A DNA stretch of 64,000 nt from contig NZ_CP049865.1 in the NCBI RefSeq assembly GCF_011393335.1, positions 3,118,722 through 3,182,721 on the forward strand, written 5' to 3'. Position numbers and translations under genes: made by a program. Of the stretch, positions 1 to 64,000 are shown piece after piece. A model generated the notes under the pieces. It saw only the letters and a program-made list of their open reading frames with translations. It was not told where the DNA came from and searched no databases. The first letter of the stretch is position 1; every line of letters starts with the position of its first letter. This DNA is from Propioniciclava coleopterorum (GTDB lineage Bacteria; Actinomycetota; Actinomycetes; Propionibacteriales; Propionibacteriaceae).

Positions 1-414
1 CTGGCGCTCCCGGTGATCGCGCTCGGGCTGGTGCAGGCGGCCGTCCTGGTGCGCTACGTGCGGTCGTCGTTCCTGGACGTGCTGGGGGAGGACTACTACC
101 GCACCGCGCGGTCGATCGGCTGGACGCGCGGGGCGGCGCTGTGGCGCCACGGCGTCCGCAACGCCGCGCTGTCGCTGGTCACGGTCATCGGGCTGCAACT
201 CGCCTCGCTGATCGTCGGGGCGGTCGTCATCGAGCGCGTGTTCGTCCTGCCCGGCCTGGGGAGCCTGATGCTCGACGCGGTGGCGGGCTTCGACCTGATC
301 ATCGTGCGCGGCATCGTCATGGTGCTCGTGGCCACCGTCCTGGTGATCAACGGGCTGATCGACATGCTGTACGCGGTGATCGACCCCCGGCTGCGCGAGG
401 GGGACCGGGCATGA
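1..414 (+). CDS. Peptide/nickel-type ABC transporter permease, DppB-like (5' end missing)
   Basis: This is the last 137 residues of an inner-membrane permease; the frame is open from the first base, so the start lies outside the window. The EAA-type loop that contacts the ATPase is visible (DYYRTARSIGWTRGAALWRH), followed by two hydrophobic segments and the DPRLREG ending usual for DppB/OppB proteins. The stop overlaps the start of the next permease by 4 bp (ATGA). With the following three genes it forms the membrane and ATPase part of a dipeptide/oligopeptide/nickel importer. The solute-binding protein is presumably upstream. Substrate cannot be told from sequence. Confidence 0.9.
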   Translation: MALPVIALGLVQAAVLVRYVRSSFLDVLGEDYYRTARSIGWTRGAALWRHGVRNAALSLVTVIGLQLASLIVGAVVIERVFVLPGLGSLMLDAVAGFDLIIVRGIVMVLVATVLVINGLIDMLYAVIDPRLREGDRA

Positions 415-1223
415 AGCGCCTCGAACTGCGCGTCGGGCTCGCGCTCGTCGGCCTCGTCGTCGCGATGGCGCTGCTGTCGTACATCTGGACGCCCTTCAGC
501 CCCACGCTGGTCAACTCGACCACGCCGCTGCAGCCGCCGGGCTGGCCGCACATCCTCGGCAGCGACCACATGGGCATCGACACGTTCAGCCGGATCCTCG
601 TGGGCGCGCGGTCCGCCCTCTACGTGGGGGTGATCGCCGTCGGCGTCGCCGCGCTCGTCGGGGTGCCGGTGGGCCTGCTCGCGGCCTTCCTGCCCCGCTG
701 GGCCGCCGAGATCGTGCTCCGGATCACCGACATCGCCTACGCCTTCCCGGCCCTGCTGCTGGCCATCCTGCTCGCCGGCGTCTTCGGGGCGTCCACCGAG
801 ACGGCGATGCTCGCCATCGGCGTCGCCTCGGTCCCCGCGTTCATCCGGGTCGCCCGCGCCGGCGCGGTGAGCGTGCTGGCCTCGGACTACGTGCTGGCGG
901 CGAAGGCGTCCGGCACCACGGCGGTGCGCACCGCCGTGCGGCACGTGCTGCCCAACATCTCCCCGCTGATCGGCGTCCAGGTCTCGGTGAGCTTCGCGCT
1001 GGCCATCCTCGCCGAGGCTGCGCTGAGCTACCTGGGCCTCGGCACGCCCAGCACGGTGCCCTCGTGGGGGCGGATGCTCGGCGACGCCCAGACCTACCTG
1101 TTCGGACACCCGATCCAGGCCCTGTGGCCCGGGCTGGCGATCGCCGGCACTGTCCTGGGCTTCAACCTCGTCGGGGACGGGCTGCGCGACCTGCTGGACC
1201 CCAAGCTGCGGGAGGTGGCATGA
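411..1223 (+). CDS. Peptide/nickel-type ABC transporter permease, DppC-like
   Basis: A 270-residue second permease of the importer. There is one N-terminal membrane helix (about residues 8-28), then a periplasmic stretch and about five further helices typical of the DppC/OppC family. The EAA loop is YVLAAKASGTTAVRTAVRHV, and the C-terminus DLLDPKLREV is characteristic of the family. The ATG overlaps the upstream stop (ATGA) and its own stop overlaps the next ATG, so the four genes are translationally coupled. It should pair with the DppB-like protein to make the channel; substrate unknown. Confidence 0.93.
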   Translation: MKRLELRVGLALVGLVVAMALLSYIWTPFSPTLVNSTTPLQPPGWPHILGSDHMGIDTFSRILVGARSALYVGVIAVGVAALVGVPVGLLAAFLPRWAAEIVLRITDIAYAFPALLLAILLAGVFGASTETAMLAIGVASVPAFIRVARAGAVSVLASDYVLAAKASGTTAVRTAVRHVLPNISPLIGVQVSVSFALAILAEAALSYLGLGTPSTVPSWGRMLGDAQTYLFGHPIQALWPGLAIAGTVLGFNLVGDGLRDLLDPKLREVA

Positions 1224-2047
1224 GCCGCCTGAGCGTGCGCGACCTCACGATCGCCTTCGGACGCCGCCCGCCGGTCGTCACCGGGGTGGAGTTCGATCTG
1301 GAGCCGGGCGGTCGCCTGGGCCTGGTCGGTGAGTCCGGCTCGGGCAAGACCGTGACCGCGCTCGCGATCATGGGGCTGCTGCCCGAGAACGCCCGCGTCA
1401 CCGGCTCGATCAGGCTCGGCGACACCGAAATCGTCGGCCTGGGCGATCGCGCCATGGCGAAGCTGCGCGGCGACCGGCTCGGGATGATCTTCCAGGAACC
1501 CATGACGGCGCTCGACCCGACGATGACCGCCGGCCGCCAGGTCGCCGAGGCCTTCCGGCTGCACCGCGACCGGGACGCCGGACGCGCGCGCCAGGCCGTG
1601 TGGGACATGCTCGCCGCCGTCGGCTTCGACGACCCGCAGCGCATCGCCGACAGCTATCCCCACCAGCTCTCGGGTGGCCAGCGGCAGCGCGTCGTGACGG
1701 CGATGGCCCTCATCAACCGCCCCGCCGTCGTGCTGTGCGACGAGCCGACCACGGCCCTGGACGTCACCGTGCAGGAACGCGTCCTGCAGGTCCTCGACGG
1801 GGTGCTGGACGCCGCGGGCGCCTCCTGCCTGTTCATCAGCCACGACCTGGCGGTCGTGTCGCAGCTCTGCTCGGAGGTGGCCGTGATGCTCGAGGGCCGG
1901 ATCGTGGAGCGCGGGCCCGCCGAGCAGGTGTTCGCCCGCCCCACGCACCCCTACACCGCCGGCCTGGTGGGCGCCGGCCGGCTCGACCTCCTCGAGCCCG
2001 GGACGCCGCTGCCCACCGTGACCGACGCCGCCCGGAGCGCCCGATGA
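1220..2047 (+). CDS. Peptide ABC transporter ATP-binding protein, DppD-like
   Basis: First of two nucleotide-binding subunits, 275 residues. Walker A GESGSGKT, Q-loop FQEPMTALDP, signature LSGGQRQR, Walker B VVLCDEPTTALD and H-loop SHDLAVV are all present. The C-terminal THPYT motif is typical of oligopeptide transporter ATPases. It is somewhat shorter than many DppD proteins (about 320 residues), and the C-terminal tail has no iron-sulfur cysteines. ATG overlaps the upstream stop and its stop overlaps the next start, both by 4 bp. Confidence 0.93.
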   Translation: MSRLSVRDLTIAFGRRPPVVTGVEFDLEPGGRLGLVGESGSGKTVTALAIMGLLPENARVTGSIRLGDTEIVGLGDRAMAKLRGDRLGMIFQEPMTALDPTMTAGRQVAEAFRLHRDRDAGRARQAVWDMLAAVGFDDPQRIADSYPHQLSGGQRQRVVTAMALINRPAVVLCDEPTTALDVTVQERVLQVLDGVLDAAGASCLFISHDLAVVSQLCSEVAVMLEGRIVERGPAEQVFARPTHPYTAGLVGAGRLDLLEPGTPLPTVTDAARSAR

Positions 2048-2825
2048 GCCTCTTCGAGGTCCGGGAGCTGACCCGGGTCTACGGCAGCGGACGCAACCGG
2101 GTGGTCGCCCTGGACGGGGTCAGCCTCGACGTGGCGGCGGGGCAGCGGCTCGGCATCGTGGGGGAGTCGGGGTCGGGCAAGTCGACGCTGGTCCGTCTGA
2201 TGGCGGCCCTCGACAGGCCGACCTCGGGCGAGGTGCGCTTCGCAGGGCGCCCCGTCACCGGCGTGCCCGAGCGGGGCTGGGATTCCTGCGATCGCGGGTC
2301 CAGATGGTGTTCCAGGACCCCCGCGCGTCGCTGGACCCACGGATGCGGGTCCGCGACATCGTCGCCGAGCCCCTCGTCAGCCCCATCGTGCGGGCCGAAC
2401 TGGGCGAGGTCGACCGCACCCGCCGCGTCCTGCAGGTGCTGGCGGAGGTGGGCCTGCCGCCGGAGGCCGGCGAGCGGTACCCGCACGAGTTCTCCGGAGG
2501 GCAGCGGCAGCGGATCGCGATCGCCCGGGCGCTCGCCCCCGCCCCGGACGTGCTCATCGCCGACGAGGCCGTCTCCGCGCTCGACGTGTCGGTCCGGGCG
2601 CAGGTGCTCAACCTGCTGATGCGGCTCGTGGACGACCTCGGCCTCACCCTCATCTTCGTCAGCCACGACCTGGGTGTGGTGCGGCACGTGTGCGGCGACG
2701 CGATCGTCATGAACGCCGGCCGCATCGTCGAGGCGGGCCCGACGCGGCGGATGTTCGAGCACCCCCAGGACGCCTACACCGCCCGACTGGTGGCCGCGAT
2801 CCCCAGGTTCAGGGCGCGCCCCTAG
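2044..2825 (+). CDS. Peptide ABC transporter ATP-binding protein, DppF-like, frame broken
   Basis: Second ATPase subunit of the importer, about 260 residues if the frame is repaired. The first part (from ATG 2044) carries Walker A GESGSGKS. The rest, in another frame from about 2285, carries FQDPRASLDP, FSGGQRQR, VLIADEAVSALD and SHDLGVV. The break is at about 2275-2285, where PERG should run into GFLRSRVQMVFQ; one missing base, probably C before TGGGATTC, restores it. Because other genes here show the same single-base loss, a sequence error is more likely than a true pseudogene. Confidence 0.85.
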
Positions 2826-2836
2826 AATCCTCCGGG
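2823..2836 (+). promoter_or_regulatory. Leaderless -10 box for serA
   Basis: TAGAAT at 2823-2828 is followed by 7 bases and then the serA GTG at 2836. No Shine-Dalgarno sequence is visible, so transcription probably starts at or near the start codon. It lies just after the dppF stop, separating serA from the transporter operon. Confidence 0.55.
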
Positions 2837-4026
2837 TGAAGGCGCTTCTGCTCGAGAACATCCATACCAACGGCGTCCGGCTCCTGACGGAGCGCGGGTT
2901 CGACGTCGTGACCATGCCCGGTGCCCTGGGGGAGGACGACCTCATCGAGGCGTTGCAGGGCGTCGACGTCCTGGGCATCCGTTCCAACACCCACCTGACG
3001 CCGCGCGTCCTGGCCGAGGCAGACTCGCTCAAGGCCGTGGGCGCCTTCTGCATCGGCACCAACCAGATCGCCCTGGACGAGGCCACGCGGCGCGGCATCG
3101 CCGTCTTCAACGCGCCCTACAGCAACACCCGCTCGGTGGTGGAGTTGGCCATCGGGGAGATCATCGCGATGGCGCGGCACCTCACCGACCACAACGCCAA
3201 GATGCACGCCGGGGAGTGGGTCAAGTCCGCCAAGGGCAGCCACGAGATCCGCGGCCGGTCGCTCGGCCTAGTCGGCTACGGCAACATCGGCAGCCAGTTG
3301 TCGGTGGTGGCCGAATCGCTGGGCATGCAGGTGTACTTCTACGACATCGTGGACAAGCTCGCCCTGGGCAACGCCCGCCGCAGCGGCAGCCTCGAGGAGT
3401 TGCTGGCCGAGGCGGAGACCATCTCGCTGCACGTCGACGGCCGCCCCGCCAACCGCGGCTTCTTCGGCGCCGAGCAGTTCGCGCAGATGCGGCCCCGCTC
3501 GCTGTTCCTCAACCTGTCGCGCGGCTTCGTCGTCGACACCGCCGCCCTGAAGGACGCCCTGGATTCCGGGCACGTGGCCGGCGCGGCCGTGGACGTGTTC
3601 GAGACCGAGCCGAAGAAGAACGGCCAGGAGTTCACCAACCCGCTGCGCGGCACGCCGAACGTCATCCTGACCCCGCACGTGGCCGGCTCGACCGAGGAGG
3701 CCCAGCAGAACATCGGCTCTTTCGTGGCCGGCAAGCTCGCCGACTACGTGGAGTCCGGCTCGACGGTGCTGTCGGTCAACCTGCCGCCGGTGCAGGCGCA
3801 CCGCGGCGACGGCCGCCGGATCACGCACCTGCACCAGAACGTGCCGGGCGTCCTCGCCTCGATCAACACGCTGCTGGCCGGCTACGGCACGAACATCGTG
3901 GGCCAGACCCTGGCCACCAAGGGCCAGGTCGGCTACGTGGTGCTCGACATCGCCGGCGAGCTGGACCCGGCCGCGATCGACGCGCTGCGCTCGATGCCCG
4001 AGACCATCCGCGTCGAGGTGCACTGA
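2836..4026 (+). CDS. serA: D-3-phosphoglycerate dehydrogenase
   Basis: First enzyme of phosphorylated serine synthesis: oxidises 3-phosphoglycerate to 3-phosphohydroxypyruvate with NAD, in the cytosol. 396 residues, the shorter (E. coli-like) type with one C-terminal ACT domain (about residues 325-396) for feedback control. The NAD-binding loop GYGNIG and the catalytic Arg (NLSRG), Glu (DVFETEP) and His (LTPHVAGS) are all visible. The GTG start fits the leaderless -10 box upstream. It is convergent with hisN across a stretch containing two strong hairpins. Confidence 0.96.
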   Translation: MKALLLENIHTNGVRLLTERGFDVVTMPGALGEDDLIEALQGVDVLGIRSNTHLTPRVLAEADSLKAVGAFCIGTNQIALDEATRRGIAVFNAPYSNTRSVVELAIGEIIAMARHLTDHNAKMHAGEWVKSAKGSHEIRGRSLGLVGYGNIGSQLSVVAESLGMQVYFYDIVDKLALGNARRSGSLEELLAEAETISLHVDGRPANRGFFGAEQFAQMRPRSLFLNLSRGFVVDTAALKDALDSGHVAGAAVDVFETEPKKNGQEFTNPLRGTPNVILTPHVAGSTEEAQQNIGSFVAGKLADYVESGSTVLSVNLPPVQAHRGDGRRITHLHQNVPGVLASINTLLAGYGTNIVGQTLATKGQVGYVVLDIAGELDPAAIDALRSMPETIRVEVH

Positions 4027-4045
4027 CCCCGCTCAGACATGGCTC

Positions 4046-4073
4046 GCGCCCGGCCCCTCCAGGGACCGGGCGC
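4046..4073. terminator. Hairpin between serA and hisN
   Basis: An 8-bp perfect stem, GCGCCCGG (4046-4053) with CCGGGCGC (4066-4073), just after the serA stop. No T tract follows, as is common for actinobacterial terminators. It could act for either convergent gene. Confidence 0.5.
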
Positions 4074-4092
4074 GGCGTCGTTGCGGGCGCTG

Positions 4093-4127
4093 CCGTCCGG
4101 GGATGCCCGTCGTCGGGTCCCGGACGG
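4093..4127. terminator. Second hairpin between serA and hisN
   Basis: A 9-bp perfect stem, CCGTCCGGG (4093-4101) with CCCGGACGG (4119-4127), 14 bp beyond the hisN stop. The pair of hairpins between convergent genes suggests bidirectional termination. Confidence 0.5.
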
Positions 4128-4140
4128 GTCGGCGGGACGC

Positions 4141-4962
4141 TCAGTCGTCCAGGTCGAGGCGCTCGGTGGGCTCCATGGGGGCCAGCCGGGCGACGACGTC
4201 GTCGTGCAGCAGGCCGTTGGTGGCCAGGGCGCCGGGACCGACCGGCCCGCGCACCCCGTCGAGGTTGCTGAACTCGCCGCCGGCCTCCCGGACGATGACG
4301 TCGAGGGCCGCCATGTCGTGCAGCGCCAGGTCGGGCTCGGAGGCGATGTCCACCGCGCCCTCCGCCAGCAGCATGTAGCTCCAGAAGTCGCCGTAGGCGC
4401 GCGTGCGCCAGGCGTCGCGCAGCAGGTCGACGAACTCCTGGCCGCGTCCCGACGACACCCAGCCGCCGATCGAGCTGTAGGACAGCGACGCGTTCTCCAC
4501 CGCGGAGACGCTGCTGACCTGCATCCGGCTGGCGTTCAGCAGGGTCTTGCCCGTGAACGCGCCGTTGCCCTTGGACGCCCACCAGCGGCGCTGCAGCGCC
4601 GGCGCGGACACCAGCCCGACCACCACCTCGTCGCCGTCCATGAGGGCGATCAGCGTCGCCCACACCGGGACGCCGCGGACGAAGTTGCGCGTCCCGTCGA
4701 TCGGGTCGATGACCCAGCGCCGGGGACCGTACCCGGTGTCCGCGCGCTCCTCGCCGTGCACCGCGTCGCGGGCGCGCGCCCGCTTGAGGGTGGCGCGGAT
4801 GGCGTCCTCGACCGCCAGGTCGGCGTCGGTCACCTCGGTCAGGTCCGGCTTGGCGCTGACCTGGAGGTCCTGGGACTTGAAGCGGGCGAGCGTGAGCGCG
4901 TCCGCGGTGTCGGCCAGGACGTGGGCGAGCCGGACGTCGTCGACGTAGCTGGGATCGGGCAT
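4141..4962 (-). CDS. hisN: Histidinol-phosphatase, inositol monophosphatase family
   Basis: 273-residue member of the inositol monophosphatase fold, best matching the actinobacterial HisN type that dephosphorylates histidinol phosphate in histidine synthesis. Metal-binding motifs are visible: GEE (HGEERAD), DPIDGT (VIDPIDGTRNF) and a late HDMAALDVIVREAGG (WDxAA-like, with His in place of Trp). An IMPase with broader substrate range is the alternative. ATG 4962 lies 6 bases after a TAGGGT box on the minus strand (4974-4969), so the gene is probably leaderless. hisF is also in this window, far away at 58810. Confidence 0.85.
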   Translation of the reverse strand: MPDPSYVDDVRLAHVLADTADALTLARFKSQDLQVSAKPDLTEVTDADLAVEDAIRATLKRARARDAVHGEERADTGYGPRRWVIDPIDGTRNFVRGVPVWATLIALMDGDEVVVGLVSAPALQRRWWASKGNGAFTGKTLLNASRMQVSSVSAVENASLSYSSIGGWVSSGRGQEFVDLLRDAWRTRAYGDFWSYMLLAEGAVDIASEPDLALHDMAALDVIVREAGGEFSNLDGVRGPVGPGALATNGLLHDDVVARLAPMEPTERLDLDD

Positions 4963-4968
4963 GGCTTC

Positions 4969-4974
4969 ACCCTA
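4969..4974 (-). promoter_or_regulatory. Leaderless -10 box for hisN
   Basis: TAGGGT read on the minus strand, 6 bases before the hisN ATG, in the 26-base gap after rsgA. It suggests hisN has its own promoter rather than depending on the rsgA operon. Confidence 0.5.
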
Positions 4975-4988
4975 GGGCAGCCGGTGCG

Positions 4989-5992
4989 CTACTCCCATGA
5001 GGCGGGGCTGGTCCACACCTTCTCCATCCGGCGGAACGACTCCAGCCGCTCGGGGCGCAGCTCGCCGCGCTCGACGGCCTCGTCCAGGGCGCACTCCGGA
5101 GCCGTGGAATCGTGTCGGCAGCCCGCGGGCAGTCCTGCGTGATCGCGGCCAGATCGTCGAAGGCGGCGAGGATCGACTCGGTGGTCACGTGCGAGAGCCC
5201 GAAGCTCCGGACGCCGGGGGTGTCGATCACCCAGCCGCCGGGGGCGGGCAGCTCCAGCGCGATCGCCGAGGTGGAGGTGTGGCGCCCGCGTCCGGTCACC
5301 TCGTTGACGTGTCCGGTGGCCCGGTCGGCGTCGGGGATGAGCGCGTTGACCAGCGTGGACTTGCCGACGCCGGAGTGCCCGACGAAGACGGTGCGGTGCC
5401 CCGCGAGCAGTTCGCGCAGCCGGTCCAGGTCGGCGCCCGGCTGCACGACCACGGCCGTGACGTCGAGGCCGGCGTAGGCGGCGAGCAGGGCGTCGGGGGA
5501 GGCCAGGTCGGCCTTGGTCAGCACCAGCAGGGGCGCCAGGCCCGCGTCGAAACCGGCCACGAGGATGCGGTCGATCATCCCCATTCGCGGCGGCGGGTCC
5601 GCCAGCGCGGTGACGATGGCGAGCTGGTCGGCGTTCGCGACGATCGGCCGCTCGTGGGCGTCGTCGTCGTCGGCGGTGCGGCGCAGCACCGTCTCGCGCG
5701 GCAGCGCCTCCACGATGCGCGCCAGCGTCCCCGGGTCGCCCGAGGTGTCCCCGACGATCCGGACGCGCTCGCCCACGATCACGCCCTTGCGCCCGAGCTG
5801 GCGCGCCTTGGCCGCCAGCACCACGGTGCCCTCGTCCTCGAGCTGCACCGTGTAGCGGCCGCGGTCGACGGTGATGACCAGGCCCGTCGCGGCCTTGGAG
5901 TAGTCCGGGCGGTCCTTGGTGCGCGGCCGCGTCCGCTTGGGCGGGCGGCCGTACCCCTCGTGCTCGTCGTGCGTGATGCCGCGGCGGCTCAT
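4989..5992 (-). CDS. rsgA: Ribosome small-subunit GTPase RsgA, frame broken near its end
   Basis: Circularly permuted GTPase that helps 30S ribosome maturation; about 334 residues after repair. An N-terminal OB fold is followed by TKAD, GHSGVGKS (G1) and DTPG (G3). The normal frame runs off after QDCPR. One missing base in the C/G run near 5121-5124 restores GCRHDSTAPECAL, the Cys-Cys-His-Cys zinc site of the family, and a natural end at 4989 (TAG). ATG 5992 overlaps the aroA stop by 4 bp. The order with aroA and sigR is conserved in actinobacteria. Confidence 0.88.
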
Positions 5993-7248
5993 GCGCCGAC
6001 CAGCCCCGACCACAGCCCGGGGAAGTCGGCCATCGTCTTGGTGCTCGCCCCGACGTCGTCCAGCTCCACGCCGGGGACCGCGAGCCCCAGCACCGCGCCG
6101 GCGTGCGCCATCCGGTGGTCGGCGTGGGTGCGCCACGTGCCGCCGGTCAGCGCGCCGGGGGCGACGATCAGGCCGTCCTCGGTCTGCCGCACCTCGGCCC
6201 CGCGGGCGCCGAGTTCGGCCTCGAGCGCGGCGAGGCGGTCGGTTTCGTGCCCGCGGATGTGGCCGACCCCGCGGATCCGCCCGCCGTCGCGGGACAGCGC
6301 GAGGAGGGCGGCCGCGATGCAGGTGAGCTCGCTGGCCTCGGACAGGTCCAGGTCGGCACCGCTCACGGCGCCCGTCCCGGTGACGGTGACCGATCCCGGC
6401 GTGCGCGTCACGACGCCGCCCAGCGCCTCGAGCGTCGCGAGGATCGCCCCGGACGCCTGCACGGTGTGGGAGGGCCAGGGCACCGTCACGGACCCGCCCG
6501 CGGCAGGCGCGGCCGCCAGGAAGACGGCGGCGTTGACGAGGTCGGGCTCGATGACGTCGTCGCGGGCGGCGATCGTCCCCGGGGCGACGTGCCACGTGTC
6601 GGGCCCCGTCTCGGCGGCGTCCACGCCGCGGTCGGCGAGCATGGCCAGGGTGAGCCGGATGTGGGGCCGCGACGGCACGGGCGGGCCGACGTGGCGCAGG
6701 TCGAGGCCGCGCTCGAACCGGGCGCCGGCGAGCAGCAACCCCGAGACGAACTGGCTCGACCCCGAGGCGTCGATGGTCACGTCGCCGCCGGGCACCGCGC
6801 CGGTGCCGTGCACCGTGAACGGGATCGCGCCCCCGTGGTCGATCGTGGCACCCGCCTGCACCAGGCCGTCCAGCAGCGGCCCGACGGGGCGCACCTCGGC
6901 CTCCGGGTCGCCGGTGAACGTCGTGGTGCCGTCCGCCAGCGCGGCCAGGGCAGGGACGAACCGCATGATGGTGCCCGCCTGGCCGACCTCGACGGCGCCC
7001 GGGGTGAAGGCCGCGGGCGGGCTGACGAGGACGGTGCCGTCGGGGTCGTCGCGGAATCCGACGCCGAGGGCCTCCAGCGCGGCCCGCATCAGCCGCGTGT
7101 CGCGCGCGTCCAGCACGCCGGTCAGCCGCGACGGGCCGTCCGCCAGCGCGGCGAGGACGTACGCGCGGGCGGTCGCGGACTTCGATCCGGGGACCACCAC
7201 CGTCCCCGACACCGGCGACATCGCGGTCGGGGCGGTCCACCGTGTCAC
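5989..7248 (-). CDS. aroA: 3-phosphoshikimate 1-carboxyvinyltransferase (EPSP synthase)
   Basis: Sixth shikimate-pathway enzyme, joining shikimate-3-phosphate and phosphoenolpyruvate; 419 residues. Family hallmarks are PGSKSATARAYVLAALADG near the N-terminus (substrate-binding Lys), IDASGSSQFVSGLLLA, IRGHETDRLAALEAEL and DHRMAHAGAVLGL near the end. The GTG at 7248 is chosen because it overlaps the upstream stop by 4 bp (GTGA) and places the motif at the usual distance. Translationally coupled to rsgA downstream. Confidence 0.94.
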   Translation of the reverse strand: MTRWTAPTAMSPVSGTVVVPGSKSATARAYVLAALADGPSRLTGVLDARDTRLMRAALEALGVGFRDDPDGTVLVSPPAAFTPGAVEVGQAGTIMRFVPALAALADGTTTFTGDPEAEVRPVGPLLDGLVQAGATIDHGGAIPFTVHGTGAVPGGDVTIDASGSSQFVSGLLLAGARFERGLDLRHVGPPVPSRPHIRLTLAMLADRGVDAAETGPDTWHVAPGTIAARDDVIEPDLVNAAVFLAAAPAAGGSVTVPWPSHTVQASGAILATLEALGGVVTRTPGSVTVTGTGAVSGADLDLSEASELTCIAAALLALSRDGGRIRGVGHIRGHETDRLAALEAELGARGAEVRQTEDGLIVAPGALTGGTWRTHADHRMAHAGAVLGLAVPGVELDDVGASTKTMADFPGLWSGLVGA

Positions 7249-7823
7249 GACAGCGCGCCCTCGATGCTCTTCTTGACGTGCTTGGCCTGCCGCTTGGCGT
7301 CGCCGGCGAGGTGCTTGGCGTCCCGCTTGGCCAGCTTGGCCGCGCGCTCGGTCTCGGCGCTCAGGCGGCGCCGAGTGTCCGCGGCCCGCCACGCCAGGCT
7401 GGGGCGACCGGCGGTGTCCTGGGTCACGATGAGGGCGGCGCCCAGCAGGGCCAGGTCGCGCAGGCGGGCCACCTTGTGCTCGGCGCGCTCCACCTCGCTG
7501 GCGCCCTCGGGGAGCTGCCCCAGCACCTGCGTCAGCATGGACGCGGCCGCCAGCGCACCGCCCGCGCGCCGGCCGATGCCGGTGACGATGCCCAGGCCGC
7601 CCAGCAGCGACAGGGCGCCGTTGATGCGGACCAGCGTCTCCGGGTTCTCGGGCACGTACGAGGCGGCGTCGGGGCCGACTGCCTTGCGGGCCAGCGGGAC
7701 GATCCGATCCGCGACCGGCTCGACCTGAGCGACGTAGCGCTCGGGCTCCTTGATCGACTTGACCCCGTTGACAATGTAGAAGCCGCCCAGCAGCAGGCGA
7801 CCGACTCCGCGCAATAGGTTCAT
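7245..7823 (-). CDS. DoxX-family membrane protein
   Basis: 192-residue protein with about four hydrophobic helices in the first 150 residues (LLGGFYIVNGVKSI, INGALSLLGGLGIVTGIG and others), as in the DoxX/quinol-oxidase-like family. It then has a Lys/Arg/Ala-rich soluble tail (about residues 155-192, AKLAKRDAKHLAGDAKRQAK) that is unusual and may form a charged helix. First gene of the minus-strand doxX-aroA-rsgA run, divergent from sigR. Physiological role unknown; in mycobacteria a DoxX protein works in oxidative-stress complexes, which would fit the SigR neighbourhood (inference). Confidence 0.8.
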   Translation of the reverse strand: MNLLRGVGRLLLGGFYIVNGVKSIKEPERYVAQVEPVADRIVPLARKAVGPDAASYVPENPETLVRINGALSLLGGLGIVTGIGRRAGGALAAASMLTQVLGQLPEGASEVERAEHKVARLRDLALLGAALIVTQDTAGRPSLAWRAADTRRRLSAETERAAKLAKRDAKHLAGDAKRQAKHVKKSIEGALS

Positions 7824-7859
7824 GGCGACATTCCTACCACGGGCGCACGCGGGGCGGGA

Positions 7860-7875
7860 ACAGACCACGGTCTGT
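7860..7875. promoter_or_regulatory. 16-bp perfect inverted repeat in the doxX/sigR divergent region
   Basis: ACAGACCACGGTCTGT, 7-bp arms around a 2-bp centre, lies 36 bases upstream of the doxX ATG and 12 bases before the SigR-type -35 box. Size and symmetry suit an operator for a dimeric regulator. Which regulator is unknown. Confidence 0.5.
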
Positions 7876-7887
7876 GACGCCGATGTC

Positions 7888-7914
7888 GGGAATACCCGCC
7901 CCGGCGTCCTGGTT
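7888..7914 (+). promoter_or_regulatory. SigR-type promoter upstream of sigR
   Basis: GGGAAT (7888-7893), exactly 18 bases, then GTT (7912-7914). This matches the SigR/SigH consensus GGGAAT-N18-GTT known in Streptomyces and mycobacteria, where the sigma factor activates its own gene under thiol stress. Its place, 86 bases before the sigR ATG, is as expected for autoregulation. Confidence 0.85.
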
Positions 7915-8000
7915 GAAAGGGCGTGGCAAGCACCGTACTGACCCCGGACTCCGAGCGCGGAACGCGCGTCGGGGAGGGTTCGCCGGTACTCTCGTACGTG

Positions 8001-8891
8001 ATGAACCTCCCTACGACCGACGCGGCGAACGAACCGATCGACGTCACCCAGGAGACCGAAGAGGAGCGCACCGCCCGCTTCGAGCGCGACGCGCTGCCCT
8101 ACCTGGACCAGCTCTACGGCGCGGCGCTGCGCATGGCGCGCAACCCCGCCGACGCCGAGGACGTCGTGCAGGACACCTTCGCCAAGGCCTACCAGTCCTT
8201 CCACCAGTTCAAGCCGGGCACCAACCTCAAGGCGTGGCTGTACCGGATCCTCACCAACACCTACATCAACGCCTACCGCAAGCAGCAGCGCCGCCCCAAG
8301 GAGGGGTTCGGCGAGGACGTCGAGGACTGGCAGCTCGCGCGCGCCGAGCAGCACACGTCCACGGGGCTGCGCTCGGCCGAGATGGAGGCCCTGGACCGGA
8401 TGCCCGACTCCGTCGTGACCGACGCGATGGCGCAGCTGGCCCCCGACTTCCGGATGGCGGTCTACCTGGCCGACGTCGAGGGCTTCTCCTACAAGGAGAT
8501 CGCCGAGATCATGGGGACGCCGATCGGCACCGTGATGTCGCGGCTCAACCGCGGACGCACCCAGCTGCGCGGCATGCTGGCCGAGCACGCGGCGTCCATG
8601 GGGATCGGAACGGGGGACGCGATGCCTGATCCGAGGATCGTCGACTGCGCCTACGTCGAGGAGCGCGTGCAGCAATTCCTGGACGGGGAGCTGAGCGAGA
8701 CCGAGGCCGACGAGCTGCGGTTCCATCTGGACGCCTGCGCGCACTGCATCGACGGCGCCGACCTGATCGAGGCCTACCGCCGCCTGGTGCGGCGCTCGTG
8801 CGCCTCGCACGCGCCGGAGTCGCTGCGGCTGCGCATCATCACCCAGATCCACGCCGTGCAGGTGACCCGGATCGAGATCCGCGAGGTCTGA
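8001..8891 (+). CDS. sigR: ECF sigma factor SigR, in frame with its anti-sigma factor RsrA
   Basis: Thiol-oxidative-stress sigma factor of the SigR/SigH group. ATG 8001 is chosen: it is near the family start and has TACTCT 8 bases upstream. Region 2 covers about residues 25-95 ([20 protein letters not shown]) and region 4 about residues 140-195 ([20 protein letters not shown]). The frame does not stop where SigR proteins normally do (about residue 207) but continues through a complete RsrA, 296 residues in all. Either this is a real sigma/anti-sigma fusion, or one base is missing from the G run at 8612-8616: adding one would end sigR at TGA 8627-8629, overlapping the rsrA ATG. The second is more likely given the other frame breaks here. 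Confidence 0.85.
8622..8891 (+). CDS. rsrA: Zinc-binding redox anti-sigma factor RsrA (domain or separate gene)
   Basis: 89 residues from ATG 8622. It has the ZAS zinc motif H-x3-C-x2-C (HLDACAHC), an early Cys ([10 protein letters not shown]) and a further Cys (RRSCAS) where RsrA has a CC pair. RsrA binds SigR when reduced and lets go when its thiols form a disulfide. As the bases stand it is read in frame with sigR; it is listed separately because a one-base loss upstream would explain the fusion, giving the usual overlapping sigR-rsrA pair. A hairpin terminator follows directly. Confidence 0.75.
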
Positions 8892-8911
8892 ACCCGCCCC
8901 ACGACACACGA

Positions 8912-8938
8912 AACCCCCGCGAGGATCTCGCGGGGGTT
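8912..8938. terminator. Strong terminator hairpin between rsrA and bL37
   Basis: A 12-bp perfect stem, AACCCCCGCGAG (8912-8923), loop GAT, CTCGCGGGGGTT (8927-8938). It sits 20 bases after the rsrA stop and 18 bases after the bL37 stop on the other strand, so it can serve both convergent genes. Confidence 0.8.
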
Positions 8939-8956
8939 CGTCGTTCCGGGTACGGC

Positions 8957-9031
8957 TCAGGCGTTGGGACGCTTGCCGTGGTTCGCCTTGCCCTTGCGGC
9001 GAGCGCGGCGCTTGCGACCGGTCTTTCCCAT
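8957..9031 (-). CDS. 50S ribosomal protein bL37, 24 residues
   Basis: A 24-codon gene, MGKTGRKRRARRK...ANHGKRPNA, very basic. It matches the small actinobacterial ribosomal protein bL37 found in the Mycobacterium smegmatis ribosome, with the conserved ANHGKRPN ending. A good Shine-Dalgarno sequence (GAGGAG) lies 6 bases before ATG 9031. Genes this short are often missed by automatic callers. A terminator hairpin lies just downstream. Confidence 0.88.
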   Translation of the reverse strand: MGKTGRKRRARRKGKANHGKRPNA

Positions 9032-9145
9032 GGGAATCTCCTCACGTCGGTTGGCGCCGGGCGGCGCGACGGTCCATTCTGCCACGCACCCCCGCCGCGC
9101 TCCAAACCGGGCGGGGTGGGAACGGCGTCTCCGGGAGGCCCTAGC

Positions 9146-10615
9146 ATGGAGAGCATGCTCTCGATGACCGAGGTGATCGCCGAACACAGCGACCTGTCGG
9201 CGAACGACACCCTGTGGTTGGCGGGGCTGGTCGACCAGTGGGACATGCTCGCGGACCTGGCGTTCAGCGACCTGATCCTGTGGGTCCCCGACGTGGACGA
9301 CAACGTGTTCTGGGCCGCCGCGCAGTGCCGCCCCACCACCGGTCCCACCGCGCTGGAGGACGACGTGGTGGGCGAGGACATCGCCTACGACCCCGAGAGC
9401 CTGGTGATCGAGGCCTACCTGTCCCAGGAGGTCAGCCAGACCAGCGGCAACAAGCTGCACGCGGGCATCCCCGTGGACGTGCACGCCGTCCCGATCCTGC
9501 GGGACGGCCGGGCGATCGCCGTGGTCGAGGTCCATACCAACCGGATGGGGGTGCGGGCGCCGGGCGCGCTGGAGGACACCTACCTGGAGACCGCCATGGT
9601 GCTCATGGAGATGATGCGCCAGGGCCGGTTCCCCACGCCCGGCGACAAGCCCGTGCCGTGGGGGACGCCGCGGGTGGGCGACGGCTCGCTGCGCGTCACC
9701 GCGGGCGGCGTCGTCGCGTTCGCGAGCCCCAACGCCATGAGCGCCTTCCGGCGGCTCGGCTGGGGCGGTGATCTGCTGGGCGACCGGCTCGCCGAGATCA
9801 TGGACTCGTTCAAGCACGGCCGGCGCGAGCCCGTGGAGGAGATGGCCCCGCCGCTGCTGTCGGACCACCGCGTCCGCGAGATGGAACTGGAGACGATGGA
9901 CGGCGCCATGCGGCTGCGGTCGCAGCCGCTGTGGCGCGACGGCGAGCCCGACGGCTGGTTCGTCACCTGCCGCGACGTCACCGACCTGCGCACGCGCGAG
10001 CGCGAGCTCGTCACCAAGGACGCGACGATCCGGGAGATCCACCACCGTGTCAAGAACAATCTGCAGACGGTGGCTGCGCTGCTGCGGCTGCAGGCCCGCC
10101 GCACCACGTCGCCCGAGGCGTCCAACGCGCTCGCGGACGCGCAGAAGCGCGTCGCGGCCATCGCGGTCGTCCACGAGATCCTGTCCCAGGGTTTCGACAC
10201 CTCGGTCAGCTTCGACGAGGTCGCGGACCGGCTGATGACCATGGTGCGCGACGTGGCCACGTCCCGCAGCAAGGTGACGATGACCCGCATCGGCTCGTTC
10301 GGCAACATCCCCGCCGACGTCGCCACGAACCTGTCGCTGGTGTTCACCGAGGTGGTCCAGAACGCGCTGGAGCATGGCCTGGGCGATCGCCCCGGGCACG
10401 TGGTGGTGACCGCGGACCTGCGCGGGGGCTACCTCAGCGTCGAGGTCGCCAACGACGGGGAGACGCTGCCGCCCGACTTCGCTCCCGGCTCGTCGCACAG
10501 CCTGGGGCTGTCGATCGTGACCACCCTGGTGGCCGACCTGGAGGGCACCTTCGCGATGGAGCGCGGCCCCGAGGGCGAGGGCACGCTCGCCAAGATCGTC
10601 ATCCCGCTGGACTGA
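9146..10615 (+). CDS. pdtaS: PdtaS-type sensor histidine kinase
   Basis: 489-residue soluble histidine kinase. A GAF-like N-terminal domain (about residues 5-150) precedes a PAS-like domain (about 175-290), an HisKA_2 domain with phospho-acceptor His in REIHHRVKNNLQTVAALLRL, and a HATPase_c domain (N-box NALEHGL; G-boxes NDGETLPP and SLGLSIV). This layout is that of PdtaS, which in mycobacteria phosphorylates the RNA-binding antiterminator PdtaR; no pdtaR is nearby. ATG 9146 is preceded by GGGAGG at 7-base spacing; ATG 9155 or 9164 are alternatives closer to the usual family start. Confidence 0.88.
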   Translation: MESMLSMTEVIAEHSDLSANDTLWLAGLVDQWDMLADLAFSDLILWVPDVDDNVFWAAAQCRPTTGPTALEDDVVGEDIAYDPESLVIEAYLSQEVSQTSGNKLHAGIPVDVHAVPILRDGRAIAVVEVHTNRMGVRAPGALEDTYLETAMVLMEMMRQGRFPTPGDKPVPWGTPRVGDGSLRVTAGGVVAFASPNAMSAFRRLGWGGDLLGDRLAEIMDSFKHGRREPVEEMAPPLLSDHRVREMELETMDGAMRLRSQPLWRDGEPDGWFVTCRDVTDLRTRERELVTKDATIREIHHRVKNNLQTVAALLRLQARRTTSPEASNALADAQKRVAAIAVVHEILSQGFDTSVSFDEVADRLMTMVRDVATSRSKVTMTRIGSFGNIPADVATNLSLVFTEVVQNALEHGLGDRPGHVVVTADLRGGYLSVEVANDGETLPPDFAPGSSHSLGLSIVTTLVADLEGTFAMERGPEGEGTLAKIVIPLD

Positions 10616-10665
10616 CCTTCGGGCCGTCGGCCGCTCGTCCCCGCCACGCGGCGCCTCGGGACAGG

Positions 10666-11796
10666 TCAGGCCGCGCGCATCCGGCTGCGGATGGCCAGCG
10701 CCGCGGCGCCGCGGGCCCACTCGGCCTCGCCGACCGCCTCGACGATCAGCTCGGGCACGGGCAGGTCGCGCGGGCTCATCTCGGCGAGCCGGGCGGCCAC
10801 CCGCTCCTCGCGGCCGGCGAGCACCACGGCACCCTCCCCGGCGAGCAGGATCCGCCGCGGGGCCGTCACGGCCGACACCGTCCCGGCGAGTTGCCCGGCG
10901 GCGTCGGCCAGATCGTCCAGCAGGGTGGCGAGCCCCGGGTGGTCGGCCGCGAGCGCGGGTAGGTCCGCGGCCGCGATGGCGTGGCCCAGAAGGGCCGAGG
11001 CCCGCTCCACGAGCAGCGGGACGCCCGCGGCGTCCATGGCGGGGCGGCCGCCGCCCAGCAGCACCGGGCCGACCAGGCCGGCGGCGCCGCCGTGGCCGCG
11101 CACCAGTTCGTCGCCCGCCACCAGCCCCAGACCGACCCCGGCGCCGAGCGTGACGACCGCGAAGTCGTCGCAGCCGCGGCCCACGCCGAACCAGTGCTCG
11201 GCGACGGTGAAGGCGTTCACGTCGTTGTCGATGACCACGTCGAGCCCGGTTTCGGCGCGCAGCAGGCCCGCCAGGTCCACCGGCTCGTCCCAGCCGAGCA
11301 GGTGGGTGCTGCGCACCAGCCCGTCGGCGGCGACAGTCCCGCCCAGCGACACCCCGAGCGCGCGGGGTCGGCGCCGGCCGCGCAGGTCGACGACCAGCGC
11401 CCCCACGGCGGCGACCACCGCGGCGGGGGAGGCGTCCGCCAGCGGCGTCGAGCCGGCCCGCAGGATCGTGCCCTTGAGGTCGGTGAGGACGCCGTGCGCG
11501 GCGTCCCGGGTGAGCTTCACCCCGACGAACGAGGCGGCGCTCGCGGCGATCTCCAGGGGCAGGGCCGGACGGCCGGGGGAGCGCGGCCGCGGCGTCCCCT
11601 CGATCAGCAGGCCCGTGCGGACCAGCGGCTCGGTGATGCGGGTCAGGCTGGCCGAGGACAGCCCCAGCATGCGTCCCAGTTCGGCGCGCGAGATCGGGCC
11701 GTACCGGAGCACGGCGAGGGTCACGCGCAGCGAGGTCGGATCGAGGTTCCAGCGGTCGCGCGGCACACGACCAGTCTGCCGTTTCGGCGTCGACAA
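10666..11796 (-). CDS. ROK-family transcriptional regulator
   Basis: 376 residues. N-terminal winged helix-turn-helix (about residues 25-80, RAELGRMLGLSSASLTRITE) followed by a ROK sugar-kinase-like domain (GVSLGGTV, VIDNDVNAFTVAEHWFG, VTLGAGVGLGLVAG). The Cys-rich zinc motif usual after GHGGAAGLVGP in ROK proteins is missing; LLGGGRPAMDAAG stands there instead. Probably a sugar-responsive repressor, target unknown. The start is uncertain: TTG 11796 gives the full length; GTG 11766 would begin MPRDRWNLD. Neither has a clear ribosome site. galK, a possible related function, is 790 bases away. Confidence 0.85.
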   Translation of the reverse strand: MSTPKRQTGRVPRDRWNLDPTSLRVTLAVLRYGPISRAELGRMLGLSSASLTRITEPLVRTGLLIEGTPRPRSPGRPALPLEIAASAASFVGVKLTRDAAHGVLTDLKGTILRAGSTPLADASPAAVVAAVGALVVDLRGRRRPRALGVSLGGTVAADGLVRSTHLLGWDEPVDLAGLLRAETGLDVVIDNDVNAFTVAEHWFGVGRGCDDFAVVTLGAGVGLGLVAGDELVRGHGGAAGLVGPVLLGGGRPAMDAAGVPLLVERASALLGHAIAAADLPALAADHPGLATLLDDLADAAGQLAGTVSAVTAPRRILLAGEGAVVLAGREERVAARLAEMSPRDLPVPELIVEAVGEAEWARGAAALAIRSRMRAA

Positions 11797-11822
11797 GGGT
11801 GCTGCGGGAACGAAAGAGAGCG

Positions 11823-12071
11823 TCAGCCGCGGTTGCGGGCGCGGGCGTTGCGGCGCTTCATGGCGCGGCGCTCGTCCTCCGACAGGCCGCCCCAGACGCC
11901 GTGGTCCTGTCCCGCCTCAAGAGCCCACTGGAGGCACTCGGCGCGCACGTCGCAGCGGGCGCACACCTTCTTCGCCTCCGCGATCTGCATGATGGCCGGA
12001 CCGGTGTTCCCGACGGGGAAGAACAGCTCGGGATCCTCGGTCAGGCAAGCCGCCCGATGGCGCCAATCCAT
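11823..12071 (-). CDS. whiB1: WhiB1-type iron-sulfur transcription factor
   Basis: 82 residues. The four cluster-binding cysteines are present (C9 and C-x2-C-x5-C in VCARCDVRAEC), followed by the GVWGG turn and a basic DNA-binding tail (MKRRNARARNRG). It closely resembles mycobacterial WhiB1 (MDWRH start, DPELFFPVGN, SEDERRAMKRRNAR), an essential [4Fe-4S] nitric-oxide-sensitive regulator that binds the primary sigma factor. Divergent from the small membrane protein at 12234, with 162 bases between them. Confidence 0.93.
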   Translation of the reverse strand: MDWRHRAACLTEDPELFFPVGNTGPAIMQIAEAKKVCARCDVRAECLQWALEAGQDHGVWGGLSEDERRAMKRRNARARNRG

Positions 12072-12233
12072 GCGGCAACCACTCCTTGTCTTGGAAGAGT
12101 CTCAGAAGCACGTCGGGTTGGGGGTGCGGTCCGGGCGTACCCGAACACTTTGCCAACAAGAACGGGCGAAAACAAGAGGTTTCACACGGCGGTTCGTGGG
12201 ATCGGGCGAAACGATCCCGTACCATGGCCACCG

Positions 12234-12602
12234 ATGCGCGAAACCTCCTCCCCCCGTTCCCCCTGGCTGACGGCCGCGGCCGTCGCCGGCGTCGGCCTGG
12301 CCGTCTTCTTCGTCGTCCTCGCGGTGCTCTCGCTGGCCTCCGGACACGGCGCGTTCAGCGGCGGGGTCGCGGTCGCGCTGCTGATCTGGGCCGTCATCGT
12401 GGCGGTCTCGGCGGTGCTGCTGTGGCGGGGGCGCGGGTTCCTGCGCGGGGTCGTGGTCGCGGCGGGGCTGCTCCACGTCTTCGCGTTCGGGCAGATGGTG
12501 CCGAGCAACCCCTGGGCGCTGCTCGGCTCGGCCGCCGGCCTCGTCTGCGTCGTGGCGCCCCTGCTGCCCAGCAGCCGGGCCCGCCTCAGTCGCGCAGGCT
12601 GA
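12234..12602 (+). CDS. Small four-helix membrane protein, unknown function
   Basis: 122 residues, not recognised. Four hydrophobic segments are visible at about residues 11-37, 42-67, 72-91 and 95-115 (AVFFVVLAVLSL, VALLIWAVIVAVSAVLLW, VVVAAGLLHVFAFGQM, LLGSAAGLVCVVAPLL), with a short hydrophilic tail. TACCAT 8 bases before ATG 12234 suggests a leaderless start. Its stop overlaps the end of galK by 17 bases on the other strand. Confidence 0.7.
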   Translation: MRETSSPRSPWLTAAAVAGVGLAVFFVVLAVLSLASGHGAFSGGVAVALLIWAVIVAVSAVLLWRGRGFLRGVVVAAGLLHVFAFGQMVPSNPWALLGSAAGLVCVVAPLLPSSRARLSRAG

Positions 12603-13686
12603 GCTCGATGCCGCCGGCGGCGGCCCGCGTGGTCGTGACGCCCGGGGCGTCGAACCCCCGCTCGGCGTAGGCGGCCTGCAGCGCCGCGGTGAACGCCTCC
12701 AGCCGGTCGGCCGGCAGCAGCGCGATCACGGTGCCGCCGAAGCCGCCGCCGGTCATCCGCGAGCCCAGCGCCCCGGACGCCAGGGCGACCTCCACGGCCA
12801 GGTCGACGGTGGGGACCGTGATCTCGTAGTCGTCGCGCATGGACGCGTGCGAGGCCGTCAGCAGCGCACCGAACGCGGGCCAGTCGGCGTCGCCGAGCGC
12901 GCTGATCGCGTCCAGGACGCGGGCGTTCTCGGTGACGACGTGCCGGACGCGCCGCACCTGCTCCGGGTCGCTCAGACGCGCCAGGGCGTCGTCGAGCTCC
13001 GCCACGGTGACGTCGCGCAGCGCCGGCACACCGAGCGCCGCCGCGGCGGCCTCGCAGGCCTCGCGTCGGCGCGCGTAGTGTCCGTCGGCCAGGACGTGCG
13101 GGCTGCGCGTGTCGACCAGCGCGAGGACGAGGTCGTCCGGCAGCGCGAACGGCACCTGCGTCGTGGTGAGCGTGCGGCAGTCCAGGAGCAGCGCGTGGTC
13201 GGTCTCGCACCAGAGGCTGGCGCGCTGGTCCATCGGGCCGGTGGGGATGCCCAGGAAGCCGTTCTCGGCGGTCTGGGCGGCCTGCGCCAGCTCCTCGGGG
13301 GTGAGGTCGAGCTCGGCGTAGAGGTCCAGCGCGAGCGCCGTGGCGCACTCCAGGGCCGCCGAGCTCGACAGCCCGCCGCCGAGCGGGACGTCGCTGGTCA
13401 GCGTCAGCTCGACGCCGCCCACGTCGTGGCCGGCCTGCCGCAGCGCCCACAGGACGCCGGCGACGTAGCCCCACCAGGCGCGCTCGCCGGGCTCGAGGGT
13501 GTCCAGGGTCACCGTCTCGCCCAACTGCTCGGACGTGATCGTGACCAGGTCGCCCTCGCCGGGGGACGCGGTGACCCGCGCCACCTTGTCCAGGGCGATG
13601 GGGAGCACGAAGCCGTCGTTGTAGTCGGTGTGCTCGCCGATCAGGTTCACCCGGCCGGGGGAGATCCCCACCGCGTCACTCGTCAT
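12586..13686 (-). CDS. galK: Galactokinase
   Basis: Phosphorylates galactose with ATP at the start of the Leloir pathway; 366 residues, GHMP kinase family. The signature RVNLIGEHTDYNDGFVLP is at the N-terminus, the ATP loop LGGGLSSSAALE at about residue 103, and the third GHMP motif SRMTGGGFGGTVIALL near the end. No galT, galE or transporter gene is adjacent. ATG 13686 overlaps the end of the upstream DUF6104 gene by 11 bp, so the two are likely co-translated. Confidence 0.95.
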   Translation of the reverse strand: MTSDAVGISPGRVNLIGEHTDYNDGFVLPIALDKVARVTASPGEGDLVTITSEQLGETVTLDTLEPGERAWWGYVAGVLWALRQAGHDVGGVELTLTSDVPLGGGLSSSAALECATALALDLYAELDLTPEELAQAAQTAENGFLGIPTGPMDQRASLWCETDHALLLDCRTLTTTQVPFALPDDLVLALVDTRSPHVLADGHYARRREACEAAAAALGVPALRDVTVAELDDALARLSDPEQVRRVRHVVTENARVLDAISALGDADWPAFGALLTASHASMRDDYEITVPTVDLAVEVALASGALGSRMTGGGFGGTVIALLPADRLEAFTAALQAAYAERGFDAPGVTTTRAAAGGIELSLRD

Positions 13687-13855
13687 CGGGATCGTCCAAT
13701 CGCGCCAGCCACGTGGCGAATCGTTCCACGGGGACCTCGAACTCCGGGTGCACGTCCACGAACGTGCGCAGCTGCTCGGCGAGCCAGGCGAGGGTCACTT
13801 CCTCCTCGCCCCGGCGCGCCTCGAGCTCCTCGATGCCCCGGTCGGTGAAGTACAC
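13676..13855 (-). CDS. Small conserved protein, DUF6104 family
   Basis: 59 residues starting from GTG 13855 (reads YFTDRGIEELEARRGEEEVT), matching the short actinobacterial DUF6104 family; function unknown. It begins 5 bases after the kgd stop and overlaps the galK start, tying it into a kgd-DUF6104-galK transcription unit. Acidic, soluble, with the pattern of two helices (LAWLAEQLRTFVDVH and VERFATWLARLDDPDDE). Confidence 0.8.
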   Translation of the reverse strand: MYFTDRGIEELEARRGEEEVTLAWLAEQLRTFVDVHPEFEVPVERFATWLARLDDPDDE

Positions 13856-13860
13856 GCCGC

Positions 13861-16800
13861 TCAGACCCCGTCGAAGGCGCGGTCGAGCAGTTCCTTCTCC
13901 TGCGCGAGGTGCACCTTGTGCAGGCCCACGGACGGCGAGGACGCCTCGGGGCGCGCCACCGGCGTCATCGTGAACGTGTAGTCGTCGCCCATGCCCGCCT
14001 CGATGGCCTCGGGGAGGTGCAGCGCCATGAACGGCCACGGCCCCTGGTTGATCGGCTCGTCCTGCACGAAGCGGATGTCGGTGACGCCCGGGTAGCGCTT
14101 GAGCTCGGCGACCAGGTCGTCGGTCGGGAGCGGGTAGAGCCGCTCCAGGCTGACGATGGCGACCTTGCCCTCCAGGCCCCGCTTCGCGCGCTCGGCCACG
14201 AGCTCCCACCGGAGCTTGCCCGAGCACAGGATGACGGCCTTCACCTGCGCGTCGTCGGTGATCGACTCGTCGCCGATCGCCGGACGCCAGCGACCCTCGG
14301 TGAACTCCTCGGGCGGCGAGACCGCGGCCTTGTTCCGCAGCATCGACTTCGGCGTCATGATCACCAGCGGGCGGTGCCAGTTCACGTACGTGTGGGTGCG
14401 CAGCAGGTGGAAGTGGGACGCCGGCGTCGAGGGCTGGCACACGGCCAGCGCGCCCTCGGAGCACAGCTGCAGCCAGCGCTCGATGCGGGCCGAGCTGTGG
14501 TCAGGGCCCTGGCCCTCGTAGCCGTGCGGCAGCAGCAGCACGACGCCCGACTTCTGCGTCCACTTCGCCGCGCCGGAGGAGATGAACTCGTCGGCCATCG
14601 TCTGGGCGCCGTTGGCGAAGTCGCCGAACTGCGCCTCCCACAGCACCAGCGCCTGCGGGGAGGCGACCGAGTAGCCGTACTCGAAGCCCATCACCGCGTA
14701 CTCGCTGAGCAGGGAGTCGTAGACGTGGAACTTGCCCTGGTCCTCGCTCAGGTGCTGCAGCGGGACGTACTCCTCGTTGGTCCGGCGGTCGACCACCGCG
14801 GCGAACCGCTGGCTGAACGTGCCGCGGCGGCTGTCCTGGCCGGTGAGCCGGACGGTGCGGCCCTCCAGCAGCAGCGACCCGAACGCGAGGATCTCGGCGG
14901 TGGCCCAGTCGATCGGACCCTGCTCGATGGCGTGCGCCCGGCGCTCCATCTGGGGCAGCACCTTCGGATGGACGGCGAAGTCCTCGGGGAACGTCACCTG
15001 CGCCTGCGCGATCCTGGCCATGGCCTCGGGAGTGATCGCGGTGCCCTGCTCGCGGCCCAGCTTGACCGGGTAGAACGGGACACGGCGGTAGGTGTCGTCG
15101 TCGTCGGAGGTGTCCTTGACGTCCTTGAACACGCCCTCGAGCCGGCTGCGGAACTTCTCCATCACCGCGTCGGCGTCCTCGGTGGAGATGTCGCCGCGTC
15201 CGATGAGCGACTCGGTGTAGAGCCGGCGGACGCTGCGCTTCTGCTCGATGAGGTCGTACATCTTGGGCTGGGTGAAGCTCGGGTCGTCGCCCTCGTTGTG
15301 GCCGCGGCGGCGGTATGCGATGAGGTCGATGACGACGTCGGTGTGGAAGCGCTCGCGGTATTCGAAGGCCACCCGGCCGACGCGGGCGACGGCCTCCGGG
15401 TCGTCCCCGTTGACGTGGAAGATCGGCGCCTGCACGACCTTGCCGACGTCGGTGGAGTAGACCGAGGAGCGCGACTCGCTCGGAGCGGTCGTGAAGCCGA
15501 CCTGGTTGTTCACCACGATGTGGATCGTGCCGCCGGTCTTGAAGCCGCGCAGCTGGCTCATCTGCAGGGTCTCGTAGACCACGCCCTGGCCGGCGAAGGA
15601 CGCGTCGCCGTGCAGCAGGACCGGCAGGACGTCGTAGGCCTCGAGGTTGCCCGAGGCGTCCATCTTGGCCCGCGCGATGCCCTCGACGACGGGGTTGACG
15701 GCCTCCAGATGGCTGGGGTTCGCGGCGACGGAGGTCTTGATCTTGTTGCCCTCCAGCGAGGTGAACTCGCCCTCGGCGCCCAGGTGGTACTTCACGTCGC
15801 CGGTGCCCATGATCTGGTGCGGGTCGATGCTGCCCTCGAACTCGCGGAAGATCTGGCCGTAGCTCTTGCCGACGATGTTGGCCAGCACGTTGAGCCGACC
15901 GCGGTGCGGCATGCCGATCATGACCTCGGACAGTCCGGTGTTCGCCGCGACGTCGCACACCTCGTCCAGCAGGACGATCGTGGACTCGGCGCCCTCCAGC
16001 GAGAACCGCTTCTGGCCGACGAACTTGGTCTGCAGGAAGGTCTCGAAGATCTCGGACTCGTTGAGCTTGTCCAGGATGCGCAGGTGCTCCTCGCGCGTCC
16101 ACTTCTTGGCGGGCTGCTCGAACAGGGACTCGATCCAGCGCCGCTTCTCGGGCTCCTGGATGTGCATGAACTCGACGCCGACGTGGCCGGAGTAGGCGGA
16201 GCGGAGCTGCTTGAGGATCTCCCGCAGCGTCATCGTCTCCTTGTCGTGGCCGCCGAACTGTCCGACGGGGAACTCGCGGTCGAGATCCCAGATGGTGAGG
16301 CCGTGCGCCTCGAGCTCGAGCTCGGGGTGGCTGCGCTGCTCGTACTCCAGCGGATCGATGTCGGCCATCAGGTGGCCCCACATCCGGTACGCGTTGATGA
16401 GCTGGATGACGCGGGCGCCCTTGCTCAGCTCGAACGTGCGGTGCGCGGAGTCGTCGGAGGCCCAGCGCAGCGGCAGGTAGGGCACGCGCAGCGACAGGAA
16501 GACCTCGTCGTAGAAGTCGTGCTTGCCGATGATCAGCTCGTGCAGCACCTTCAGGAACTCGCCCGACGTCGCGCCCTGGATGACGCGGTGGTCGTAGGTC
16601 GAGGTCAGGGTGGTGATCTTCGACACGGCGAGCTCGCGCAGCCGCTGGTCGGAGGCCGCCTGGAACTCCGGCGGGTAGTCCAGCGAGCCGACGCCCAGGA
16701 TGACGCCCTGCCCGGTCATGAGGCGCGGCACGGAGTGGCTGGTGCCGATGCCGCCGGGGTTGGTCAGGGACGCGGTGGTGTTGGCGAAGTCGTCGACCGT

Positions 16801-17729
16801 CAGCTTGCCGTTGCGGGCCTTCTTGACCATCGCCTCGTAGCCCTGCCAGAACTCGCGGAAGTTCATCTGGTCGGCGCCCTTGATGTTGGGCACGAGCAGT
16901 TGGCGGGTCCCGTCCGACTTCACCTGGTCGATGGCCAGGCCGAGGTTGATCTGGTTGGGGATCACCAGCGTGGGCTTGCCGTCGACGACGTCGTAGGCGT
17001 TGTTCATGTCCGGGACCATCTTCAGGGCCTGGACCATCGCGTAGCCGAGCAGGTGCGTGAAGGACACCTTGCCGCCGGTGGTGCGCGCGAGGTGCTGGTT
17101 GATGATCTCGCGGTTGTCGATGAGCAGCTTGACCGGCAGGTTCCGGACGCTGGTGGCGGTGGGGACCGTCAGCGACAGGTCCATGTTCTTGGCGGTGCGC
17201 ATCGGCGCGCCGCGCAGCGTCACCTTGGTGGGCTCGGCCTTCTCCTCGATCGGGCGGACCGCGGAGGGTCGGTTGGCGGACAGGCCGCCGCCGCTGCCGG
17301 GGTTGCGGGGGGTGCTGGGCACCGACGCCGTGGGCGCGGGTGCGGGCACCGGCGCCGCGGCCGGCGTCGACGCGACCGCGGGGGTCGGGGACGGCGTCGG
17401 AGCCGCCGGGGCGGGCGGCGCGGCGGGAGCGGCCGGGGCCGCGGGCGCCGGCTTGGCCAGCTCGACCTTGGGGTCGGGGGCGGGGGCGGAGTGCTGGGGG
17501 CCGGCTGCGCGGGGGCGGGGGCCGGGGGAGCGGACGGAGCGCTGCTCGCCGCGGGGGTGGCCGGGGCGGCGGACGCGTCCTGCGCGGCGCGCTGCTGGAA
17601 GAACGCGCGCCAGGAGGGGTCTACCGAATCCGGGTCGGACGAATATGCCTCGAACATCTCTTCGATGAGCCAGTCGTTGGCCCCGAAGTCCGTGAGGTCG
17701 CTGGAGTTGTTGCCGGGCGCCGTCGCCAC
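13861..17729 (-). CDS. kgd: Multifunctional 2-oxoglutarate metabolism enzyme Kgd, frame broken near the N-terminus
   Basis: Actinobacterial fusion of an E2-like succinyltransferase domain with the E1 thiamine-dependent 2-oxoglutarate decarboxylase/dehydrogenase; about 1289 residues. GTG 17729 has AGAAGG upstream. The N-terminal tail (LTDFGANDWLIEEMFEAY) and an Ala/Pro linker read in one frame to about 17500; the rest reads in another. One missing C in the run at 17496-17500 joins PAP to QHSAPAPDPKVELAK. Motifs: DHRVIQGA (E2 active-site region), GMPHRGRLNVLANI, GDASFAGQGVVYETLQ. The enzyme feeds the TCA cycle and is inhibited by GarA/OdhI in relatives. Confidence 0.93.
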
Positions 17730-17942
17730 AATTGCCTTCTTCCATTCGCTCGCGCATGAACGGCCTGCCTGGTCGACCGCTCGGGTTCGAGCTTAGCCAG
17801 GATTCCCGACGCGGACGAACCCCGCGTGCCGCGTGGCGGGCAGGTCGCCCCCGCCCTTTTCCGGCCCGTCCACCGAAGCTTCTCGGGTATCGGAACCGAA
17901 GCCCGTGCCGCGACCATGACGGCGTCCGGGAATGAGCCGACC

Positions 17943-17970
17943 CCCCGTCCGACGTGGATCGGACGAGGGG
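17943..17970 (-). terminator. Hairpin after tRNA-Arg
   Basis: GTCCGA (17947-17952) pairs with TCGGAC (17959-17964), extended by C and G runs with one bulge. It lies 8 bases beyond the 3' end of the tRNA on the minus strand. Confidence 0.5.
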
Positions 17971-17977
17971 TGGAGGG

Positions 17978-18049
17978 CGCCCCCAGCAGGATTCGAACCT
18001 GCGCTCCCGCCTCCGGAGGGCGGTGCTCTATCCCCTGAGCTATGGGGCC
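17978..18049 (-). tRNA. tRNA-Arg (anticodon CCG)
   Basis: Cloverleaf fits: D stem GCTC/GAGC, anticodon stem CCGCC/GGCGG with loop CTCCGGA (anticodon CCG), T stem GCAGG/CCTGC with loop TTCGAAT, discriminator G; CCA is not encoded. The acceptor stem GGCCCCA/TGGGGGC has a G-G mismatch at 2:71, where other arginine tRNAs have a pair. It may be a sequence error or a true variant. Reads CGG codons. Confidence 0.92.
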
Positions 18050-18176
18050 GAATGGCCGCAGACGACTCTAGCACCCTTCGGACGTCCGCTCCGCCTCCGG
18101 CCGTCCGCGCCGGGCCGCCGTCCGCGCGGTGGCGCCGGTGGGGCGTCCGTGCCCCGACGTGGCAGAGTTGACCGGC

Positions 18177-19583
18177 GTGACACACATGCACGTTGCCGGT
18201 TCGATCCACGCTGATGCCACCTCCGCCGCACCCGTCTGGCTGGAGAAGCCGACCGACGCCAACGCGCTCGTCGACGGTCTGTGGAGCGGCACCGCCGTCC
18301 GCGGCGCCGGCGGCGAGATGCACCTGGGCGGGCTGCCGGTGACCGAGATCATCGAGCAGGCCGGGTCGCCCGTCTACGTGATCGACGAACTCGACTTCCG
18401 CGGCCGGGCGCTGACCTGGGCGGAGGCCTTCGAGGGCTGGAAGGTCTACTACGCCGGCAAGAGCTTCCTGTCGGGGACCATCGCGCGCTGGGTGCAGGAG
18501 GAGGGGCTCAACCTCGACGTCTGCTCGCTGGGCGAACTCACGGTCGCGCTGCGCGCCGGCTTCGACGCCGCCCGGATCGGCCTGCACGGCAACAACAAGT
18601 CCGAGGAACTGCTGCGGCTGGCGCTGACCGCGGGGGTCGGCCGGATCATCGTCGACAGCGCCGACGAGATCGCCCGCCTGGAGCGCCTGGGCGCCGAACT
18701 CAGCGTCCGGCCCGACGTGCTGATCCGCGTGACCACCGGCGTCGAGGCCCACACCCACGAGTACATCGCCACCGCGCACGAGGACCAGAAGTTCGGCTTC
18801 TCGATCTCCGGCGGTCAGGCCCTGGTGGCGCTGGTGCGCTGCCACGGCAGCGCCCAGGTGAACCTGGTCGGCATCCACAGCCACATCGGCTCGCAGATCT
18901 TCGACACCAACGGCTTCGAGGTCGCCACCCGCCGCACCCTGCGCCTGATGAGCCAGTTCAAGGAGGCCACGGGCGTGGCGCTGCCCGAGCTCGACCTGGG
19001 CGGCGGCTTCGGCATCGCGTACACCACCGACGACTCCCCGGCGACCGCGCACGACCTCGCGCGCGGGCTGGCCGAGATCATCGACCACGAGTGCCGCGCG
19101 TTCGGCCTGGAGCGGCCCCTGCTCTCGATCGAGCCCGGACGCGCCATCAGCGGCCCCGCCGGCACGGCGCTGTACACCGTCGGCACCATCAAGGACGTGG
19201 AACTCGGCGGCGGCCAGTCCCGGCGCTACATCAGCGTGGACGGCGGCATGAGCGACAACATCCGCCCGGCGCTGTACGCGGCGGAGTACTCCGCGGTGAT
19301 CGCCGACCGGGTCAGCGACGCGGCCCCGACGCTGTCGCGCGTCGTCGGCCTGCACTGCGAGGGCGGCGACATCCTCGTGCGCGACACGTTCCTGCCGCGC
19401 GACATCCGGATCGGCGACGTGATCGCGGTCCCGGGCGCGGGCGCGTACAGCCGCTCGATGGCCAGCAACTACAACCACACGCCGCGGCCCCCGGTCGTGG
19501 CGGTCCGCGACGGTAGGGTGGCGACGATCATCCGCCGCGAGACACTGGACGACCTCCTGGCGCTCGACGCCGGGCTGGAGTGA
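18177..19583 (+). CDS. lysA: Diaminopimelate decarboxylase
   Basis: Last step of lysine synthesis, PLP-dependent removal of CO2 from meso-diaminopimelate; 468 residues, fold-type III. The PLP lysine is in YYAGKSFLS, with HGNNKS, GGGFGI, EPGR and the active-site Cys motif CEGGDIL all present. GTG 18177 is chosen, with CAGAGT 8 bases upstream; ATG 18186 is a close alternative. Followed 19 bases later by hom, an order common in actinobacteria where both aspartate-family branches are linked. Confidence 0.95.
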   Translation: MTHMHVAGSIHADATSAAPVWLEKPTDANALVDGLWSGTAVRGAGGEMHLGGLPVTEIIEQAGSPVYVIDELDFRGRALTWAEAFEGWKVYYAGKSFLSGTIARWVQEEGLNLDVCSLGELTVALRAGFDAARIGLHGNNKSEELLRLALTAGVGRIIVDSADEIARLERLGAELSVRPDVLIRVTTGVEAHTHEYIATAHEDQKFGFSISGGQALVALVRCHGSAQVNLVGIHSHIGSQIFDTNGFEVATRRTLRLMSQFKEATGVALPELDLGGGFGIAYTTDDSPATAHDLARGLAEIIDHECRAFGLERPLLSIEPGRAISGPAGTALYTVGTIKDVELGGGQSRRYISVDGGMSDNIRPALYAAEYSAVIADRVSDAAPTLSRVVGLHCEGGDILVRDTFLPRDIRIGDVIAVPGAGAYSRSMASNYNHTPRPPVVAVRDGRVATIIRRETLDDLLALDAGLE

Positions 19584-19602
19584 GAAAGGGCGGGACGATT
19601 CC

Positions 19603-20901
19603 ATGATGACGATCGGGGACGCCCCCGTGCGCGTGGCGCTGCTGGGTTGCGGCGTGGTGGGCTCGCAGGTGGCCCGCATCCTGGTGGAGCAGGCCGACGA
19701 CCTGAAGGCGCGGGTCGGGCGCCCGCTGGAGCTGGTGGGCATCGGCGTCCGGACGCCGGGGCCGCGGCCCGGCATCGACGAGGCCCTGCTGACCACCGAC
19801 GTCGAGGCGCTGGTGCGCCGCGAGGACGTCGACGTGGTCATCGAGCTGATCGGCGGCATCGAGCCCGCCCTCACCCTCATCCTCGCCGCGATCGAGACCG
19901 GCAAGTCGGTGGTGACCGCCAACAAGGCGCTGCTCGCCCAGCACGGCGCCGAGGTGTTCGGCGCGGCCCGCGCCTCCGACGTGGACGTCTACTACGAGGC
20001 GTCCGTGGCGGGCGCCATCCCGATCATCCGGCCGCTGCGCGAGTCGCTGGTGGGCGACGCGATCACCAGCGTGCTGGGCATCGTGAACGGCACCACCAAC
20101 TACATCCTCGACCAGATGCACACCCACGGCTCCTCGTTCGCGGACGCCCTCGCCGAGGCCCAGTCGCTGGGCTACGCCGAGGCCGACCCGACCGCGGACG
20201 TCGAGGGGCACGACGCCGCCGCGAAGGCGGCGATCCTGGCGTCGCTGGCCTTCCACACCCGCGTCAACCTCACCGACGTCGACTGCGAGGGCATCACCGG
20301 CATCTCGACCGGCGACATCGCCGCCGCCGAGCGGCTCGGCTGCGTCGTGAAGCTGCTGGCGCGCTGCTCGGTGTCGGCCGACGGCACGGTGGCGGTCGGC
20401 GTCCACCCGACGATGGTGCCGGTCGAGCACCCGCTGGCCGGCATCCGCGGCGCCTACAACGCGGTCTTCGTCGAGTCGGTCAACGCCGGCCGGCTGATGT
20501 TCATGGGCCCCGGCGCCGGCGGCTCGCCGACGGCCTCGGCCGTGCTCGGCGACGTCGTCACGGCGGCCCGCAACCGCGTCCGCGGCGTCTCGGGTCCCGG
20601 CGAGTCCGCGTACAGCACCCCCGGCATCACCGATCCCGGCCGCGTCGAGTCCCGGTTCTACCTCTCGATCACCGTCCGCGACGAGCCCGGCGTGCTGGCC
20701 CGGGTGGCCGAGGCGATGGCCCGCCACGACGTCTCGATCGCCGCGGTGCGCCAGGAGCAACTCGGCGACGGCGGCTACGCCCGCATCGGCGTCACCACGC
20801 ACGAGGCGCCGTACGCCTCGGTGCGCGACGTCGTCTCGCTGCTGACCGCGACCAACGACGTCCACGGCGACGTGCGCCTGCTGCGCGTGGAAGGAGCCTG
20901 A
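19603..20901 (+). CDS. hom: Homoserine dehydrogenase with ACT domain
   Basis: Reduces aspartate semialdehyde to homoserine; 432 residues. NAD(P) loop GCGVVGSQVA, ANKALLAQHGAEVF, the active-site region YEASVAGAIPIIRPLRES and GIVNGTTNYILDQM are present. A C-terminal ACT domain (about residues 350-432, YLSITVRDEPGVLARVAEAM) points to threonine feedback. ATG 19603 or 19606 are both possible. thrH follows after 2 bases, so homoserine is probably phosphorylated by its product. Confidence 0.95.
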   Translation: MMTIGDAPVRVALLGCGVVGSQVARILVEQADDLKARVGRPLELVGIGVRTPGPRPGIDEALLTTDVEALVRREDVDVVIELIGGIEPALTLILAAIETGKSVVTANKALLAQHGAEVFGAARASDVDVYYEASVAGAIPIIRPLRESLVGDAITSVLGIVNGTTNYILDQMHTHGSSFADALAEAQSLGYAEADPTADVEGHDAAAKAAILASLAFHTRVNLTDVDCEGITGISTGDIAAAERLGCVVKLLARCSVSADGTVAVGVHPTMVPVEHPLAGIRGAYNAVFVESVNAGRLMFMGPGAGGSPTASAVLGDVVTAARNRVRGVSGPGESAYSTPGITDPGRVESRFYLSITVRDEPGVLARVAEAMARHDVSIAAVRQEQLGDGGYARIGVTTHEAPYASVRDVVSLLTATNDVHGDVRLLRVEGA

Positions 20902-20903
20902 CC

Positions 20904-21512
20904 ATGCTGCTGGCCTGCCTCGACCTCGAGGGCGTGCTGGTCCCCGAGATCTGGATCGGCGTCGCGGAGCGCACCGGGCTGGACGAGCTCCGGCTCACCA
21001 CGCGCGACATCGCCGACTACGACGAGCTCATGACGCACCGGCTGGCGGTGCTGGACGCCCACGGCATCACGCTGTCGCAGATCCAGGACGTGATCGCGGG
21101 GCTGACCCCGCTGCCCGGGGCCGCCGCGTTCCTCGACTGGCTGCGCGAGCGCTTCCAGGTCGTCATCCTCTCCGACACCTTCTACCAGTTCGCGATGCCG
21201 CTGATGGCCCAGCTGGGGCACCCGACGCTGCTGTGCCACGACCTGGAGATCACCGACGACAGGATCACCGGCTACCGGCTGCGCCAGAGCGACCAGAAGA
21301 CCAAGGCGGTGGCGGCGTTCCAGTCGCTCAACCTGTCCGTGGTCGCGGCGGGGGACTCCTACAACGACACGGGCATGCTCGCCCAGGCGCAGGCCGGCAT
21401 CCTGTTCAACCCGCCGGCCAACGTCATCGAGGAGTTCCCGCAGTTCCCGGTGACCCGCGACTACGACGAGATGCGCGCGGCGTTCGAGGAGGCCCGGCTC
21501 CGTGTCGGCTAG
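20904..21512 (+). CDS. thrH: ThrH-type phosphoserine phosphatase/homoserine phosphotransferase
   Basis: 202-residue HAD-superfamily enzyme matching ThrH of Pseudomonas, which removes phosphate from phosphoserine and can move it to homoserine. Motif I is DLEGVLVPEIW, motif II ILSDTFYQF, the motif III lysine is in QKTKAVAAF, and motif IV AGDSYNDTGML. It starts 2 bases after hom and overlaps the next gene by 11 bases. In other actinobacteria thrC and thrB lie downstream of hom; neither is present here. The location supports a threonine-pathway role, and serA in the same window would supply its phosphoserine indirectly. Confidence 0.88.
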   Translation: MLLACLDLEGVLVPEIWIGVAERTGLDELRLTTRDIADYDELMTHRLAVLDAHGITLSQIQDVIAGLTPLPGAAAFLDWLRERFQVVILSDTFYQFAMPLMAQLGHPTLLCHDLEITDDRITGYRLRQSDQKTKAVAAFQSLNLSVVAAGDSYNDTGMLAQAQAGILFNPPANVIEEFPQFPVTRDYDEMRAAFEEARLRVG

Positions 21513-22881
21513 CCCGACCGAACCGGACGCCCGCGGCGTCGACGTGCCCGCCGAACAGCGGACACCGCAGCCGGACGCCCCCGCCGAGGCGACGACCCCG
21601 ACCGAGATGGCCTCCGATCCGACGACGCGGACGGAGCCCGGGCCCCAGCAGCCCGACCCCGGGACGACCGACGCGCGGCACGCCCGCTGGTCGCTCCGCT
21701 CGGTGCTGATCGCGCTGGCGTGGTTCCTGCCGCCGCTGGGCGCCGGGCTGTGGATGGCGGCCGTCACGATCCCGGGCGGCTCGTTCGACCCGTGGGCGCC
21801 CGCGATGATCGACCTCGACGTCTACCGGCGCACCGGGTCGATGCTCCTGGCCGGCCAGGACATCTACGTGGCCGAGGGGCTGCCCTGGATCTACCCGCCG
21901 TTCGCCGCCTTCTTCACCGTCCCCCTGGCCGTCGTGCCGCTCGGGGTGGCGCAGGTGTTCTGGATCGTGCTGACCGTGGGCCTGCTCATGGCGATGCTGT
22001 ACCGGCTGGGGCTCTCGGGCTGGGTGCTGTCGGTGGCGACCACCGCCGCCGTCCTGCTGGCCGAGCCGGTGCGCGAGACCCTCGGCTTCGGCCAGCTCGG
22101 CGTCCTGCTCGTCGCCGCGGCCGTCCTGGACTCGATGCCGGGGCGCCGGATCTTCGGGCGCCGCCTCACCCCCGAGGGCACCTGGATCGGGCTGGCCACC
22201 GCCGTGAAGCTGACGCCGGCCACGGTCGCGGCCTACCAGTTCTTCGCCGGACGCCGCCGCCCCGGCCTGGTCGCCTTCTTCACGTTCGTGGCCGCGACGG
22301 GTCTCGGCGTCCTTCTGATGCCCGCGGGCTCGCTGCACTACTGGGGCGGGCTGCTCTCGGGCGACTCGGGGATCAACGCCGGGATCGTGTTCAAGACCAA
22401 CCAGTCCGTGATGGGCGCGTGGGCCCGGCTGTTCGGCGAGCTGTCGCGCGGCGGGCTCGTGCTGAGCGCCGTGATGGCCGTCGTCGGCATCGTCGCCGCC
22501 GTGCTCGTGCACCGGGCCGGCCAGGCCGCGCTCGCGATCTGCCTCGCGGGCCTGACCAGCCTTCTCGCGTCCCCGATCAGCTGGTCGCATCACTACGTGT
22601 GGATCGTCCCGCTGACCGTGGTGCTGGTGACGGGCCGCTCCCTGGCGCTGCCGGTGCGGGTGCTCGGGCTGTTCTACGCCGCCTGGGTGTGGGCCGCCCC
22701 GTTCCAGGCGCTGCCCGGCGGCGACGGCGCGGAGCTGCGCTACACCGCGGGCCAGCAGCTCATCGACAACGCGGGCATCGTGCTCGGGATCTGCTTCGTC
22801 GTGCTGTGCGGGGTCTCCGCGCTGGTGCGGCGGGGCGGGTCGTCCGCGTTGCTGCGCGACGGCGTGGTAGTCTCGTCCTAA
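21502..22881 (+). CDS. GT87-family polyprenyl-phosphate-mannose-dependent mannosyltransferase
   Basis: 459 residues. A 65-residue Pro/Ala/Thr-rich cytosolic N-terminus is followed by about ten membrane helices. The region IDLDVYRRTGSMLLAG...YPPFAAFF matches the GT87 (DUF2029) family, which uses polyprenol-phosphate-mannose to build cell-envelope mannans or lipomannan. GTG 21502 overlaps thrH by 11 bp. The acceptor cannot be told from sequence. It lies between hom-thrH and rho, where mycobacteria have thrB. Confidence 0.82.
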   Translation: MSASPTEPDARGVDVPAEQRTPQPDAPAEATTPTEMASDPTTRTEPGPQQPDPGTTDARHARWSLRSVLIALAWFLPPLGAGLWMAAVTIPGGSFDPWAPAMIDLDVYRRTGSMLLAGQDIYVAEGLPWIYPPFAAFFTVPLAVVPLGVAQVFWIVLTVGLLMAMLYRLGLSGWVLSVATTAAVLLAEPVRETLGFGQLGVLLVAAAVLDSMPGRRIFGRRLTPEGTWIGLATAVKLTPATVAAYQFFAGRRRPGLVAFFTFVAATGLGVLLMPAGSLHYWGGLLSGDSGINAGIVFKTNQSVMGAWARLFGELSRGGLVLSAVMAVVGIVAAVLVHRAGQAALAICLAGLTSLLASPISWSHHYVWIVPLTVVLVTGRSLALPVRVLGLFYAAWVWAAPFQALPGGDGAELRYTAGQQLIDNAGIVLGICFVVLCGVSALVRRGGSSALLRDGVVVSS

Positions 22882-23036
22882 CGCACGAGGTTGCGTCGCC
22901 CCCGCAGGCGGGTGCCGGGTTCATTCCGGCGAAGATCTGCTCCCTTCAAACTTGACGCGTCGTGCGTTGGTCGTTCGGGCCCGCAGACGTCGCGTGCCCC
23001 GCGGCACGGTGCCCCGGGGAACCCGAGAGGATCCCA

Positions 23037-24862
23037 GTGTCCGACATCGATTCGATGCTCCTGCCCGATCTGAAGAAGCTCGCCGGCTCGCTCGGCGTGA
23101 AGGCGACGGGCCTGCGCAAGGCCGAACTGGCCGCCGCGATCCGCGCCCACCAGTCGGGCGGCGCGACGAACGGTCGCTCGTCCGCGGCCCGCGAGGCCCG
23201 CGCCACCCTCCCGCTGGACGCCGCCCGCAGGCCAGCGAGGTCGCCGCCGTGCAGCGCACGCGCCGCGAGCGCCCCGCCCGCGCCGAGTCCGAGCAGCCCG
23301 AGCGCCGCGAGCAGTCCGACCGCCGCGAGCAGCAGCCCGAGCGTCGCGAGCAGCAGTCCGAGCGCCGCGAGCAGTCCGAGCGCGCCGAGCGCCAGGACGC
23401 GCCCGCCGACGGCGACGACGTCGCGTCGCGGCTCGAGGCGCTCGCCGCCGACGCCCCGCGCCGCAACCGTGGCCGCAACCGCGGCTCCGAGGGCGGGCAG
23501 GCCGCGCCTGAGGCGTCCGAGGAGCGCCAGGCGCCCCAGCAGAACATGAACAACAACAGCAACTCCGGCGGCGGCAACCGCCAGGACTCCTACGACGACG
23601 ACGGCCAGGGCGGCCGCCGCAACCGTCGTCGCCGCAACCGCGACCGCAACAGCCGGCGCAGCGGCAGCGGCGGCGGCACCAACCGCAACGCGGGCCTGGA
23701 CAAGATGGAGGCCGAGCCGACCGTCAACGAGGACGACGTCCTGACCGAGGTCAGCGGCATCCTCGACGTGCTCGACAACTACGCGTTCGTCCGCACCTCC
23801 GGCTACCTGCCCGGCCCGAACGACGCCTACGTGTCGCTGTCGATGGTGAAGAAGTGGGGCCTGCGCAAGGGCGACATCGTCACCGGCTCCATGCGCGCCC
23901 ACCGCGAGGGGGAGCGGCAGAAGTTCAGCCCGCTGGTGCGGATCGACACCATCAACGCGGCCGACCCGGCGCTGGCCAAGGACCGCCCGGAGTTCAACAA
24001 GCTCACGCCGCTCTACCCGCAGGAGCGCCTGCGGCTGGAGACGACGCCGACCAACATGACCGGCCGCATCATCGACCTGGTCGCCCCGATCGGCAAGGGC
24101 CAGCGCGGCCTGATCGTCTCCCCGCCGAAGGCCGGCAAGACCATGGTGATGCAGTCCATCGCCAACGCGATCGTGGCCAACAACCCCGAGGTGCACCTCA
24201 TGGTCGTGCTCGTCGACGAGCGCCCCGAGGAGGTCACCGACTTCCAGCGCTCGGTCAAGGGCGAGGTCATCGCGTCCACGTTCGACCGGCCGGCCGACGA
24301 CCACACCACGGTCGCGGAGCTGGCCATCGAGCGCGCCAAGCGCCTGGTGGAGCAGGGCCACGACGTGGTCATCCTGCTCGACGGCATCACCCGCCTGTCG
24401 CGCGCCTACAACCTCGCCGCGCCGGCGTCCGGCCGCATCCTGTCCGGCGGCGTCGACTCCGCGGCGCTCTACCCGCCGAAGAAGTTCTTCGGCGCGGCCC
24501 GCAACGTCGAGCACGGCGGCTCGCTGACCATCCTCGCGACTGCCCTGGTCGAGACCGGCTCCAAGATGGACGACGTCATCTTCGAGGAGTTCAAGGGCAC
24601 CGGCAACATGGAGCTGCGCCTGCGCCGCGAGATGGCCGACAAGCGCATCTTCCCGGCCATCGACGCCGTCGCGTCCGGCACGCGCCGCGAGGAGCAGCTC
24701 ATGACCCGCGAGGAGCTGGCCATCATGTGGAAGCTCCGCCGCGTCCTGAGCGGCCTGGACGACCAGGCGGCGCTGGAGATGCTCATCAACCGCCTGAAGA
24801 AGACCCAGACGAACCTCGAGTTCCTGCACGTCATCAGCCGGACGACCCCCAGCAACGACTGA
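23037..24862 (+). CDS. rho: Transcription termination factor Rho, frame broken in the N-terminal region
   Basis: RNA-dependent helicase ending transcription; about 608 residues after repair. GTG 23037 begins the Rho_N fold (MLLPDLKKLAGSLGVKATGL). The frame then breaks between about 23200 and 23235; one missing base leads into a long charged insert (repeated E-R-R-E-Q-like units at 23290-23390, then Arg/Asn/Gly-rich RNRGRNRG), typical of actinobacterial Rho, and the core. Core motifs: Walker A PPKAGKT, VVLVDERPEEVTDF, LLDGITRLSRAYN. Rho is essential or nearly so in actinobacteria, so the break is probably sequence error. A 155-base untranslated leader precedes it. Confidence 0.93.
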
Positions 24863-24927
24863 CCCGACGCGGCAGCGCCGACCCTTGCGCGGCGCGCCGT
24901 ACGGACGCCACCCTTGAGGCGGCGGGC

Positions 24928-24945
24928 ACCCGGGTCCGCCCGGGT
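24928..24945 (+). other. Short hairpin between rho and the CHAT gene
   Basis: ACCCGG (24928-24933) and CCGGGT (24940-24945) form a 6-bp stem with a 6-base loop and no T tract. It may weaken readthrough from rho into the cassette, but it is too short to call a terminator with confidence. Confidence 0.3.
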
Positions 24946-24959
24946 CCCCAGGAGCGGCG

Positions 24960-27081
24960 ATGTCGCAGCCCGAGGTACGCATCGCGCTGATCGGCGCTGC
25001 GGCGCGGGCGGGACGCGCGGCCGCGAAGGGCCACGTCGGCCTCCTGGGGTCGCCCGCCGAGGCCGGCTGGTGGATCTGCGATCCGGACACCGACCTGCCG
25101 CCGCTGCGCCCGGGGGTCCGGCTCGTCCTGCTGGGTGAACCCCCACTCCGCCCACGGGTGAGCGCGGCGTCGACTGGTTCGTGCTGCGGCGGTCCGGGCT
25201 GGCGGGTCTGGTGGCGCTGCTGGCGCGCGGCGTGGCGCCCGAGGTGGCCCTCGCCCTGCTCGAGCGGCCGGCTTCGGGCTCGGACGCGGAACCCGACCGG
25301 CCCGGGGTCGCCACCGAAGGGCCGCACGGAGCCGACGACCGGGAACTGCACACCGCCACCGACCGGCCCGCGCCCGCACGCCCTCGCCGGACGCCGAGGC
25401 CCACCCGCCCACGCCGCCCCGGGTCCCGCAATCCGTCCTCGGGGACGGGCCCGGGGCGCCCCCGGCCGCGGCCGGCTCCTGCGCCGCAGGCGGGGGCAGG
25501 GCCCGAGCCCATCCACCCGGAGCAGCGGACGGCGGCCGACGCGCGCCGGCTCACCGCCGACTTCTACGACGCCGACACTCCGCTGCGGCGGGCCCTGCCC
25601 CCGCGCGCGGCGCTCACCCTCGTGCTCCGCATCGCGGTGCCCGAGGCGGGGCAGCCCGCCGGTGACGTGGCGGTGCCGCTGCCCGAGGATCCGAGCCGGG
25701 CGAGCGTCGTGCTGGACGTGACGGTCGCCGGCGCGTCCTGGCCGCGCCCGCAGACCCAGCAGATCGCGGTGCCGACCGGCGAGCCCGGCGCCCCCAGCAC
25801 GTCGGCGGCATTCGACCTCGTCACCCCCGACGCCGGGGGCGTGGTGGACGTGCAGGTCAGCGTCACGCACCGCGGGCGCCCCCTCCAGGTGGCCGCGATC
25901 CTCGCCCCGGTCCGGGCGCGGCCCGCGCCGGGCGACCGCGTGGACGTGTCGGTGAGCGCCACGACGTCCGGGCCGCTGCCCGTGCCCGGGCTGGCGGCGG
26001 GAGCGACCCGCGAGGCGGTCACCGTCGACGCCCGCGGCTCGGACCTGGTGAACCTCGCCACCGGCGACCTGGTCCCGCAGTCCGACGTCGCGGACCTGCT
26101 GCGCGCGGCGGGCGCCTCGCTGTCGCGCGTCCTTGGCTCGCCGCTGGCGCCGGCGAGCTTCGCCGACCCGCAGGCCCGGGCGCTGCTCGTCGAACTGGCC
26201 CGGCGGGGGCCACGCTCCGGCAACGGCTGGCCCCGCTCGGGCTGGGCGACACTGCCGAGCTCAACCTGCTCGTCCTGGGGCACGGGACGCTGTTCCCCTT
26301 CGAGCTGGTCTACTCCGGGCCGGCGCCGCGCCGCGGTGCCACCGTCTGCGAGCACCCCGGCCCCGACTGCCCGCCGCCGACCAGCCGCCGCGTGTGCCCG
26401 CGCGCCTTCTGGGGCGCGTCCCGCGTGATCTGCCGGACCGTGCAGCGCCATGCGTGGGCACCGGCGCCGGGCCCGGTCCGGCTCGGCCCGGCGCTGTTCG
26501 CGGCGGCGGCGCGGGCCGACGCCGGATCCCTCGAGCCCGCGCCCTCGGGGGTGGCGCTGGCCGGCCTCGCGGCCGCGGCGTCCGGGACGCCGGTGCGGGT
26601 GACGAGCTGGACGGCCTGGCGGCGCGAGATCCGGACCCGCGGCCCGGGGCTGCTGGTGGTACTCGGCCACGTCGAGGAGGTGCCGGGCGACCGCGTCCTG
26701 GAGATCGGGCGCGCCTCCGACCTGTCGCTGGCCGACGTCGGCGCCGCGCACGTGCTGCGGGCCGGGGGAGCGCCGCCGCTGGTCGTGCTGGTCGCCTGCT
26801 CGACGGCCCTGGCCGCGGACCCGTTCGGGTCGCTGCACGGCGCGTGGCTCGACCACGGGGCGGCCGCCGTCGTCGGGACGCTCGCGCAACTGAACGGGGT
26901 GCAGGGCGCCGAGGCGACCGTCGCGCTGGTCTCGGCGCTGCGCGAGGTCGCCGCGTCCGGGCGGGACGGCGGCCTGGGCGCGGCCGTGACGGCGGCCCGC
27001 TCGGCGCTGCTGGCGCGCGGGCTGCTGGTGGGGCTGCTGCTGATCTCCCACGGGGAGATCGCGCTGGAGGTGGCGGCCTGA
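24960..27081 (+). CDS. CHAT-domain (caspase-like) protein, two frame breaks
   Basis: About 707 residues once two single-base losses are repaired, at about 25151-25153 (C run) and 26204-26210 (G run). GGAG lies 5 bases before ATG 24960. N-terminus (1-110) unrecognised; Pro/Arg-rich linker (about 110-185); beta-rich middle (about 190-370); then a CHAT domain from LNLLVLGHGTLFPFELVY (about 435) to the end. The likely catalytic His is in VVLGHVEE (about 570) and Cys in VLVACSTALA (about 613), then GSLHGAWLDHGAAAVVGTLA as in CHAT proteases. First gene of a cassette with an MBL hydrolase and a patatin. Target unknown; role in conflict or cell death is inference. Confidence 0.82.
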
Positions 27082-28181
27082 TGTTCAGGGTGGTGGCGCT
27101 GCCGGCGGGTCCGGGCGACGCGGTGATCGTGGAGTACGGCCCCGCGCGGGCCCCGCGGCGGTTGCTGATCGACGCCGGGCCGCGGCACGCCTGGGCGGCC
27201 CTCGCGGCGCGGCTGCGGCGCCGCGCCGCCGACCGCTACGAGGTGCTCGTCGTCACCCACGTCGACGAGGACCACATCGGCGGCGTGCTCGAACTGCTGG
27301 ACGACCCCGGCCTTGCGCCGCGGGTGCAGGCGGTGTGGTTCAACGGCTACGTGCACTGCGAGCGGGGCGGCAACGTGCTCGGGCCTGTGCACGGCGAGCA
27401 GTTGACCCGCCGGATCGTGGATCTGGCCGTGCCGTGGAACCCGGGTTGGCCGCGGCCCGTCGGGCCGGGGCTCGGGGGTCCCGTCGTCGCGCCGGTGTCC
27501 GGGCCGCTGCCGGCACTGGACCTGCCCGGCGGCGCCAGGGCCGTGCTGCTCGGCCCCGCCCCGGCGCAGCTGAAGCGGCTCGCCCGGACGTGGCGCGACG
27601 TCGTGACGAAGGCCGGGCTGGTGCCCGGGGCCGGCGCCGAGGGCGACGGTGCGGCCGTCCGGCAGCGCCCGCGGACGTGGGGCGACCTGCCCGCGACGCT
27701 GGACGCGGCGGCGCTCGCGCGGCTGGCGGCCGGCCGGTCCCGCGACGGGTCGGCGGCGAACGGCTCCAGCATCGCCGTCGTGCTGGAGTTCGAGGGGCGC
27801 CGGGTGCTGCTCCCCGGCGACGCCCACGGCCCGCCGCTCGCCGCCGCGATCGCCCGCTACGGCGCCGAGGTGGGGGAGTCGCGGCCGCGGTTCGACCTGG
27901 TCAAGCTGCCGCACCACGGCTCCGGGGCCAACGTCACCGACGAACTGGTGGCCTCCTGGCTCGCGCACCGTTTCCTCGTCAGCACCGACGGCACCGGGTA
28001 CGCCCACCCCGACGACGCCGCGATCGCCCGGCTGATCCTGGCGGCGGAGACGGACCGCCCCGAGTTCCACGCCAACCACCCCGGCGGCGGGCTCGCCCGC
28101 TGGTCGGCGCGCGCCGGCGAGGTCGCCGCACGCTTCGTGTTCCCCAGGACGCCGGCCGCCGGCCTGACCGTCACCGTGTAG
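27081..28181 (+). CDS. ComEC-like metallo-beta-lactamase-fold hydrolase
   Basis: 366 residues, soluble. The metal site reads THVDEDHIGG (H60, D62, D64, H65), with Asp in place of the second His of the classic HxHxDH, as in the MBL domain of the DNA-uptake protein ComEC. LLPGDAHG (about 257) and KLPHHGSG (H278, H279) also follow the ComEC pattern. It lacks the ComEC membrane part, so it is a stand-alone hydrolase, perhaps a nuclease or phosphodiesterase. ATG 27081 shares one base with the CHAT stop (TGATG), giving tight translational coupling. Confidence 0.85.
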   Translation: MFRVVALPAGPGDAVIVEYGPARAPRRLLIDAGPRHAWAALAARLRRRAADRYEVLVVTHVDEDHIGGVLELLDDPGLAPRVQAVWFNGYVHCERGGNVLGPVHGEQLTRRIVDLAVPWNPGWPRPVGPGLGGPVVAPVSGPLPALDLPGGARAVLLGPAPAQLKRLARTWRDVVTKAGLVPGAGAEGDGAAVRQRPRTWGDLPATLDAAALARLAAGRSRDGSAANGSSIAVVLEFEGRRVLLPGDAHGPPLAAAIARYGAEVGESRPRFDLVKLPHHGSGANVTDELVASWLAHRFLVSTDGTGYAHPDDAAIARLILAAETDRPEFHANHPGGGLARWSARAGEVAARFVFPRTPAAGLTVTV

Positions 28182-28219
28182 GACGCCGTCGGCGTCCCCG
28201 ACCCACCAGGGAGGTCCCC

Positions 28220-30088
28220 ATGACCGAGCCGCTCCCCACCCGCTCCTGCGACGTCATCATGAAGGGCGGCATCACCAGCGGTGTGGTGTACCCGCGCGCG
28301 CTGGCCCGGTTCGCGCGCGACTACCGGCTCCGGCGGCTGGGGGGCGCCTCCGCCGGCGCCATCGGCGCCGCGCTGGGGGCCGCGGCCGAACACGGACGCG
28401 GCAGGGACGGCGGCGGGTTCGAGGCGCTGGAGGCGATCCCCGAGCAACTGGGGGAGGGCCGCCTGGCCGCCCTGTTCCAGGCGGGCCCGCGCACCCGGCC
28501 GCTGCTCGGGCTGATGCTCGCCGCGACCGGCCACGACGCGCCCGGCGCTGCCTCGTCCGGGCTCGGGCGCGCCCGCGGCGTCGCGGCGGCGCTCCTGCGG
28601 GGCTGGCCGGTCGCCGCGCTCCTCGGCGCGCTCCCGGGGCTCGCCGGCCTCGCGCTGGCCGTGGTGGTCGGCGGCTGGGCCGGGGTCGGCGTCGGCGCCC
28701 TCGCGCTGGTGGTGCTGCTGGTCGGGGTGGCGGTCGGCGCGGGGGTCGGGGTCGCGCGCACCCTGACCCGCGACGTCCCGGCCCAGGGGTTCGGGATCTG
28801 CACGGGCCTCGGAGAGCCGGGCGGCGGCCCCGGCTTCACCGAGTGGCTCGCGCACACCATCAACGCCCTCGCGGGCCGCCCCGACGAGGCCCCGCTGCTG
28901 TACGGGCACCTGTGGACCGGCGGCGAGGAGGTCGCCGACGTGGCGGAGGATGCGCGCGCCGTCGACCTGCGGATGGTCAGCACGTGTCTCACCCAGGCCC
29001 GCCCCTACGAGATGCCGTGGGCGGCCCGCACGTTCTTCTACGAGCCCCGCGAGTGGGCGCGGTTGTTCCCCGCGGAGGTGATGGCCGCCCTCGAGGCCGC
29101 GCCGCGCGGCCGTGACCTCGACGTCGACGCGTCCTGGGAGGACGAGGCGGCGGCGGCGCTGCCGCGCCCGCTGCGGCGCCTGCCCGACCCCGAGCAACTG
29201 CCCGTCGTGGTGTCGGTACGGATGTCGCTGAGCTTCCCGCTGCTCATCAGCGCCGTGCCGCTGTGGACCGTCGACCGGCGCAGCGACCAGACCCGCGCGG
29301 CCGTTCGGGCCCGGCGCGCCGGACGCGACGACGGTCCGGCCCCGCAGTTCCAGAAGGTGTGGTTCACCGACGGCGGCTTCTGCAGCAACTTCCCCGTCCA
29401 CCTGTTCGACGACGCGCTGGCCACGCGTCCGACCTTCGCGATCAACCTCGGCTCCTTCCTGCCGGGCCGCGTCCCCCAGGACGACGAGGCGCGCAACATC
29501 GAGTGGAGCCGCACCAACGCCGCGGTCCTGCCCAGCCACCGGGACGTGCCGGAGCGGGGCTGGGGCGCGGTGACGGGGTTCTTCGGCGCCGCGCTGGCGA
29601 CCTCGCGGGAGTGGACCGACGCCACCCAGCTCAGCGCCCCGGGCATGCGCGACCGGGTCGTGCGGGTGCTCCAGTCCGACACGGAGGGCGGCCTCAACCT
29701 GTTCATGGACGGCCCGACGATCGAGCGACTCGCCGCCCGCGGAGAGGCGGCCGCGGCGGCGCTGACCGGCAGGTTCACCGGCGAGGACGGGCGCGGGGTG
29801 ACCGGCTGGGACAACCACCGCTGGGTGCGCTACCGGGCCCTGATGGCGGCCCTGCCGACGTGGCTGCGCGCCTACGCCGAGGGCCGCGCCGCGATGGCCG
29901 ACCTGGACGCCGCCGACCCGCCGAGCTACCCCATGAGCGTCCGCGCACGGGACGTCGCCGCCGACCTGGACGCCGCCCTCCGGGGCGCGGCTGCCCGGGT
30001 GGATGACTCCGGGTCCTCGGCCGGCGTGGGAGATCTCACCTCGGCGCCCCGGCCGCTCACGGTGCTCCGCCGCACCCCGCAGCTTTGA
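28220..30088 (+). CDS. Patatin-like phospholipase with inserted membrane helices
   Basis: 622 residues; GGGAGG is well placed before ATG 28220. The oxyanion-hole region KGGITSGVVYP (residue 15 on), nucleophile elbow GGASAG with Ser44, and Asp384 in FTDGGF form the Ser-Asp dyad of patatin lipases. Between them, residues about 128-180 form two hydrophobic helices (GLALAVVVGGWAGVG, ALALVVLLVGVAVGAG), so the enzyme is probably membrane-bound. It follows the MBL gene by 38 bases. Likely cleaves membrane phospholipids; a suicide or effector role is inference from the CHAT and MBL partners. Confidence 0.85.
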   Translation: MTEPLPTRSCDVIMKGGITSGVVYPRALARFARDYRLRRLGGASAGAIGAALGAAAEHGRGRDGGGFEALEAIPEQLGEGRLAALFQAGPRTRPLLGLMLAATGHDAPGAASSGLGRARGVAAALLRGWPVAALLGALPGLAGLALAVVVGGWAGVGVGALALVVLLVGVAVGAGVGVARTLTRDVPAQGFGICTGLGEPGGGPGFTEWLAHTINALAGRPDEAPLLYGHLWTGGEEVADVAEDARAVDLRMVSTCLTQARPYEMPWAARTFFYEPREWARLFPAEVMAALEAAPRGRDLDVDASWEDEAAAALPRPLRRLPDPEQLPVVVSVRMSLSFPLLISAVPLWTVDRRSDQTRAAVRARRAGRDDGPAPQFQKVWFTDGGFCSNFPVHLFDDALATRPTFAINLGSFLPGRVPQDDEARNIEWSRTNAAVLPSHRDVPERGWGAVTGFFGAALATSREWTDATQLSAPGMRDRVVRVLQSDTEGGLNLFMDGPTIERLAARGEAAAAALTGRFTGEDGRGVTGWDNHRWVRYRALMAALPTWLRAYAEGRAAMADLDAADPPSYPMSVRARDVAADLDAALRGAAARVDDSGSSAGVGDLTSAPRPLTVLRRTPQL

Positions 30089-30089
30089 C

Positions 30090-30140
30090 GCCGCGCCGCC
30101 GGCGGACCGGGGGAGTTTGGATCCCCGGCCGCGGCGCGGC
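30090..30140 (+). terminator. Long hairpin after the patatin gene
   Basis: GCCGCGCCGC (30090-30099) pairs with GCGGCGCGGC (30131-30140), and an inner CCGGGG/CCCCGG stem (30107-30112/30123-30128) extends it. It begins 2 bases after the patatin stop, and no T run follows. It probably ends cassette transcription, and it overlaps the rpmE promoter. Confidence 0.65.
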
Positions 30141-30145
30141 ATAAT
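30117..30145 (+). promoter_or_regulatory. Predicted promoter for rpmE
   Basis: TTGGAT (30117-30122), 17-base spacer, CATAAT (30140-30145), then about 83 bases to the rpmE start. The boxes lie inside the hairpin that ends the upstream cassette, so rpmE-prfA-prmC seem to be transcribed independently of it. Confidence 0.5.
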
Positions 30146-30228
30146 GAATCCTCGGTGCCGGTTCACGCCCGAGCCACAGGCTCGACATCCTTCGGCGACC
30201 CGGCCCGTCACCGATAAGGAGATCTCCC

Positions 30229-30441
30229 ATGAAGCAGGGCATTCACCCCGAGTACGTGGAGACCCAGGTCAGCTGCACCTGCGGTAACACGTTCACCACC
30301 CATTCCACCGCGACCTCCGGCGTGATCCGCGCCGAGGTCTGCGCCGCCTGCCACCCGTTCTACACGGGCAAGCAGAAGATCCTCGACACCGGCGGCCGCG
30401 TCGCCCGCTTCGAGAAGCGCTACGGCAAGAAGAACGGCTAG
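30229..30441 (+). CDS. rpmE: 50S ribosomal protein bL31 (zinc form)
   Basis: 70 residues. Begins [20 protein letters not shown] and keeps the zinc cysteines (SCTCGN and [14 protein letters not shown]), so it is the zinc-containing C+ type. A clear ribosome site (AAGGAG) precedes the ATG. In most actinobacteria it directly follows rho; here a 5.1-kb cassette lies between. A strong hairpin follows, ahead of prfA. Confidence 0.96.
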
Positions 30442-30450
30442 TTCCTCTCC

Positions 30451-30488
30451 ACGCCGGGTGTCAGGATTCGCGTCCTGGCACCCGGCGT
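30451..30488 (+). terminator. Terminator after rpmE
   Basis: ACGCCGGGTG (30451-30460) pairs with CACCCGGCGT at the other end, and CAGGA/TCCTG continues the stem past one T-G wobble, about 16 bp in all with a 6-base loop. It separates rpmE from prfA. Confidence 0.75.
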
Positions 30489-30537
30489 CGTCGTTGCACC
30501 CCCGCCGGGGTGCATCTCACCACCGCAGAGGACGCCC

Positions 30538-31614
30538 ATGTTCGCCAACGCCGCAGCGATCGTCGCCGAGTACGACGAGCTGACCGCCGCCCTGGCCGAC
30601 CCGGCCACGCACGCCGACACCGCGCTGTCGCGGCGGGTGGGGCGCCGGTACGCCGAGCTGACCCCCATCGTGAAGGCGCTCGCCGAACACGAGACGCTCA
30701 CCGCCGACCTGCAGGCCGCCCGGGAGCTGGCCGACGAGGACGCGGCGTTCGCCGAGGAGGCCACGGCGCTGGAGACCCGGCTGGCGGCGTCCTCGGAGAA
30801 GCTCGCCGAACTGCTGGCTCCGCGCGACCCCCACGACAGCGCCGACGCCCTGCTCGAGATCAAGTCGGGCGAGGGCGGGGAGGAGTCGGCGCTGTTCGCC
30901 GGCGACCTCGTGCGGATGTACTCCCGCTACGCCGAGCACCGCGGCTGGAAGGTCGAGGTGCTCGACGCGACCGAGACCGACCTGGGCGGCTTCAAGTCGC
31001 TCACCATGGCGGTCAAGGCGGGCGGTGGCTCCGCCCCGGACGCCATGCCCTACGGCGTGTTGAAGTTCGAGGGCGGCGTGCACCGGGTGCAGCGCGTCCC
31101 CGTCACCGAGACCCAGGGACGGATCCACACCTCGGCCGCCGGCGTCCTGGTGATGCCCGACGTCGACGACGACGCCGAGATCGAGATCGACCCCGACGAC
31201 CTGCGCGTCGACGTCTACCGCAGCTCGGGCAAGGGCGGGCAGGGCGTCAACACCACCGACTCCGCCGTCCGGCTCACCCACCTGCCGACCGGCGTGGTCG
31301 TGACGTGCCAGAACGAGCGCAGCCAGCTGCAGAACAAGGCGTCCGCGATGCGGATCCTGCGCGCCCGGCTCGCCGCGCTGGCCGCGGAGCAGGCCGAGGC
31401 CGAGGCGTCCGCGAGCCGCCGCTCCCAGGTCCGCACCGTGGACCGCTCCGAGCGGATCCGCACGTACAACTTCCCCGAGAACCGGATCGCCGACCACCGG
31501 ATCGGCTACAAGGCCTACAACCTGGACGCGGTGCTGGCCGGCGACATGTCCGGGGTCATCGAGGCGCTCCAGGCCGCCGACCTGGCCGAGCGGCTGGCGT
31601 CCGCCGGTGCCTGA
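30538..31614 (+). CDS. prfA: Peptide chain release factor 1
   Basis: Releases finished proteins at UAA and UAG; 358 residues, full length. The GGQ motif is in [20 protein letters not shown], and the region before it ([24 protein letters not shown]) is the RF1 codon-recognition neighbourhood. ATG 30538. The next gene, prmC, which methylates the GGQ glutamine, overlaps its end by 8 bases. Confidence 0.97.
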
Positions 31615-32464
31615 GCGTCCCGTCTCGGCCGTCGTGGCCGCCACGGCGTCCCGGCTCGGCTCGGTCGCGGAGGCGCGGCTGCTGCTGGCCCACGCCCTGG
31701 GCGTCGAACCGAACCGGCTGCTGCTGGCCGATCCGCCGGACGCCGCCGCCCTGGCGCGGCTGGACGCCGGCGTGGCGCGCCGGGAGGCGGGGGAGCCGCT
31801 GCAGCACATCACCGGGTCCGCGCCGTTCCGCACCGTGACGCTGGAGGTCGGGCCCGGCGTGTTCATCCCGCGCCCCGAGACCGAGGTCATGACGGGCTGG
31901 GCGCTGGACCGGCTCGCCGAGATCATCGCCGCGGGGGTCGCCGAGCCGCGGGTCGTCGAGTTGTGCGCCGGCTCGGGCGCCATCACCAAGGCGCTCGCGA
32001 CCGAGGCGTCCGCCGGCTCGTTCCACTGCGTCGAACTGTCGCCGGACGCCTGGCCCTACCTCGCCGCGAACCTCGCCGGGCTCCACGTGGACGCCCGCCT
32101 GGGGGACATGGCCGACGCGTTCGGCGACCTGGACGGCACCGTCGACCTCGTGATCGCCAACCCGCCCTACGTCCCCCTGGAGCATTGGGCGGACGTGCCC
32201 GCCGAGGTGCGCGACTTCGACCCGGCGCTGGCGCTGGTGTCCGGCGAGGACGGCCTGGACGCCATGCGGGTCGTGGCCGAGGTGGCGGCGCGGCTGCTGC
32301 GCCCGGGCGGCTTCGCGTGCGCCGAGCACGCCGAGGTGCAGGTCGACAGCGCCCCCGCCGTGTTCGTGGCCACGGGGGCGTTCACCCAGGTCCGCGACCG
32401 GCGCGACCTCACCGATCGACCGCGGTTCGTGACCGCGGTCCGGGCTGGCAGGATGGTTCCGTGA
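31607..32464 (+). CDS. prmC: Release-factor glutamine methyltransferase
   Basis: 285 residues, S-adenosylmethionine-dependent. The SAM-binding region [16 protein letters not shown] and the catalytic NPPY ([13 protein letters not shown]), which holds the target glutamine, are both present; FIPRPETE is the other family signature. Modifies the GGQ of RF1 and RF2. GTG 31607 overlaps prfA; its stop overlaps sua5 by 4 bases (GTGA). Confidence 0.95.
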
Positions 32465-33429
32465 CGAGCAACGTGATCGCGATCACCGACCAGGAGGCGG
32501 CCTTCTCCGCCGCGCAGGACGCCATCGCCGCGGGCGAGGTGATCGTGCTGCCGACCGACACCGTATACGGGGTCGGGGCGGACGCCACCTCCGGGGCGGC
32601 GGTGCAGCGCCTGCTGGACGCCAAGGAGCGCGGGCGCGACTTCCCGCCCCCGGTGCTGGTGGCCGAGGTCGGCATGGTGCGCGCGCTGGCCACGGGGGTC
32701 GACGACCGGCTCACCAGGCTCGCCGAGGCGTTCTGGCCCGGCGCGCTCACCGTCATCCTCAAGGCCCGCGAGACGCTGCGGATGGACCTGGGCGACCGCG
32801 GTGACACGATCGCCGTGCGCGTCCCCGATCAGGAGTTCACCCGGGAACTGCTGCGCCGCACCGGCCCGCTGGCGGTCAGCAGTGCCAACGTGCACGGGCG
32901 CGACGCCGCCACCACGATCGAGCAGGCGCTGGAGCAGCTGGGGGAGCGGTGCACCGTCTACCTGGACGCGGGCACCATGGACGGCAGCGTCCCCTCCACC
33001 ATCGTCGACCTCACCGGCCCGCAGGCCCGCGTCCTGCGCGACGGCCGGATCTCGGTGGCCGAGCTGAACGAGGCGGTGCCCGGCCTGGTCGAGGTCCCCG
33101 CCGAGGAGCCGACCGCCGAGGACCCGACGACCGACGCGCAGTCCGAGGGGGAGACGCCGGAGTCCGACGCGCCGACGACCGAGACGCCCGACTCTGACGC
33201 GCCGGGATCCGAGACTCCCGAGGCTGACGCGCCGGGGTCCGAGGCGCCCGGGTCCGACGCCCCGACCACCGAGGCTCCCGAGTCTGGGGCGGGGCCTGTG
33301 TCGGAGTCCGAGGTGCCCGAGCCTGAGACCGAGTCAGAGGCACCCGGCGCGGGGGCGTCCGACACCCCGGCGGCGCAGGCCGCCGCGACGGAGCCGGAGG
33401 GGACGGGCCCGGACGCCGACCGGGCCTGA
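32461..33429 (+). CDS. Threonylcarbamoyl-AMP synthase (Sua5/YrdC) with acidic tail
   Basis: Makes threonylcarbamoyl-adenylate from threonine, bicarbonate and ATP for t6A37 in ANN-decoding tRNAs. The YrdC domain (about residues 10-205) has LPTDTVYGVGADAT, FWPGALTVIL, VRVPD and GPLAVSSANVHG. After about residue 205 the 322-residue protein carries a roughly 115-residue tail of Asp/Glu/Pro/Ser/Thr/Gly/Ala repeats (DAPGSE, EAPGSD, ETPESD) without hydrophobic residues, probably disordered. Canonical Sua5 C-terminal domains are not like this. GTG 32461 overlaps the prmC stop. Confidence 0.92.
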   Translation: MTSNVIAITDQEAAFSAAQDAIAAGEVIVLPTDTVYGVGADATSGAAVQRLLDAKERGRDFPPPVLVAEVGMVRALATGVDDRLTRLAEAFWPGALTVILKARETLRMDLGDRGDTIAVRVPDQEFTRELLRRTGPLAVSSANVHGRDAATTIEQALEQLGERCTVYLDAGTMDGSVPSTIVDLTGPQARVLRDGRISVAELNEAVPGLVEVPAEEPTAEDPTTDAQSEGETPESDAPTTETPDSDAPGSETPEADAPGSEAPGSDAPTTEAPESGAGPVSESEVPEPETESEAPGAGASDTPAAQAAATEPEGTGPDADRA

Positions 33430-33436
33430 CACCGAC

Positions 33437-34540
33437 GTGCGCGAGTATCTGCTGGTCCTGTTCGTGGCCGCGGGCGTCACGTACGTGGCCGCGAGCCTCG
33501 CGCGCCGCTACGCCTTCCGGTTCAACGCTGTCGCGCTGGTGCGCGACCGCGACGTCCACACCAAGCCGGTGCCGTACTTCGGCGGCGTCGCCATGCTCGC
33601 CGGGCTGATCGCCGCGCTCATCCTGGCGACGAACCTGCCCTGGCTGGGGAGATTCGAGCTCGTGCAGCGCGACGCCTGGGCCATCTTCCTGGGCGCCCTG
33701 GTGATCTGCGTCGTGGGCGTGATCGACGACCTGTTCGAGCTGGGCGCCGCCGCCAAGTTCTCCGGGGAGGTGCTCGCGGCCGGGATCGTGGTGCTCAACG
33801 GCGTGAAGTTCTACTGGATCCCGCTGCCCGACCGCATCATCGCGCTCGACAACATCGCCGCCATCGCGCTGGCCGTCTTCGTCATCCTGTTCTGCACCAA
33901 CGCCGTCAACTTCATGGACGGTCTCGACGGCCTCGCCGCCGGCGTGGTCGCCATCGGGGCGGCGTCCTACTTCCTGTACGCCTACCTGCTCAGCTACGAG
34001 CAGGACCTGGTGCGCGCCACCACGAGTTCGCTGGTGACCGTGGCGCTGGTGGGGATCTGCCTGGGGTTCCTGCCGCACAACATCCACCGGGCGCGGATGT
34101 TCATGGGGGACAGCGGCGCGCTGCTGCTGGGCTTCCTGCTCGCCACCTCGGTGATCAGCCTGACCGGACAGCTGGACCCGTCCCGGCTCAACGCCGGCGG
34201 GGGAGCGCTGTTCTCGGCCTACCTGCCGCTGCTGCTGCCGTTCGCGGTGCTGGCGCTGCCCGTCATCGACCTCGTCAGCGCGTACGTGCGGCGCACGCTC
34301 GCGGGCAAGCTCTGGTTCGAGGCCGACAAGCAGCACCTGCACCACCGCATGCTGCAGTTGGGGCACAGCCACCGCCGCGCCGTCGGGCTGCTGTGGCTGT
34401 GGGCCGCCGTCATCGCGTTCGGCGCGGTGGGCATCGGCATCGTCGACGGGTGGTGGCCGATCGCCGCCACGGTGGCCGGGCTGGCGCTCGCGGCCGTCCT
34501 GACCTTCTGGCCCCGGATCCGTGGAGGGACGCATGGCTGA
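33437..34540 (+). CDS. wecA: Undecaprenyl-phosphate GlcNAc-1-phosphate transferase (WecA/Rfe type)
   Basis: 367 residues with about eleven membrane helices, MraY/WecA superfamily. DRDVHTKPVPYFGG, IDDLFELG (the conserved Asp pair), NFMDGLDGLAAG and the C-terminal HLHHRMLQLGHSHR are the usual motifs. It moves sugar-1-phosphate onto the lipid carrier, starting cell-wall linker or arabinogalactan-like polymers. It sits ahead of the ATP synthase genes as in mycobacteria (rfe). GTG 33437, 7 bases after the sua5 stop. Confidence 0.92.
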   Translation: MREYLLVLFVAAGVTYVAASLARRYAFRFNAVALVRDRDVHTKPVPYFGGVAMLAGLIAALILATNLPWLGRFELVQRDAWAIFLGALVICVVGVIDDLFELGAAAKFSGEVLAAGIVVLNGVKFYWIPLPDRIIALDNIAAIALAVFVILFCTNAVNFMDGLDGLAAGVVAIGAASYFLYAYLLSYEQDLVRATTSSLVTVALVGICLGFLPHNIHRARMFMGDSGALLLGFLLATSVISLTGQLDPSRLNAGGGALFSAYLPLLLPFAVLALPVIDLVSAYVRRTLAGKLWFEADKQHLHHRMLQLGHSHRRAVGLLWLWAAVIAFGAVGIGIVDGWWPIAATVAGLALAAVLTFWPRIRGGTHG

Positions 34541-34994
34541 CCGGAAACCCCCCAGCCCCAACGTGCAGCGCGCGCTGCGCCTGCTGCAGGCGGGGCTGGT
34601 CGGCGGACACGTCGCGGCGCTCACCGCCGTCGGCCTGTTCTGGGCGATCGCCGGGCCCGAGGCGGGCATCACCGCGGCCATCGCCGCCGCGGCCACGATC
34701 GCGTTCTACGCCATCGCGCTCGGCGCGCAACTCATGGTCGCCGACGCGGCGCCCAAGGTCGTGCTGTTCGCCTGGCTCGCGTCCTACCTCGCGCGCGTCA
34801 CCGTGCTCGGGCTGGCGCTGGCGGTCACCCTCACCCAGGCCGACCGGTTCGCGTGGCTCGACCCGGTCGCCCTGGTCGTCACCACCATCGCGGTGGTGCT
34901 GGGATGGCTGGGCTTCGAGCTGTACGCCTACTCCAAGCTCCGGATCCCGGTGTTCGACCCTCCCGAGGTGTCCAGCGACGGGCCACCGATGTGA
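34533..34994 (+). CDS. AtpI-like membrane protein
   Basis: 153 residues with four hydrophobic helices (about 20-40, 48-68, 78-100, 112-132), in the usual atpI place between wecA and atpB. Sequence similarity to AtpI is weak, as in other actinobacteria. ATG 34533 overlaps the wecA stop by 8 bases. A Mg2+-channel or assembly role, proposed for AtpI elsewhere, cannot be confirmed here. Confidence 0.75.
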   Translation: MADRKPPSPNVQRALRLLQAGLVGGHVAALTAVGLFWAIAGPEAGITAAIAAAATIAFYAIALGAQLMVADAAPKVVLFAWLASYLARVTVLGLALAVTLTQADRFAWLDPVALVVTTIAVVLGWLGFELYAYSKLRIPVFDPPEVSSDGPPM

Positions 34995-35019
34995 CTCAGC
35001 CCGGCAGGGTTGCTAGAGT
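34992..35019 (+). promoter_or_regulatory. Possible promoter of the ATP synthase operon
   Basis: TAGAGT at 35014-35019 with a weak TGACTC (34992-34997) 16 bases upstream, in the 97-base gap before atpB. The atpB ATG has its own AAGGAG site. Confidence 0.4.
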
Positions 35020-35091
35020 TCCTGCCGCACCGGACCTCCCTTTTGGCGGCTGCGTGCGCTGACGGCATGACCGACCGCACAAGGAGGCGCA

Positions 35092-35916
35092 ATGGGCGGT
35101 ACCAACGGGTTGCTTCTTCTACCGTTGGAGGGCGAATCGTGGCCGCCGGGCGAGCACAGCTTCGGTTCGCGACCCCTGTTCCCCGGCATTCTGCCCGATT
35201 GGGTGAACAACCACGCCGCGCAGGCGGTGATCGCCGCAGCGCTGGTGATCGCGTTCTGGCTGTGGATGTCGCGGAACCAGAAGATCGTCCCCACGCGTAG
35301 GCAGGCCATCGGCGAGACGTTCTACGACCTCGTCCGCAACGGCATCGCCCGCGACATCCTGGGGCACGACTTCCGGCGCTACCTGCCGTTCCTGCTGGCC
35401 CTGTTCTCCTTCATCCTGGTGAACAACCTCTTCGGCCAGTTCTTCATCTTCATGTTCCCGACGTTCTCCAAGATCGGGTTCGCGTGGGGCCTGGCGCTGT
35501 GCGCCTGGGTGCTCTACAACGGCGCAGGCATCCGCAAGTGGGGCCTGTTCGGGTACCTCAAGCACGCCACGCTGCCGGCCGGGGTGCCCAAGCCGCTGTG
35601 GTTCCTCATCATCCCGCTGGAGTTCCTCTCCAACATCATCGTGCGCCCGCTGACGCTCGGGCTGCGTCTCTTCGCGAACCTGTTCGCGGGGCACCTCGTC
35701 ATCATGGTCTTCGTGGTCGGCGGCACCATGCTGCTCACGGCGACCCAAACGCTGGAGGGCTTCCCCGTCCCGCTGCTGAACGTGGCCGGCGTCGTGTCGA
35801 TCCTGTTCAGCTTCGCCATCTTCGCCCTGGAACTGCTCGTCGGTTCCATCCAGGCGTACATCTTCACCGTGCTGACCGCGCAGTACGTGGCCTCGGCCAC
35901 CGCGGACGACCACTGA
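35092..35916 (+). CDS. atpB: ATP synthase subunit a
   Basis: 274 residues, membrane proton channel of F0. The family helix with the essential Arg, PLTLGLRLFANLFAGHLV, and the last-helix SIQAYIFTVLTAQYV are visible. AAGGAG before ATG 35092. First structural gene of the atpBEFHAGDC operon. Confidence 0.97.
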   Translation: MGGTNGLLLLPLEGESWPPGEHSFGSRPLFPGILPDWVNNHAAQAVIAAALVIAFWLWMSRNQKIVPTRRQAIGETFYDLVRNGIARDILGHDFRRYLPFLLALFSFILVNNLFGQFFIFMFPTFSKIGFAWGLALCAWVLYNGAGIRKWGLFGYLKHATLPAGVPKPLWFLIIPLEFLSNIIVRPLTLGLRLFANLFAGHLVIMVFVVGGTMLLTATQTLEGFPVPLLNVAGVVSILFSFAIFALELLVGSIQAYIFTVLTAQYVASATADDH

Positions 35917-35967
35917 TAATCCCCCGTTGACTTTCGCCTGAAAGAAACCATCCGAAAGGAAAACCCA

Positions 35968-36198
35968 ATGCTCCCCTTCCTGGAGATCACGATCAACGGC
36001 TCGATCAACATGATCGGCTACGCGCTCGCGACCCTCGGCCCGGCCCTGGGTGTCGCCTGGATCTTCGCGTCCGTGATCAACGGCACCGCGCGCCAGCCCG
36101 AGGCCCGCGGCGCGATGATGGGCACCGCCTGGATCGGCTTCGCCGTGGTTGAGGCCCTGGCCATCATCGGTATCGCCCTGGCCTTCGTGCTGCAGTGA
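35968..36198 (+). CDS. atpE: ATP synthase subunit c
   Basis: 76 residues, two helices around the loop RQPEARG; proton-carrying Glu62 is in [11 protein letters not shown]. The first helix, [16 protein letters not shown], has fewer glycines than the usual GxGxGxG packing motif and a Trp at 31, which may affect ring packing or size. A good AAAGGA site precedes the ATG. The stop overlaps a GTG that could extend atpF. Confidence 0.95.
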
Positions 36199-36212
36199 TC
36201 TGGGGCACACCC

Positions 36213-36752
36213 ATGTTGCCCCTTCTTGAAGGCATCAACCTCGGGCCGCTCCTGCCGGAGCACCCCGAGGAACTGATCGTCGGCATCATCCTGTTCCTGA
36301 TCATCTGGTTCGTGGCGGCCAAGTTCGTCGTCCCGAAGTTCGAGGCGACCTACGCGGAGCGCACCGAGGAGATCCAGGGCGGGATCGAGAAGGCCGAAGC
36401 CGCCCAGGCCGAGGCAGCCGCCGCGCTGGAGGAGTACCGGGCCCAGCTCGCCTCCGCCCGCGAGGAGGCCTCGCGCATCCGTGAGGACGCGAAGTCCCAG
36501 GGCGCGGCCATCATCGCCGACATGCGCCAGCAGGCGACCGAGGAGAGCAGCCGACTGCTCTCCAACGCCAAGGCCCAGATCGAGGCCGAGCGCGCGACCG
36601 CGGTGACGCAGCTGCGTTCCGAGGTCGGTGGCCTGGCCACCACGCTCGCCGGTCGGATCATCGGCGAATCGCTGGACGACGACGAGCGCGCGGCCCGCAC
36701 GGTCGACCGCTTCATCGCCGACCTCGAAGCGCACCCGGCGGGTCAGGCATGA
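36213..36752 (+). CDS. atpF: ATP synthase subunit b
   Basis: 179 residues from ATG 36213: one N-terminal membrane helix (LIVGIILFLIIWFVAA), then a long Ala/Glu-rich coiled coil forming the peripheral stalk. GTG 36195 would add 6 residues and overlap the atpE stop (GTGA), but family alignment and GGGG upstream favour the ATG. Overlaps atpH by 4 bases. Confidence 0.93.
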   Translation: MLPLLEGINLGPLLPEHPEELIVGIILFLIIWFVAAKFVVPKFEATYAERTEEIQGGIEKAEAAQAEAAAALEEYRAQLASAREEASRIREDAKSQGAAIIADMRQQATEESSRLLSNAKAQIEAERATAVTQLRSEVGGLATTLAGRIIGESLDDDERAARTVDRFIADLEAHPAGQA

Positions 36753-37543
36753 GCGCCGCCGCCGAAGCCCGCCTGAAGGCGCTGGACGCGGTCGCGGACG
36801 CACAGCCCGCCTCCGCGGCGCTGGCCGACGACCTGTTCGCCGTGGCGGACGCCGTCGCGGGCCAGCCCGCCCTGCGCCGGGCGCTGACCGATCCGTCCAC
36901 TCCGGACGAAGCGCGCCAGGGCCTGGCCGAGGCGCTGCTGAGCTCCCGCGTGGGGGCGCCGGCAGTGGCCGTGGTGGGTCAGGCGGCACGCGCCCGCTGG
37001 AACAGCGCCGCGTCGTTCGTCGCCGCCCTCGAGCGGCAGGGCGTCCGCGCCCTGTTGCGGGTGGCGCAGGACGAGGGCCGCCTCGACCAGCTCGAGGACG
37101 AACTGTTCAAGGTCGAGCGCGCGGTGGACGCCCACCCGGAACTCCGCAGCGCCCTGGCCGACCGGCAGGCGCCGATCGAGGGGCGGCAGCAGCTGCTCAG
37201 CGACCTGATCGCCGGCAAGGTGCTCGCCCCCGTGGAGCAGTTGGCCCGCCGCGCCGTCGTGGCGCGCAAGCGGACCTTCGACCTCACCGTGGACAGCTAC
37301 CTCACCGCGGCCGCCGAACTGCGCGAACGCGCGGTGGCGACCGTGACGGTGGCGCGTCCGCTCACCGCGGAGCAGGAGCATCGGATGCTCGCGGCCCTCA
37401 CGGCGCAGATCGGTCGCCCCCTGACGCTGCGCGTCGTGGTCGACCCGCACGTGCTCGGCGGGGTCCGGGTCGTCGTCGGTGACGAGGTCATCGAGGGCAC
37501 CGTCTCCGGGCGCCTCCACGACGCCCGACGCAAGCTGGCCTGA
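36749..37543 (+). CDS. atpH: ATP synthase subunit delta
   Basis: 264 residues, longer than the about 180 of many bacteria but normal for actinobacteria outside the mycobacterial b-delta fusion. The C-terminal [20 protein letters not shown] is the delta signature. Connects the stalk to the F1 head. ATG overlaps the atpF stop by 4 bases; 52 bases follow before atpA. Confidence 0.95.
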
Positions 37544-37595
37544 GGCCGGCACACAAGACATTGATCACCAAGCAGGCAAGCGAAGGACGCATCCC

Positions 37596-39227
37596 ATGGC
37601 GGAACTGACCATTCGTCCCGACGAGATTCGGGACGCTCTCGACCGGTTTGTCCAGAACTACACCCCGGACGCCTCCTCGCGCGAGGAGGTGGGCGTGGTC
37701 GTCACCTCCGGTGACGGCATCGCCAAGGTGGAGGGGCTGCCGTCGGCGATGGCCAACGAGCTGCTCGAGTTCGCCAACGGCACCCGCGGCATCGCGCTGA
37801 ACCTCGACGTCCGCGAGATCGGCGTCGTCGTCCTGGGCGACTCCGAGGGCATCGAGGAGGGCTCGACCGTCCGTCGCACCGGCGAGGTGCTCTCGGTCGC
37901 CGTCGGCGACGGCTACCTCGGCCGCACCGTCGACGCGATGGGCAACCCCATCGACGGCCTCGGCGAGATCACCGACCTGTCCGGCCGCCGCGCCCTGGAG
38001 CTGCAGGCCGCCGGCGTCATGGACCGCCAGGAGGTGCGCGAGCCCCTGCAGACCGGCATCAAGGCGATCGACGCCATGATCCCGATCGGCCGCGGCCAGC
38101 GTCAGCTCATCATCGGCGACCGCAAGACCGGCAAGACCGCCATCGCGATCGACACGATCATCAACCAGAAGGCGAACTGGGAGTCCGGCGACCCGACCAA
38201 GCAGGTGCGCTGCATCTACGTCGCGGTCGGCCAGAAGGGCTCCACGATCGCCGCGCTGCGCAAGACGCTGGAGGAGGCCGGCGCGATGGACTACACCACC
38301 ATCGTGCACGCCCCGGCGTCCGACCCCGCGGGCTTCAAGTACATCGCGCCCTACTCGGGCTCGGCCATCGGCCAGAACTGGATGTACGAGGGCAAGCACG
38401 TCCTCATCATCTTCGACGACCTGACCAAGCAGGCCGAGGCCTACCGCGCCATGTCGCTGCTGCTGCGCCGCCCGCCGGGCCGCGAGGCGTACCCCGGCGA
38501 CGTGTTCTACCTCCACTCCCGCCTGCTGGAGCGCTGCGCCAAGCTGTCGGACGAGTTGGGCGGCGGCTCGATGACCGGCCTGCCGATCATCGAGACGAAG
38601 GCCAACGACGTGTCGGCCTACATCCCGACCAACGTGATCTCGATCACCGACGGCCAGATCTTCCTGCAGTCCGACCTGTTCAACGCCAACCAGCGTCCCG
38701 CCATCGACGTCGGCATCTCGGTGTCCCGCGTCGGCGGCGCCGCCCAGATCAAGGCGATGAAGGGCGTGGCCGGCACCCTGAAGCTGAGCCTGGCCCAGTA
38801 CCGCGACATGCAGGCGTTCGCGATGTTCGCCTCCGACCTGGACGCCGCCTCGCGCCGTCAGCTCGACCGGGGCGCGCGCCTCACCGAGCTGCTGCGTCAG
38901 GGCCAGTACCAGCCGTTCCCGGTGCAGGAGCAGGTCGTCAGCGTGTGGGCCGGCACCAACGGCTACTTCGACGACGTGGCCGTGGACGACGTGCTCCGCT
39001 TCGAGGGCGAGCTGCTGGACCACCTGCGCCGCAACACCACGATCCTCACCACGATCGCCGAGACCCAGAAGTTCGACGACGACACGGCCCAGGCCGTCGC
39101 CGCCGAGATCAAGAAGGTCAAGGAGCAGTTCAACGCCGGCAAGGAGACCGTGGTCGGCGAGGCCCCGGCGCGGGCGCTGGGCGACGACGACGTGGACGCT
39201 GAGCAGATCGTCGTCAAGAAGGGCTGA
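37596..39227 (+). CDS. atpA: ATP synthase subunit alpha
   Basis: 543 residues. Non-catalytic nucleotide site [28 protein letters not shown] (alpha/beta signature) and the arginine-finger region SVSRVG are present. AGGACG region before ATG 37596. The frame is intact along its whole length, unlike atpD. Confidence 0.98.
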
Positions 39228-39235
39228 GGCGGAGT

Positions 39236-40141
39236 ATGGCTTCGAGTCTGAGGGAGCTTCGGCAGCGACGTAAGTCGGTGTCGGCGACCATGAAGATCAC
39301 CAAGGCGATGGAACTCATCGCCGCCTCCAAGGTGATCCGCGCGCAGCAGACCGCCCAGCGGGCGCTGCCCTACACCCGCGAGCTGAACCGCGCGGTCTCG
39401 GCGCTGGCGACCCACGCCAGCGTCGAGCACCCGCTCACCACCCCGTCCAAGCAGGTGCGTCGGGCGGCGCTGCTGATCCTCACCTCGGATCGCGGCATGA
39501 ACGGCGCGTACAGCTCCAACGCCATCAAGGCCGCCGCGCGCATGCGCGTCCGGCTGGAGGAGCAGGGCGTCGAGGTCAAGCGCTACGCGGTGGGCCGCAA
39601 GATCATCAACTACTGCAACTTCCGCCAGCTCCCGATCACCCGGTCGTGGGAGGGCTTCAGTGACGCCCCGACGTACGCGAACGCGCAGGAGATCGCGGAC
39701 GCCCTCATCGAGGACTTCCTGACCCCGTACGAGGACGGCGGCGTCGACGAGATCCACGCGGTCTACACCCGCATGGAGTCCATGCTGACCCAGTCCCCGC
39801 GCGTCCGGCGGCTGCTGCCGCTGGAGGTCGTCTCGGGCGTCCACGAGATCGGCGAGCACGACATCGTGCCGCAGTACGAGTTCGAGCCCGACCCCGAAAC
39901 AGTGCTGGACGAGCTCATGCCGCTGTACGTGCGCAGCCGCGTCTGGTTCTACCTGCTGCAGTCCGCGGCGTCCCAGCTGGCCAGCCAGCAGCGGGCGATG
40001 AAGTCCGCCACGGACAACGCCAACCAGCTCATCGAAACCCTGACGCGCGAGGCGAACCAGGCGCGCCAGGCCGAAATCACCCAGGAAATCACCGAGATCG
40101 TCGGTGGCGCCAGCGCGCTCGCCGAGGCGAGCGCCGAGTAA
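39236..40141 (+). CDS. atpG: ATP synthase subunit gamma
   Basis: 301 residues, the rotating central shaft. N-terminal LRELRQRRKSVSATMKITKA and C-terminal MKSATDNANQLIETLTREAN helices are typical. GGAG sits 2 bases before ATG 39236, 8 bases after the atpA stop. Confidence 0.97.
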   Translation: MASSLRELRQRRKSVSATMKITKAMELIAASKVIRAQQTAQRALPYTRELNRAVSALATHASVEHPLTTPSKQVRRAALLILTSDRGMNGAYSSNAIKAAARMRVRLEEQGVEVKRYAVGRKIINYCNFRQLPITRSWEGFSDAPTYANAQEIADALIEDFLTPYEDGGVDEIHAVYTRMESMLTQSPRVRRLLPLEVVSGVHEIGEHDIVPQYEFEPDPETVLDELMPLYVRSRVWFYLLQSAASQLASQQRAMKSATDNANQLIETLTREANQARQAEITQEITEIVGGASALAEASAE

Positions 40142-40148
40142 AGGCTAG

Positions 40149-41617
<1,469 letters not shown>

Positions 41618-41619
41618 GC

Positions 41620-42039
41620 ATGGCGTTCGACAGCAGCCCGCTGCGGGTCGAGGTCGTAAGCGCCGACGGGCTCATCTGGCAGGGGGACGCCGTGTCGGTG
41701 GTCGCCCGCACCATGGAGGGCGACATCGGCATCATGGCGAACCACGAGCCGTTGCTCGCCATCCTGGTGCCGTCGGCGGCCGAGGTGCTCTCGGTCGACG
41801 GCAAGCGGGAGATCGTGGCCGTCGACGGCGGCTTCCTCTCGGTGTCGGACAACCACGTGTCCGTGCTGAGCAGCTACGCCCGCCTGGCGCACGAGATCTC
41901 GCTGCCCGAGGCGGAGCTGGAACTCGCCCGCGCGCAGAAGGCCCTCGAGGACGGCGACATCAGCACCGAGACGATGCAGCACGTCCACCGGGCCAGCGCC
42001 CAGGTGCGCGCCGCGAAGCGGGCCTCGGAGAAGCATTAG
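41620..42039 (+). CDS. atpC: ATP synthase subunit epsilon
   Basis: 139 residues. N-terminal beta sandwich (VEVVSADGLIWQGDAVSVVA, DIGIMANHEPLLAIL) and a C-terminal helical pair. Couples rotation to regulation of ATP hydrolysis. Starts 2 bases after atpD and ends the operon proper; DUF2550 follows after 17 bases. Confidence 0.96.
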   Translation: MAFDSSPLRVEVVSADGLIWQGDAVSVVARTMEGDIGIMANHEPLLAILVPSAAEVLSVDGKREIVAVDGGFLSVSDNHVSVLSSYARLAHEISLPEAELELARAQKALEDGDISTETMQHVHRASAQVRAAKRASEKH

Positions 42040-42056
42040 GGACGAGGCGGGGGAGC

Positions 42057-42506
42057 ATGCCGGATTGGTGGAGCTGGTCGGCCGGGTTGGCCGTCGTCCT
42101 GCTGATCTGCGTGCTCGCCCCCATCGCCTGGCTCCTGTTCCGCCGCATGTGGCTGTCCATGGGACACGGGCGGGTGTTCGCCTGCTCGCTGCAACGCACC
42201 CCGACCTCCGTGTGGAAGGTCGGGGTGGCTCGTTTCCACGCCGACACGTTCGAGTGGTACCGGGTGTTCAGCCTGTCGCTGCGCCCCAAGGTGACGTTCC
42301 GCCGGGACCAGACCGTGGTGCTCAAGGTCCATCCCGCCCACGGCGGCGAGGGCTCCGGCGTGTTCCCGGGCCACTCGATCGTGGAACTCGGCCCGCCGCT
42401 GGCGGGCCGCTCGCTGGCGATGGCGCGCCCGGACCTCACGGCCTTCACGAGCTGGACCGAGGCCAGCCCGCCCGGCATGAAGAACGGGCGCCTGCTCGGC
42501 TCCTAG
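42057..42506 (+). CDS. DUF2550 family membrane-anchored protein
   Basis: 149 residues: one N-terminal helix (LAVVLLICVLAPIAWLLF), then a soluble domain beginning MSMGHGRVFACSLQRTP. Matches the DUF2550 family that follows atpC in actinobacteria (Rv1312 type); function unknown. GGGGGAG before ATG 42057. Its stop codon TAG shares CTAG with the stop of the convergent adenosyltransferase gene. Confidence 0.85.
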   Translation: MPDWWSWSAGLAVVLLICVLAPIAWLLFRRMWLSMGHGRVFACSLQRTPTSVWKVGVARFHADTFEWYRVFSLSLRPKVTFRRDQTVVLKVHPAHGGEGSGVFPGHSIVELGPPLAGRSLAMARPDLTAFTSWTEASPPGMKNGRLLGS

Positions 42507-43165
42507 GCGTTCTCGGCCTGCGAGCGCCGGATGCGCGCGCGGTGCCGCTCGGCCCGCTCGCCGACAGGCTCCCGGTCCTTGCCGGGGATCCACAGCACGT
42601 CGTGACCGGTGTTGGCCACCCGCGCGAGGATGAACAGCAGGTCCGACAGCCGGTTGAGGTAGGTGATGGCCAGCGGGTTCAGCCCGCCGGGCTCCTCGCC
42701 GGCGCCCACGTCGAAGCCGTACTCCTGCGCGGCGGCCCACGCGGCGCGCTCGGCGCGGCGGACCACGGTGCGGGCGAGGTGCAGGTAACCGGCGCTCGGC
42801 GTCCCGCCGGGCAGGATGAAGCTGGCCAGGTCCGGCAGCCCCTCGGAGTACTCGTCGCACCAGGCCTCGAGGCGCTCGACGTTGGCGGCCGTGACCCGCA
42901 GCGGCTCCCACTTGGGCTCTGCGACCACCGGGTTGGACAGATCCGCGCCCACGTCGAACAGCTCGTTCTGGATGGCGCGCAGGGTCACGAGGATCGGCTG
43001 CGGCAGGGCCTCGAGCGCGGTCACGACGCCCAGGATGCTGTTCGCCTCGTCGACGTCGCCGTAGGCCGCGACGCGCGCGTCGGTCTTGCTCGTCAGGCTC
43101 ATGTCGGACAGCCGGGTCTGGCCGGCGTCACCGGTTCGGGTGTAGATGCGCGTCAAGTTGACCAT
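42503..43165 (-). CDS. PduO-type cob(I)alamin adenosyltransferase
   Basis: 220 residues. Makes adenosylcobalamin, cofactor of methylmalonyl-CoA mutase, fitting the epimerase gene at 48321. TRTGDAGQTRLSD (ATP-binding) near the N-terminus and RTVVRRAERAAW and YLNRLSDLLFILAR (substrate-binding signatures) further on. TAGGGT lies 6 bases before ATG 43165, a probable leaderless promoter, back to back with that of the cyclophilin gene. Confidence 0.92.
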   Translation of the reverse strand: MVNLTRIYTRTGDAGQTRLSDMSLTSKTDARVAAYGDVDEANSILGVVTALEALPQPILVTLRAIQNELFDVGADLSNPVVAEPKWEPLRVTAANVERLEAWCDEYSEGLPDLASFILPGGTPSAGYLHLARTVVRRAERAAWAAAQEYGFDVGAGEEPGGLNPLAITYLNRLSDLLFILARVANTGHDVLWIPGKDREPVGERAERHRARIRRSQAENA

Positions 43166-43171
43166 GCCCTC

Positions 43172-43181
43172 ACCCTAGTGT
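43172..43181. promoter_or_regulatory. Overlapping divergent -10 boxes
   Basis: TAGGGT on the minus strand (43177-43172) serves the adenosyltransferase, and TAGTGT on the plus strand (43176-43181) the cyclophilin. They share two bases, so the two promoters should compete for polymerase. Confidence 0.45.
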
Positions 43182-43193
43182 GAGGTGGGCAGG

Positions 43194-43853
43194 GTGAACC
43201 GACGCCTGCTCGCCCTGCTGCTCCTGCCCGTGCTGCTGGTGGCCGCGACCGGGTGCGCGCTGCGGCCCGTGAACCGGACGCCCGCCGCCGGGACCGTGAC
43301 GTGCGACTACCGGCCGGGCGGCACGCCCGCCAAGCCGGTGGACCCGCCCGCGTGGCAGGACGTCCCCGCGTCGGGCACCGAGCCGGTCACGTTCGACCTG
43401 GGGGATGTGAAGCTCCAGGGCGAGCTCGACCGGGGCGTCGCGCCGTGCACCGTGAACTCGTTCGCGAGCCTGGTCACCCAGGGCTTCTACACGGGCAGCG
43501 AGTGCCACCGGCTCTCGACCTCGGGGATCTTCATCCTGCAGTGCGGCGATCCGACGGGCACCGGCAGCGGGACGCCCGGGTACGTCTTCGACGACGAGGT
43601 GACCCCGGACACCACCTATCCCGCCGGCACGATCGCCATGGCCAACATGGGCCGCAACACCAACGGCAGCCAGTTCTTCTTCGTGTACGCGGACACGCCG
43701 CTGCCGCCGAACTACACCGTCTTCGGCCACCTCGACCAGGCCGCCACCGAGGCGGTGGCCGAGCGCGCCTTCCAGGGCCACGACGCGAGCAACCGGGACG
43801 GGACCGGGCGGCCGCTGGTCCCCACGGTGCTGCGCAGCGTCACGCTGGGCTGA
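43194..43853 (+). CDS. Lipoprotein cyclophilin-type peptidyl-prolyl isomerase
   Basis: 219 residues from GTG 43194, chosen for the GAGG site 8 bases upstream; GTG 43185 is the alternative. A signal peptide ends in lipobox ATGC (about residue 20), so it is membrane-anchored outside the cell. The cyclophilin domain has NSFASLVTQGFYTGSECHRL, TIAMANMGRNTNGSQFFF and FGHLDQAATEAV. Likely helps fold exported proteins. Two cysteines (APCTVN, ILQCGD) could form a disulfide. Confidence 0.9.
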   Translation: MNRRLLALLLLPVLLVAATGCALRPVNRTPAAGTVTCDYRPGGTPAKPVDPPAWQDVPASGTEPVTFDLGDVKLQGELDRGVAPCTVNSFASLVTQGFYTGSECHRLSTSGIFILQCGDPTGTGSGTPGYVFDDEVTPDTTYPAGTIAMANMGRNTNGSQFFFVYADTPLPPNYTVFGHLDQAATEAVAERAFQGHDASNRDGTGRPLVPTVLRSVTLG

Positions 43854-43856
43854 GCC

Positions 43857-44657
43857 TCAGCGTCCCAGGGCCGGGCGCAGCTGGTCCAGGAACGCCTGCA
43901 GGGTCGCCGCCACCGCCTGCGGTTGGTCGGCGTGCAGCCAGTGGCCCGCGTTCTTGATGGTCACCAGCCGGGTGCGCGGGAACAGGGCGCGCATGGCCGG
44001 GCCGTGCTCGTCGGTGACGTAGCCGGAGTCGGCGCCCCGCAGCCACAGCACCGGCCCCTGGAACGGCCCCCGCAGGCCGGCCGGCCAGCCGCTGATCTGG
44101 GGCAGGGACGCCGCCAGCAGGTCGAGGTTGGGCAGCCACCGCCAGCCCTCGGGGCGGGCGCGGTGCAGGTTCTGCAGCAGGAACGCCCGGACGCCGGCGT
44201 CCGGCACCGTCGCGGCGAGCAACCGGTCGGCGTCCTCGCGTGTGCGCACCTGGTCCAGCGGCAGGGTGCGCAGGCCGTTGACGAGGCGTCCGAACCCGTA
44301 GCCGTGCGAGGAGTCGTCGGGGGAGATGTCGGCGACCACGAGCGCGCGCACCAGGCTCGGGTGCCGCAACGCCAGCGCCATCGCGGTCTTGCCGCCCATG
44401 GAGTGCCCCAGGACGGTGATCGGCGTGCCGGCGGGCAGGTGTTCTCGCAGCGTCTCGGCGACGCGGTCGGCCCACTCGGCGTAGCCGAAGGACGCCGTCC
44501 AGGCGCTGCGGCCGTGGTTGGGCAGGTCGATCAGCAGGCCGGGATCCGTCGCGGAGACGGCCTTCGCCACGGTGGCGAGGTTCTTGCCCTGGCCGAGCAG
44601 GCCGTGCAGGTAGGCGATCCGGGGGACGCCCTGACCGATCTGCATGGTGTGCAGCAT
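43857..44657 (-). CDS. Alpha/beta hydrolase
   Basis: 266 residues. Nucleophile elbow GHSMGGKT with Ser, oxyanion region YLHGLLGQGKNLATVA and a late His in KNAGHWLHADQP complete the usual triad. Resembles YbfF-type esterases and meta-cleavage hydrolases; substrate unknown. ATG 44657 lies 2 bases after the upstream gene's stop. Confidence 0.85.
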   Translation of the reverse strand: MLHTMQIGQGVPRIAYLHGLLGQGKNLATVAKAVSATDPGLLIDLPNHGRSAWTASFGYAEWADRVAETLREHLPAGTPITVLGHSMGGKTAMALALRHPSLVRALVVADISPDDSSHGYGFGRLVNGLRTLPLDQVRTREDADRLLAATVPDAGVRAFLLQNLHRARPEGWRWLPNLDLLAASLPQISGWPAGLRGPFQGPVLWLRGADSGYVTDEHGPAMRALFPRTRLVTIKNAGHWLHADQPQAVAATLQAFLDQLRPALGR

Positions 44658-44659
44658 GC

Positions 44660-44932
44660 TCAGGCCCGCCTCGCCCAGCAGGCGCTGTGCCAGTGCCGGC
44701 GGTGGTCCACCCCGCTGCTGGCGCCGATGGGCGCGACGCTGGGCCACGCGACCAGGTGCGGGGCGCCCGCGGGGATCGACTGGTGGCAGCCGGGGCACAG
44801 GTAGTCCTTGACGGACCGGCCGGCGGGCATGGACTGGATCAGCCACGTGCCGTCGCGCTTGGCCTCGCTGCGGGCGAAGCTCGTCGACAGCGGCCGCGGG
44901 GGACGCAGGTGCTTCGAGGGTCGCTTGGCCAC
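44660..44932 (-). CDS. Small conserved actinobacterial protein with zinc-ribbon-like cysteines
   Basis: 90 residues from GTG 44932. The basic N-terminus (KRPSKHLRPPRPLS) precedes CPGCHQSIPAGAPHLVAWP and HRRHWHSACW, an HNH- or zinc-ribbon-like pattern of two Cys, several His and a last Cys. Databases often name relatives ATP/GTP-binding protein without clear support. It is divergent from nucS, and TAGGGT lies 7 bases before the start. Function unknown. Confidence 0.75.
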   Translation of the reverse strand: MAKRPSKHLRPPRPLSTSFARSEAKRDGTWLIQSMPAGRSVKDYLCPGCHQSIPAGAPHLVAWPSVAPIGASSGVDHRRHWHSACWARRA

Positions 44933-44949
44933 GTGCCCCACCCTAGAGG

Positions 44950-44956
44950 GTAGGGT
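44950..44956. promoter_or_regulatory. Leaderless -10 boxes between nucS and its divergent neighbour
   Basis: TAGGGT at 44951-44956 ends 6 bases before the nucS GTG; a TAGGGT on the minus strand (around 44944-44939) ends 7 bases before the GTG at 44932. Only 30 bases separate the two genes, leaving no room for leaders. Confidence 0.5.
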
Positions 44957-44962
44957 GGCGCG

Positions 44963-45658
44963 GTGCGTCTGATGATTGCCCGCTGCCAGGTCGACTACGC
45001 CGGACGACTGTCCGCCCACCTGCCGATGGCGACCCGACTGATCCTGCTCAAGGCCGACGGCTCGATCTCGATCCACGCCGACGACCGGGCCTACAAGCCG
45101 CTGAACTGGATGAACCCGCCCTGCACCCTCGTGATGCGGGACGCCGACCCGGACGCCGACGGCGAGGCCGACCTGGCCCAGGTCTGGGAGGTCGCCAACA
45201 AGGACGGCGACAAGCTCGTGATCTCGGTGGCCGAGGTGGTGCACGACTCCAGCCACGAGCTCGGCGTCGACCCGGGCCTGGTCAAGGACGGGGTGGAGGC
45301 GCACCTGCAGGCGCTGCTGGCCGAAAACCCCGCCACGTTCGGGGACGGCTGGGCGCTGGTGCGGCGCGAGTACATGACCGCGATCGGGCCGGTGGACATC
45401 CTGTTCCGGGACGCCGACGGCGCCCACGTGGCCGTCGAGGTGAAGCGCCGCGGCGAGATCGACGGCGTCGAGCAGCTGACCCGCTACCTGGACCTGCTGA
45501 ACGCCGACCCGCGGCTGCGTCCGGTCGCCGGGGTGTTCGCCGCGCAGCAGATCAAGCCGCAGGCCAAGGTGCTGGCGGCGGCCCGCGGGATCCGGTGCGT
45601 GACGGTCGACTACGACGCGCTGCGCGGCATCGACAACGCCGAGGACCGGCTGTTCTGA
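44963..45658 (+). CDS. nucS: Mismatch-specific endonuclease NucS/EndoMS
   Basis: 231 residues. Actinobacteria lacking MutS and MutL use NucS to cut mismatched DNA. N-terminal DNA-binding half, then a RecB-like nuclease domain with [26 protein letters not shown] and the Gln in [12 protein letters not shown] 44963 with the leaderless -10 upstream. Its place after atpC and the adenosyltransferase is conserved in actinobacteria. Confidence 0.93.
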
Positions 45659-45668
45659 GCCGGGACGC

Positions 45669-46941
45669 TCAGGCGCGGTCCAGCGCCGGCACCAGGACCT
45701 CCTGGTAGATCAGGAGCGCCGAGGCGACGGTGGGGATCGCGATCAGCGCGCCGGGGATGCCGAACAGGATGCCGCCCGACAGCGCCGCCAGGACGATCAG
45801 CGGGCCGGGCACGTTGACCGAGCGCTGGAAGATGCGCGGCTGGATGAGGTAGGCGTCCACCTGCTGGTAGATGAGGAAGAACGCGATCGTGATGATCGCC
45901 GCGGTCAGGTCCTTGATCGAGAACGCGATGAGGGCGACGATCAGCATCGAGATCGTGGGCCCGACCAGCGGGATGAACGCGAAGCCCGCCACGACGACGG
46001 CCAGCGCGAGCGAGTACTGGCCCAGCCCGATGATGTTGAGGAAGATGAACGCCGAGCCCGAGGCGAGCGCCACCACGATGAACAGCCCCGACATGTAGCC
46101 GCCGATCCGGCGGAAGACCTCGCCGGCGAGGTACTTCACGCGCGGGCGGCGCGAGGCGGGAGCCATCTGGTAGATGGTGTTCTTGATGCCGGGCAGGAAG
46201 GCGAGGAACCACAGCGTCAGGACCAGCGTGATGAACATGCTGAACAGGATGTTCGCGATCGCGACGCCGGCGCCGAGGATGCCGCCGAAGAGCCCGTCGA
46301 ACCAGGCCCCGGAGCTGAGGACCTGCGTGATCCGGGTGATGATCTCGAACTGCTCGTCGAGCTCGGCGACCACGGGGTTCTCCTTGAGCCCCTGGAGGTA
46401 GCTCGGCAGGCTGGACACCAGCCCGTTCACCTGCTCGATCAGCAGCGGGAGCACCGCCCAGGCGCCCAGTGCCAGGACCACCACCAGCGTGAGCGCGACG
46501 ATCACGACCGCCAGGCTGCGGGGGCGCCGCGGCGGACGAACCACTCGACCGCAGGGTTGAGCCCCAGCGCCAGGAACAGCGACAGGACGCCCATCAGCAC
46601 GATGCTCTGCAGGGCGGCGATCGCGGCCAGCATGCCGAAGGCCAGCAGCCCGCCCAGCGTCAGCAGGAAGCCGATCTGGAACGGGTTGCGGTACAGCAGG
46701 CTGGTCGGCGGCGGGGTGTCGTCGCCGGCCGGCTCGTGCGTGGGGTCCGGTGGGGTCACCTGCGAGCCGCGGCGCAGCCGCCGCCACCACCGCCGCGGGG
46801 GCTCGGACGCCGACGCGGCGCTCGCGGGGCCCGCCGGGACCCGCGGCCCCGAGGGGCCGTCCGGGGGGCGGGGGTGGTCCGCGCCTCCTCGGCCGGCGCC
46901 GCCTCGATCGCCGGCTCTGGGTCGGGGCTGGTGGAGGTCAC
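45669..46941 (-). CDS. AI-2E family transporter, two frame breaks
   Basis: About 424 residues after repair. GTG 46941 overlaps the DivIVA-like stop (GTGA). An acidic Pro/Ala-rich N-terminus reads to 46868, where one C is missing from a run at 46863-46868. SLLYRNPFQIGFLLTLGGLLA follows in a second frame to about 46526, where another base is missing (RRG should run on as RPRSLAVVIV). The remaining eight or so helices, with GFAFIPLVGPTISM and FQRSVNVPGPLIVLAALSGG, match the AI-2 exporter-like family. Substrate unknown. Confidence 0.85.
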
Positions 46942-48200
46942 GAGCCGGACTGCTCCTCGCGGTGGTCCTCGGCCTCGTCCGACCCCTCGGGGAGCGCGGC
47001 CTGCGGGTCGGCGTCCGGGGTGTCGGGCAGGACGACCTCGTCGGTCTCCGCCTCGGCGTCCACCTCCAGGGACGCATCCGCGTCCGTCCCGGCATCGACA
47101 CCCTCGCCGAGGACGACGGGCTCGAGGGTGGGCTCGGGGGCCAGGTCCGCGAGCAGGGTCGGGATGGCGCCCGTGGCCTCGTCCTCGGGGAACTCCTCGG
47201 CGGTCTCGGTCGCGAGGCTCGACAGCTGCGCGAGCTGGGTGAGCAGCGCCTGCTTGCGCTGGCGCAGGTGGCGGTGCTCCCGCTTGAGGCGCTCGTTGCG
47301 GGCCACCAGCTCGGTGTCGGCGGTGGCCAGGCGCGACTCGGCGTCCGTCTTGGCCTGGGACAGGATCCCGGCGGCCTCCGTGATGGCGGCGGCCTTGATG
47401 TCCTCGGCCTCGGCGTAGGCCGCCTGCTGGCGGCCGCGCAGGTCCTCCGACGCCTGGCGCAGCGCGTCCTGCAGTTCCTCGGAGCGCCGGGTGGCGTCGC
47501 CCGAGGTCGTCCGCAGCCGCTCGGTCAGCTCGTTGTGCTCGGTCTGCAGCGCGGTCAGCGCCTCCTCCCGCTCCTGGGCGGATGCGGCGCGGACGGTGGC
47601 GGCCTCGTGCTGGGCCTGCGCCAGGAGCCGCTCGACCTCGCGGCGGGCGTCGGCCAGCAGCGCCTCGGCCTGGTGGGAGGCGTCGGCCAGCACCGCCTCG
47701 CGGTGCCGGTCGGCGGCGTCGCGCAGCCCGCCGGCCTCGACGCGGGCCGCCTCGAGCTCCTGGGTGGTCTGCCGCTCGAGATCGGAACGCAGGACGCGCA
47801 GCGACGCGATGCCCTCCTGGCGGGCGTCCTCGGCGGTGGCGGCGGCGTCGTTGCGGGTGCGCTCGGCCTCGTTGCGGGCCTCCTCCAGCATCGCCGACGC
47901 GCGCGACTGGGCGCGCTCGATGAGGTCGGACGCCTGCGCCTCGGCCACCTTGAGCAGGTTGGCGGTGTGCGCGCCCAGCTTGCTGAAGTCGGTGTCGTCG
48001 ACCCGCAGGTTCGCGGCGGTCAGTTCGCGCTGCACCTCGCGGAGCTGGTGCTTGGCGACGGTGACCTGGCGTTCGAGGTCGCGGATGTAGTCGTCGACCG
48101 CCTTCTTGTCGTAGCCGAGCATCGCGTTGGGGAAGCCCCGCACCGCGCTCGCGTTGTCGTCGAACAAATCAAGGCCGTGCGGCTCTTGCTGCTGGCTCAC
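46938..48200 (-). CDS. DivIVA-like long coiled-coil protein
   Basis: 420 residues. After a short DivIVA-type N-terminus (GYDKKAVDDYIRDLERQV) there is about 300 residues of near-continuous Ala/Glu/Arg coiled coil (about 30-330), then an acidic Asp/Glu/Ala/Pro tail. This build recalls FilP/Scy cytoskeletal proteins that organise polar growth in actinobacteria. It may guide cell shape or septum placement. Its stop overlaps the AI-2E gene start, so the two are co-translated. Confidence 0.75.
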   Translation of the reverse strand: MSQQQEPHGLDLFDDNASAVRGFPNAMLGYDKKAVDDYIRDLERQVTVAKHQLREVQRELTAANLRVDDTDFSKLGAHTANLLKVAEAQASDLIERAQSRASAMLEEARNEAERTRNDAAATAEDARQEGIASLRVLRSDLERQTTQELEAARVEAGGLRDAADRHREAVLADASHQAEALLADARREVERLLAQAQHEAATVRAASAQEREEALTALQTEHNELTERLRTTSGDATRRSEELQDALRQASEDLRGRQQAAYAEAEDIKAAAITEAAGILSQAKTDAESRLATADTELVARNERLKREHRHLRQRKQALLTQLAQLSSLATETAEEFPEDEATGAIPTLLADLAPEPTLEPVVLGEGVDAGTDADASLEVDAEAETDEVVLPDTPDADPQAALPEGSDEAEDHREEQSGS

Positions 48201-48272
48201 CGGTCCATCCTTTCGGCCGAGGCTCGGGTCACGTTCGATGCTACTGCCGGGCGCGCGGCCCGGGCATGCGAC

Positions 48273-48307
48273 AGGCCCGTCCCGAGGCGGTAATTCGGGG
48301 CGGGCCT
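48273..48307 (-). terminator. Terminator after the epimerase gene
   Basis: AGGCCCG and CGGGCCT arms, continued by CCCGA/TCGGG past one T-G wobble (about 13 bp), loop of about 9 bases, 14 bases after the epimerase stop on the minus strand. Confidence 0.65.
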
Positions 48308-48320
48308 GCTGCCGGGTGGA

Positions 48321-48767
48321 TCAGTGGGCCGCGTTCGGGTTCGGCTCGACGAGCTCGAGCAGGACGCCGCCGGTGTCCTTGGGGTGGCAGAAGTTGATGC
48401 GGCTGTCGTTGGTGCCGCGCTTGGGCTCGGGGAACAGGAGGCGCACGCCGCGCTCCTTCAGGGTGGCGCTCACGGCGTCCAGGTCGGCGACGCGGTAGGC
48501 GAGCTGCTGCATGCCGGGGCCGTTGCGGTCGATGAACTTCGCGATCGTGGAGCTCTCGTTCAGCGGGGCCAGCAACTGGATCTGGGCGTTCTCGGCGAGC
48601 TGGTCGCCGGTGCCGATCATGGCCTCCTCGACGCCCTGCTCCTCGTTGGTCTCGCGGTGGAGCACGCGCCAGCCGAGCACGTTGGTGTGGAACTCGATGG
48701 CCTCGTCCAGGTTCGGGACGGCGAGACCGACGTGGTCGATGCAGACGAAGAGATCGGTGTTGTCCAT
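48321..48767 (-). CDS. mce: Methylmalonyl-CoA epimerase
   Basis: 148 residues, two-copy VOC fold. Interconverts (R)- and (S)-methylmalonyl-CoA in the propionate/succinate route. CIDHVGLAVPN, HRETNEEQGVEEAM and the late VLLELVEPNP are as in the Propionibacterium shermanii enzyme, of the same length, with the metal-binding His and Glu kept. CACGCT 6 bases before ATG 48767 is a weak -10 box for a leaderless start. Confidence 0.92.
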   Translation of the reverse strand: MDNTDLFVCIDHVGLAVPNLDEAIEFHTNVLGWRVLHRETNEEQGVEEAMIGTGDQLAENAQIQLLAPLNESSTIAKFIDRNGPGMQQLAYRVADLDAVSATLKERGVRLLFPEPKRGTNDSRINFCHPKDTGGVLLELVEPNPNAAH

Positions 48768-48768
48768 G

Positions 48769-48920
48769 CCTCAAGCGTGGCACAGCGGCACCGCGCGCGT
48801 GGGGCGTCCGGTCGATTGGTCCGACCAGCCGCGCGGCGGGCCGGCACGCGGCGCACCCCGTTGGGGTGACGCGCGGCGCGCCCACCTGCGCGCGAGCCCC
48901 CTGTGCTGCCACACTTGAGG
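48769..48920. promoter_or_regulatory. Matching 14-bp elements at the divergent epimerase/48966 region
   Basis: TGCCACACTTGAGG (48907-48920, plus) and TGCCACGCTTGAGG (48782-48769, minus) differ at one base and point toward their own genes. They overlap the likely -10 boxes (CACACT and CACGCT), so they may be core promoter plus a shared regulator site. Confidence 0.4.
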
Positions 48921-48965
48921 GGTTCCAGACCGCTGCAGCAGCCAGAACTTCCCCCTGGAGGACCC

Positions 48966-49121
48966 ATGGGCAAATGGATCAAAACGATCGTGCTCGCTCT
49001 CATCGTGATGTTCGCGATCTTCTACCTCTACACGCGCCCCGAGGCGGCCGCGGACTTCATCAAGTTCATCTTCGGCATCTTCGACTCGATCGGGCGGTTC
49101 TTCGACTCGCTGGTGCGCTGA
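48966..49121 (+). CDS. Small single-helix membrane protein, unknown
   Basis: 51 residues with GGAGG 5 bases before ATG 48966. One N-terminal helix (TIVLALIVMFAIFYLYT), then an amphipathic, Phe-rich stretch (FIKFIFGIFDSIGRFFDSLV). Coupled to the next gene, which starts 1 base after its stop. No family recognised. Confidence 0.75.
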   Translation: MGKWIKTIVLALIVMFAIFYLYTRPEAAADFIKFIFGIFDSIGRFFDSLVR

Positions 49122-49122
49122 C

Positions 49123-49662
49123 GTGGTCTCGCTGTCACGCTTCCTCCGCCCCGAGGCGTCACGGCGACTACTGGTCGACGAGGGTGAGTTCATCGTCGAC
49201 GAGGTGAGCAAACACTGGGTCTGCTACGTCGTCCCCACGCTGATCGTGCTGGCCGGGACGGCGAGTCTGTTCGCCATGCCCGCGCTCGGGCCCGGCTGGT
49301 GGGTGGGGCTGCTCGCGGGGCTGGCGCTGGCGTGCGTGGGTTTCTACCGGATCCACGCGCAGTTCATGGACCGGTTCCTCATCACCAACATGCGCGTGTT
49401 CCGCGTCCACGGCATCGTCGACCAGCACATGGCGACCATGCCGATCGCGCGCATCCTCGACATCTCGGTGCGGCAGACCTTCCTGGGCCAGTTGCTCGGC
49501 TACGGCCACTTCGTGTTCGAGTCGGCGGCGCAGGACCAGGGGCTGAAGCAGATCAACTTCGTGCCGCGGATCGAGGAGCGCGACCTCACGATCCAGCGCG
49601 TCATCCAGCGCGCCGGCCTGCGCGCCCGCATGGAGGCCCCGGCCGACTGGGACGGCGTCTAG
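49123..49662 (+). CDS. PH-domain membrane protein (bPH2/DUF304)
   Basis: 179 residues. Two helices (about 33-52 and 57-76) precede a bacterial PH-like domain: FLITNMRVFRVHGIVDQHMATMPIARILDISVRQ, with pattern LITNxRV...GI as in bPH_2 proteins. Role unknown, perhaps in envelope stress. GTG start; its stop overlaps the convergent gluQ by 4 bases. Confidence 0.8.
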   Translation: MVSLSRFLRPEASRRLLVDEGEFIVDEVSKHWVCYVVPTLIVLAGTASLFAMPALGPGWWVGLLAGLALACVGFYRIHAQFMDRFLITNMRVFRVHGIVDQHMATMPIARILDISVRQTFLGQLLGYGHFVFESAAQDQGLKQINFVPRIEERDLTIQRVIQRAGLRARMEAPADWDGV

Positions 49663-50552
49663 CCCGCGGGCTCCTCCCAGATCCACAGGCCCGGGCGCCG
49701 CTCCGGGTCGAACCGGGACGCCAGGTCCTCGGCGGTCACCGGCTCCCCGGGCTCGTTCAGGCCCAGCGAGGCCCCCAGCTCCGACAGGACCCGGCCGGCG
49801 TCCCAACCCTGGGCCGCCAGGTCGGCCAGCGTCACCGCGCCGTCCCGCTTGGCCAGCCGCTGGCCGCAGTCGTTCACGACCAGGCCCACGTGGGCGTACT
49901 CGGGTTCGGCGGCCCCCAGGCGCCGCGCCAGCCACGCCTGTCGCGGCGAACTGGACAGCAGGTCCTCGCCCCGGACCACCTGCGTGACGCCCTGGGCCAG
50001 GTCGTCGACGACGACGGCCAGGTTGTAGGCGTAGGCGCCGTCGTTGCGGCGGACCACGAAGTCGTCGATCTCGCCGGTCACCTCGCCGGCCCAGCGGTCG
50101 CGGACGGTGACGGTCGCCGCACCCGCGTCGACGCGGAGCGCGGGCGGACGCTCGGCGCGGCGGGCGGCCCGCTCGGCGGCGCCGAGGTGGCGGCACGTGC
50201 CCGGGTAGGGCCGGTAGCCGTCGGCGTGCGGGGCGGAGGCCGCCTCGGCGATCTCCCGGCGGGTGCAGTAGCACTCGTACACCGGCAGGCGCTCCAGGGC
50301 GCCGGCGTAGCGGTCGAGCCGCTCGGACTGGCGCACCACCGGTGCGTCCGAGCCGATGCCGAGCGCGGCGAGGTCGGCCAACTGTCGCTCGGCGGTGCCG
50401 TCGGCGGCGCGGACCCGATCCACGTCGAGGTCCTCGACCCGGATCAGGAAGTCCAGGCCGGTCGACCGGGCCATCAGCAGCGCGGCCAGCGCGGTGCGCA
50501 GGTTGCCCACGTGCAGGTCGGAGGTCGGGCTGGGCGCGAACCGTCCCGCCAT
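49659..50552 (-). CDS. gluQ: Glutamyl-Q tRNA(Asp) synthetase
   Basis: 297 residues, short glutamyl-tRNA synthetase paralogue without the anticodon-binding domain; charges glutamate onto queuosine of tRNA-Asp. SDLHVGNLR (HIGH-like), zinc cysteines ECYCTRRE and PGTC, and RLAKRDGAV (KMSKS-like) are present. ATG 50552 begins MAGRFAPSPTSDLH. Starts of gluQ and pafB are divergent. Confidence 0.93.
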   Translation of the reverse strand: MAGRFAPSPTSDLHVGNLRTALAALLMARSTGLDFLIRVEDLDVDRVRAADGTAERQLADLAALGIGSDAPVVRQSERLDRYAGALERLPVYECYCTRREIAEAASAPHADGYRPYPGTCRHLGAAERAARRAERPPALRVDAGAATVTVRDRWAGEVTGEIDDFVVRRNDGAYAYNLAVVVDDLAQGVTQVVRGEDLLSSSPRQAWLARRLGAAEPEYAHVGLVVNDCGQRLAKRDGAVTLADLAAQGWDAGRVLSELGASLGLNEPGEPVTAEDLASRFDPERRPGLWIWEEPAG

Positions 50553-50658
50553 GGCGTCCTCCTCCCGCCGCCCGGCGGGCGACCCGCCGCGAATCTAGCC
50601 GACGCGCCCGAGGGCCACCCGGGGCGCGCCGTTGGGCGCCGCGGGGCGCGCCCGCCGG

Positions 50659-50671
50659 TAGCCTGACGGGG
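50659..50671 (+). promoter_or_regulatory. Leaderless -10 box for pafB
   Basis: TAGCCT at 50659-50664, then 6 bases, then the pafB GTG at 50671, with no ribosome-binding site. Confidence 0.5.
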
Positions 50672-51597
50672 TGTCCGCGCGCAAGTCCGAGAGGATCATG
50701 AACCTCACCATCTGCCTGCTGCTGGCGCGCCGTTTCGTCGAGCGCGAGCAGATCAGGGAACTCGTCGAGGGCTACCACGGGCTGTCGGACACCGCGTTCG
50801 AGCGGACGTTCGAGCGCGACAAGGAGGAACTGCGCACCCTCGGCGTCCCGGTGGAGACCGGCTCCAACTCGGTGCTGTTCCCCGACGACGTCGGCTACCG
50901 GATCCGGCGCCGGGACTTCGAACTGCCCGAGATCGACTTCGCGGCCGCCGAGTTGGCCGCGCTGGGCGTGGCCTCCACGGTGTGGGACGACGCCCGCCTG
51001 CAGGACGAGGCGGTCAAGGCGCTGGCCAAGCTGCGCGCCGCCGGACTGGACCCCGACGGCGCGCGGGTCGCCGGATTCGCCCCCTCGGTCGCCGCCCGCG
51101 AGCCGGGCTTCGAGGCGCTGTGGGACGCCACGCTGAGCGGGCGGCCCGTCGGGTTCGGCTACCGGGGCGTGGACCGGGTCGTGGAGCCCTGGCGGCTGCT
51201 GAGCCGGCACGGCGCCTGGTACCTCATCGGCTACGACCGCACCCGCGGCGCCGGTCGCTCGTTCAAGGTGTCCCGGCTGGAGGGCCCGCCCCGGCCGGCG
51301 CCCGGCACCGTCCGGCAGCCCGCCTCCGGCGAGGTGGAGCGGCACCTGGCCTCGCTGGCCGCGCGCCGCGACAAGGTCGCCACGCTGGCCGTCCGCGACG
51401 GCGCCGCGCACGAGCTGGTCCGGTTCGCCGAGCCGGCCGAGGCACCGGCGCCCGCCGGTTTCAGCGCCTGGCGCATCCGGACGTCCTCGGACGCCGGCGA
51501 GATCGCGTCCCACGGCTCCGACGTGATCGTGCTGGATCCGCCCGAACTGATCGACGCGGTCCGCGCCCACCTGGAGGCGGTGGCGGCGTGGGCATGA
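50671..51597 (+). CDS. pafB: WYL-domain regulator PafB
   Basis: 308 residues. N-terminal winged helix-turn-helix (ERIMNLTICLLLARRFVERE; FERDKEELRTLGVPVET) and a WYL domain (PWRLLSRHGAWYLIGYDR) followed by the WCX region. With PafC it forms a heterodimer that activates DNA-damage genes independently of LexA in mycobacteria. No pafA is next to it, unlike mycobacteria. Overlaps pafC by 4 bases (ATGA). Confidence 0.92.
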   Translation: MSARKSERIMNLTICLLLARRFVEREQIRELVEGYHGLSDTAFERTFERDKEELRTLGVPVETGSNSVLFPDDVGYRIRRRDFELPEIDFAAAELAALGVASTVWDDARLQDEAVKALAKLRAAGLDPDGARVAGFAPSVAAREPGFEALWDATLSGRPVGFGYRGVDRVVEPWRLLSRHGAWYLIGYDRTRGAGRSFKVSRLEGPPRPAPGTVRQPASGEVERHLASLAARRDKVATLAVRDGAAHELVRFAEPAEAPAPAGFSAWRIRTSSDAGEIASHGSDVIVLDPPELIDAVRAHLEAVAAWA

Positions 51598-52532
51598 CCT
51601 CCAGCAGCCAGGTGCCGCGGTTGCTCGCCCTGGTGCCCTACCTGCAGGCGCACCCGGACGCCGACCTGAAGGCCACCGCCGCCGTCTTCCACGTGACGCC
51701 GCGGCAACTCGTCGCCGACCTCAACGTGCTCTGGTACTGCGGGCTGCCCGGCGGCATGCCCGGCGACCTCATCGAGGTCGACATGGACGCCCTCGACGAG
51801 GGGCGGATCCGGCTGACCAACGCCGACTTCCTGGACCGGCCGCTGCGGCTGACGGTCGAGGAGGCGATGAGCCTCATCGTGGCCCTGGGCGCGCTGGAGG
51901 AGATGGCCGATGCGGGCCTGGCCCCGGCGGTGCGTTCCGCGCGCGCCAAGCTCGAGGCCGTGTTCGGCGCGGGGGACCGCGTCGGGGTGAGCGTGCAGGC
52001 CGGCGAGGAGGGCGTCCGCGGGGCGCTGGCGGACGCGCTGGGCCGGGGCGTCGCCGCCCGCCTGACCTACCACGGCGCCGCCCGCGGCGAGACGACGACG
52101 CCCACCGTCGAGCCCGCGGGTCTGGCCACGCGGGACGGCTACGGCTACCTGACCGCCTGGTCGCGCGAGCGCGGCGCCTGGCGCACCTACCGGCTCGACC
52201 GGATCTCCGCGGTCGAGCCGCTCGCCGACCCGGTCGGGGACCACGGCGAGCCGCCGCCGTTGGCGTCCGGCTGGCTGGACGCGCGGCCCGACGCCGCCGA
52301 GGTGACCCTCGACGTGCGCCCCGAGGGGCGCTGGATCGTGGAGTACCACCCGACGCTCGAGGTCACCGACCTGCCGGGCGGGCTCACCCGCGTCCGGCTG
52401 CTGGTGGCCGACCCGGCCTGGTTCCGCCGCCTGCTGCTGCGGCTCGGCCCCGCGGTCGCCGCCGTCGAGCCGACGCACGCCGCGGCGTCCGCGATCGAGG
52501 CGGCGCGGGAAGCGCTGTCCAGGGACGGCTGA
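51594..52532 (+). CDS. pafC: WYL-domain regulator PafC
   Basis: 312 residues from ATG 51594 (GTG 51588 is an alternative). HTH (LKATAAVFHVTPRQLVADLN), a WYL core (LATRDGYGYLTAWSRERGAWRTYRL) and the C-terminal WCX domain. The partner of PafB in the DNA-damage response. The WYL tryptophan-leucine pattern is less regular than in PafB, as usual for PafC. Confidence 0.92.
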   Translation: MTSSSQVPRLLALVPYLQAHPDADLKATAAVFHVTPRQLVADLNVLWYCGLPGGMPGDLIEVDMDALDEGRIRLTNADFLDRPLRLTVEEAMSLIVALGALEEMADAGLAPAVRSARAKLEAVFGAGDRVGVSVQAGEEGVRGALADALGRGVAARLTYHGAARGETTTPTVEPAGLATRDGYGYLTAWSRERGAWRTYRLDRISAVEPLADPVGDHGEPPPLASGWLDARPDAAEVTLDVRPEGRWIVEYHPTLEVTDLPGGLTRVRLLVADPAWFRRLLLRLGPAVAAVEPTHAAASAIEAAREALSRDG

Positions 52533-52550
52533 CCCGCGTCTGAGGTGGGG

Positions 52551-52556
52551 TAGGGT
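52551..52556 (+). promoter_or_regulatory. Leaderless -10 box for the 52563 gene
   Basis: TAGGGT ends 6 bases before GTG 52563, downstream of the pafC stop. Confidence 0.45.
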
Positions 52557-52562
52557 GCACCG

Positions 52563-52769
52563 GTGACCTGGGTCTGGATCGTCGCGGCCACCGCCGCCGT
52601 GGGGACGTGCGGAGCGCTGCTGCTCGCGCGGGACCTGCGCGCCAAGGTGGCGGCGCTCGGGGCCGAGGTCACCACCCTCACGGACACGGCCGGGGCGATC
52701 CGTGCCGAGTTCGAGCGGGTCGGGCCCGCACCCGCGTCCGGCGTGGGCGATCCCGACCGCACCGCCTAG
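52563..52769 (+). CDS. Small membrane protein, unknown
   Basis: 68 residues: an N-terminal helix (VWIVAATAAVGTCGALLLA), then a helical charged stretch (RAKVAALGAEVTTLTDTAGA) and a disordered end. No family recognised. Sits between pafC and tatA; function unknown. Confidence 0.65.
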   Translation: MTWVWIVAATAAVGTCGALLLARDLRAKVAALGAEVTTLTDTAGAIRAEFERVGPAPASGVGDPDRTA

Positions 52770-52800
52770 ACTGAGTTCCGTCACCTACCGAGGAGTAACA

Positions 52801-53079
52801 ATGCCGTTCAACATGCAGGGCTGGGAATGGGTCATCCTGATCGTCCTCGCGCTCCTGATCTTCGGCGGTACCCGCCTGGCCGGCGCCGGCAAGAACGCCG
52901 GACGTGCGCTGCGCGAGTTCAAGGACGAGACGCGTCAGATCAAGGCCGACGACGAGAAGGCCAAGCGCGAGAAGGCCGAGCGCGACGCCCTCTCCCAGGG
53001 CACGCCGAACGCCCCGGTGGTCGACGAGGTCGTCGAGGCCGAGGTCGTCGAGCAGCCCGAGAAGCGCGACCAGGCCTGA
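52801..53079 (+). CDS. tatA: Sec-independent translocase subunit TatA
   Basis: 92 residues: GWEWVILIVLALLIFGG helix, FGG(T)RLAGAGKNAGRAL hinge and amphipathic helix, then an acidic tail, typical of TatA. Polymerises to pass folded proteins with the TatC receptor. GAGG before ATG 52801; tatC starts 7 bases after its stop. Confidence 0.94.
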   Translation: MPFNMQGWEWVILIVLALLIFGGTRLAGAGKNAGRALREFKDETRQIKADDEKAKREKAERDALSQGTPNAPVVDEVVEAEVVEQPEKRDQA

Positions 53080-53086
53080 TCGCGCC

Positions 53087-53905
53087 ATGGCCCGCCTGTC
53101 GCTGGGCTGGCTGAAACCCCCGAAGGCAGCGCCCGACGGGGTGATGTCGCTGGCCGATCACCTCCGGGAGCTGCGCTACCGGTTGATCATCGCGGCGATC
53201 GCGATCACGATCGCCGCGATCCTCGTCGCCGTCTTCTACGACCCGTTCTACAGGTTCCTGCTCGAGCCGTACCTCCAGGGCAAGGCCCTGATCCTGGAGA
53301 AGAACAACGAGCAGCAGGTGGACGCCGTCCTGAGCGGCATCACCTCCCCGCTCGTGCTCGCCCTGATGGTGTGCGCGGTCGGCGGGCTCGTGGTCAGCAG
53401 CCCGGTGTGGATCTACCAGATCTGGGCCTACCTGGCACCGGCGCTGCTCGCCAAGGAGAAGCGCTACGCGCTCGCGTTCCTGGGCGCGGCGGTGCCGCTG
53501 TTCCTGGCCGGGGTCGCCGTGGGGTACCTGATCATGCCGCAGGCCATCGCCGTGATGCTGGGGTTCACCCCCGTCGCGGTCGGCAACCTGATCTACGTCG
53601 ACGACTTCCTCAAGCTGATGTTCCAGCTCATGATCGTGTTCGGGCTGGGCTTCATCATGCCGGTCATCGTCGTGACGCTGAACCTCGTCGGAGTGGTCTC
53701 CGCGAAGGCCCTGGCCTCCGCGCGACCCTACGTGCTGTTCGGCTGCGCCATCTTCGGTGCCGCGGCCACCCCCGGCGGCGACCCGTTCTCGATGCTCGCG
53801 TTGGCGATCCCGATGATGCTGCTCTTCTTCATCGCCGAGCTGATCTGCAAGGCCAACGACAAGCGCCGCGCCAAGCGGCTCGGGACGGACCTGGTCGCCG
53901 CATGA
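53087..53905 (+). CDS. tatC: Sec-independent translocase subunit TatC
   Basis: 272 residues, six membrane helices. SLADHLRELRYRLI at the N-terminus and the IYQIWAYLAPALLAKEKR loop are conserved. Receptor for twin-arginine signal peptides. No tatB is adjacent, normal for actinobacterial loci with tatAC. Its stop overlaps the lipid kinase ATG by 4 bases. Confidence 0.95.
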   Translation: MARLSLGWLKPPKAAPDGVMSLADHLRELRYRLIIAAIAITIAAILVAVFYDPFYRFLLEPYLQGKALILEKNNEQQVDAVLSGITSPLVLALMVCAVGGLVVSSPVWIYQIWAYLAPALLAKEKRYALAFLGAAVPLFLAGVAVGYLIMPQAIAVMLGFTPVAVGNLIYVDDFLKLMFQLMIVFGLGFIMPVIVVTLNLVGVVSAKALASARPYVLFGCAIFGAAATPGGDPFSMLALAIPMMLLFFIAELICKANDKRRAKRLGTDLVAA

Positions 53906-54804
53906 GGCGCGTGGCCCTCGTGGTCAACCCCGAAGCGGGGCACGGCAGCGGCCGGCTGCTCACGCCCAGGATCGAGTCGAGCCTGCGGGACGCGGGCGTC
54001 GAGCCCGCCACGACCCTCGCCGAGTCCGCCGAGCACGCGGCCGCCGCCTGCGTCGAGGCGATCGCGTCCGGCGCGGACGGCCTGGCCGTGGTGGGCGGGG
54101 ACGGCATGGCGCACATCGGTCTGAACGCCGCCGCCGGCACGGGGGTCGCCCTCGGCGTCGTGCCCGCCGGCACCGGCAACGACTTCGCCCGCGGCCTCGG
54201 CATCCGGAACTGGCGCGACGGGCTGGCGGCCATCGCCCGCGGGCGCACCGGGACGGTCGACCTCACCGAGGTGACCGGGGAGTTGTACGAGGGGCAACGC
54301 CGCTACGTCGGCTGCGTGGTCTCCACCGGCTTCGACGAGCGGGTGAACTTCCGCGCCAACAACGCCGGCCTGGACCTGGGGACCCTATCGTATCTGGGCG
54401 CCCTGCTGGCCGAACTGCGCTCGTTCCGGCCGCTGCGCTACCGGCTGGTCGTCGACGGCGTCGAGCGCGAACTGGACGCCATGCTGATCGCGGTCGCCAA
54501 CGTGGGCATCTTCGGGGGCGGCATCAGGATCGCTCCGGGCTACGACCTCACCGACGGGCTGCTGGACGTCACCATCGTGCACCCGGTGTCCCGGCTGCGC
54601 CTACTGACGCTGTTCCCGCGGCTGCGCGGCAAGAACTTCGTCCAGCACCCCTGCCTGGAGTACCTGACGGCGTCCGAGGTGATCGTCGACGGCCCCGGCC
54701 TGCACGGCATGGCCGACGGCGAGCCCCTGGGACGGCCGCCGCTCACCTGCACCGCGGCGCCCGGAGCGCTGACCATCTTCACCCCCGGAGGACGCGGTGA
54801 CTGA
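53902..54804 (+). CDS. Diacylglycerol kinase-family lipid kinase
   Basis: 300 residues. DAGK catalytic motif VVGGDGMAHIGLNA, VVPAGTGNDFARGLG, and the GFDERVNFRANNAG and GGGIRIAP regions match the DgkB/YegS group. Probably phosphorylates diacylglycerol or a related lipid. ATG overlaps tatC and its stop overlaps the helY GTG by 8 bases; it is an addition to the usual tatC-helY order. Confidence 0.88.
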   Translation: MRRVALVVNPEAGHGSGRLLTPRIESSLRDAGVEPATTLAESAEHAAAACVEAIASGADGLAVVGGDGMAHIGLNAAAGTGVALGVVPAGTGNDFARGLGIRNWRDGLAAIARGRTGTVDLTEVTGELYEGQRRYVGCVVSTGFDERVNFRANNAGLDLGTLSYLGALLAELRSFRPLRYRLVVDGVERELDAMLIAVANVGIFGGGIRIAPGYDLTDGLLDVTIVHPVSRLRLLTLFPRLRGKNFVQHPCLEYLTASEVIVDGPGLHGMADGEPLGRPPLTCTAAPGALTIFTPGGRGD

Positions 54805-57634
54805 GACCCCGGACGACGACCGCACCACCCCGGCGGAGCGTCGGGAGCCGGACCCGATCGGCGCCGAGGTGGTCGGTGAGCAGCGGTTCCCCGCGCCCGG
54901 GCCGGCCTACGCCGAGTTCGAGGCGGCCTTCCCGTTCGCGCTGGACCCCTACCAGCGCGACGGCTGCGCCGTCGTGGAGGCGGGCGCCGGCGTCCTGGTG
55001 GCGGCGCCGACGGGGGCGGGCAAGACCGTCGTGGGGGAGTTCGCGGTGTTCCTGGCGCTGCGCCAGGGCAAGCGCTGCTTCTACACCACGCCCATCAAGG
55101 CGCTGAGCAACCAGAAGTACCACGACCTGGTCGAGCGGTTCGGGACGCACCGCGTCGGCCTGTTGACCGGTGACACCTCGATCAACGGTGACGCCGACGT
55201 GGTCGTCATGACGACCGAGGTGCTGCGCAACATGATCTACGCCGGCTCCTCGGCGCTGCGGAACCTGGGCTTCGTCGTGATGGACGAGGTGCACTACCTC
55301 GCCGACCGGTTCCGCGGCGCGGTCTGGGAGGAGGTCATCATCGGCCTGGCGCCCAGCGTGCAGCTGGTGTCGCTGTCGGCGACGGTCTCCAACGCCGAGG
55401 AGTTCGGCGACTGGCTCGGTGAGGTGCGCGGCGACGTCCGGGTGGTGCTGAGCGAGCGGCGTCCGGTGCCGCTGTTCCAGCACGTGATGGCCGGACGCCG
55501 GCTCTACGACCTGTTCAGCGACGAGGCGCCCACGGCGTCCGCGCTGCCGGTGAAGGGCGACGTCAACCCCGAACTCGTCAAGCTGGCCAAGTCGGACGCC
55601 AAGTACGTCCGCGACGACAGCCGCACCCGCCGCGGCCGGCGGACGCGGGACCGGATCGAGCGCAACCAGGCCGGACGCGGCGACCGCGGCCCGAACCTGG
55701 TTCCCCGCCGCGACGGCGCGGTGGAGAAGCTCGAGGCCGAGGGCCTGCTGCCGGCGATCTACTTCATCTTCAGTCGGGTGGGCTGCGACGCCGCCGTGGG
55801 CCAGCTGCTGCACTCCGGCCTGCGGCTCACCACGCCCGACGAGCGGGCCCGCCTGGAGGCGATCGCGGACGCCGTGGCGTCGGGACTGAGCCCAGAAGAC
55901 CTGGACGCGCTGGAGTTCGGCACGTTCCGCGAGGGGCTGCGCCGCGGGATCGCCGCCCACCACGCCGGCATGCTCCCGGCGTTCAAGGAGGCCGTCGAGC
56001 AGGGCTTCGTCGAGGGTCTGGTCAAGGTCGTGTTCGCCACCGAGACGCTCGCGCTGGGCATCAACATGCCCGCCCGCAGCGTCGTGCTGGAGAAGCTGGT
56101 CAAGTACAACGGCGAGGCCCACGTCGACATCACGCCGGGGGAGTACACCCAGCTCACCGGGCGGGCCGGGCGGCGCGGCATCGACGTCGAGGGACACGCG
56201 GTCGTGCTGTGGCAGCGCGACATCGACCCGCGGCAGGTCGCGGGGTTGGCGTCCCGGCGCACCTACCCGCTGCGGAGCTCGTTCAGCCCCACCTACAACA
56301 TGGCGGTCAACCTGGTCGGGCGGGTCGGGCCCGAACGGGCCCGGGGCCTGCTGGAGCAGTCGTTCGCGCAGTACCAGACCGACAAGTCGGTGGTCGGCGT
56401 CGCCCGCGCGGTGGCCCGCAACACCGACCGGATCGCCGCCCTGTGGCGCGACGCCGCCTGCGAGGCCGGCGACTTCGAGGCGTACGCCCGGGGGCGTGCC
56501 GAGATCAAGCGGCTCGAGAACGAGTCCGCCAAGAGCCGGCGCACCGACCGCCGCGCCGAGGCGATCTCCGCGCTGCTGGAGCTGGTGCCCGGCGACATCA
56601 TCGGCGTGCCGGCGGGCCGGCACGAGGGGTGGGCCGTCGTGGTCGACCCCGGCAAGCGGGACCGCGGCAACCCCACGCCCACCGTGATGACCGAGCAGCG
56701 CCAGCTCAAGAAGCTCTCGCTCACCGACTTCCCCTCGCCGCCGGCGGTGGCGGGCCGGATGCGGGTGCCCAAGCACTTCGACCCCCGGCAGGCCAAGGAC
56801 CGGCGCAACCTGTCGGCGGCCTTCCACAGCAAGCTGGCGGGGATCGACACCCGCGCGTCCCGCTACGTGCCCGCCGCGATGGACGCCGAGGTCACCGAGA
56901 AGATCGACGCGCTGCGCGCCGAGTTGAAGGCGCACCCCGTGCACGGCTGCCCCGACCGCGAGGCGCACTCCCGTGCCGCGGAGAAGGCGCTTCGGCTGGA
57001 GCGCGACACCGCCGACCTGCGCCGCCAGGTCGAGCGCCGCTCCAACACCATCGCGCTGCGCTTCGACCGGATCTGCTCGGTGCTGCGCGCGCTGGGCTAT
57101 CTCTCCGGGGACGGCCGACGCGTCACGCCCGCCGGCGCGATGCTGGCCCGGATCTACTCCGAGCTGGACCTGGTGGCGGCCGAGGCGATCCGCGCCGGGG
57201 TGTTCGACGAACTCACCGCGCCCGAGTTCGCCGCGGTGGCGAGCAGCCTGACCTACGAGTCCCGCGGCGGGGAGCAGAAGCGTCCGGCGCGGATGCCGAA
57301 CCGCTCCACCGAGATCGCCCAGTCGGCGATCCGGCACATCTGGCGCGACCTGTCGCTGATGGAGCGCGACCACAAGCTGGATCCCTCCCGCGACCCCGAC
57401 ATCGGCTTCGCCGAGGCCACGTTCGCGTGGGCGTCCGGCGAGGACCTGGCCGGCATCCTGGCGGCCACCGACCTGACCGCGGGCGACTTCGTCCGCTCGA
57501 TGCGCATGGTGATCGACCTGCTCGGCCAACTCGCGGACGCCGCCGGCCAGGGCGTCGTGCGCGCGACCGCCCGCGAGGCGATCGACATGCTGCGTCGCGG
57601 CGTGGTGAGCGCCGCCTACGACGAGGACGACTGA
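54797..57634 (+). CDS. helY: Ski2-like DEAD/DEAH-box helicase HelY
   Basis: 945 residues. Motif I APTGAGKT, Ia TTPIKALSNQKY, II MDEVHYLAD, III SLSATVSN, and VI LTGRAGRRG are present; the C-terminal half holds the DSHCT-type domain (LGYLSGDG, DFVRSMRMVIDLLGQLADAA). Relative of RNA-exosome helicases, thought to act on RNA. GTG 54797. A 607-base non-coding repeat region follows. Confidence 0.92.
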   Translation: MTETPDDDRTTPAERREPDPIGAEVVGEQRFPAPGPAYAEFEAAFPFALDPYQRDGCAVVEAGAGVLVAAPTGAGKTVVGEFAVFLALRQGKRCFYTTPIKALSNQKYHDLVERFGTHRVGLLTGDTSINGDADVVVMTTEVLRNMIYAGSSALRNLGFVVMDEVHYLADRFRGAVWEEVIIGLAPSVQLVSLSATVSNAEEFGDWLGEVRGDVRVVLSERRPVPLFQHVMAGRRLYDLFSDEAPTASALPVKGDVNPELVKLAKSDAKYVRDDSRTRRGRRTRDRIERNQAGRGDRGPNLVPRRDGAVEKLEAEGLLPAIYFIFSRVGCDAAVGQLLHSGLRLTTPDERARLEAIADAVASGLSPEDLDALEFGTFREGLRRGIAAHHAGMLPAFKEAVEQGFVEGLVKVVFATETLALGINMPARSVVLEKLVKYNGEAHVDITPGEYTQLTGRAGRRGIDVEGHAVVLWQRDIDPRQVAGLASRRTYPLRSSFSPTYNMAVNLVGRVGPERARGLLEQSFAQYQTDKSVVGVARAVARNTDRIAALWRDAACEAGDFEAYARGRAEIKRLENESAKSRRTDRRAEAISALLELVPGDIIGVPAGRHEGWAVVVDPGKRDRGNPTPTVMTEQRQLKKLSLTDFPSPPAVAGRMRVPKHFDPRQAKDRRNLSAAFHSKLAGIDTRASRYVPAAMDAEVTEKIDALRAELKAHPVHGCPDREAHSRAAEKALRLERDTADLRRQVERRSNTIALRFDRICSVLRALGYLSGDGRRVTPAGAMLARIYSELDLVAAEAIRAGVFDELTAPEFAAVASSLTYESRGGEQKRPARMPNRSTEIAQSAIRHIWRDLSLMERDHKLDPSRDPDIGFAEATFAWASGEDLAGILAATDLTAGDFVRSMRMVIDLLGQLADAAGQGVVRATAREAIDMLRRGVVSAAYDEDD

Positions 57635-57678
57635 CCCGTAGCGCCCGGCTGCTCATCCGCGTCCGCGCGCCCGCGTCC

Positions 57679-57740
57679 GCGACGGCGCCCGTCCCGCGAC
57701 GGCGCCCGTCCCGCGACGGCGCCCGTCCCGCGACGGCGCC
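57679..57740. repeat. Perfect 17-bp tandem repeat, 3.6 copies
   Basis: Unit GCGACGGCGCCCGTCCC occurs exactly at 57679-57695, 57696-57712 and 57713-57729, then an 11-base partial copy to 57740. It begins the repeat-rich 607-base gap after helY. No coding role is seen. Confidence 0.9.
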
Positions 57741-57753
57741 TCAATGGTCGCAG

Positions 57754-58045
57754 TCGCCCCCTTTCGGGACGAGGCGCCCCCGTTCGTGGCGAGTCGCCCC
57801 CGTTCGGGACGAGGCGCCCCCGTTTGGGACGAGGCCGCCCCGTTGGTCGCAGACGCCCGCGTTCCTGCGGGGGTATCTGACGCAAACGGGGGCGTCTGTG
57901 CGACGCGGCGTCCGCATTCGTCGTAGCCGCCCCCGTTCGTGACGAGCCGCCCCCTTCTGGGACGAGCCGCCCCCACTCGGGGCGAGCCGCCCCCGTTCGG
58001 GACGAGGCGCCCCCTTTTGGGACGAGTTGCCCCCGTTGAACGCAG
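57754..58045. repeat. 20-bp tandem repeats in two blocks
   Basis: Consensus GCCGCCCCCGTTCGGGACGA with exactly 20-bp spacing. Five copies start at 57754, 57774, 57794, 57814 and 57834; six start at 57926, 57946, 57966, 57986, 58006 and 58026. Copies differ at a few bases (GTT/CTT/ACT, GGGA/GTGA). The two blocks are separated by the first of two duplicated hairpin elements. No spacers, so not CRISPR. 20 is not a multiple of 3 and open frames on the minus strand are a base-composition effect. Confidence 0.85.
57850..57898. repeat. Duplicated 49-bp hairpin element, copy 1
   Basis: CAGACGCCCGCGTT (57850-57863) and AACGGGGGCGTCTG (57885-57898) form a 14-bp stem with one mismatch. 45 of 49 bases match copy 2 at 58043. 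It ends the first 20-bp block. Confidence 0.8.
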
Positions 58046-58091
58046 ACGCCCCCGTTCCTGCGGGGGCGTCTGACGCAAACGGGGGCGGCTG
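58043..58091. repeat. Duplicated 49-bp hairpin element, copy 2
   Basis: CAGACGCCCCCGTT (58043-58056) can pair either with GGGGGCGTCTG (58062-58072, 11 bp perfect, 5-base loop GTTCCTGC-side) or with AACGGGGGCGGCTG (58078-58091). Two exclusive folds are possible. It ends the second 20-bp block. Between 58092 and 58241 nothing else is recognised. Confidence 0.75.
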
Positions 58092-58241
58092 CAACAACCA
58101 CCACCTCATCAGCGGGCAGGAGCGGCCAGACCCGCCCCGACCGGGCAATCCGGGCCACCACGCACGCGGGAGCCGCCGCGGCGCTAGCCTCGCTCCCGGG
58201 CGTCCGCCGGTGCCCGCAGGCCCGAAGGATGTGCCCCGACC

Positions 58242-58766
58242 ATGCTCGACACGCTGCGCACCGTCCTGGCGCGCGCCCTCATCGTCGCCGGGCGCGTCCT
58301 GCTCGTGGCGACGGTCCTGATGGCCGTCTGGGTCGGGTACCGGGCGGCGTCGGTGACCGAGAGCGAGGTCGTCGGCCTGTTCGTCCTGCTGGCGGCGTCC
58401 GGCTCGGTGTGGCCGATGCTGCTGCTGCCGATGGCCTCGGCGGCGCTGGCCACCACCGGGGGAGGGATCTCCGCGGAGACGGTGCTCGGCAGGCGGTCCG
58501 TGGCGGAGGTGCGCGTCGTGCACGCCCTGCGCCTCCCGGGCCACGTGTGGGGCTACCAGGTCGAGGTGGTGCTGGGGCGAGGCTGGCTGATCGTCGCATC
58601 GTCGGAACTGTGGGAGTGGCCGGACGACTACGGGCTGGGCGCCGTGCCGCAGGTCATCCACCCGTGGTGGACCGGCTGGCTGGTCATGGCGGGCTGGATG
58701 CTCGGCGGGCTCGCCGCGATCGCGCTCGGGTTCGGGCTGCTCGCCTGGCTGGTCCCCGCCGGGTGA
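58242..58766 (+). CDS. Membrane protein, unknown function
   Basis: 174 residues, not recognised. Hydrophobic helices at about 10-32 ([21 protein letters not shown]), 43-72 ([20 protein letters not shown]) and 146-170 ([24 protein letters not shown]) flank a soluble beta-rich stretch ([21 protein letters not shown]). AAGGA 13 bases before ATG 58242. It lies between the repeat region and hisF; a leaderless -10 for hisF follows. Confidence 0.65.
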
Positions 58767-58796
58767 ACCCGGTCCGCTGAACCCCGCTGCGATGGA

Positions 58797-58802
58797 TAGG
58801 GT
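58797..58802 (+). promoter_or_regulatory. Leaderless -10 box for hisF
   Basis: TAGGGT ends 7 bases before ATG 58810; no ribosome site is visible. Confidence 0.5.
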
Positions 58803-58809
58803 GGCGCGC

Positions 58810-59589
58810 ATGAGCGTCGCGATCCGTGTCATCCCCTGCCTCGACGTCGACGGCGGCCGCGTGGTCAAGGGCGTCAACTTCACCAACCTGCGCGACGCGG
58901 GGGACCCCGTCGAGCTGGCCCGCGCCTACGGCGATCAGGGCGCCGACGAGGTGACCTTCCTCGACATCTCGGCGTCCGCGGACGGCCGCGCCACCACGTA
59001 CGAGATGGTCACCCGCACCGCCGAGACGGTGTTCATCCCGCTCACCGTCGGCGGCGGCGTCCGGGGCGTCGACGACGTCGACCGGCTGCTGCGCTGCGGC
59101 GCCGACAAGGTCGGCATCAACACCGGGGCGATCGCCCGCCCGCAGGCCATCGCCGAGATCGCCGAGCGCTTCGGCGACCAGGTCGTCGTGCTGAGCGTGG
59201 ACGCCCGCCGCGAGCCCGACCAACCGTCCGGCTTCGGCGTCACCACGCACGGCGGCCGCCGCTCCGCCGGCCTGGACGCCCTGGAGTGGGCGCGCCGCGC
59301 TGTCGACCTGGGTGCGGGGGAGATCCTGCTCAACTCCATGGACGCCGACGGCACCACCGCCGGCTTCGACCTGGCGATGATCGAGGCCGTTCGCGCCGCG
59401 GTCGACGTCCCGCTGATCGCCTCGGGCGGCGCCGGCACGGTGCAGCACTTCGTGGACGCCGCCCGCGTGGGCGCCGACGCCGTGCTGGCCGCCTCGGTGT
59501 TCCACTACGGCACCCTGTCCATCGCCCAGGTCAAGGCCGGCCTCGCCGAGGCCGGATTCGAGGTCCGCATCGAAAGGCCGATCGCATGA
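58810..59589 (+). CDS. hisF: Imidazole glycerol phosphate synthase subunit HisF
   Basis: 259 residues, beta/alpha-barrel cyclase of histidine synthesis. [42 protein letters not shown] and the barrel-mouth [12 protein letters not shown] are present, with the two catalytic Asp (CLDVD and NSMDADGT). ATG 58810 is chosen over 58792 because it matches the family start. Overlaps the HIT gene by 4 bases. Confidence 0.95.
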
Positions 59590-60005
59590 GCGAGCATGTC
59601 ACCGATCCCGACTGCCTCTTCTGCCGCATCGTGGCGGGAGAGATCGGAAGCCGGCAGGTCCACGCCGACGACACCGCAGTCGCCTTCCTGGACCTCGCGC
59701 CCTTCAAGACCGGGCACACCCTGGTGGTGCCGCGCACCCACGTCACCGATGCCCTCGCCGGGCCCGAGGTGCTGGCCGCGATCGCCCCGGCCATCGCCGC
59801 GACGGGGCGGCTCCTCATGGACCGCCTGGGGGCGACCGGTCTGAACATCCTGTCCAACGTCGGCCCGGACGCCGGCCAGTCGGTGTTCCACCTGCACGTG
59901 CACCTGGTGCCGCGCTACGCCGACGATCCGGGCACCGACGCGCTGGTGACGCGCACCGCCGACCCGGACCTCGACGCGGTGCACGCCGCGATCACGGGCG
60001 CCTGA
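59586..60005 (+). CDS. HIT-family protein
   Basis: 139 residues. HIT motif HLHVHLVPR with the His triad; [16 protein letters not shown] at the N-terminus. Hydrolyses nucleotide phosphoramidates or dinucleoside phosphates, exact substrate unknown. Shares an overlapping start with hisF, so they are likely transcribed together. Confidence 0.92.
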
Positions 60006-60089
60006 GAAAAATGGGCGTCCATCATGTGGGATGTGGGGCGTCCACGTTGCGGGACAGCGCCCCGAGAGGGCTATGCTCGCCACGTGCAC

Positions 60090-60125
60090 ATGATCGCTCT
60101 CGTAGTTCGCAAGCGCGTCGCCTGA
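60090..60125 (+). CDS. Leader peptide of the ilvBNC operon
   Basis: ATG 60090 to TGA 60125 encodes [11 protein letters not shown], 11 residues with one Ile, one Leu and three Val; GTG 60084 in frame would add MH. It resembles the ilvB leader peptide of Corynebacterium glutamicum, also rich in Ile, Leu, Val and Arg. A hairpin and a run of T follow, before ilvB. This is a classical attenuation arrangement: scarcity of charged branched-chain tRNAs should stall the ribosome and allow readthrough. Confidence 0.72.
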
Positions 60126-60157
60126 CGGCAACGTCTTCGACGACGCGCTCCCTCGTA

Positions 60158-60183
60158 CGCCCATATCGGCGACGGGGGTTTTT
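60158..60183 (+). terminator. Attenuator before ilvB
   Basis: CGCC (60158-60161) with GGCG (60168-60171) around a 6-base loop, then ACGGGGG and five T (60179-60183). CCC and TCG upstream at 60150-60155 could extend the stem against CGACGGG, so alternative folds are likely. It is placed 32 bases after the leader stop, as expected for an attenuator. Confidence 0.6.
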
Positions 60184-60234
60184 CTTTGCAACGAGGCAGT
60201 CCGCACACCGAACCGATCGAAGGGGATGATCACG

Positions 60235-61979
60235 ATGACGCAGGAGCAGCAGCCCAAGACGTTGACCGGAGCCCAGGCGCTGGTCGAGTCGCTGGAGCGC
60301 CTCGGGGTCGACGTCGTATTCGGCATCCCGGGCGGCGCGATCCTTCCGGCCTACGACCCGCTGGGCCAGAGCGAACTCGTCAACCACATCCTCGTCCGCC
60401 ACGAGCAGGGCGCGGCGCACGCCGCCGAGGGCTACGCCATGACCACCGGACGCGTCGGCGTCTGCATGGCCACCTCCGGGCCGGGCGCCACCAACCTGGT
60501 GACCGGCATCGCGGACGCCTACCTCGACTCGGTGCCGATCGTGGCCATCACCGGCCAGGTGGCCTCGGGCGCCATCGGCACCGACGCCTTCCAGGAGGCC
60601 GACATCCGGGGCATCACGTTCCCGATCACGAAGCACTCCTTCCTGATCACGCGGCCCCAGGACATCCCCGGCGCGCTCAAGGCGGCGTTCCACATCGCCG
60701 CGACCGGACGCCCCGGGCCCGTCCTGGTCGACATCTCCAAGGACGCGCTGGCGGCCACCGCGCCGTTCGTGTGGCCCACCGAGCTCGACCTGCCCGGCTA
60801 CAAGCCCACCGTGACGCCGCACGCCAAGCAGATCCGCGAGGCGGCCCGCCTGATCCGGGACGCGCAGCGTCCGGTGCTGTACGTGGGCGGCGGCATCGTG
60901 AAGGCCGAGGCGTACGAGGCCCTGGCCGAGCTGGTGAAGATCACGCAGATCCCGCTCGTCACGACGCTGATGGCGCGCGGCGCGTTCCCCGACAGCGACC
61001 CGCTGAACATGGGCATGCCCGGCATGCACGGCACCGTGTCGGCGGTGGCCGCGCTGCAGAAGGCCGACCTGCTCATCACGCTCGGCGCCCGCTTCGACGA
61101 CCGCGTCACGGGCAAGCTGGACACGTTCGCCCCAACGCCAAGGTGATCCACGCCGACGTCGACCCGGCCGAGATCGGCAAGAACCGCAACCCCGACGTCC
61201 CGATCGTGGGCGACGTCAAGCTGGTGATCGAGGCGCTGAACGAGGTGCTGCGCGGCGAGGATTCCGCCGACCACAGCGCCTGGACGGCCTACCTGCAGGG
61301 GCTCAAGACCAAGTACAAGGTCGAGCCGGAGACCACGAAGGACGGCCAGCTCAGCCCCGAGTACGTCATCAAGCGGATCGGTGAGCTGTCCGGCGACGCC
61401 TACTACGTCGCCGGCGTCGGCCAGCACCAGATGTGGGCCGCGCACCTGCTGCCGTTCGAGAAGCCCGGCCGCTGGCTCAACAGCGGCGGCGCCGGGACGA
61501 TGGGCTACTGTGTGCCGGCCGCCATGGGCGCGCAGGTCGGCGTCCCGGGCGAGCTGGTGTGGGGCATCGACGGCGACGGCTGCTTCCAGATGACCAACCA
61601 GGAGCTCGTCACCTGCACGCTGAACAACATCCCCATCAAGATCGCGGTGATCAACAACGAGTCCCTGGGCATGGTGCGGCAGTGGCAGACGCTGTTCTAC
61701 GGCGAGCGCTACTCCAACACCGACCTCAACAGCCGCCGGGTTCCCGACTTCCCGATGCTCGCCGAGGCGATGGGGGCCGTCGGCCTGCGCGCCGAGACGC
61801 CCGAGGAGGTCGACGAGGTCATCAAGAAGGCCCTCGAGATCAACGACCGCCCGGTGGTGGTGGAGTTCCTGGTCCACAAGGACGCGATGGTGTGGCCGAT
61901 GGTCCCGGCCGGCACCAGCAACGACGACATCCTGATCGCCAAGGACCTGGCGCCCGACTGGGAGGAAGAGATCCTGTGA
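60235..61979 (+). CDS. ilvB: Acetolactate synthase large subunit, frame broken
   Basis: First common enzyme of Ile, Val and Leu synthesis, thiamine-dependent; 581 residues after repair. ATG 60235 is preferred over 60226 because AAGGGG is 9 bases upstream. The TPP glutamate is in VRHEQGAAH, with [16 protein letters not shown], and [18 protein letters not shown] binds TPP-Mg. After KLDTFAP the frame breaks in the CCCC at 61130-61133; one extra C restores [20 protein letters not shown]. Regulated by the attenuator upstream. Confidence 0.95.
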
Positions 61980-62509
61980 AGACCCACACGCTGAGCGTCC
62001 TCGTCGAGAACAAGCCGGGCGTCCTGGCCCGCATCTCGGGGCTGTTCGCCCGACGCGGCTACAACATCGAGTCCCTGGCGGTCGGCCCGACCGAGCGTCC
62101 CGAGCTGAGCCGGATCACCGTCCAGGTCGGCGCCAACGCCCCCGAGGTGCTGGAGCAGATCACCAAGCAGCTCAACAAGCTCGTCGAGGTCATCAAGATC
62201 GTCGAGCTCGAGGACACCGCGGTGCGCCGGGAGCTGATCCTCATCAAGCTGAAGGCCGACCCGGTCGCCCGCAGCCAGATCATCGACATCGTGCAGTTGT
62301 TCCGCGGCAAGACCGTCGACGTGCACAACGACTCGATGGTCATCGAGGCCACCGGCAGCCCGGACAAGCTGGAGGCGCTGCTGGAGATGCTGCGGCCCTA
62401 CGGCGTCCGCGAGTTGGTGCAGTCCGGCCTCGTCGCACTCGGCCGCGGCTCCAAGTCGCTCACCGACCGTTCCACCCGCGGCGAGCGGCTCAAGCCGTCC
62501 GCCCACTGA
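61976..62509 (+). CDS. ilvN: Acetolactate synthase small (regulatory) subunit
   Basis: 177 residues with an N-terminal ACT domain ([35 protein letters not shown]) that senses valine, and the C-terminal domain typical of ACT-containing small subunits. GTG 61976 overlaps the ilvB stop (GTGA). Confidence 0.95.
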
Positions 62510-63625
<1,116 letters not shown>

Positions 63626-63643
63626 CCAGCGGCCACGCACGAC

Positions 63644-63684
63644 GCGAGGGGCGTCGGGACCACTCCGGTCCCGGCGCCCCTCGC
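63644..63684 (+). terminator. Terminator after ilvC
   Basis: GCGAGGGGCG (63644-63653) with CGCCCCTCGC (63675-63684), continued by CGGGAC/GTCCCG past one T-G wobble, about 17 bp, loop 7 bases. Ends the ilvBNC operon. Confidence 0.8.
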
Positions 63685-63714
63685 GCGTCCGGCCCGAGGA
63701 GGTGCGGACGACGA

Positions 63715-63749
63715 ACGGCGGGGCACCCCGCTCAGGAGTGCCCCGCCGT
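63715..63749 (-). terminator. Terminator after the LysM gene
   Basis: ACGGCGGGGCAC (63715-63726) pairs perfectly with GTGCCCCGCCGT (63738-63749), 12 bp. It lies 14 bases past the stop of the minus-strand LysM gene and may also back up ilvC termination. Confidence 0.8.
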
Positions 63750-63763
63750 GGGGGAGGCTCGGA

Positions 63764-64000
63764 TCAGCCGATGGCCAGCTTCTGGCCGACGAAGATCAGG
63801 TTGGGGTCGGAGACCTTGCCCTTGTTGAGGCTCCACAGCGTGCGCCAGCCGCCGTCGACGTGGTTCGCCACCGCGAGCTCGCTCAGGGTGTCGCCGGGCT
63901 TCACGGTGATGAACCGCTTGCCGGTCGTCTCGGTGGCCTTGACGGTGGTCGCACGCTTCGGCGTGGCCTTCTTCGTGGTGGTGGCCTTGGCGGTGGTCGC
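63764..64000 (-). CDS. LysM-domain protein (5' end beyond window)
   Basis: The last 78 residues, open to the window edge. A Thr/Lys/Ala-rich linker (ATTTKKATPKRATTVKATET) leads into a C-terminal LysM domain, FITVKPGDTLSELAVANH...WRTLWSLNKGKVSDPNLIFVG, which binds peptidoglycan GlcNAc. Probably a secreted or wall-bound protein or hydrolase; the catalytic part, if any, is outside the window. Confidence 0.88.
   Translation of the reverse strand, partial: ATTAKATTTKKATPKRATTVKATETTGKRFITVKPGDTLSELAVANHVDGGWRTLWSLNKGKVSDPNLIFVGQKLAIG

What the first reader, a model, noticed from the sequence alone, without database searches (positions are those of the whole stretch)
57679..58091. Layered repeat region after helY: 17-bp, 20-bp and duplicated hairpin elements
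A 412-base non-coding stretch holds 3.6 perfect 17-bp repeats, 11 copies of an exactly spaced 20-bp unit in two blocks, and each block ends with a 49-bp hairpin element (45/49 identical between copies). The order [20-mer]5-hairpin-[20-mer]6-hairpin looks like the duplication of a composite unit. It could be a protein-binding array, a nucleoid or chromosome-organising site, or a variable-number locus.
Basis: seen in the sequence. Interest (0 to 1): 0.6.

Follow-up and report, generated by a model that had tools for sequence, protein, structure and literature searches.

The report
Dispersed hairpin elements with repeat arrays
The repeat patch after helY is one of about 37 copies of a long-hairpin element scattered between genes of this bacterium, built from a 20-base unit that has multiplied on one side; it probably helps to end or protect messenger RNAs, but that is not shown.

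Summary
The patch is one of 37 array-plus-hairpin clusters (about 72 hairpins) in a Propioniciclava-like genome. In every cluster 20-nt units lead into a nested hairpin, usually followed by an inverted unit. The inner stem arms are themselves units, roughly in 20-nt register, so the core is unit-unit-loop-unit'-unit', a ~70-nt palindrome whose 5' arm has expanded. 36 of 37 clusters lie between predicted genes, 18 of those 36 between convergent ones (12% of other gaps, p=4e-8). A model of the palindrome hits 28 of 198 Propionibacteriaceae genomes (8 of 29 genera), one genome elsewhere in a 391-genome sample of the order, and only this genome in a 396-genome phylum sample. Letters differ between species, and stem changes compensate. 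A congener has an analogous 22-nt array family; 18 of 41 arrays start within 15 nt of a sense stop codon (expected 5.9). Best reading: REP/BOX-like dispersed palindromes acting as U-less 3'-end (terminator-like) hairpins, with minisatellite expansion of one arm. Function is inferred.

The parts
57677..57740 (.). 17-bp tandem repeat, 3.8 perfect copies; one further single copy in the fetched own DNA (L060)
57753..57852 (+). Array block 1: five 20-nt units, the fifth degenerate and slipped by one base
57829..57899 (+). Nested hairpin 1 (last unit of the array + inner hairpin + inverted unit)
   Evidence: RNA model R1 match, fold -38.9 kcal/mol
57925..58044 (+). Array block 2: six 20-nt units at exact 20-nt spacing
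58023..58093 (+). Nested hairpin 2, the stronger one
   Evidence: RNA model R1 match, fold -57.1 kcal/mol, z -8.4
58242..58766 (+). Downstream predicted gene, same direction (174 aa, unidentified); a hisF-like ORF (identified by recall) follows at 58792/58801

Best explanation
The region is two tandem composites of a dispersed, palindromic, REP/BOX-like intergenic element of Propionibacteriaceae. The core is unit-unit-loop-unit'-unit' (about 70 bp, each unit about 20 nt, commonly with a GCnCCCG core). In this species the 5' unit has expanded into arrays by tandem duplication, and whole composites were duplicated again. Transcribed from the upstream gene, the last units and the inverted units fold into a very stable nested hairpin that acts as a U-tract-free, largely bidirectional 3'-end element (termination and/or protection of the mRNA 3' end); the extra 5' units are alternative 5' arms that the one set of 3' arms can pair with. 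Shown: anatomy, genome-wide family, intergenic and convergent bias, different letters in each species with kept architecture, strong predicted fold. Inferred: transcription, termination or protection, alternative pairing, slippage as the route of array growth. Unknown: how copies spread to new loci.
For: Own genome: 37 clusters and 144 both-strand model matches, about 72 hairpins. In all 37, units precede the first hairpin on the array strand; a scored inverted unit directly follows the last hairpin in 28. 18 of 36 clusters in convergent gaps against 18 of 146 other gaps of 40 bp or more in the same DNA (p=4e-8); 11 of 36 start within 30 nt of a sense stop, expected 4.8 (p=0.005). Model R2 hits 28 of 198 Propionibacteriaceae genomes including this one, 8 of 29 genera; 10 of the 27 others have 9 or more both-strand matches. 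Of 22 loci examined in other genomes 10 are convergent, 11 co-directional, 1 divergent, and the nearest facing stop is within 40 nt in 14. Stem changes compensate between species: 89 double-changed cells against 33.6 in shuffles, 0 of 500. Congener G009: 18 of 41 usable arrays start within 15 nt of a sense stop, expected 5.9, 0 of 5000 placements as high; a few run into inverted units. P. flava has 20 bp between the stop codons of two homologous convergent genes where this genome has a 1.4-kb cluster. Published work places predicted terminator hairpins near stop codons and finds U trails dispensable (PMC8355165, abstract and sections 9 and 13 read).
Against: No transcript data. No T-run follows the hairpins; the terminator scan finds none at them, only one short stem on the - strand just beyond (58101-58115). 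In co-directional gaps orientation is only 8 sense of 14, 10 of 36 clusters have no sense gene upstream, and within 15 nt of a stop the own genome shows no significant excess (4 vs 2.5, p=0.23). The window's 3 convergent gaps of 40 bp or more carry no element, so this is not the genome's general terminator. In G009 the convergent share is not raised if gaps are weighted by length (p=0.22). Within this genome alone pair changes do not exceed shuffles. Compensation between species can also come from palindrome correction during replication, without selection. P. flava, the closest named relative by helY, has no hit to R1 or R2.
Confidence: 0.5

Rival explanations
1. A purely selfish or neutral dispersed repeat (REP/MITE-like) with no host function; it accumulates downstream of genes and between convergent genes because insertions there do least harm, and arrays grow by slippage.
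For: Patchy families that differ between species; of the flanks compared only the helY slot was found occupied in more than one species, with partial DNA of relatives; the same convergent bias is read as a possible sign of parasitic repeats for pneumococcal BOX/RUP (PMC3049150, passages).
Against: No Y1/RAYT-type transposase in the genome. Starts 3-13 nt from sense stops in G009 are closer than random placement in the same gaps gives. Compensating stem changes across species. Core positions stay nearly fixed while linker positions of the same units vary.
Confidence: 0.33
2. A DNA-level binding array: each unit's core is the site of a protein that bends DNA or blocks RNA polymerase after the stop codon (roadblock), with fixed spacing of 20 or 22 bp.
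For: Fixed period; in G009 neighbouring units differ at 0-2% of the GCCCCG positions but 17-44% of linker positions (three other core positions vary at 10-27%), with linker length kept. In the fetched DNA the longer core is nearly confined to arrays (own 6 outside vs 181 inside, G009 1 vs 150; a shorter 9-base own core 38 outside vs 236 inside).
Against: Core letters differ between species while the palindrome is kept, which fits base pairing better than one conserved protein. No candidate protein was sought.
Confidence: 0.13
3. Assembly artefact or plain local minisatellite.
For: Repetitive and GC-rich; the draft relative G006 has two of its hits at contig ends.
Against: Single-contig genome with diverged copies at 37 places, each with its own variants.
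Confidence: 0.02

Closest known systems
Pneumococcal BOX elements (boxA-boxB(n)-boxC)
   Same: Modular dispersed repeat, variable number of an internal module, predicted stem-loop when transcribed, over-represented between convergent genes (PMC3049150, passages read)
   Different: Here the variable module is the 5' arm of the palindrome itself, 20 nt not about 45 nt (boxB length recalled), in GC-rich DNA; target duplications were not tested; sequences were not compared
REP/BIME elements (GTAG- and CGTC-tagged REPs)
   Same: Many-copy palindromes, discussed as terminators or mRNA stabilisers (PMC3733652, abstract and passages)
   Different: About 70 bp nested palindrome against 20-40 bp, no unpaired GTAG or CGTC tag in the consensus, no Y1 transposase in the genome; the word Actinobacteria has 0 occurrences in that paper's main text
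U-tract-free intrinsic terminators / hairpin clusters
   Same: Strong hairpins shortly after stop codons, no U run needed (PMC8355165, abstract and sections 9 and 13)
   Different: There hairpins are predicted gene by gene; here one repeat family is spread over the genome and carries tandem arrays
Intergenic TAACTGA direct repeats of Beggiatoaceae
   Same: Abundant short direct-repeat sets between genes, thought regulatory (PMC4679880, search listing only)
   Different: Heptamers; no palindrome mentioned in the listing

Membership tests
REP elements | Many intergenic palindromic copies per genome | tested here: met
   About 72 hairpins; 36 of 37 clusters between predicted genes
REP elements | Unpaired GTAG or CGTC tag at one end | tested here: not met
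   By eye on the alignments: no GTAG in the consensus; CGTC lies in the stem (GCGTCTG facing CAGACGC)
REP elements | RAYT (Y1 transposase) in the genome | tested here: not met
   PF01797: 0 matches in own genome, found in 5 of 14 controls; [quoted passage not shown]
BOX elements | Modular element with a variable-copy module | tested here: met
   68 in-register unit runs of 3 to 15 units
BOX elements | boxA/boxB/boxC sequence | not tested
   Sequences not compared
Intrinsic terminator | Stable hairpin downstream of a stop codon | tested here: inconclusive
   MFE median -46.9 kcal/mol over 73 windows (a few off-centre); 26 of 36 clusters have a sense gene upstream, 11 of 36 within 30 nt
Intrinsic terminator | U-tract after the stem | tested here: not met
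   No such site at either window hairpin; not needed in many bacteria
Intrinsic terminator | Transcript ends there in vivo | not testable with these tools
   No transcript data
VNTR locus | Copy number differs among strains | not testable with these tools
   One genome per species held
Uptake-signal repeats (DUS/USS) | Short motif scattered singly over the genome, genes included (recalled) | tested here: not met
   In the fetched DNA the core is nearly confined to arrays: own 6 outside vs 181 inside; G009 1 vs 150; whole genome not scanned for single cores
Rfam RNA families | Match above gathering score | tested here: not met
   Only two matches far below gathering score in 57400-58400

The most novel reading that the evidence does not exclude
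Propionibacteriaceae maintain a family-specific class of 3'-end elements whose architecture (20-22-nt unit tandem, then inverted units) is conserved while the letters are rewritten in each species, and unit arrays are grown directly after stop codons; this implies a host factor or copying process that reads the architecture rather than a fixed sequence, and a graded, copy-number-tunable transcription end signal.
Probability: 0.15. Interest if true: 0.75.

Novelty: new variant of a known kind. Interest (0 to 1): 0.45.

Why it matters
It would be a new, taxonomically bounded class of bacterial interspersed repeat, and one whose copy series (two units per arm in the relatives read, long one-sided arrays here) lets the growth of such arrays be followed. 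If the hairpins end transcripts, they are natural tests of how high-GC bacteria terminate without U-tracts, and whether unit number tunes the effect.

Tried and rejected
Rfam scan: nothing above threshold. Protein-coding reading of the array: a 20-nt period does not keep a frame; not pursued. Y1/RAYT mobility: absent. Uptake-sequence reading: core not scattered in the fetched DNA. CRISPR-like reading: variable parts are a narrow set of look-alike linkers, not unique spacers; cas genes were not searched. Phage or plasmid origin: no match in 50,697 phage and 72,556 plasmid records. Exact two-unit pattern in 84,980 species genomes: 0; this is a weak negative, since the pattern matches only 15 places in 8 of the 37 own pieces tested and the own or a very near genome may be left out. 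Weak DNA hits in other genomes: L068 and L069 look by eye like chance matches inside genes, L070 is a real single-copy element; L071 and L072 were not read. De novo search for another array family in samples of P. flava (558 kb), Nigerium massiliense (180 kb) and G005 (60 kb): isolated tandem repeats, but no gap similar to more than one other gap. Shared slots between own clusters and G009/G001 arrays: only helY found; the relatives' DNA held was partial, so this too is a weak negative. Literature: searches listed no paper on such elements in Propionibacteriaceae (only the top of long listings was shown; the library is open-access PMC only).

Full report
Observation. The fifth unit of block 1 is degenerate and slipped by one base. 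The hairpins are larger than described: the last array unit pairs with the inverted unit that follows the inner hairpin, so each is a nested hairpin of about 71 nt (57829-57899 and 58023-58093). Hairpin 2 folds at -57.1 kcal/mol against -30.1 in shuffles; hairpin 1 is weaker (z -2.75), and the array block tested on its own has no fold beyond shuffles.

Genome-wide family. The window lies in a 3.67-Mb single-contig genome. Its nearest named relatives by helY are Propioniciclava flava (85%) and Nigerium massiliense (73%), so it is a Propioniciclava-like member of Propionibacteriaceae; its own name is not given. A search with the region gave 132 matches. I fetched 36 stretches round them. In these and the window a unit matrix and a hairpin profile define 37 clusters; three stretches (L060, L063, L066) hold no cluster, and two of the 73 hairpins stand outside clusters. 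A covariance model (R1, from 57 of the 73 hairpins) finds 144 matches in the genome, about 72 hairpins since the palindrome matches on both strands; 150 candidates were scored, so a few more could exist. In all 37 clusters units precede the first hairpin on the array strand (the strand with more units); a scored inverted unit directly follows the last hairpin in 28; in four (L043, L059, L062, L065) same-strand units also follow the last hairpin. The loop occurs in two orientations relative to the array (25, 37 and 11 unclear of 73); in 17 of 19 stretches with two or more classifiable hairpins it is uniform (counted), which fits duplication of whole composites within loci.

Anatomy. The inner stem arm, CAG(TT or AC)GCCC and on, is itself a unit, roughly in 20-nt register with the array (my reading). 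The core element is therefore unit-unit-loop-unit'-unit', with the 5' side expanded. Neighbouring units within arrays differ little at the GCCC core (1-8%) and more at other positions (up to 38%), at constant period; units within a run are 80.5% identical against 72.8% between runs, as expected from local duplication plus constraint on the core.

Position. 36 of 37 clusters are free of predicted genes. Eighteen of 36 lie between convergent genes, against 18 of 146 other gaps of at least 40 bp in the same DNA (p=4e-8). Eleven of 36 arrays start within 30 nt of a sense stop codon (expected 4.8, p=0.005), but at 15 nt the excess is not significant (4 vs 2.5), and in co-directional gaps only 8 of 14 are in sense. 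Gene calls come from my own codon-usage script, not from an annotation.

Relatives. Within the genus R1 finds G006 (10 matches, five palindromes, no clear array in those read; one apparently follows the 3' half of a tRNA at a contig start, by eye, ARAGORN finds no complete gene there) and single weak hits in G001 and G012; 9 of the 12 congeners have none, including P. flava. The slot after helY is occupied by other repeats in two congeners: a different nested hairpin in G001 and a 22-nt array in G009. Each proved to be a dispersed family: the hairpin has 20 both-strand matches in G001, 33 in G012 and 2 in G009; the 22-nt array has 62 matches in G009, 1 in G001 and weak ones in G002 (4) and G007 (7). 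Neither is found in the own genome. In G009, 45 arrays were delimited, 41 usable (three overlap a predicted ORF, one lacks a right-hand gene); 18 of 41 start 3-13 nt after a sense stop (expected 5.9; none of 5000 random placements as high), most begin and end with the core GCCGASAGCCCC, and a few run into inverted units. R2 does not hit G009, so its arrays are an analogue, not a proven relative. At one own cluster (L059) P. flava has homologues of both flanking convergent genes (73% and 50% identical) with 20 bp between their stop codons, holding most of a small GACGCCT/AGGCGTC hairpin.

Wider family. R1 hits pointed to another genus (5 of 198 family genomes) with near-perfect nested palindromes in different letters, again with arms of two roughly 20-nt copies. 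An alignment of 22 palindromes from five genomes keeps pairing through change: 85.7% of cells paired (75.0 in shuffles), 89 double-changed cells (33.6), 18 pairs with double changes (13.6), none of 500 shuffles as high on these three. Caveats: some sequences were found through a model with 10 pairs, related sequences inflate such counts, and palindrome correction could produce the pattern. The model R2 built from it hits 28 of 198 Propionibacteriaceae genomes, this one included, in 8 of 29 genera at E<=1e-5 (at most 25 candidates scored per genome, stricter filters, E-values rough). In 391 genomes of the order it hits 25, all but one (G652) in this family, and in a 396-genome phylum sample only the own genome (12 candidates scored per genome in both). 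Of 22 loci examined in other genomes, 10 are convergent, 11 co-directional, 1 divergent (three of the 25 loci were dropped: the own locus L298, the short L312, and L314, whose match is longer than the model).

Interpretation. The descriptive claim, a dispersed palindromic element family with one-sided unit expansion, is well supported. The functional claim is weaker. Position near stops and between convergent genes, hairpin strength and compensation point to an RNA 3'-end role; the missing U-tract is no bar (PMC8355165, sections 9 and 13). But the same positions suit a harmless parasite, as considered for BOX and RUP (PMC3049150, passages), and the window's 3 convergent gaps carry no element, so it is not a general terminator. 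A protein-binding array remains possible because of the constant core and constant spacing.

Known kinds. It works like REP/BIME and BOX elements and perhaps like U-free terminators. It fails the tag and transposase features of tagged REPs, so I do not file it as one. BOX is the closest in design (variable module inside a folding element), but sequence relation was not tested. RepRanger's table of genomes includes Acidipropionibacterium thoenii (PMC12306157, passages), without a description of this architecture in the passages seen.

Noticed in passing
window 60226-61979: The acetolactate-synthase-like large-subunit gene (recalled identification) appears as two ORFs in different frames overlapping near 61143 (60226-61146 and 61143-61979), followed by a small-subunit-like ORF: a frameshift, sequencing error or split gene.
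   Followed up: no
L151 (G009) near 3172-3215 and L166 (G001) near 3161-3219: The 22-nt array lies inside an amidohydrolase-like ORF (recalled identification) in both species, three units in register (66 nt), so it may be read as an in-frame insert; it is the only match to that family in G001.
   Followed up: partly
L129, L136, L153, L154 (G009): A second repeat with units such as AACCCAAGCCCTCGGCGGACTG follows some arrays and resembles an inverted, diverged version of the array unit.
   Followed up: no
L308 (G072) and L316 (G077): Another genus has palindromes with apparently more than two units per arm (GACGCCACC... units), hinting at independent array growth.
   Followed up: no
window 57677-57740: The 17-mer array is perfect and, in the fetched own DNA, has only one further single copy (L060), unlike the 20-mer family, so it is probably a separate and recent tandem expansion.
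   Followed up: partly
L131 3205-3270 and L145 3139-3248 (G009): Two G009 arrays lie close to tRNA genes (tRNA-Ala at L131 3339, tRNA-Gln at L145 3045).
   Followed up: no
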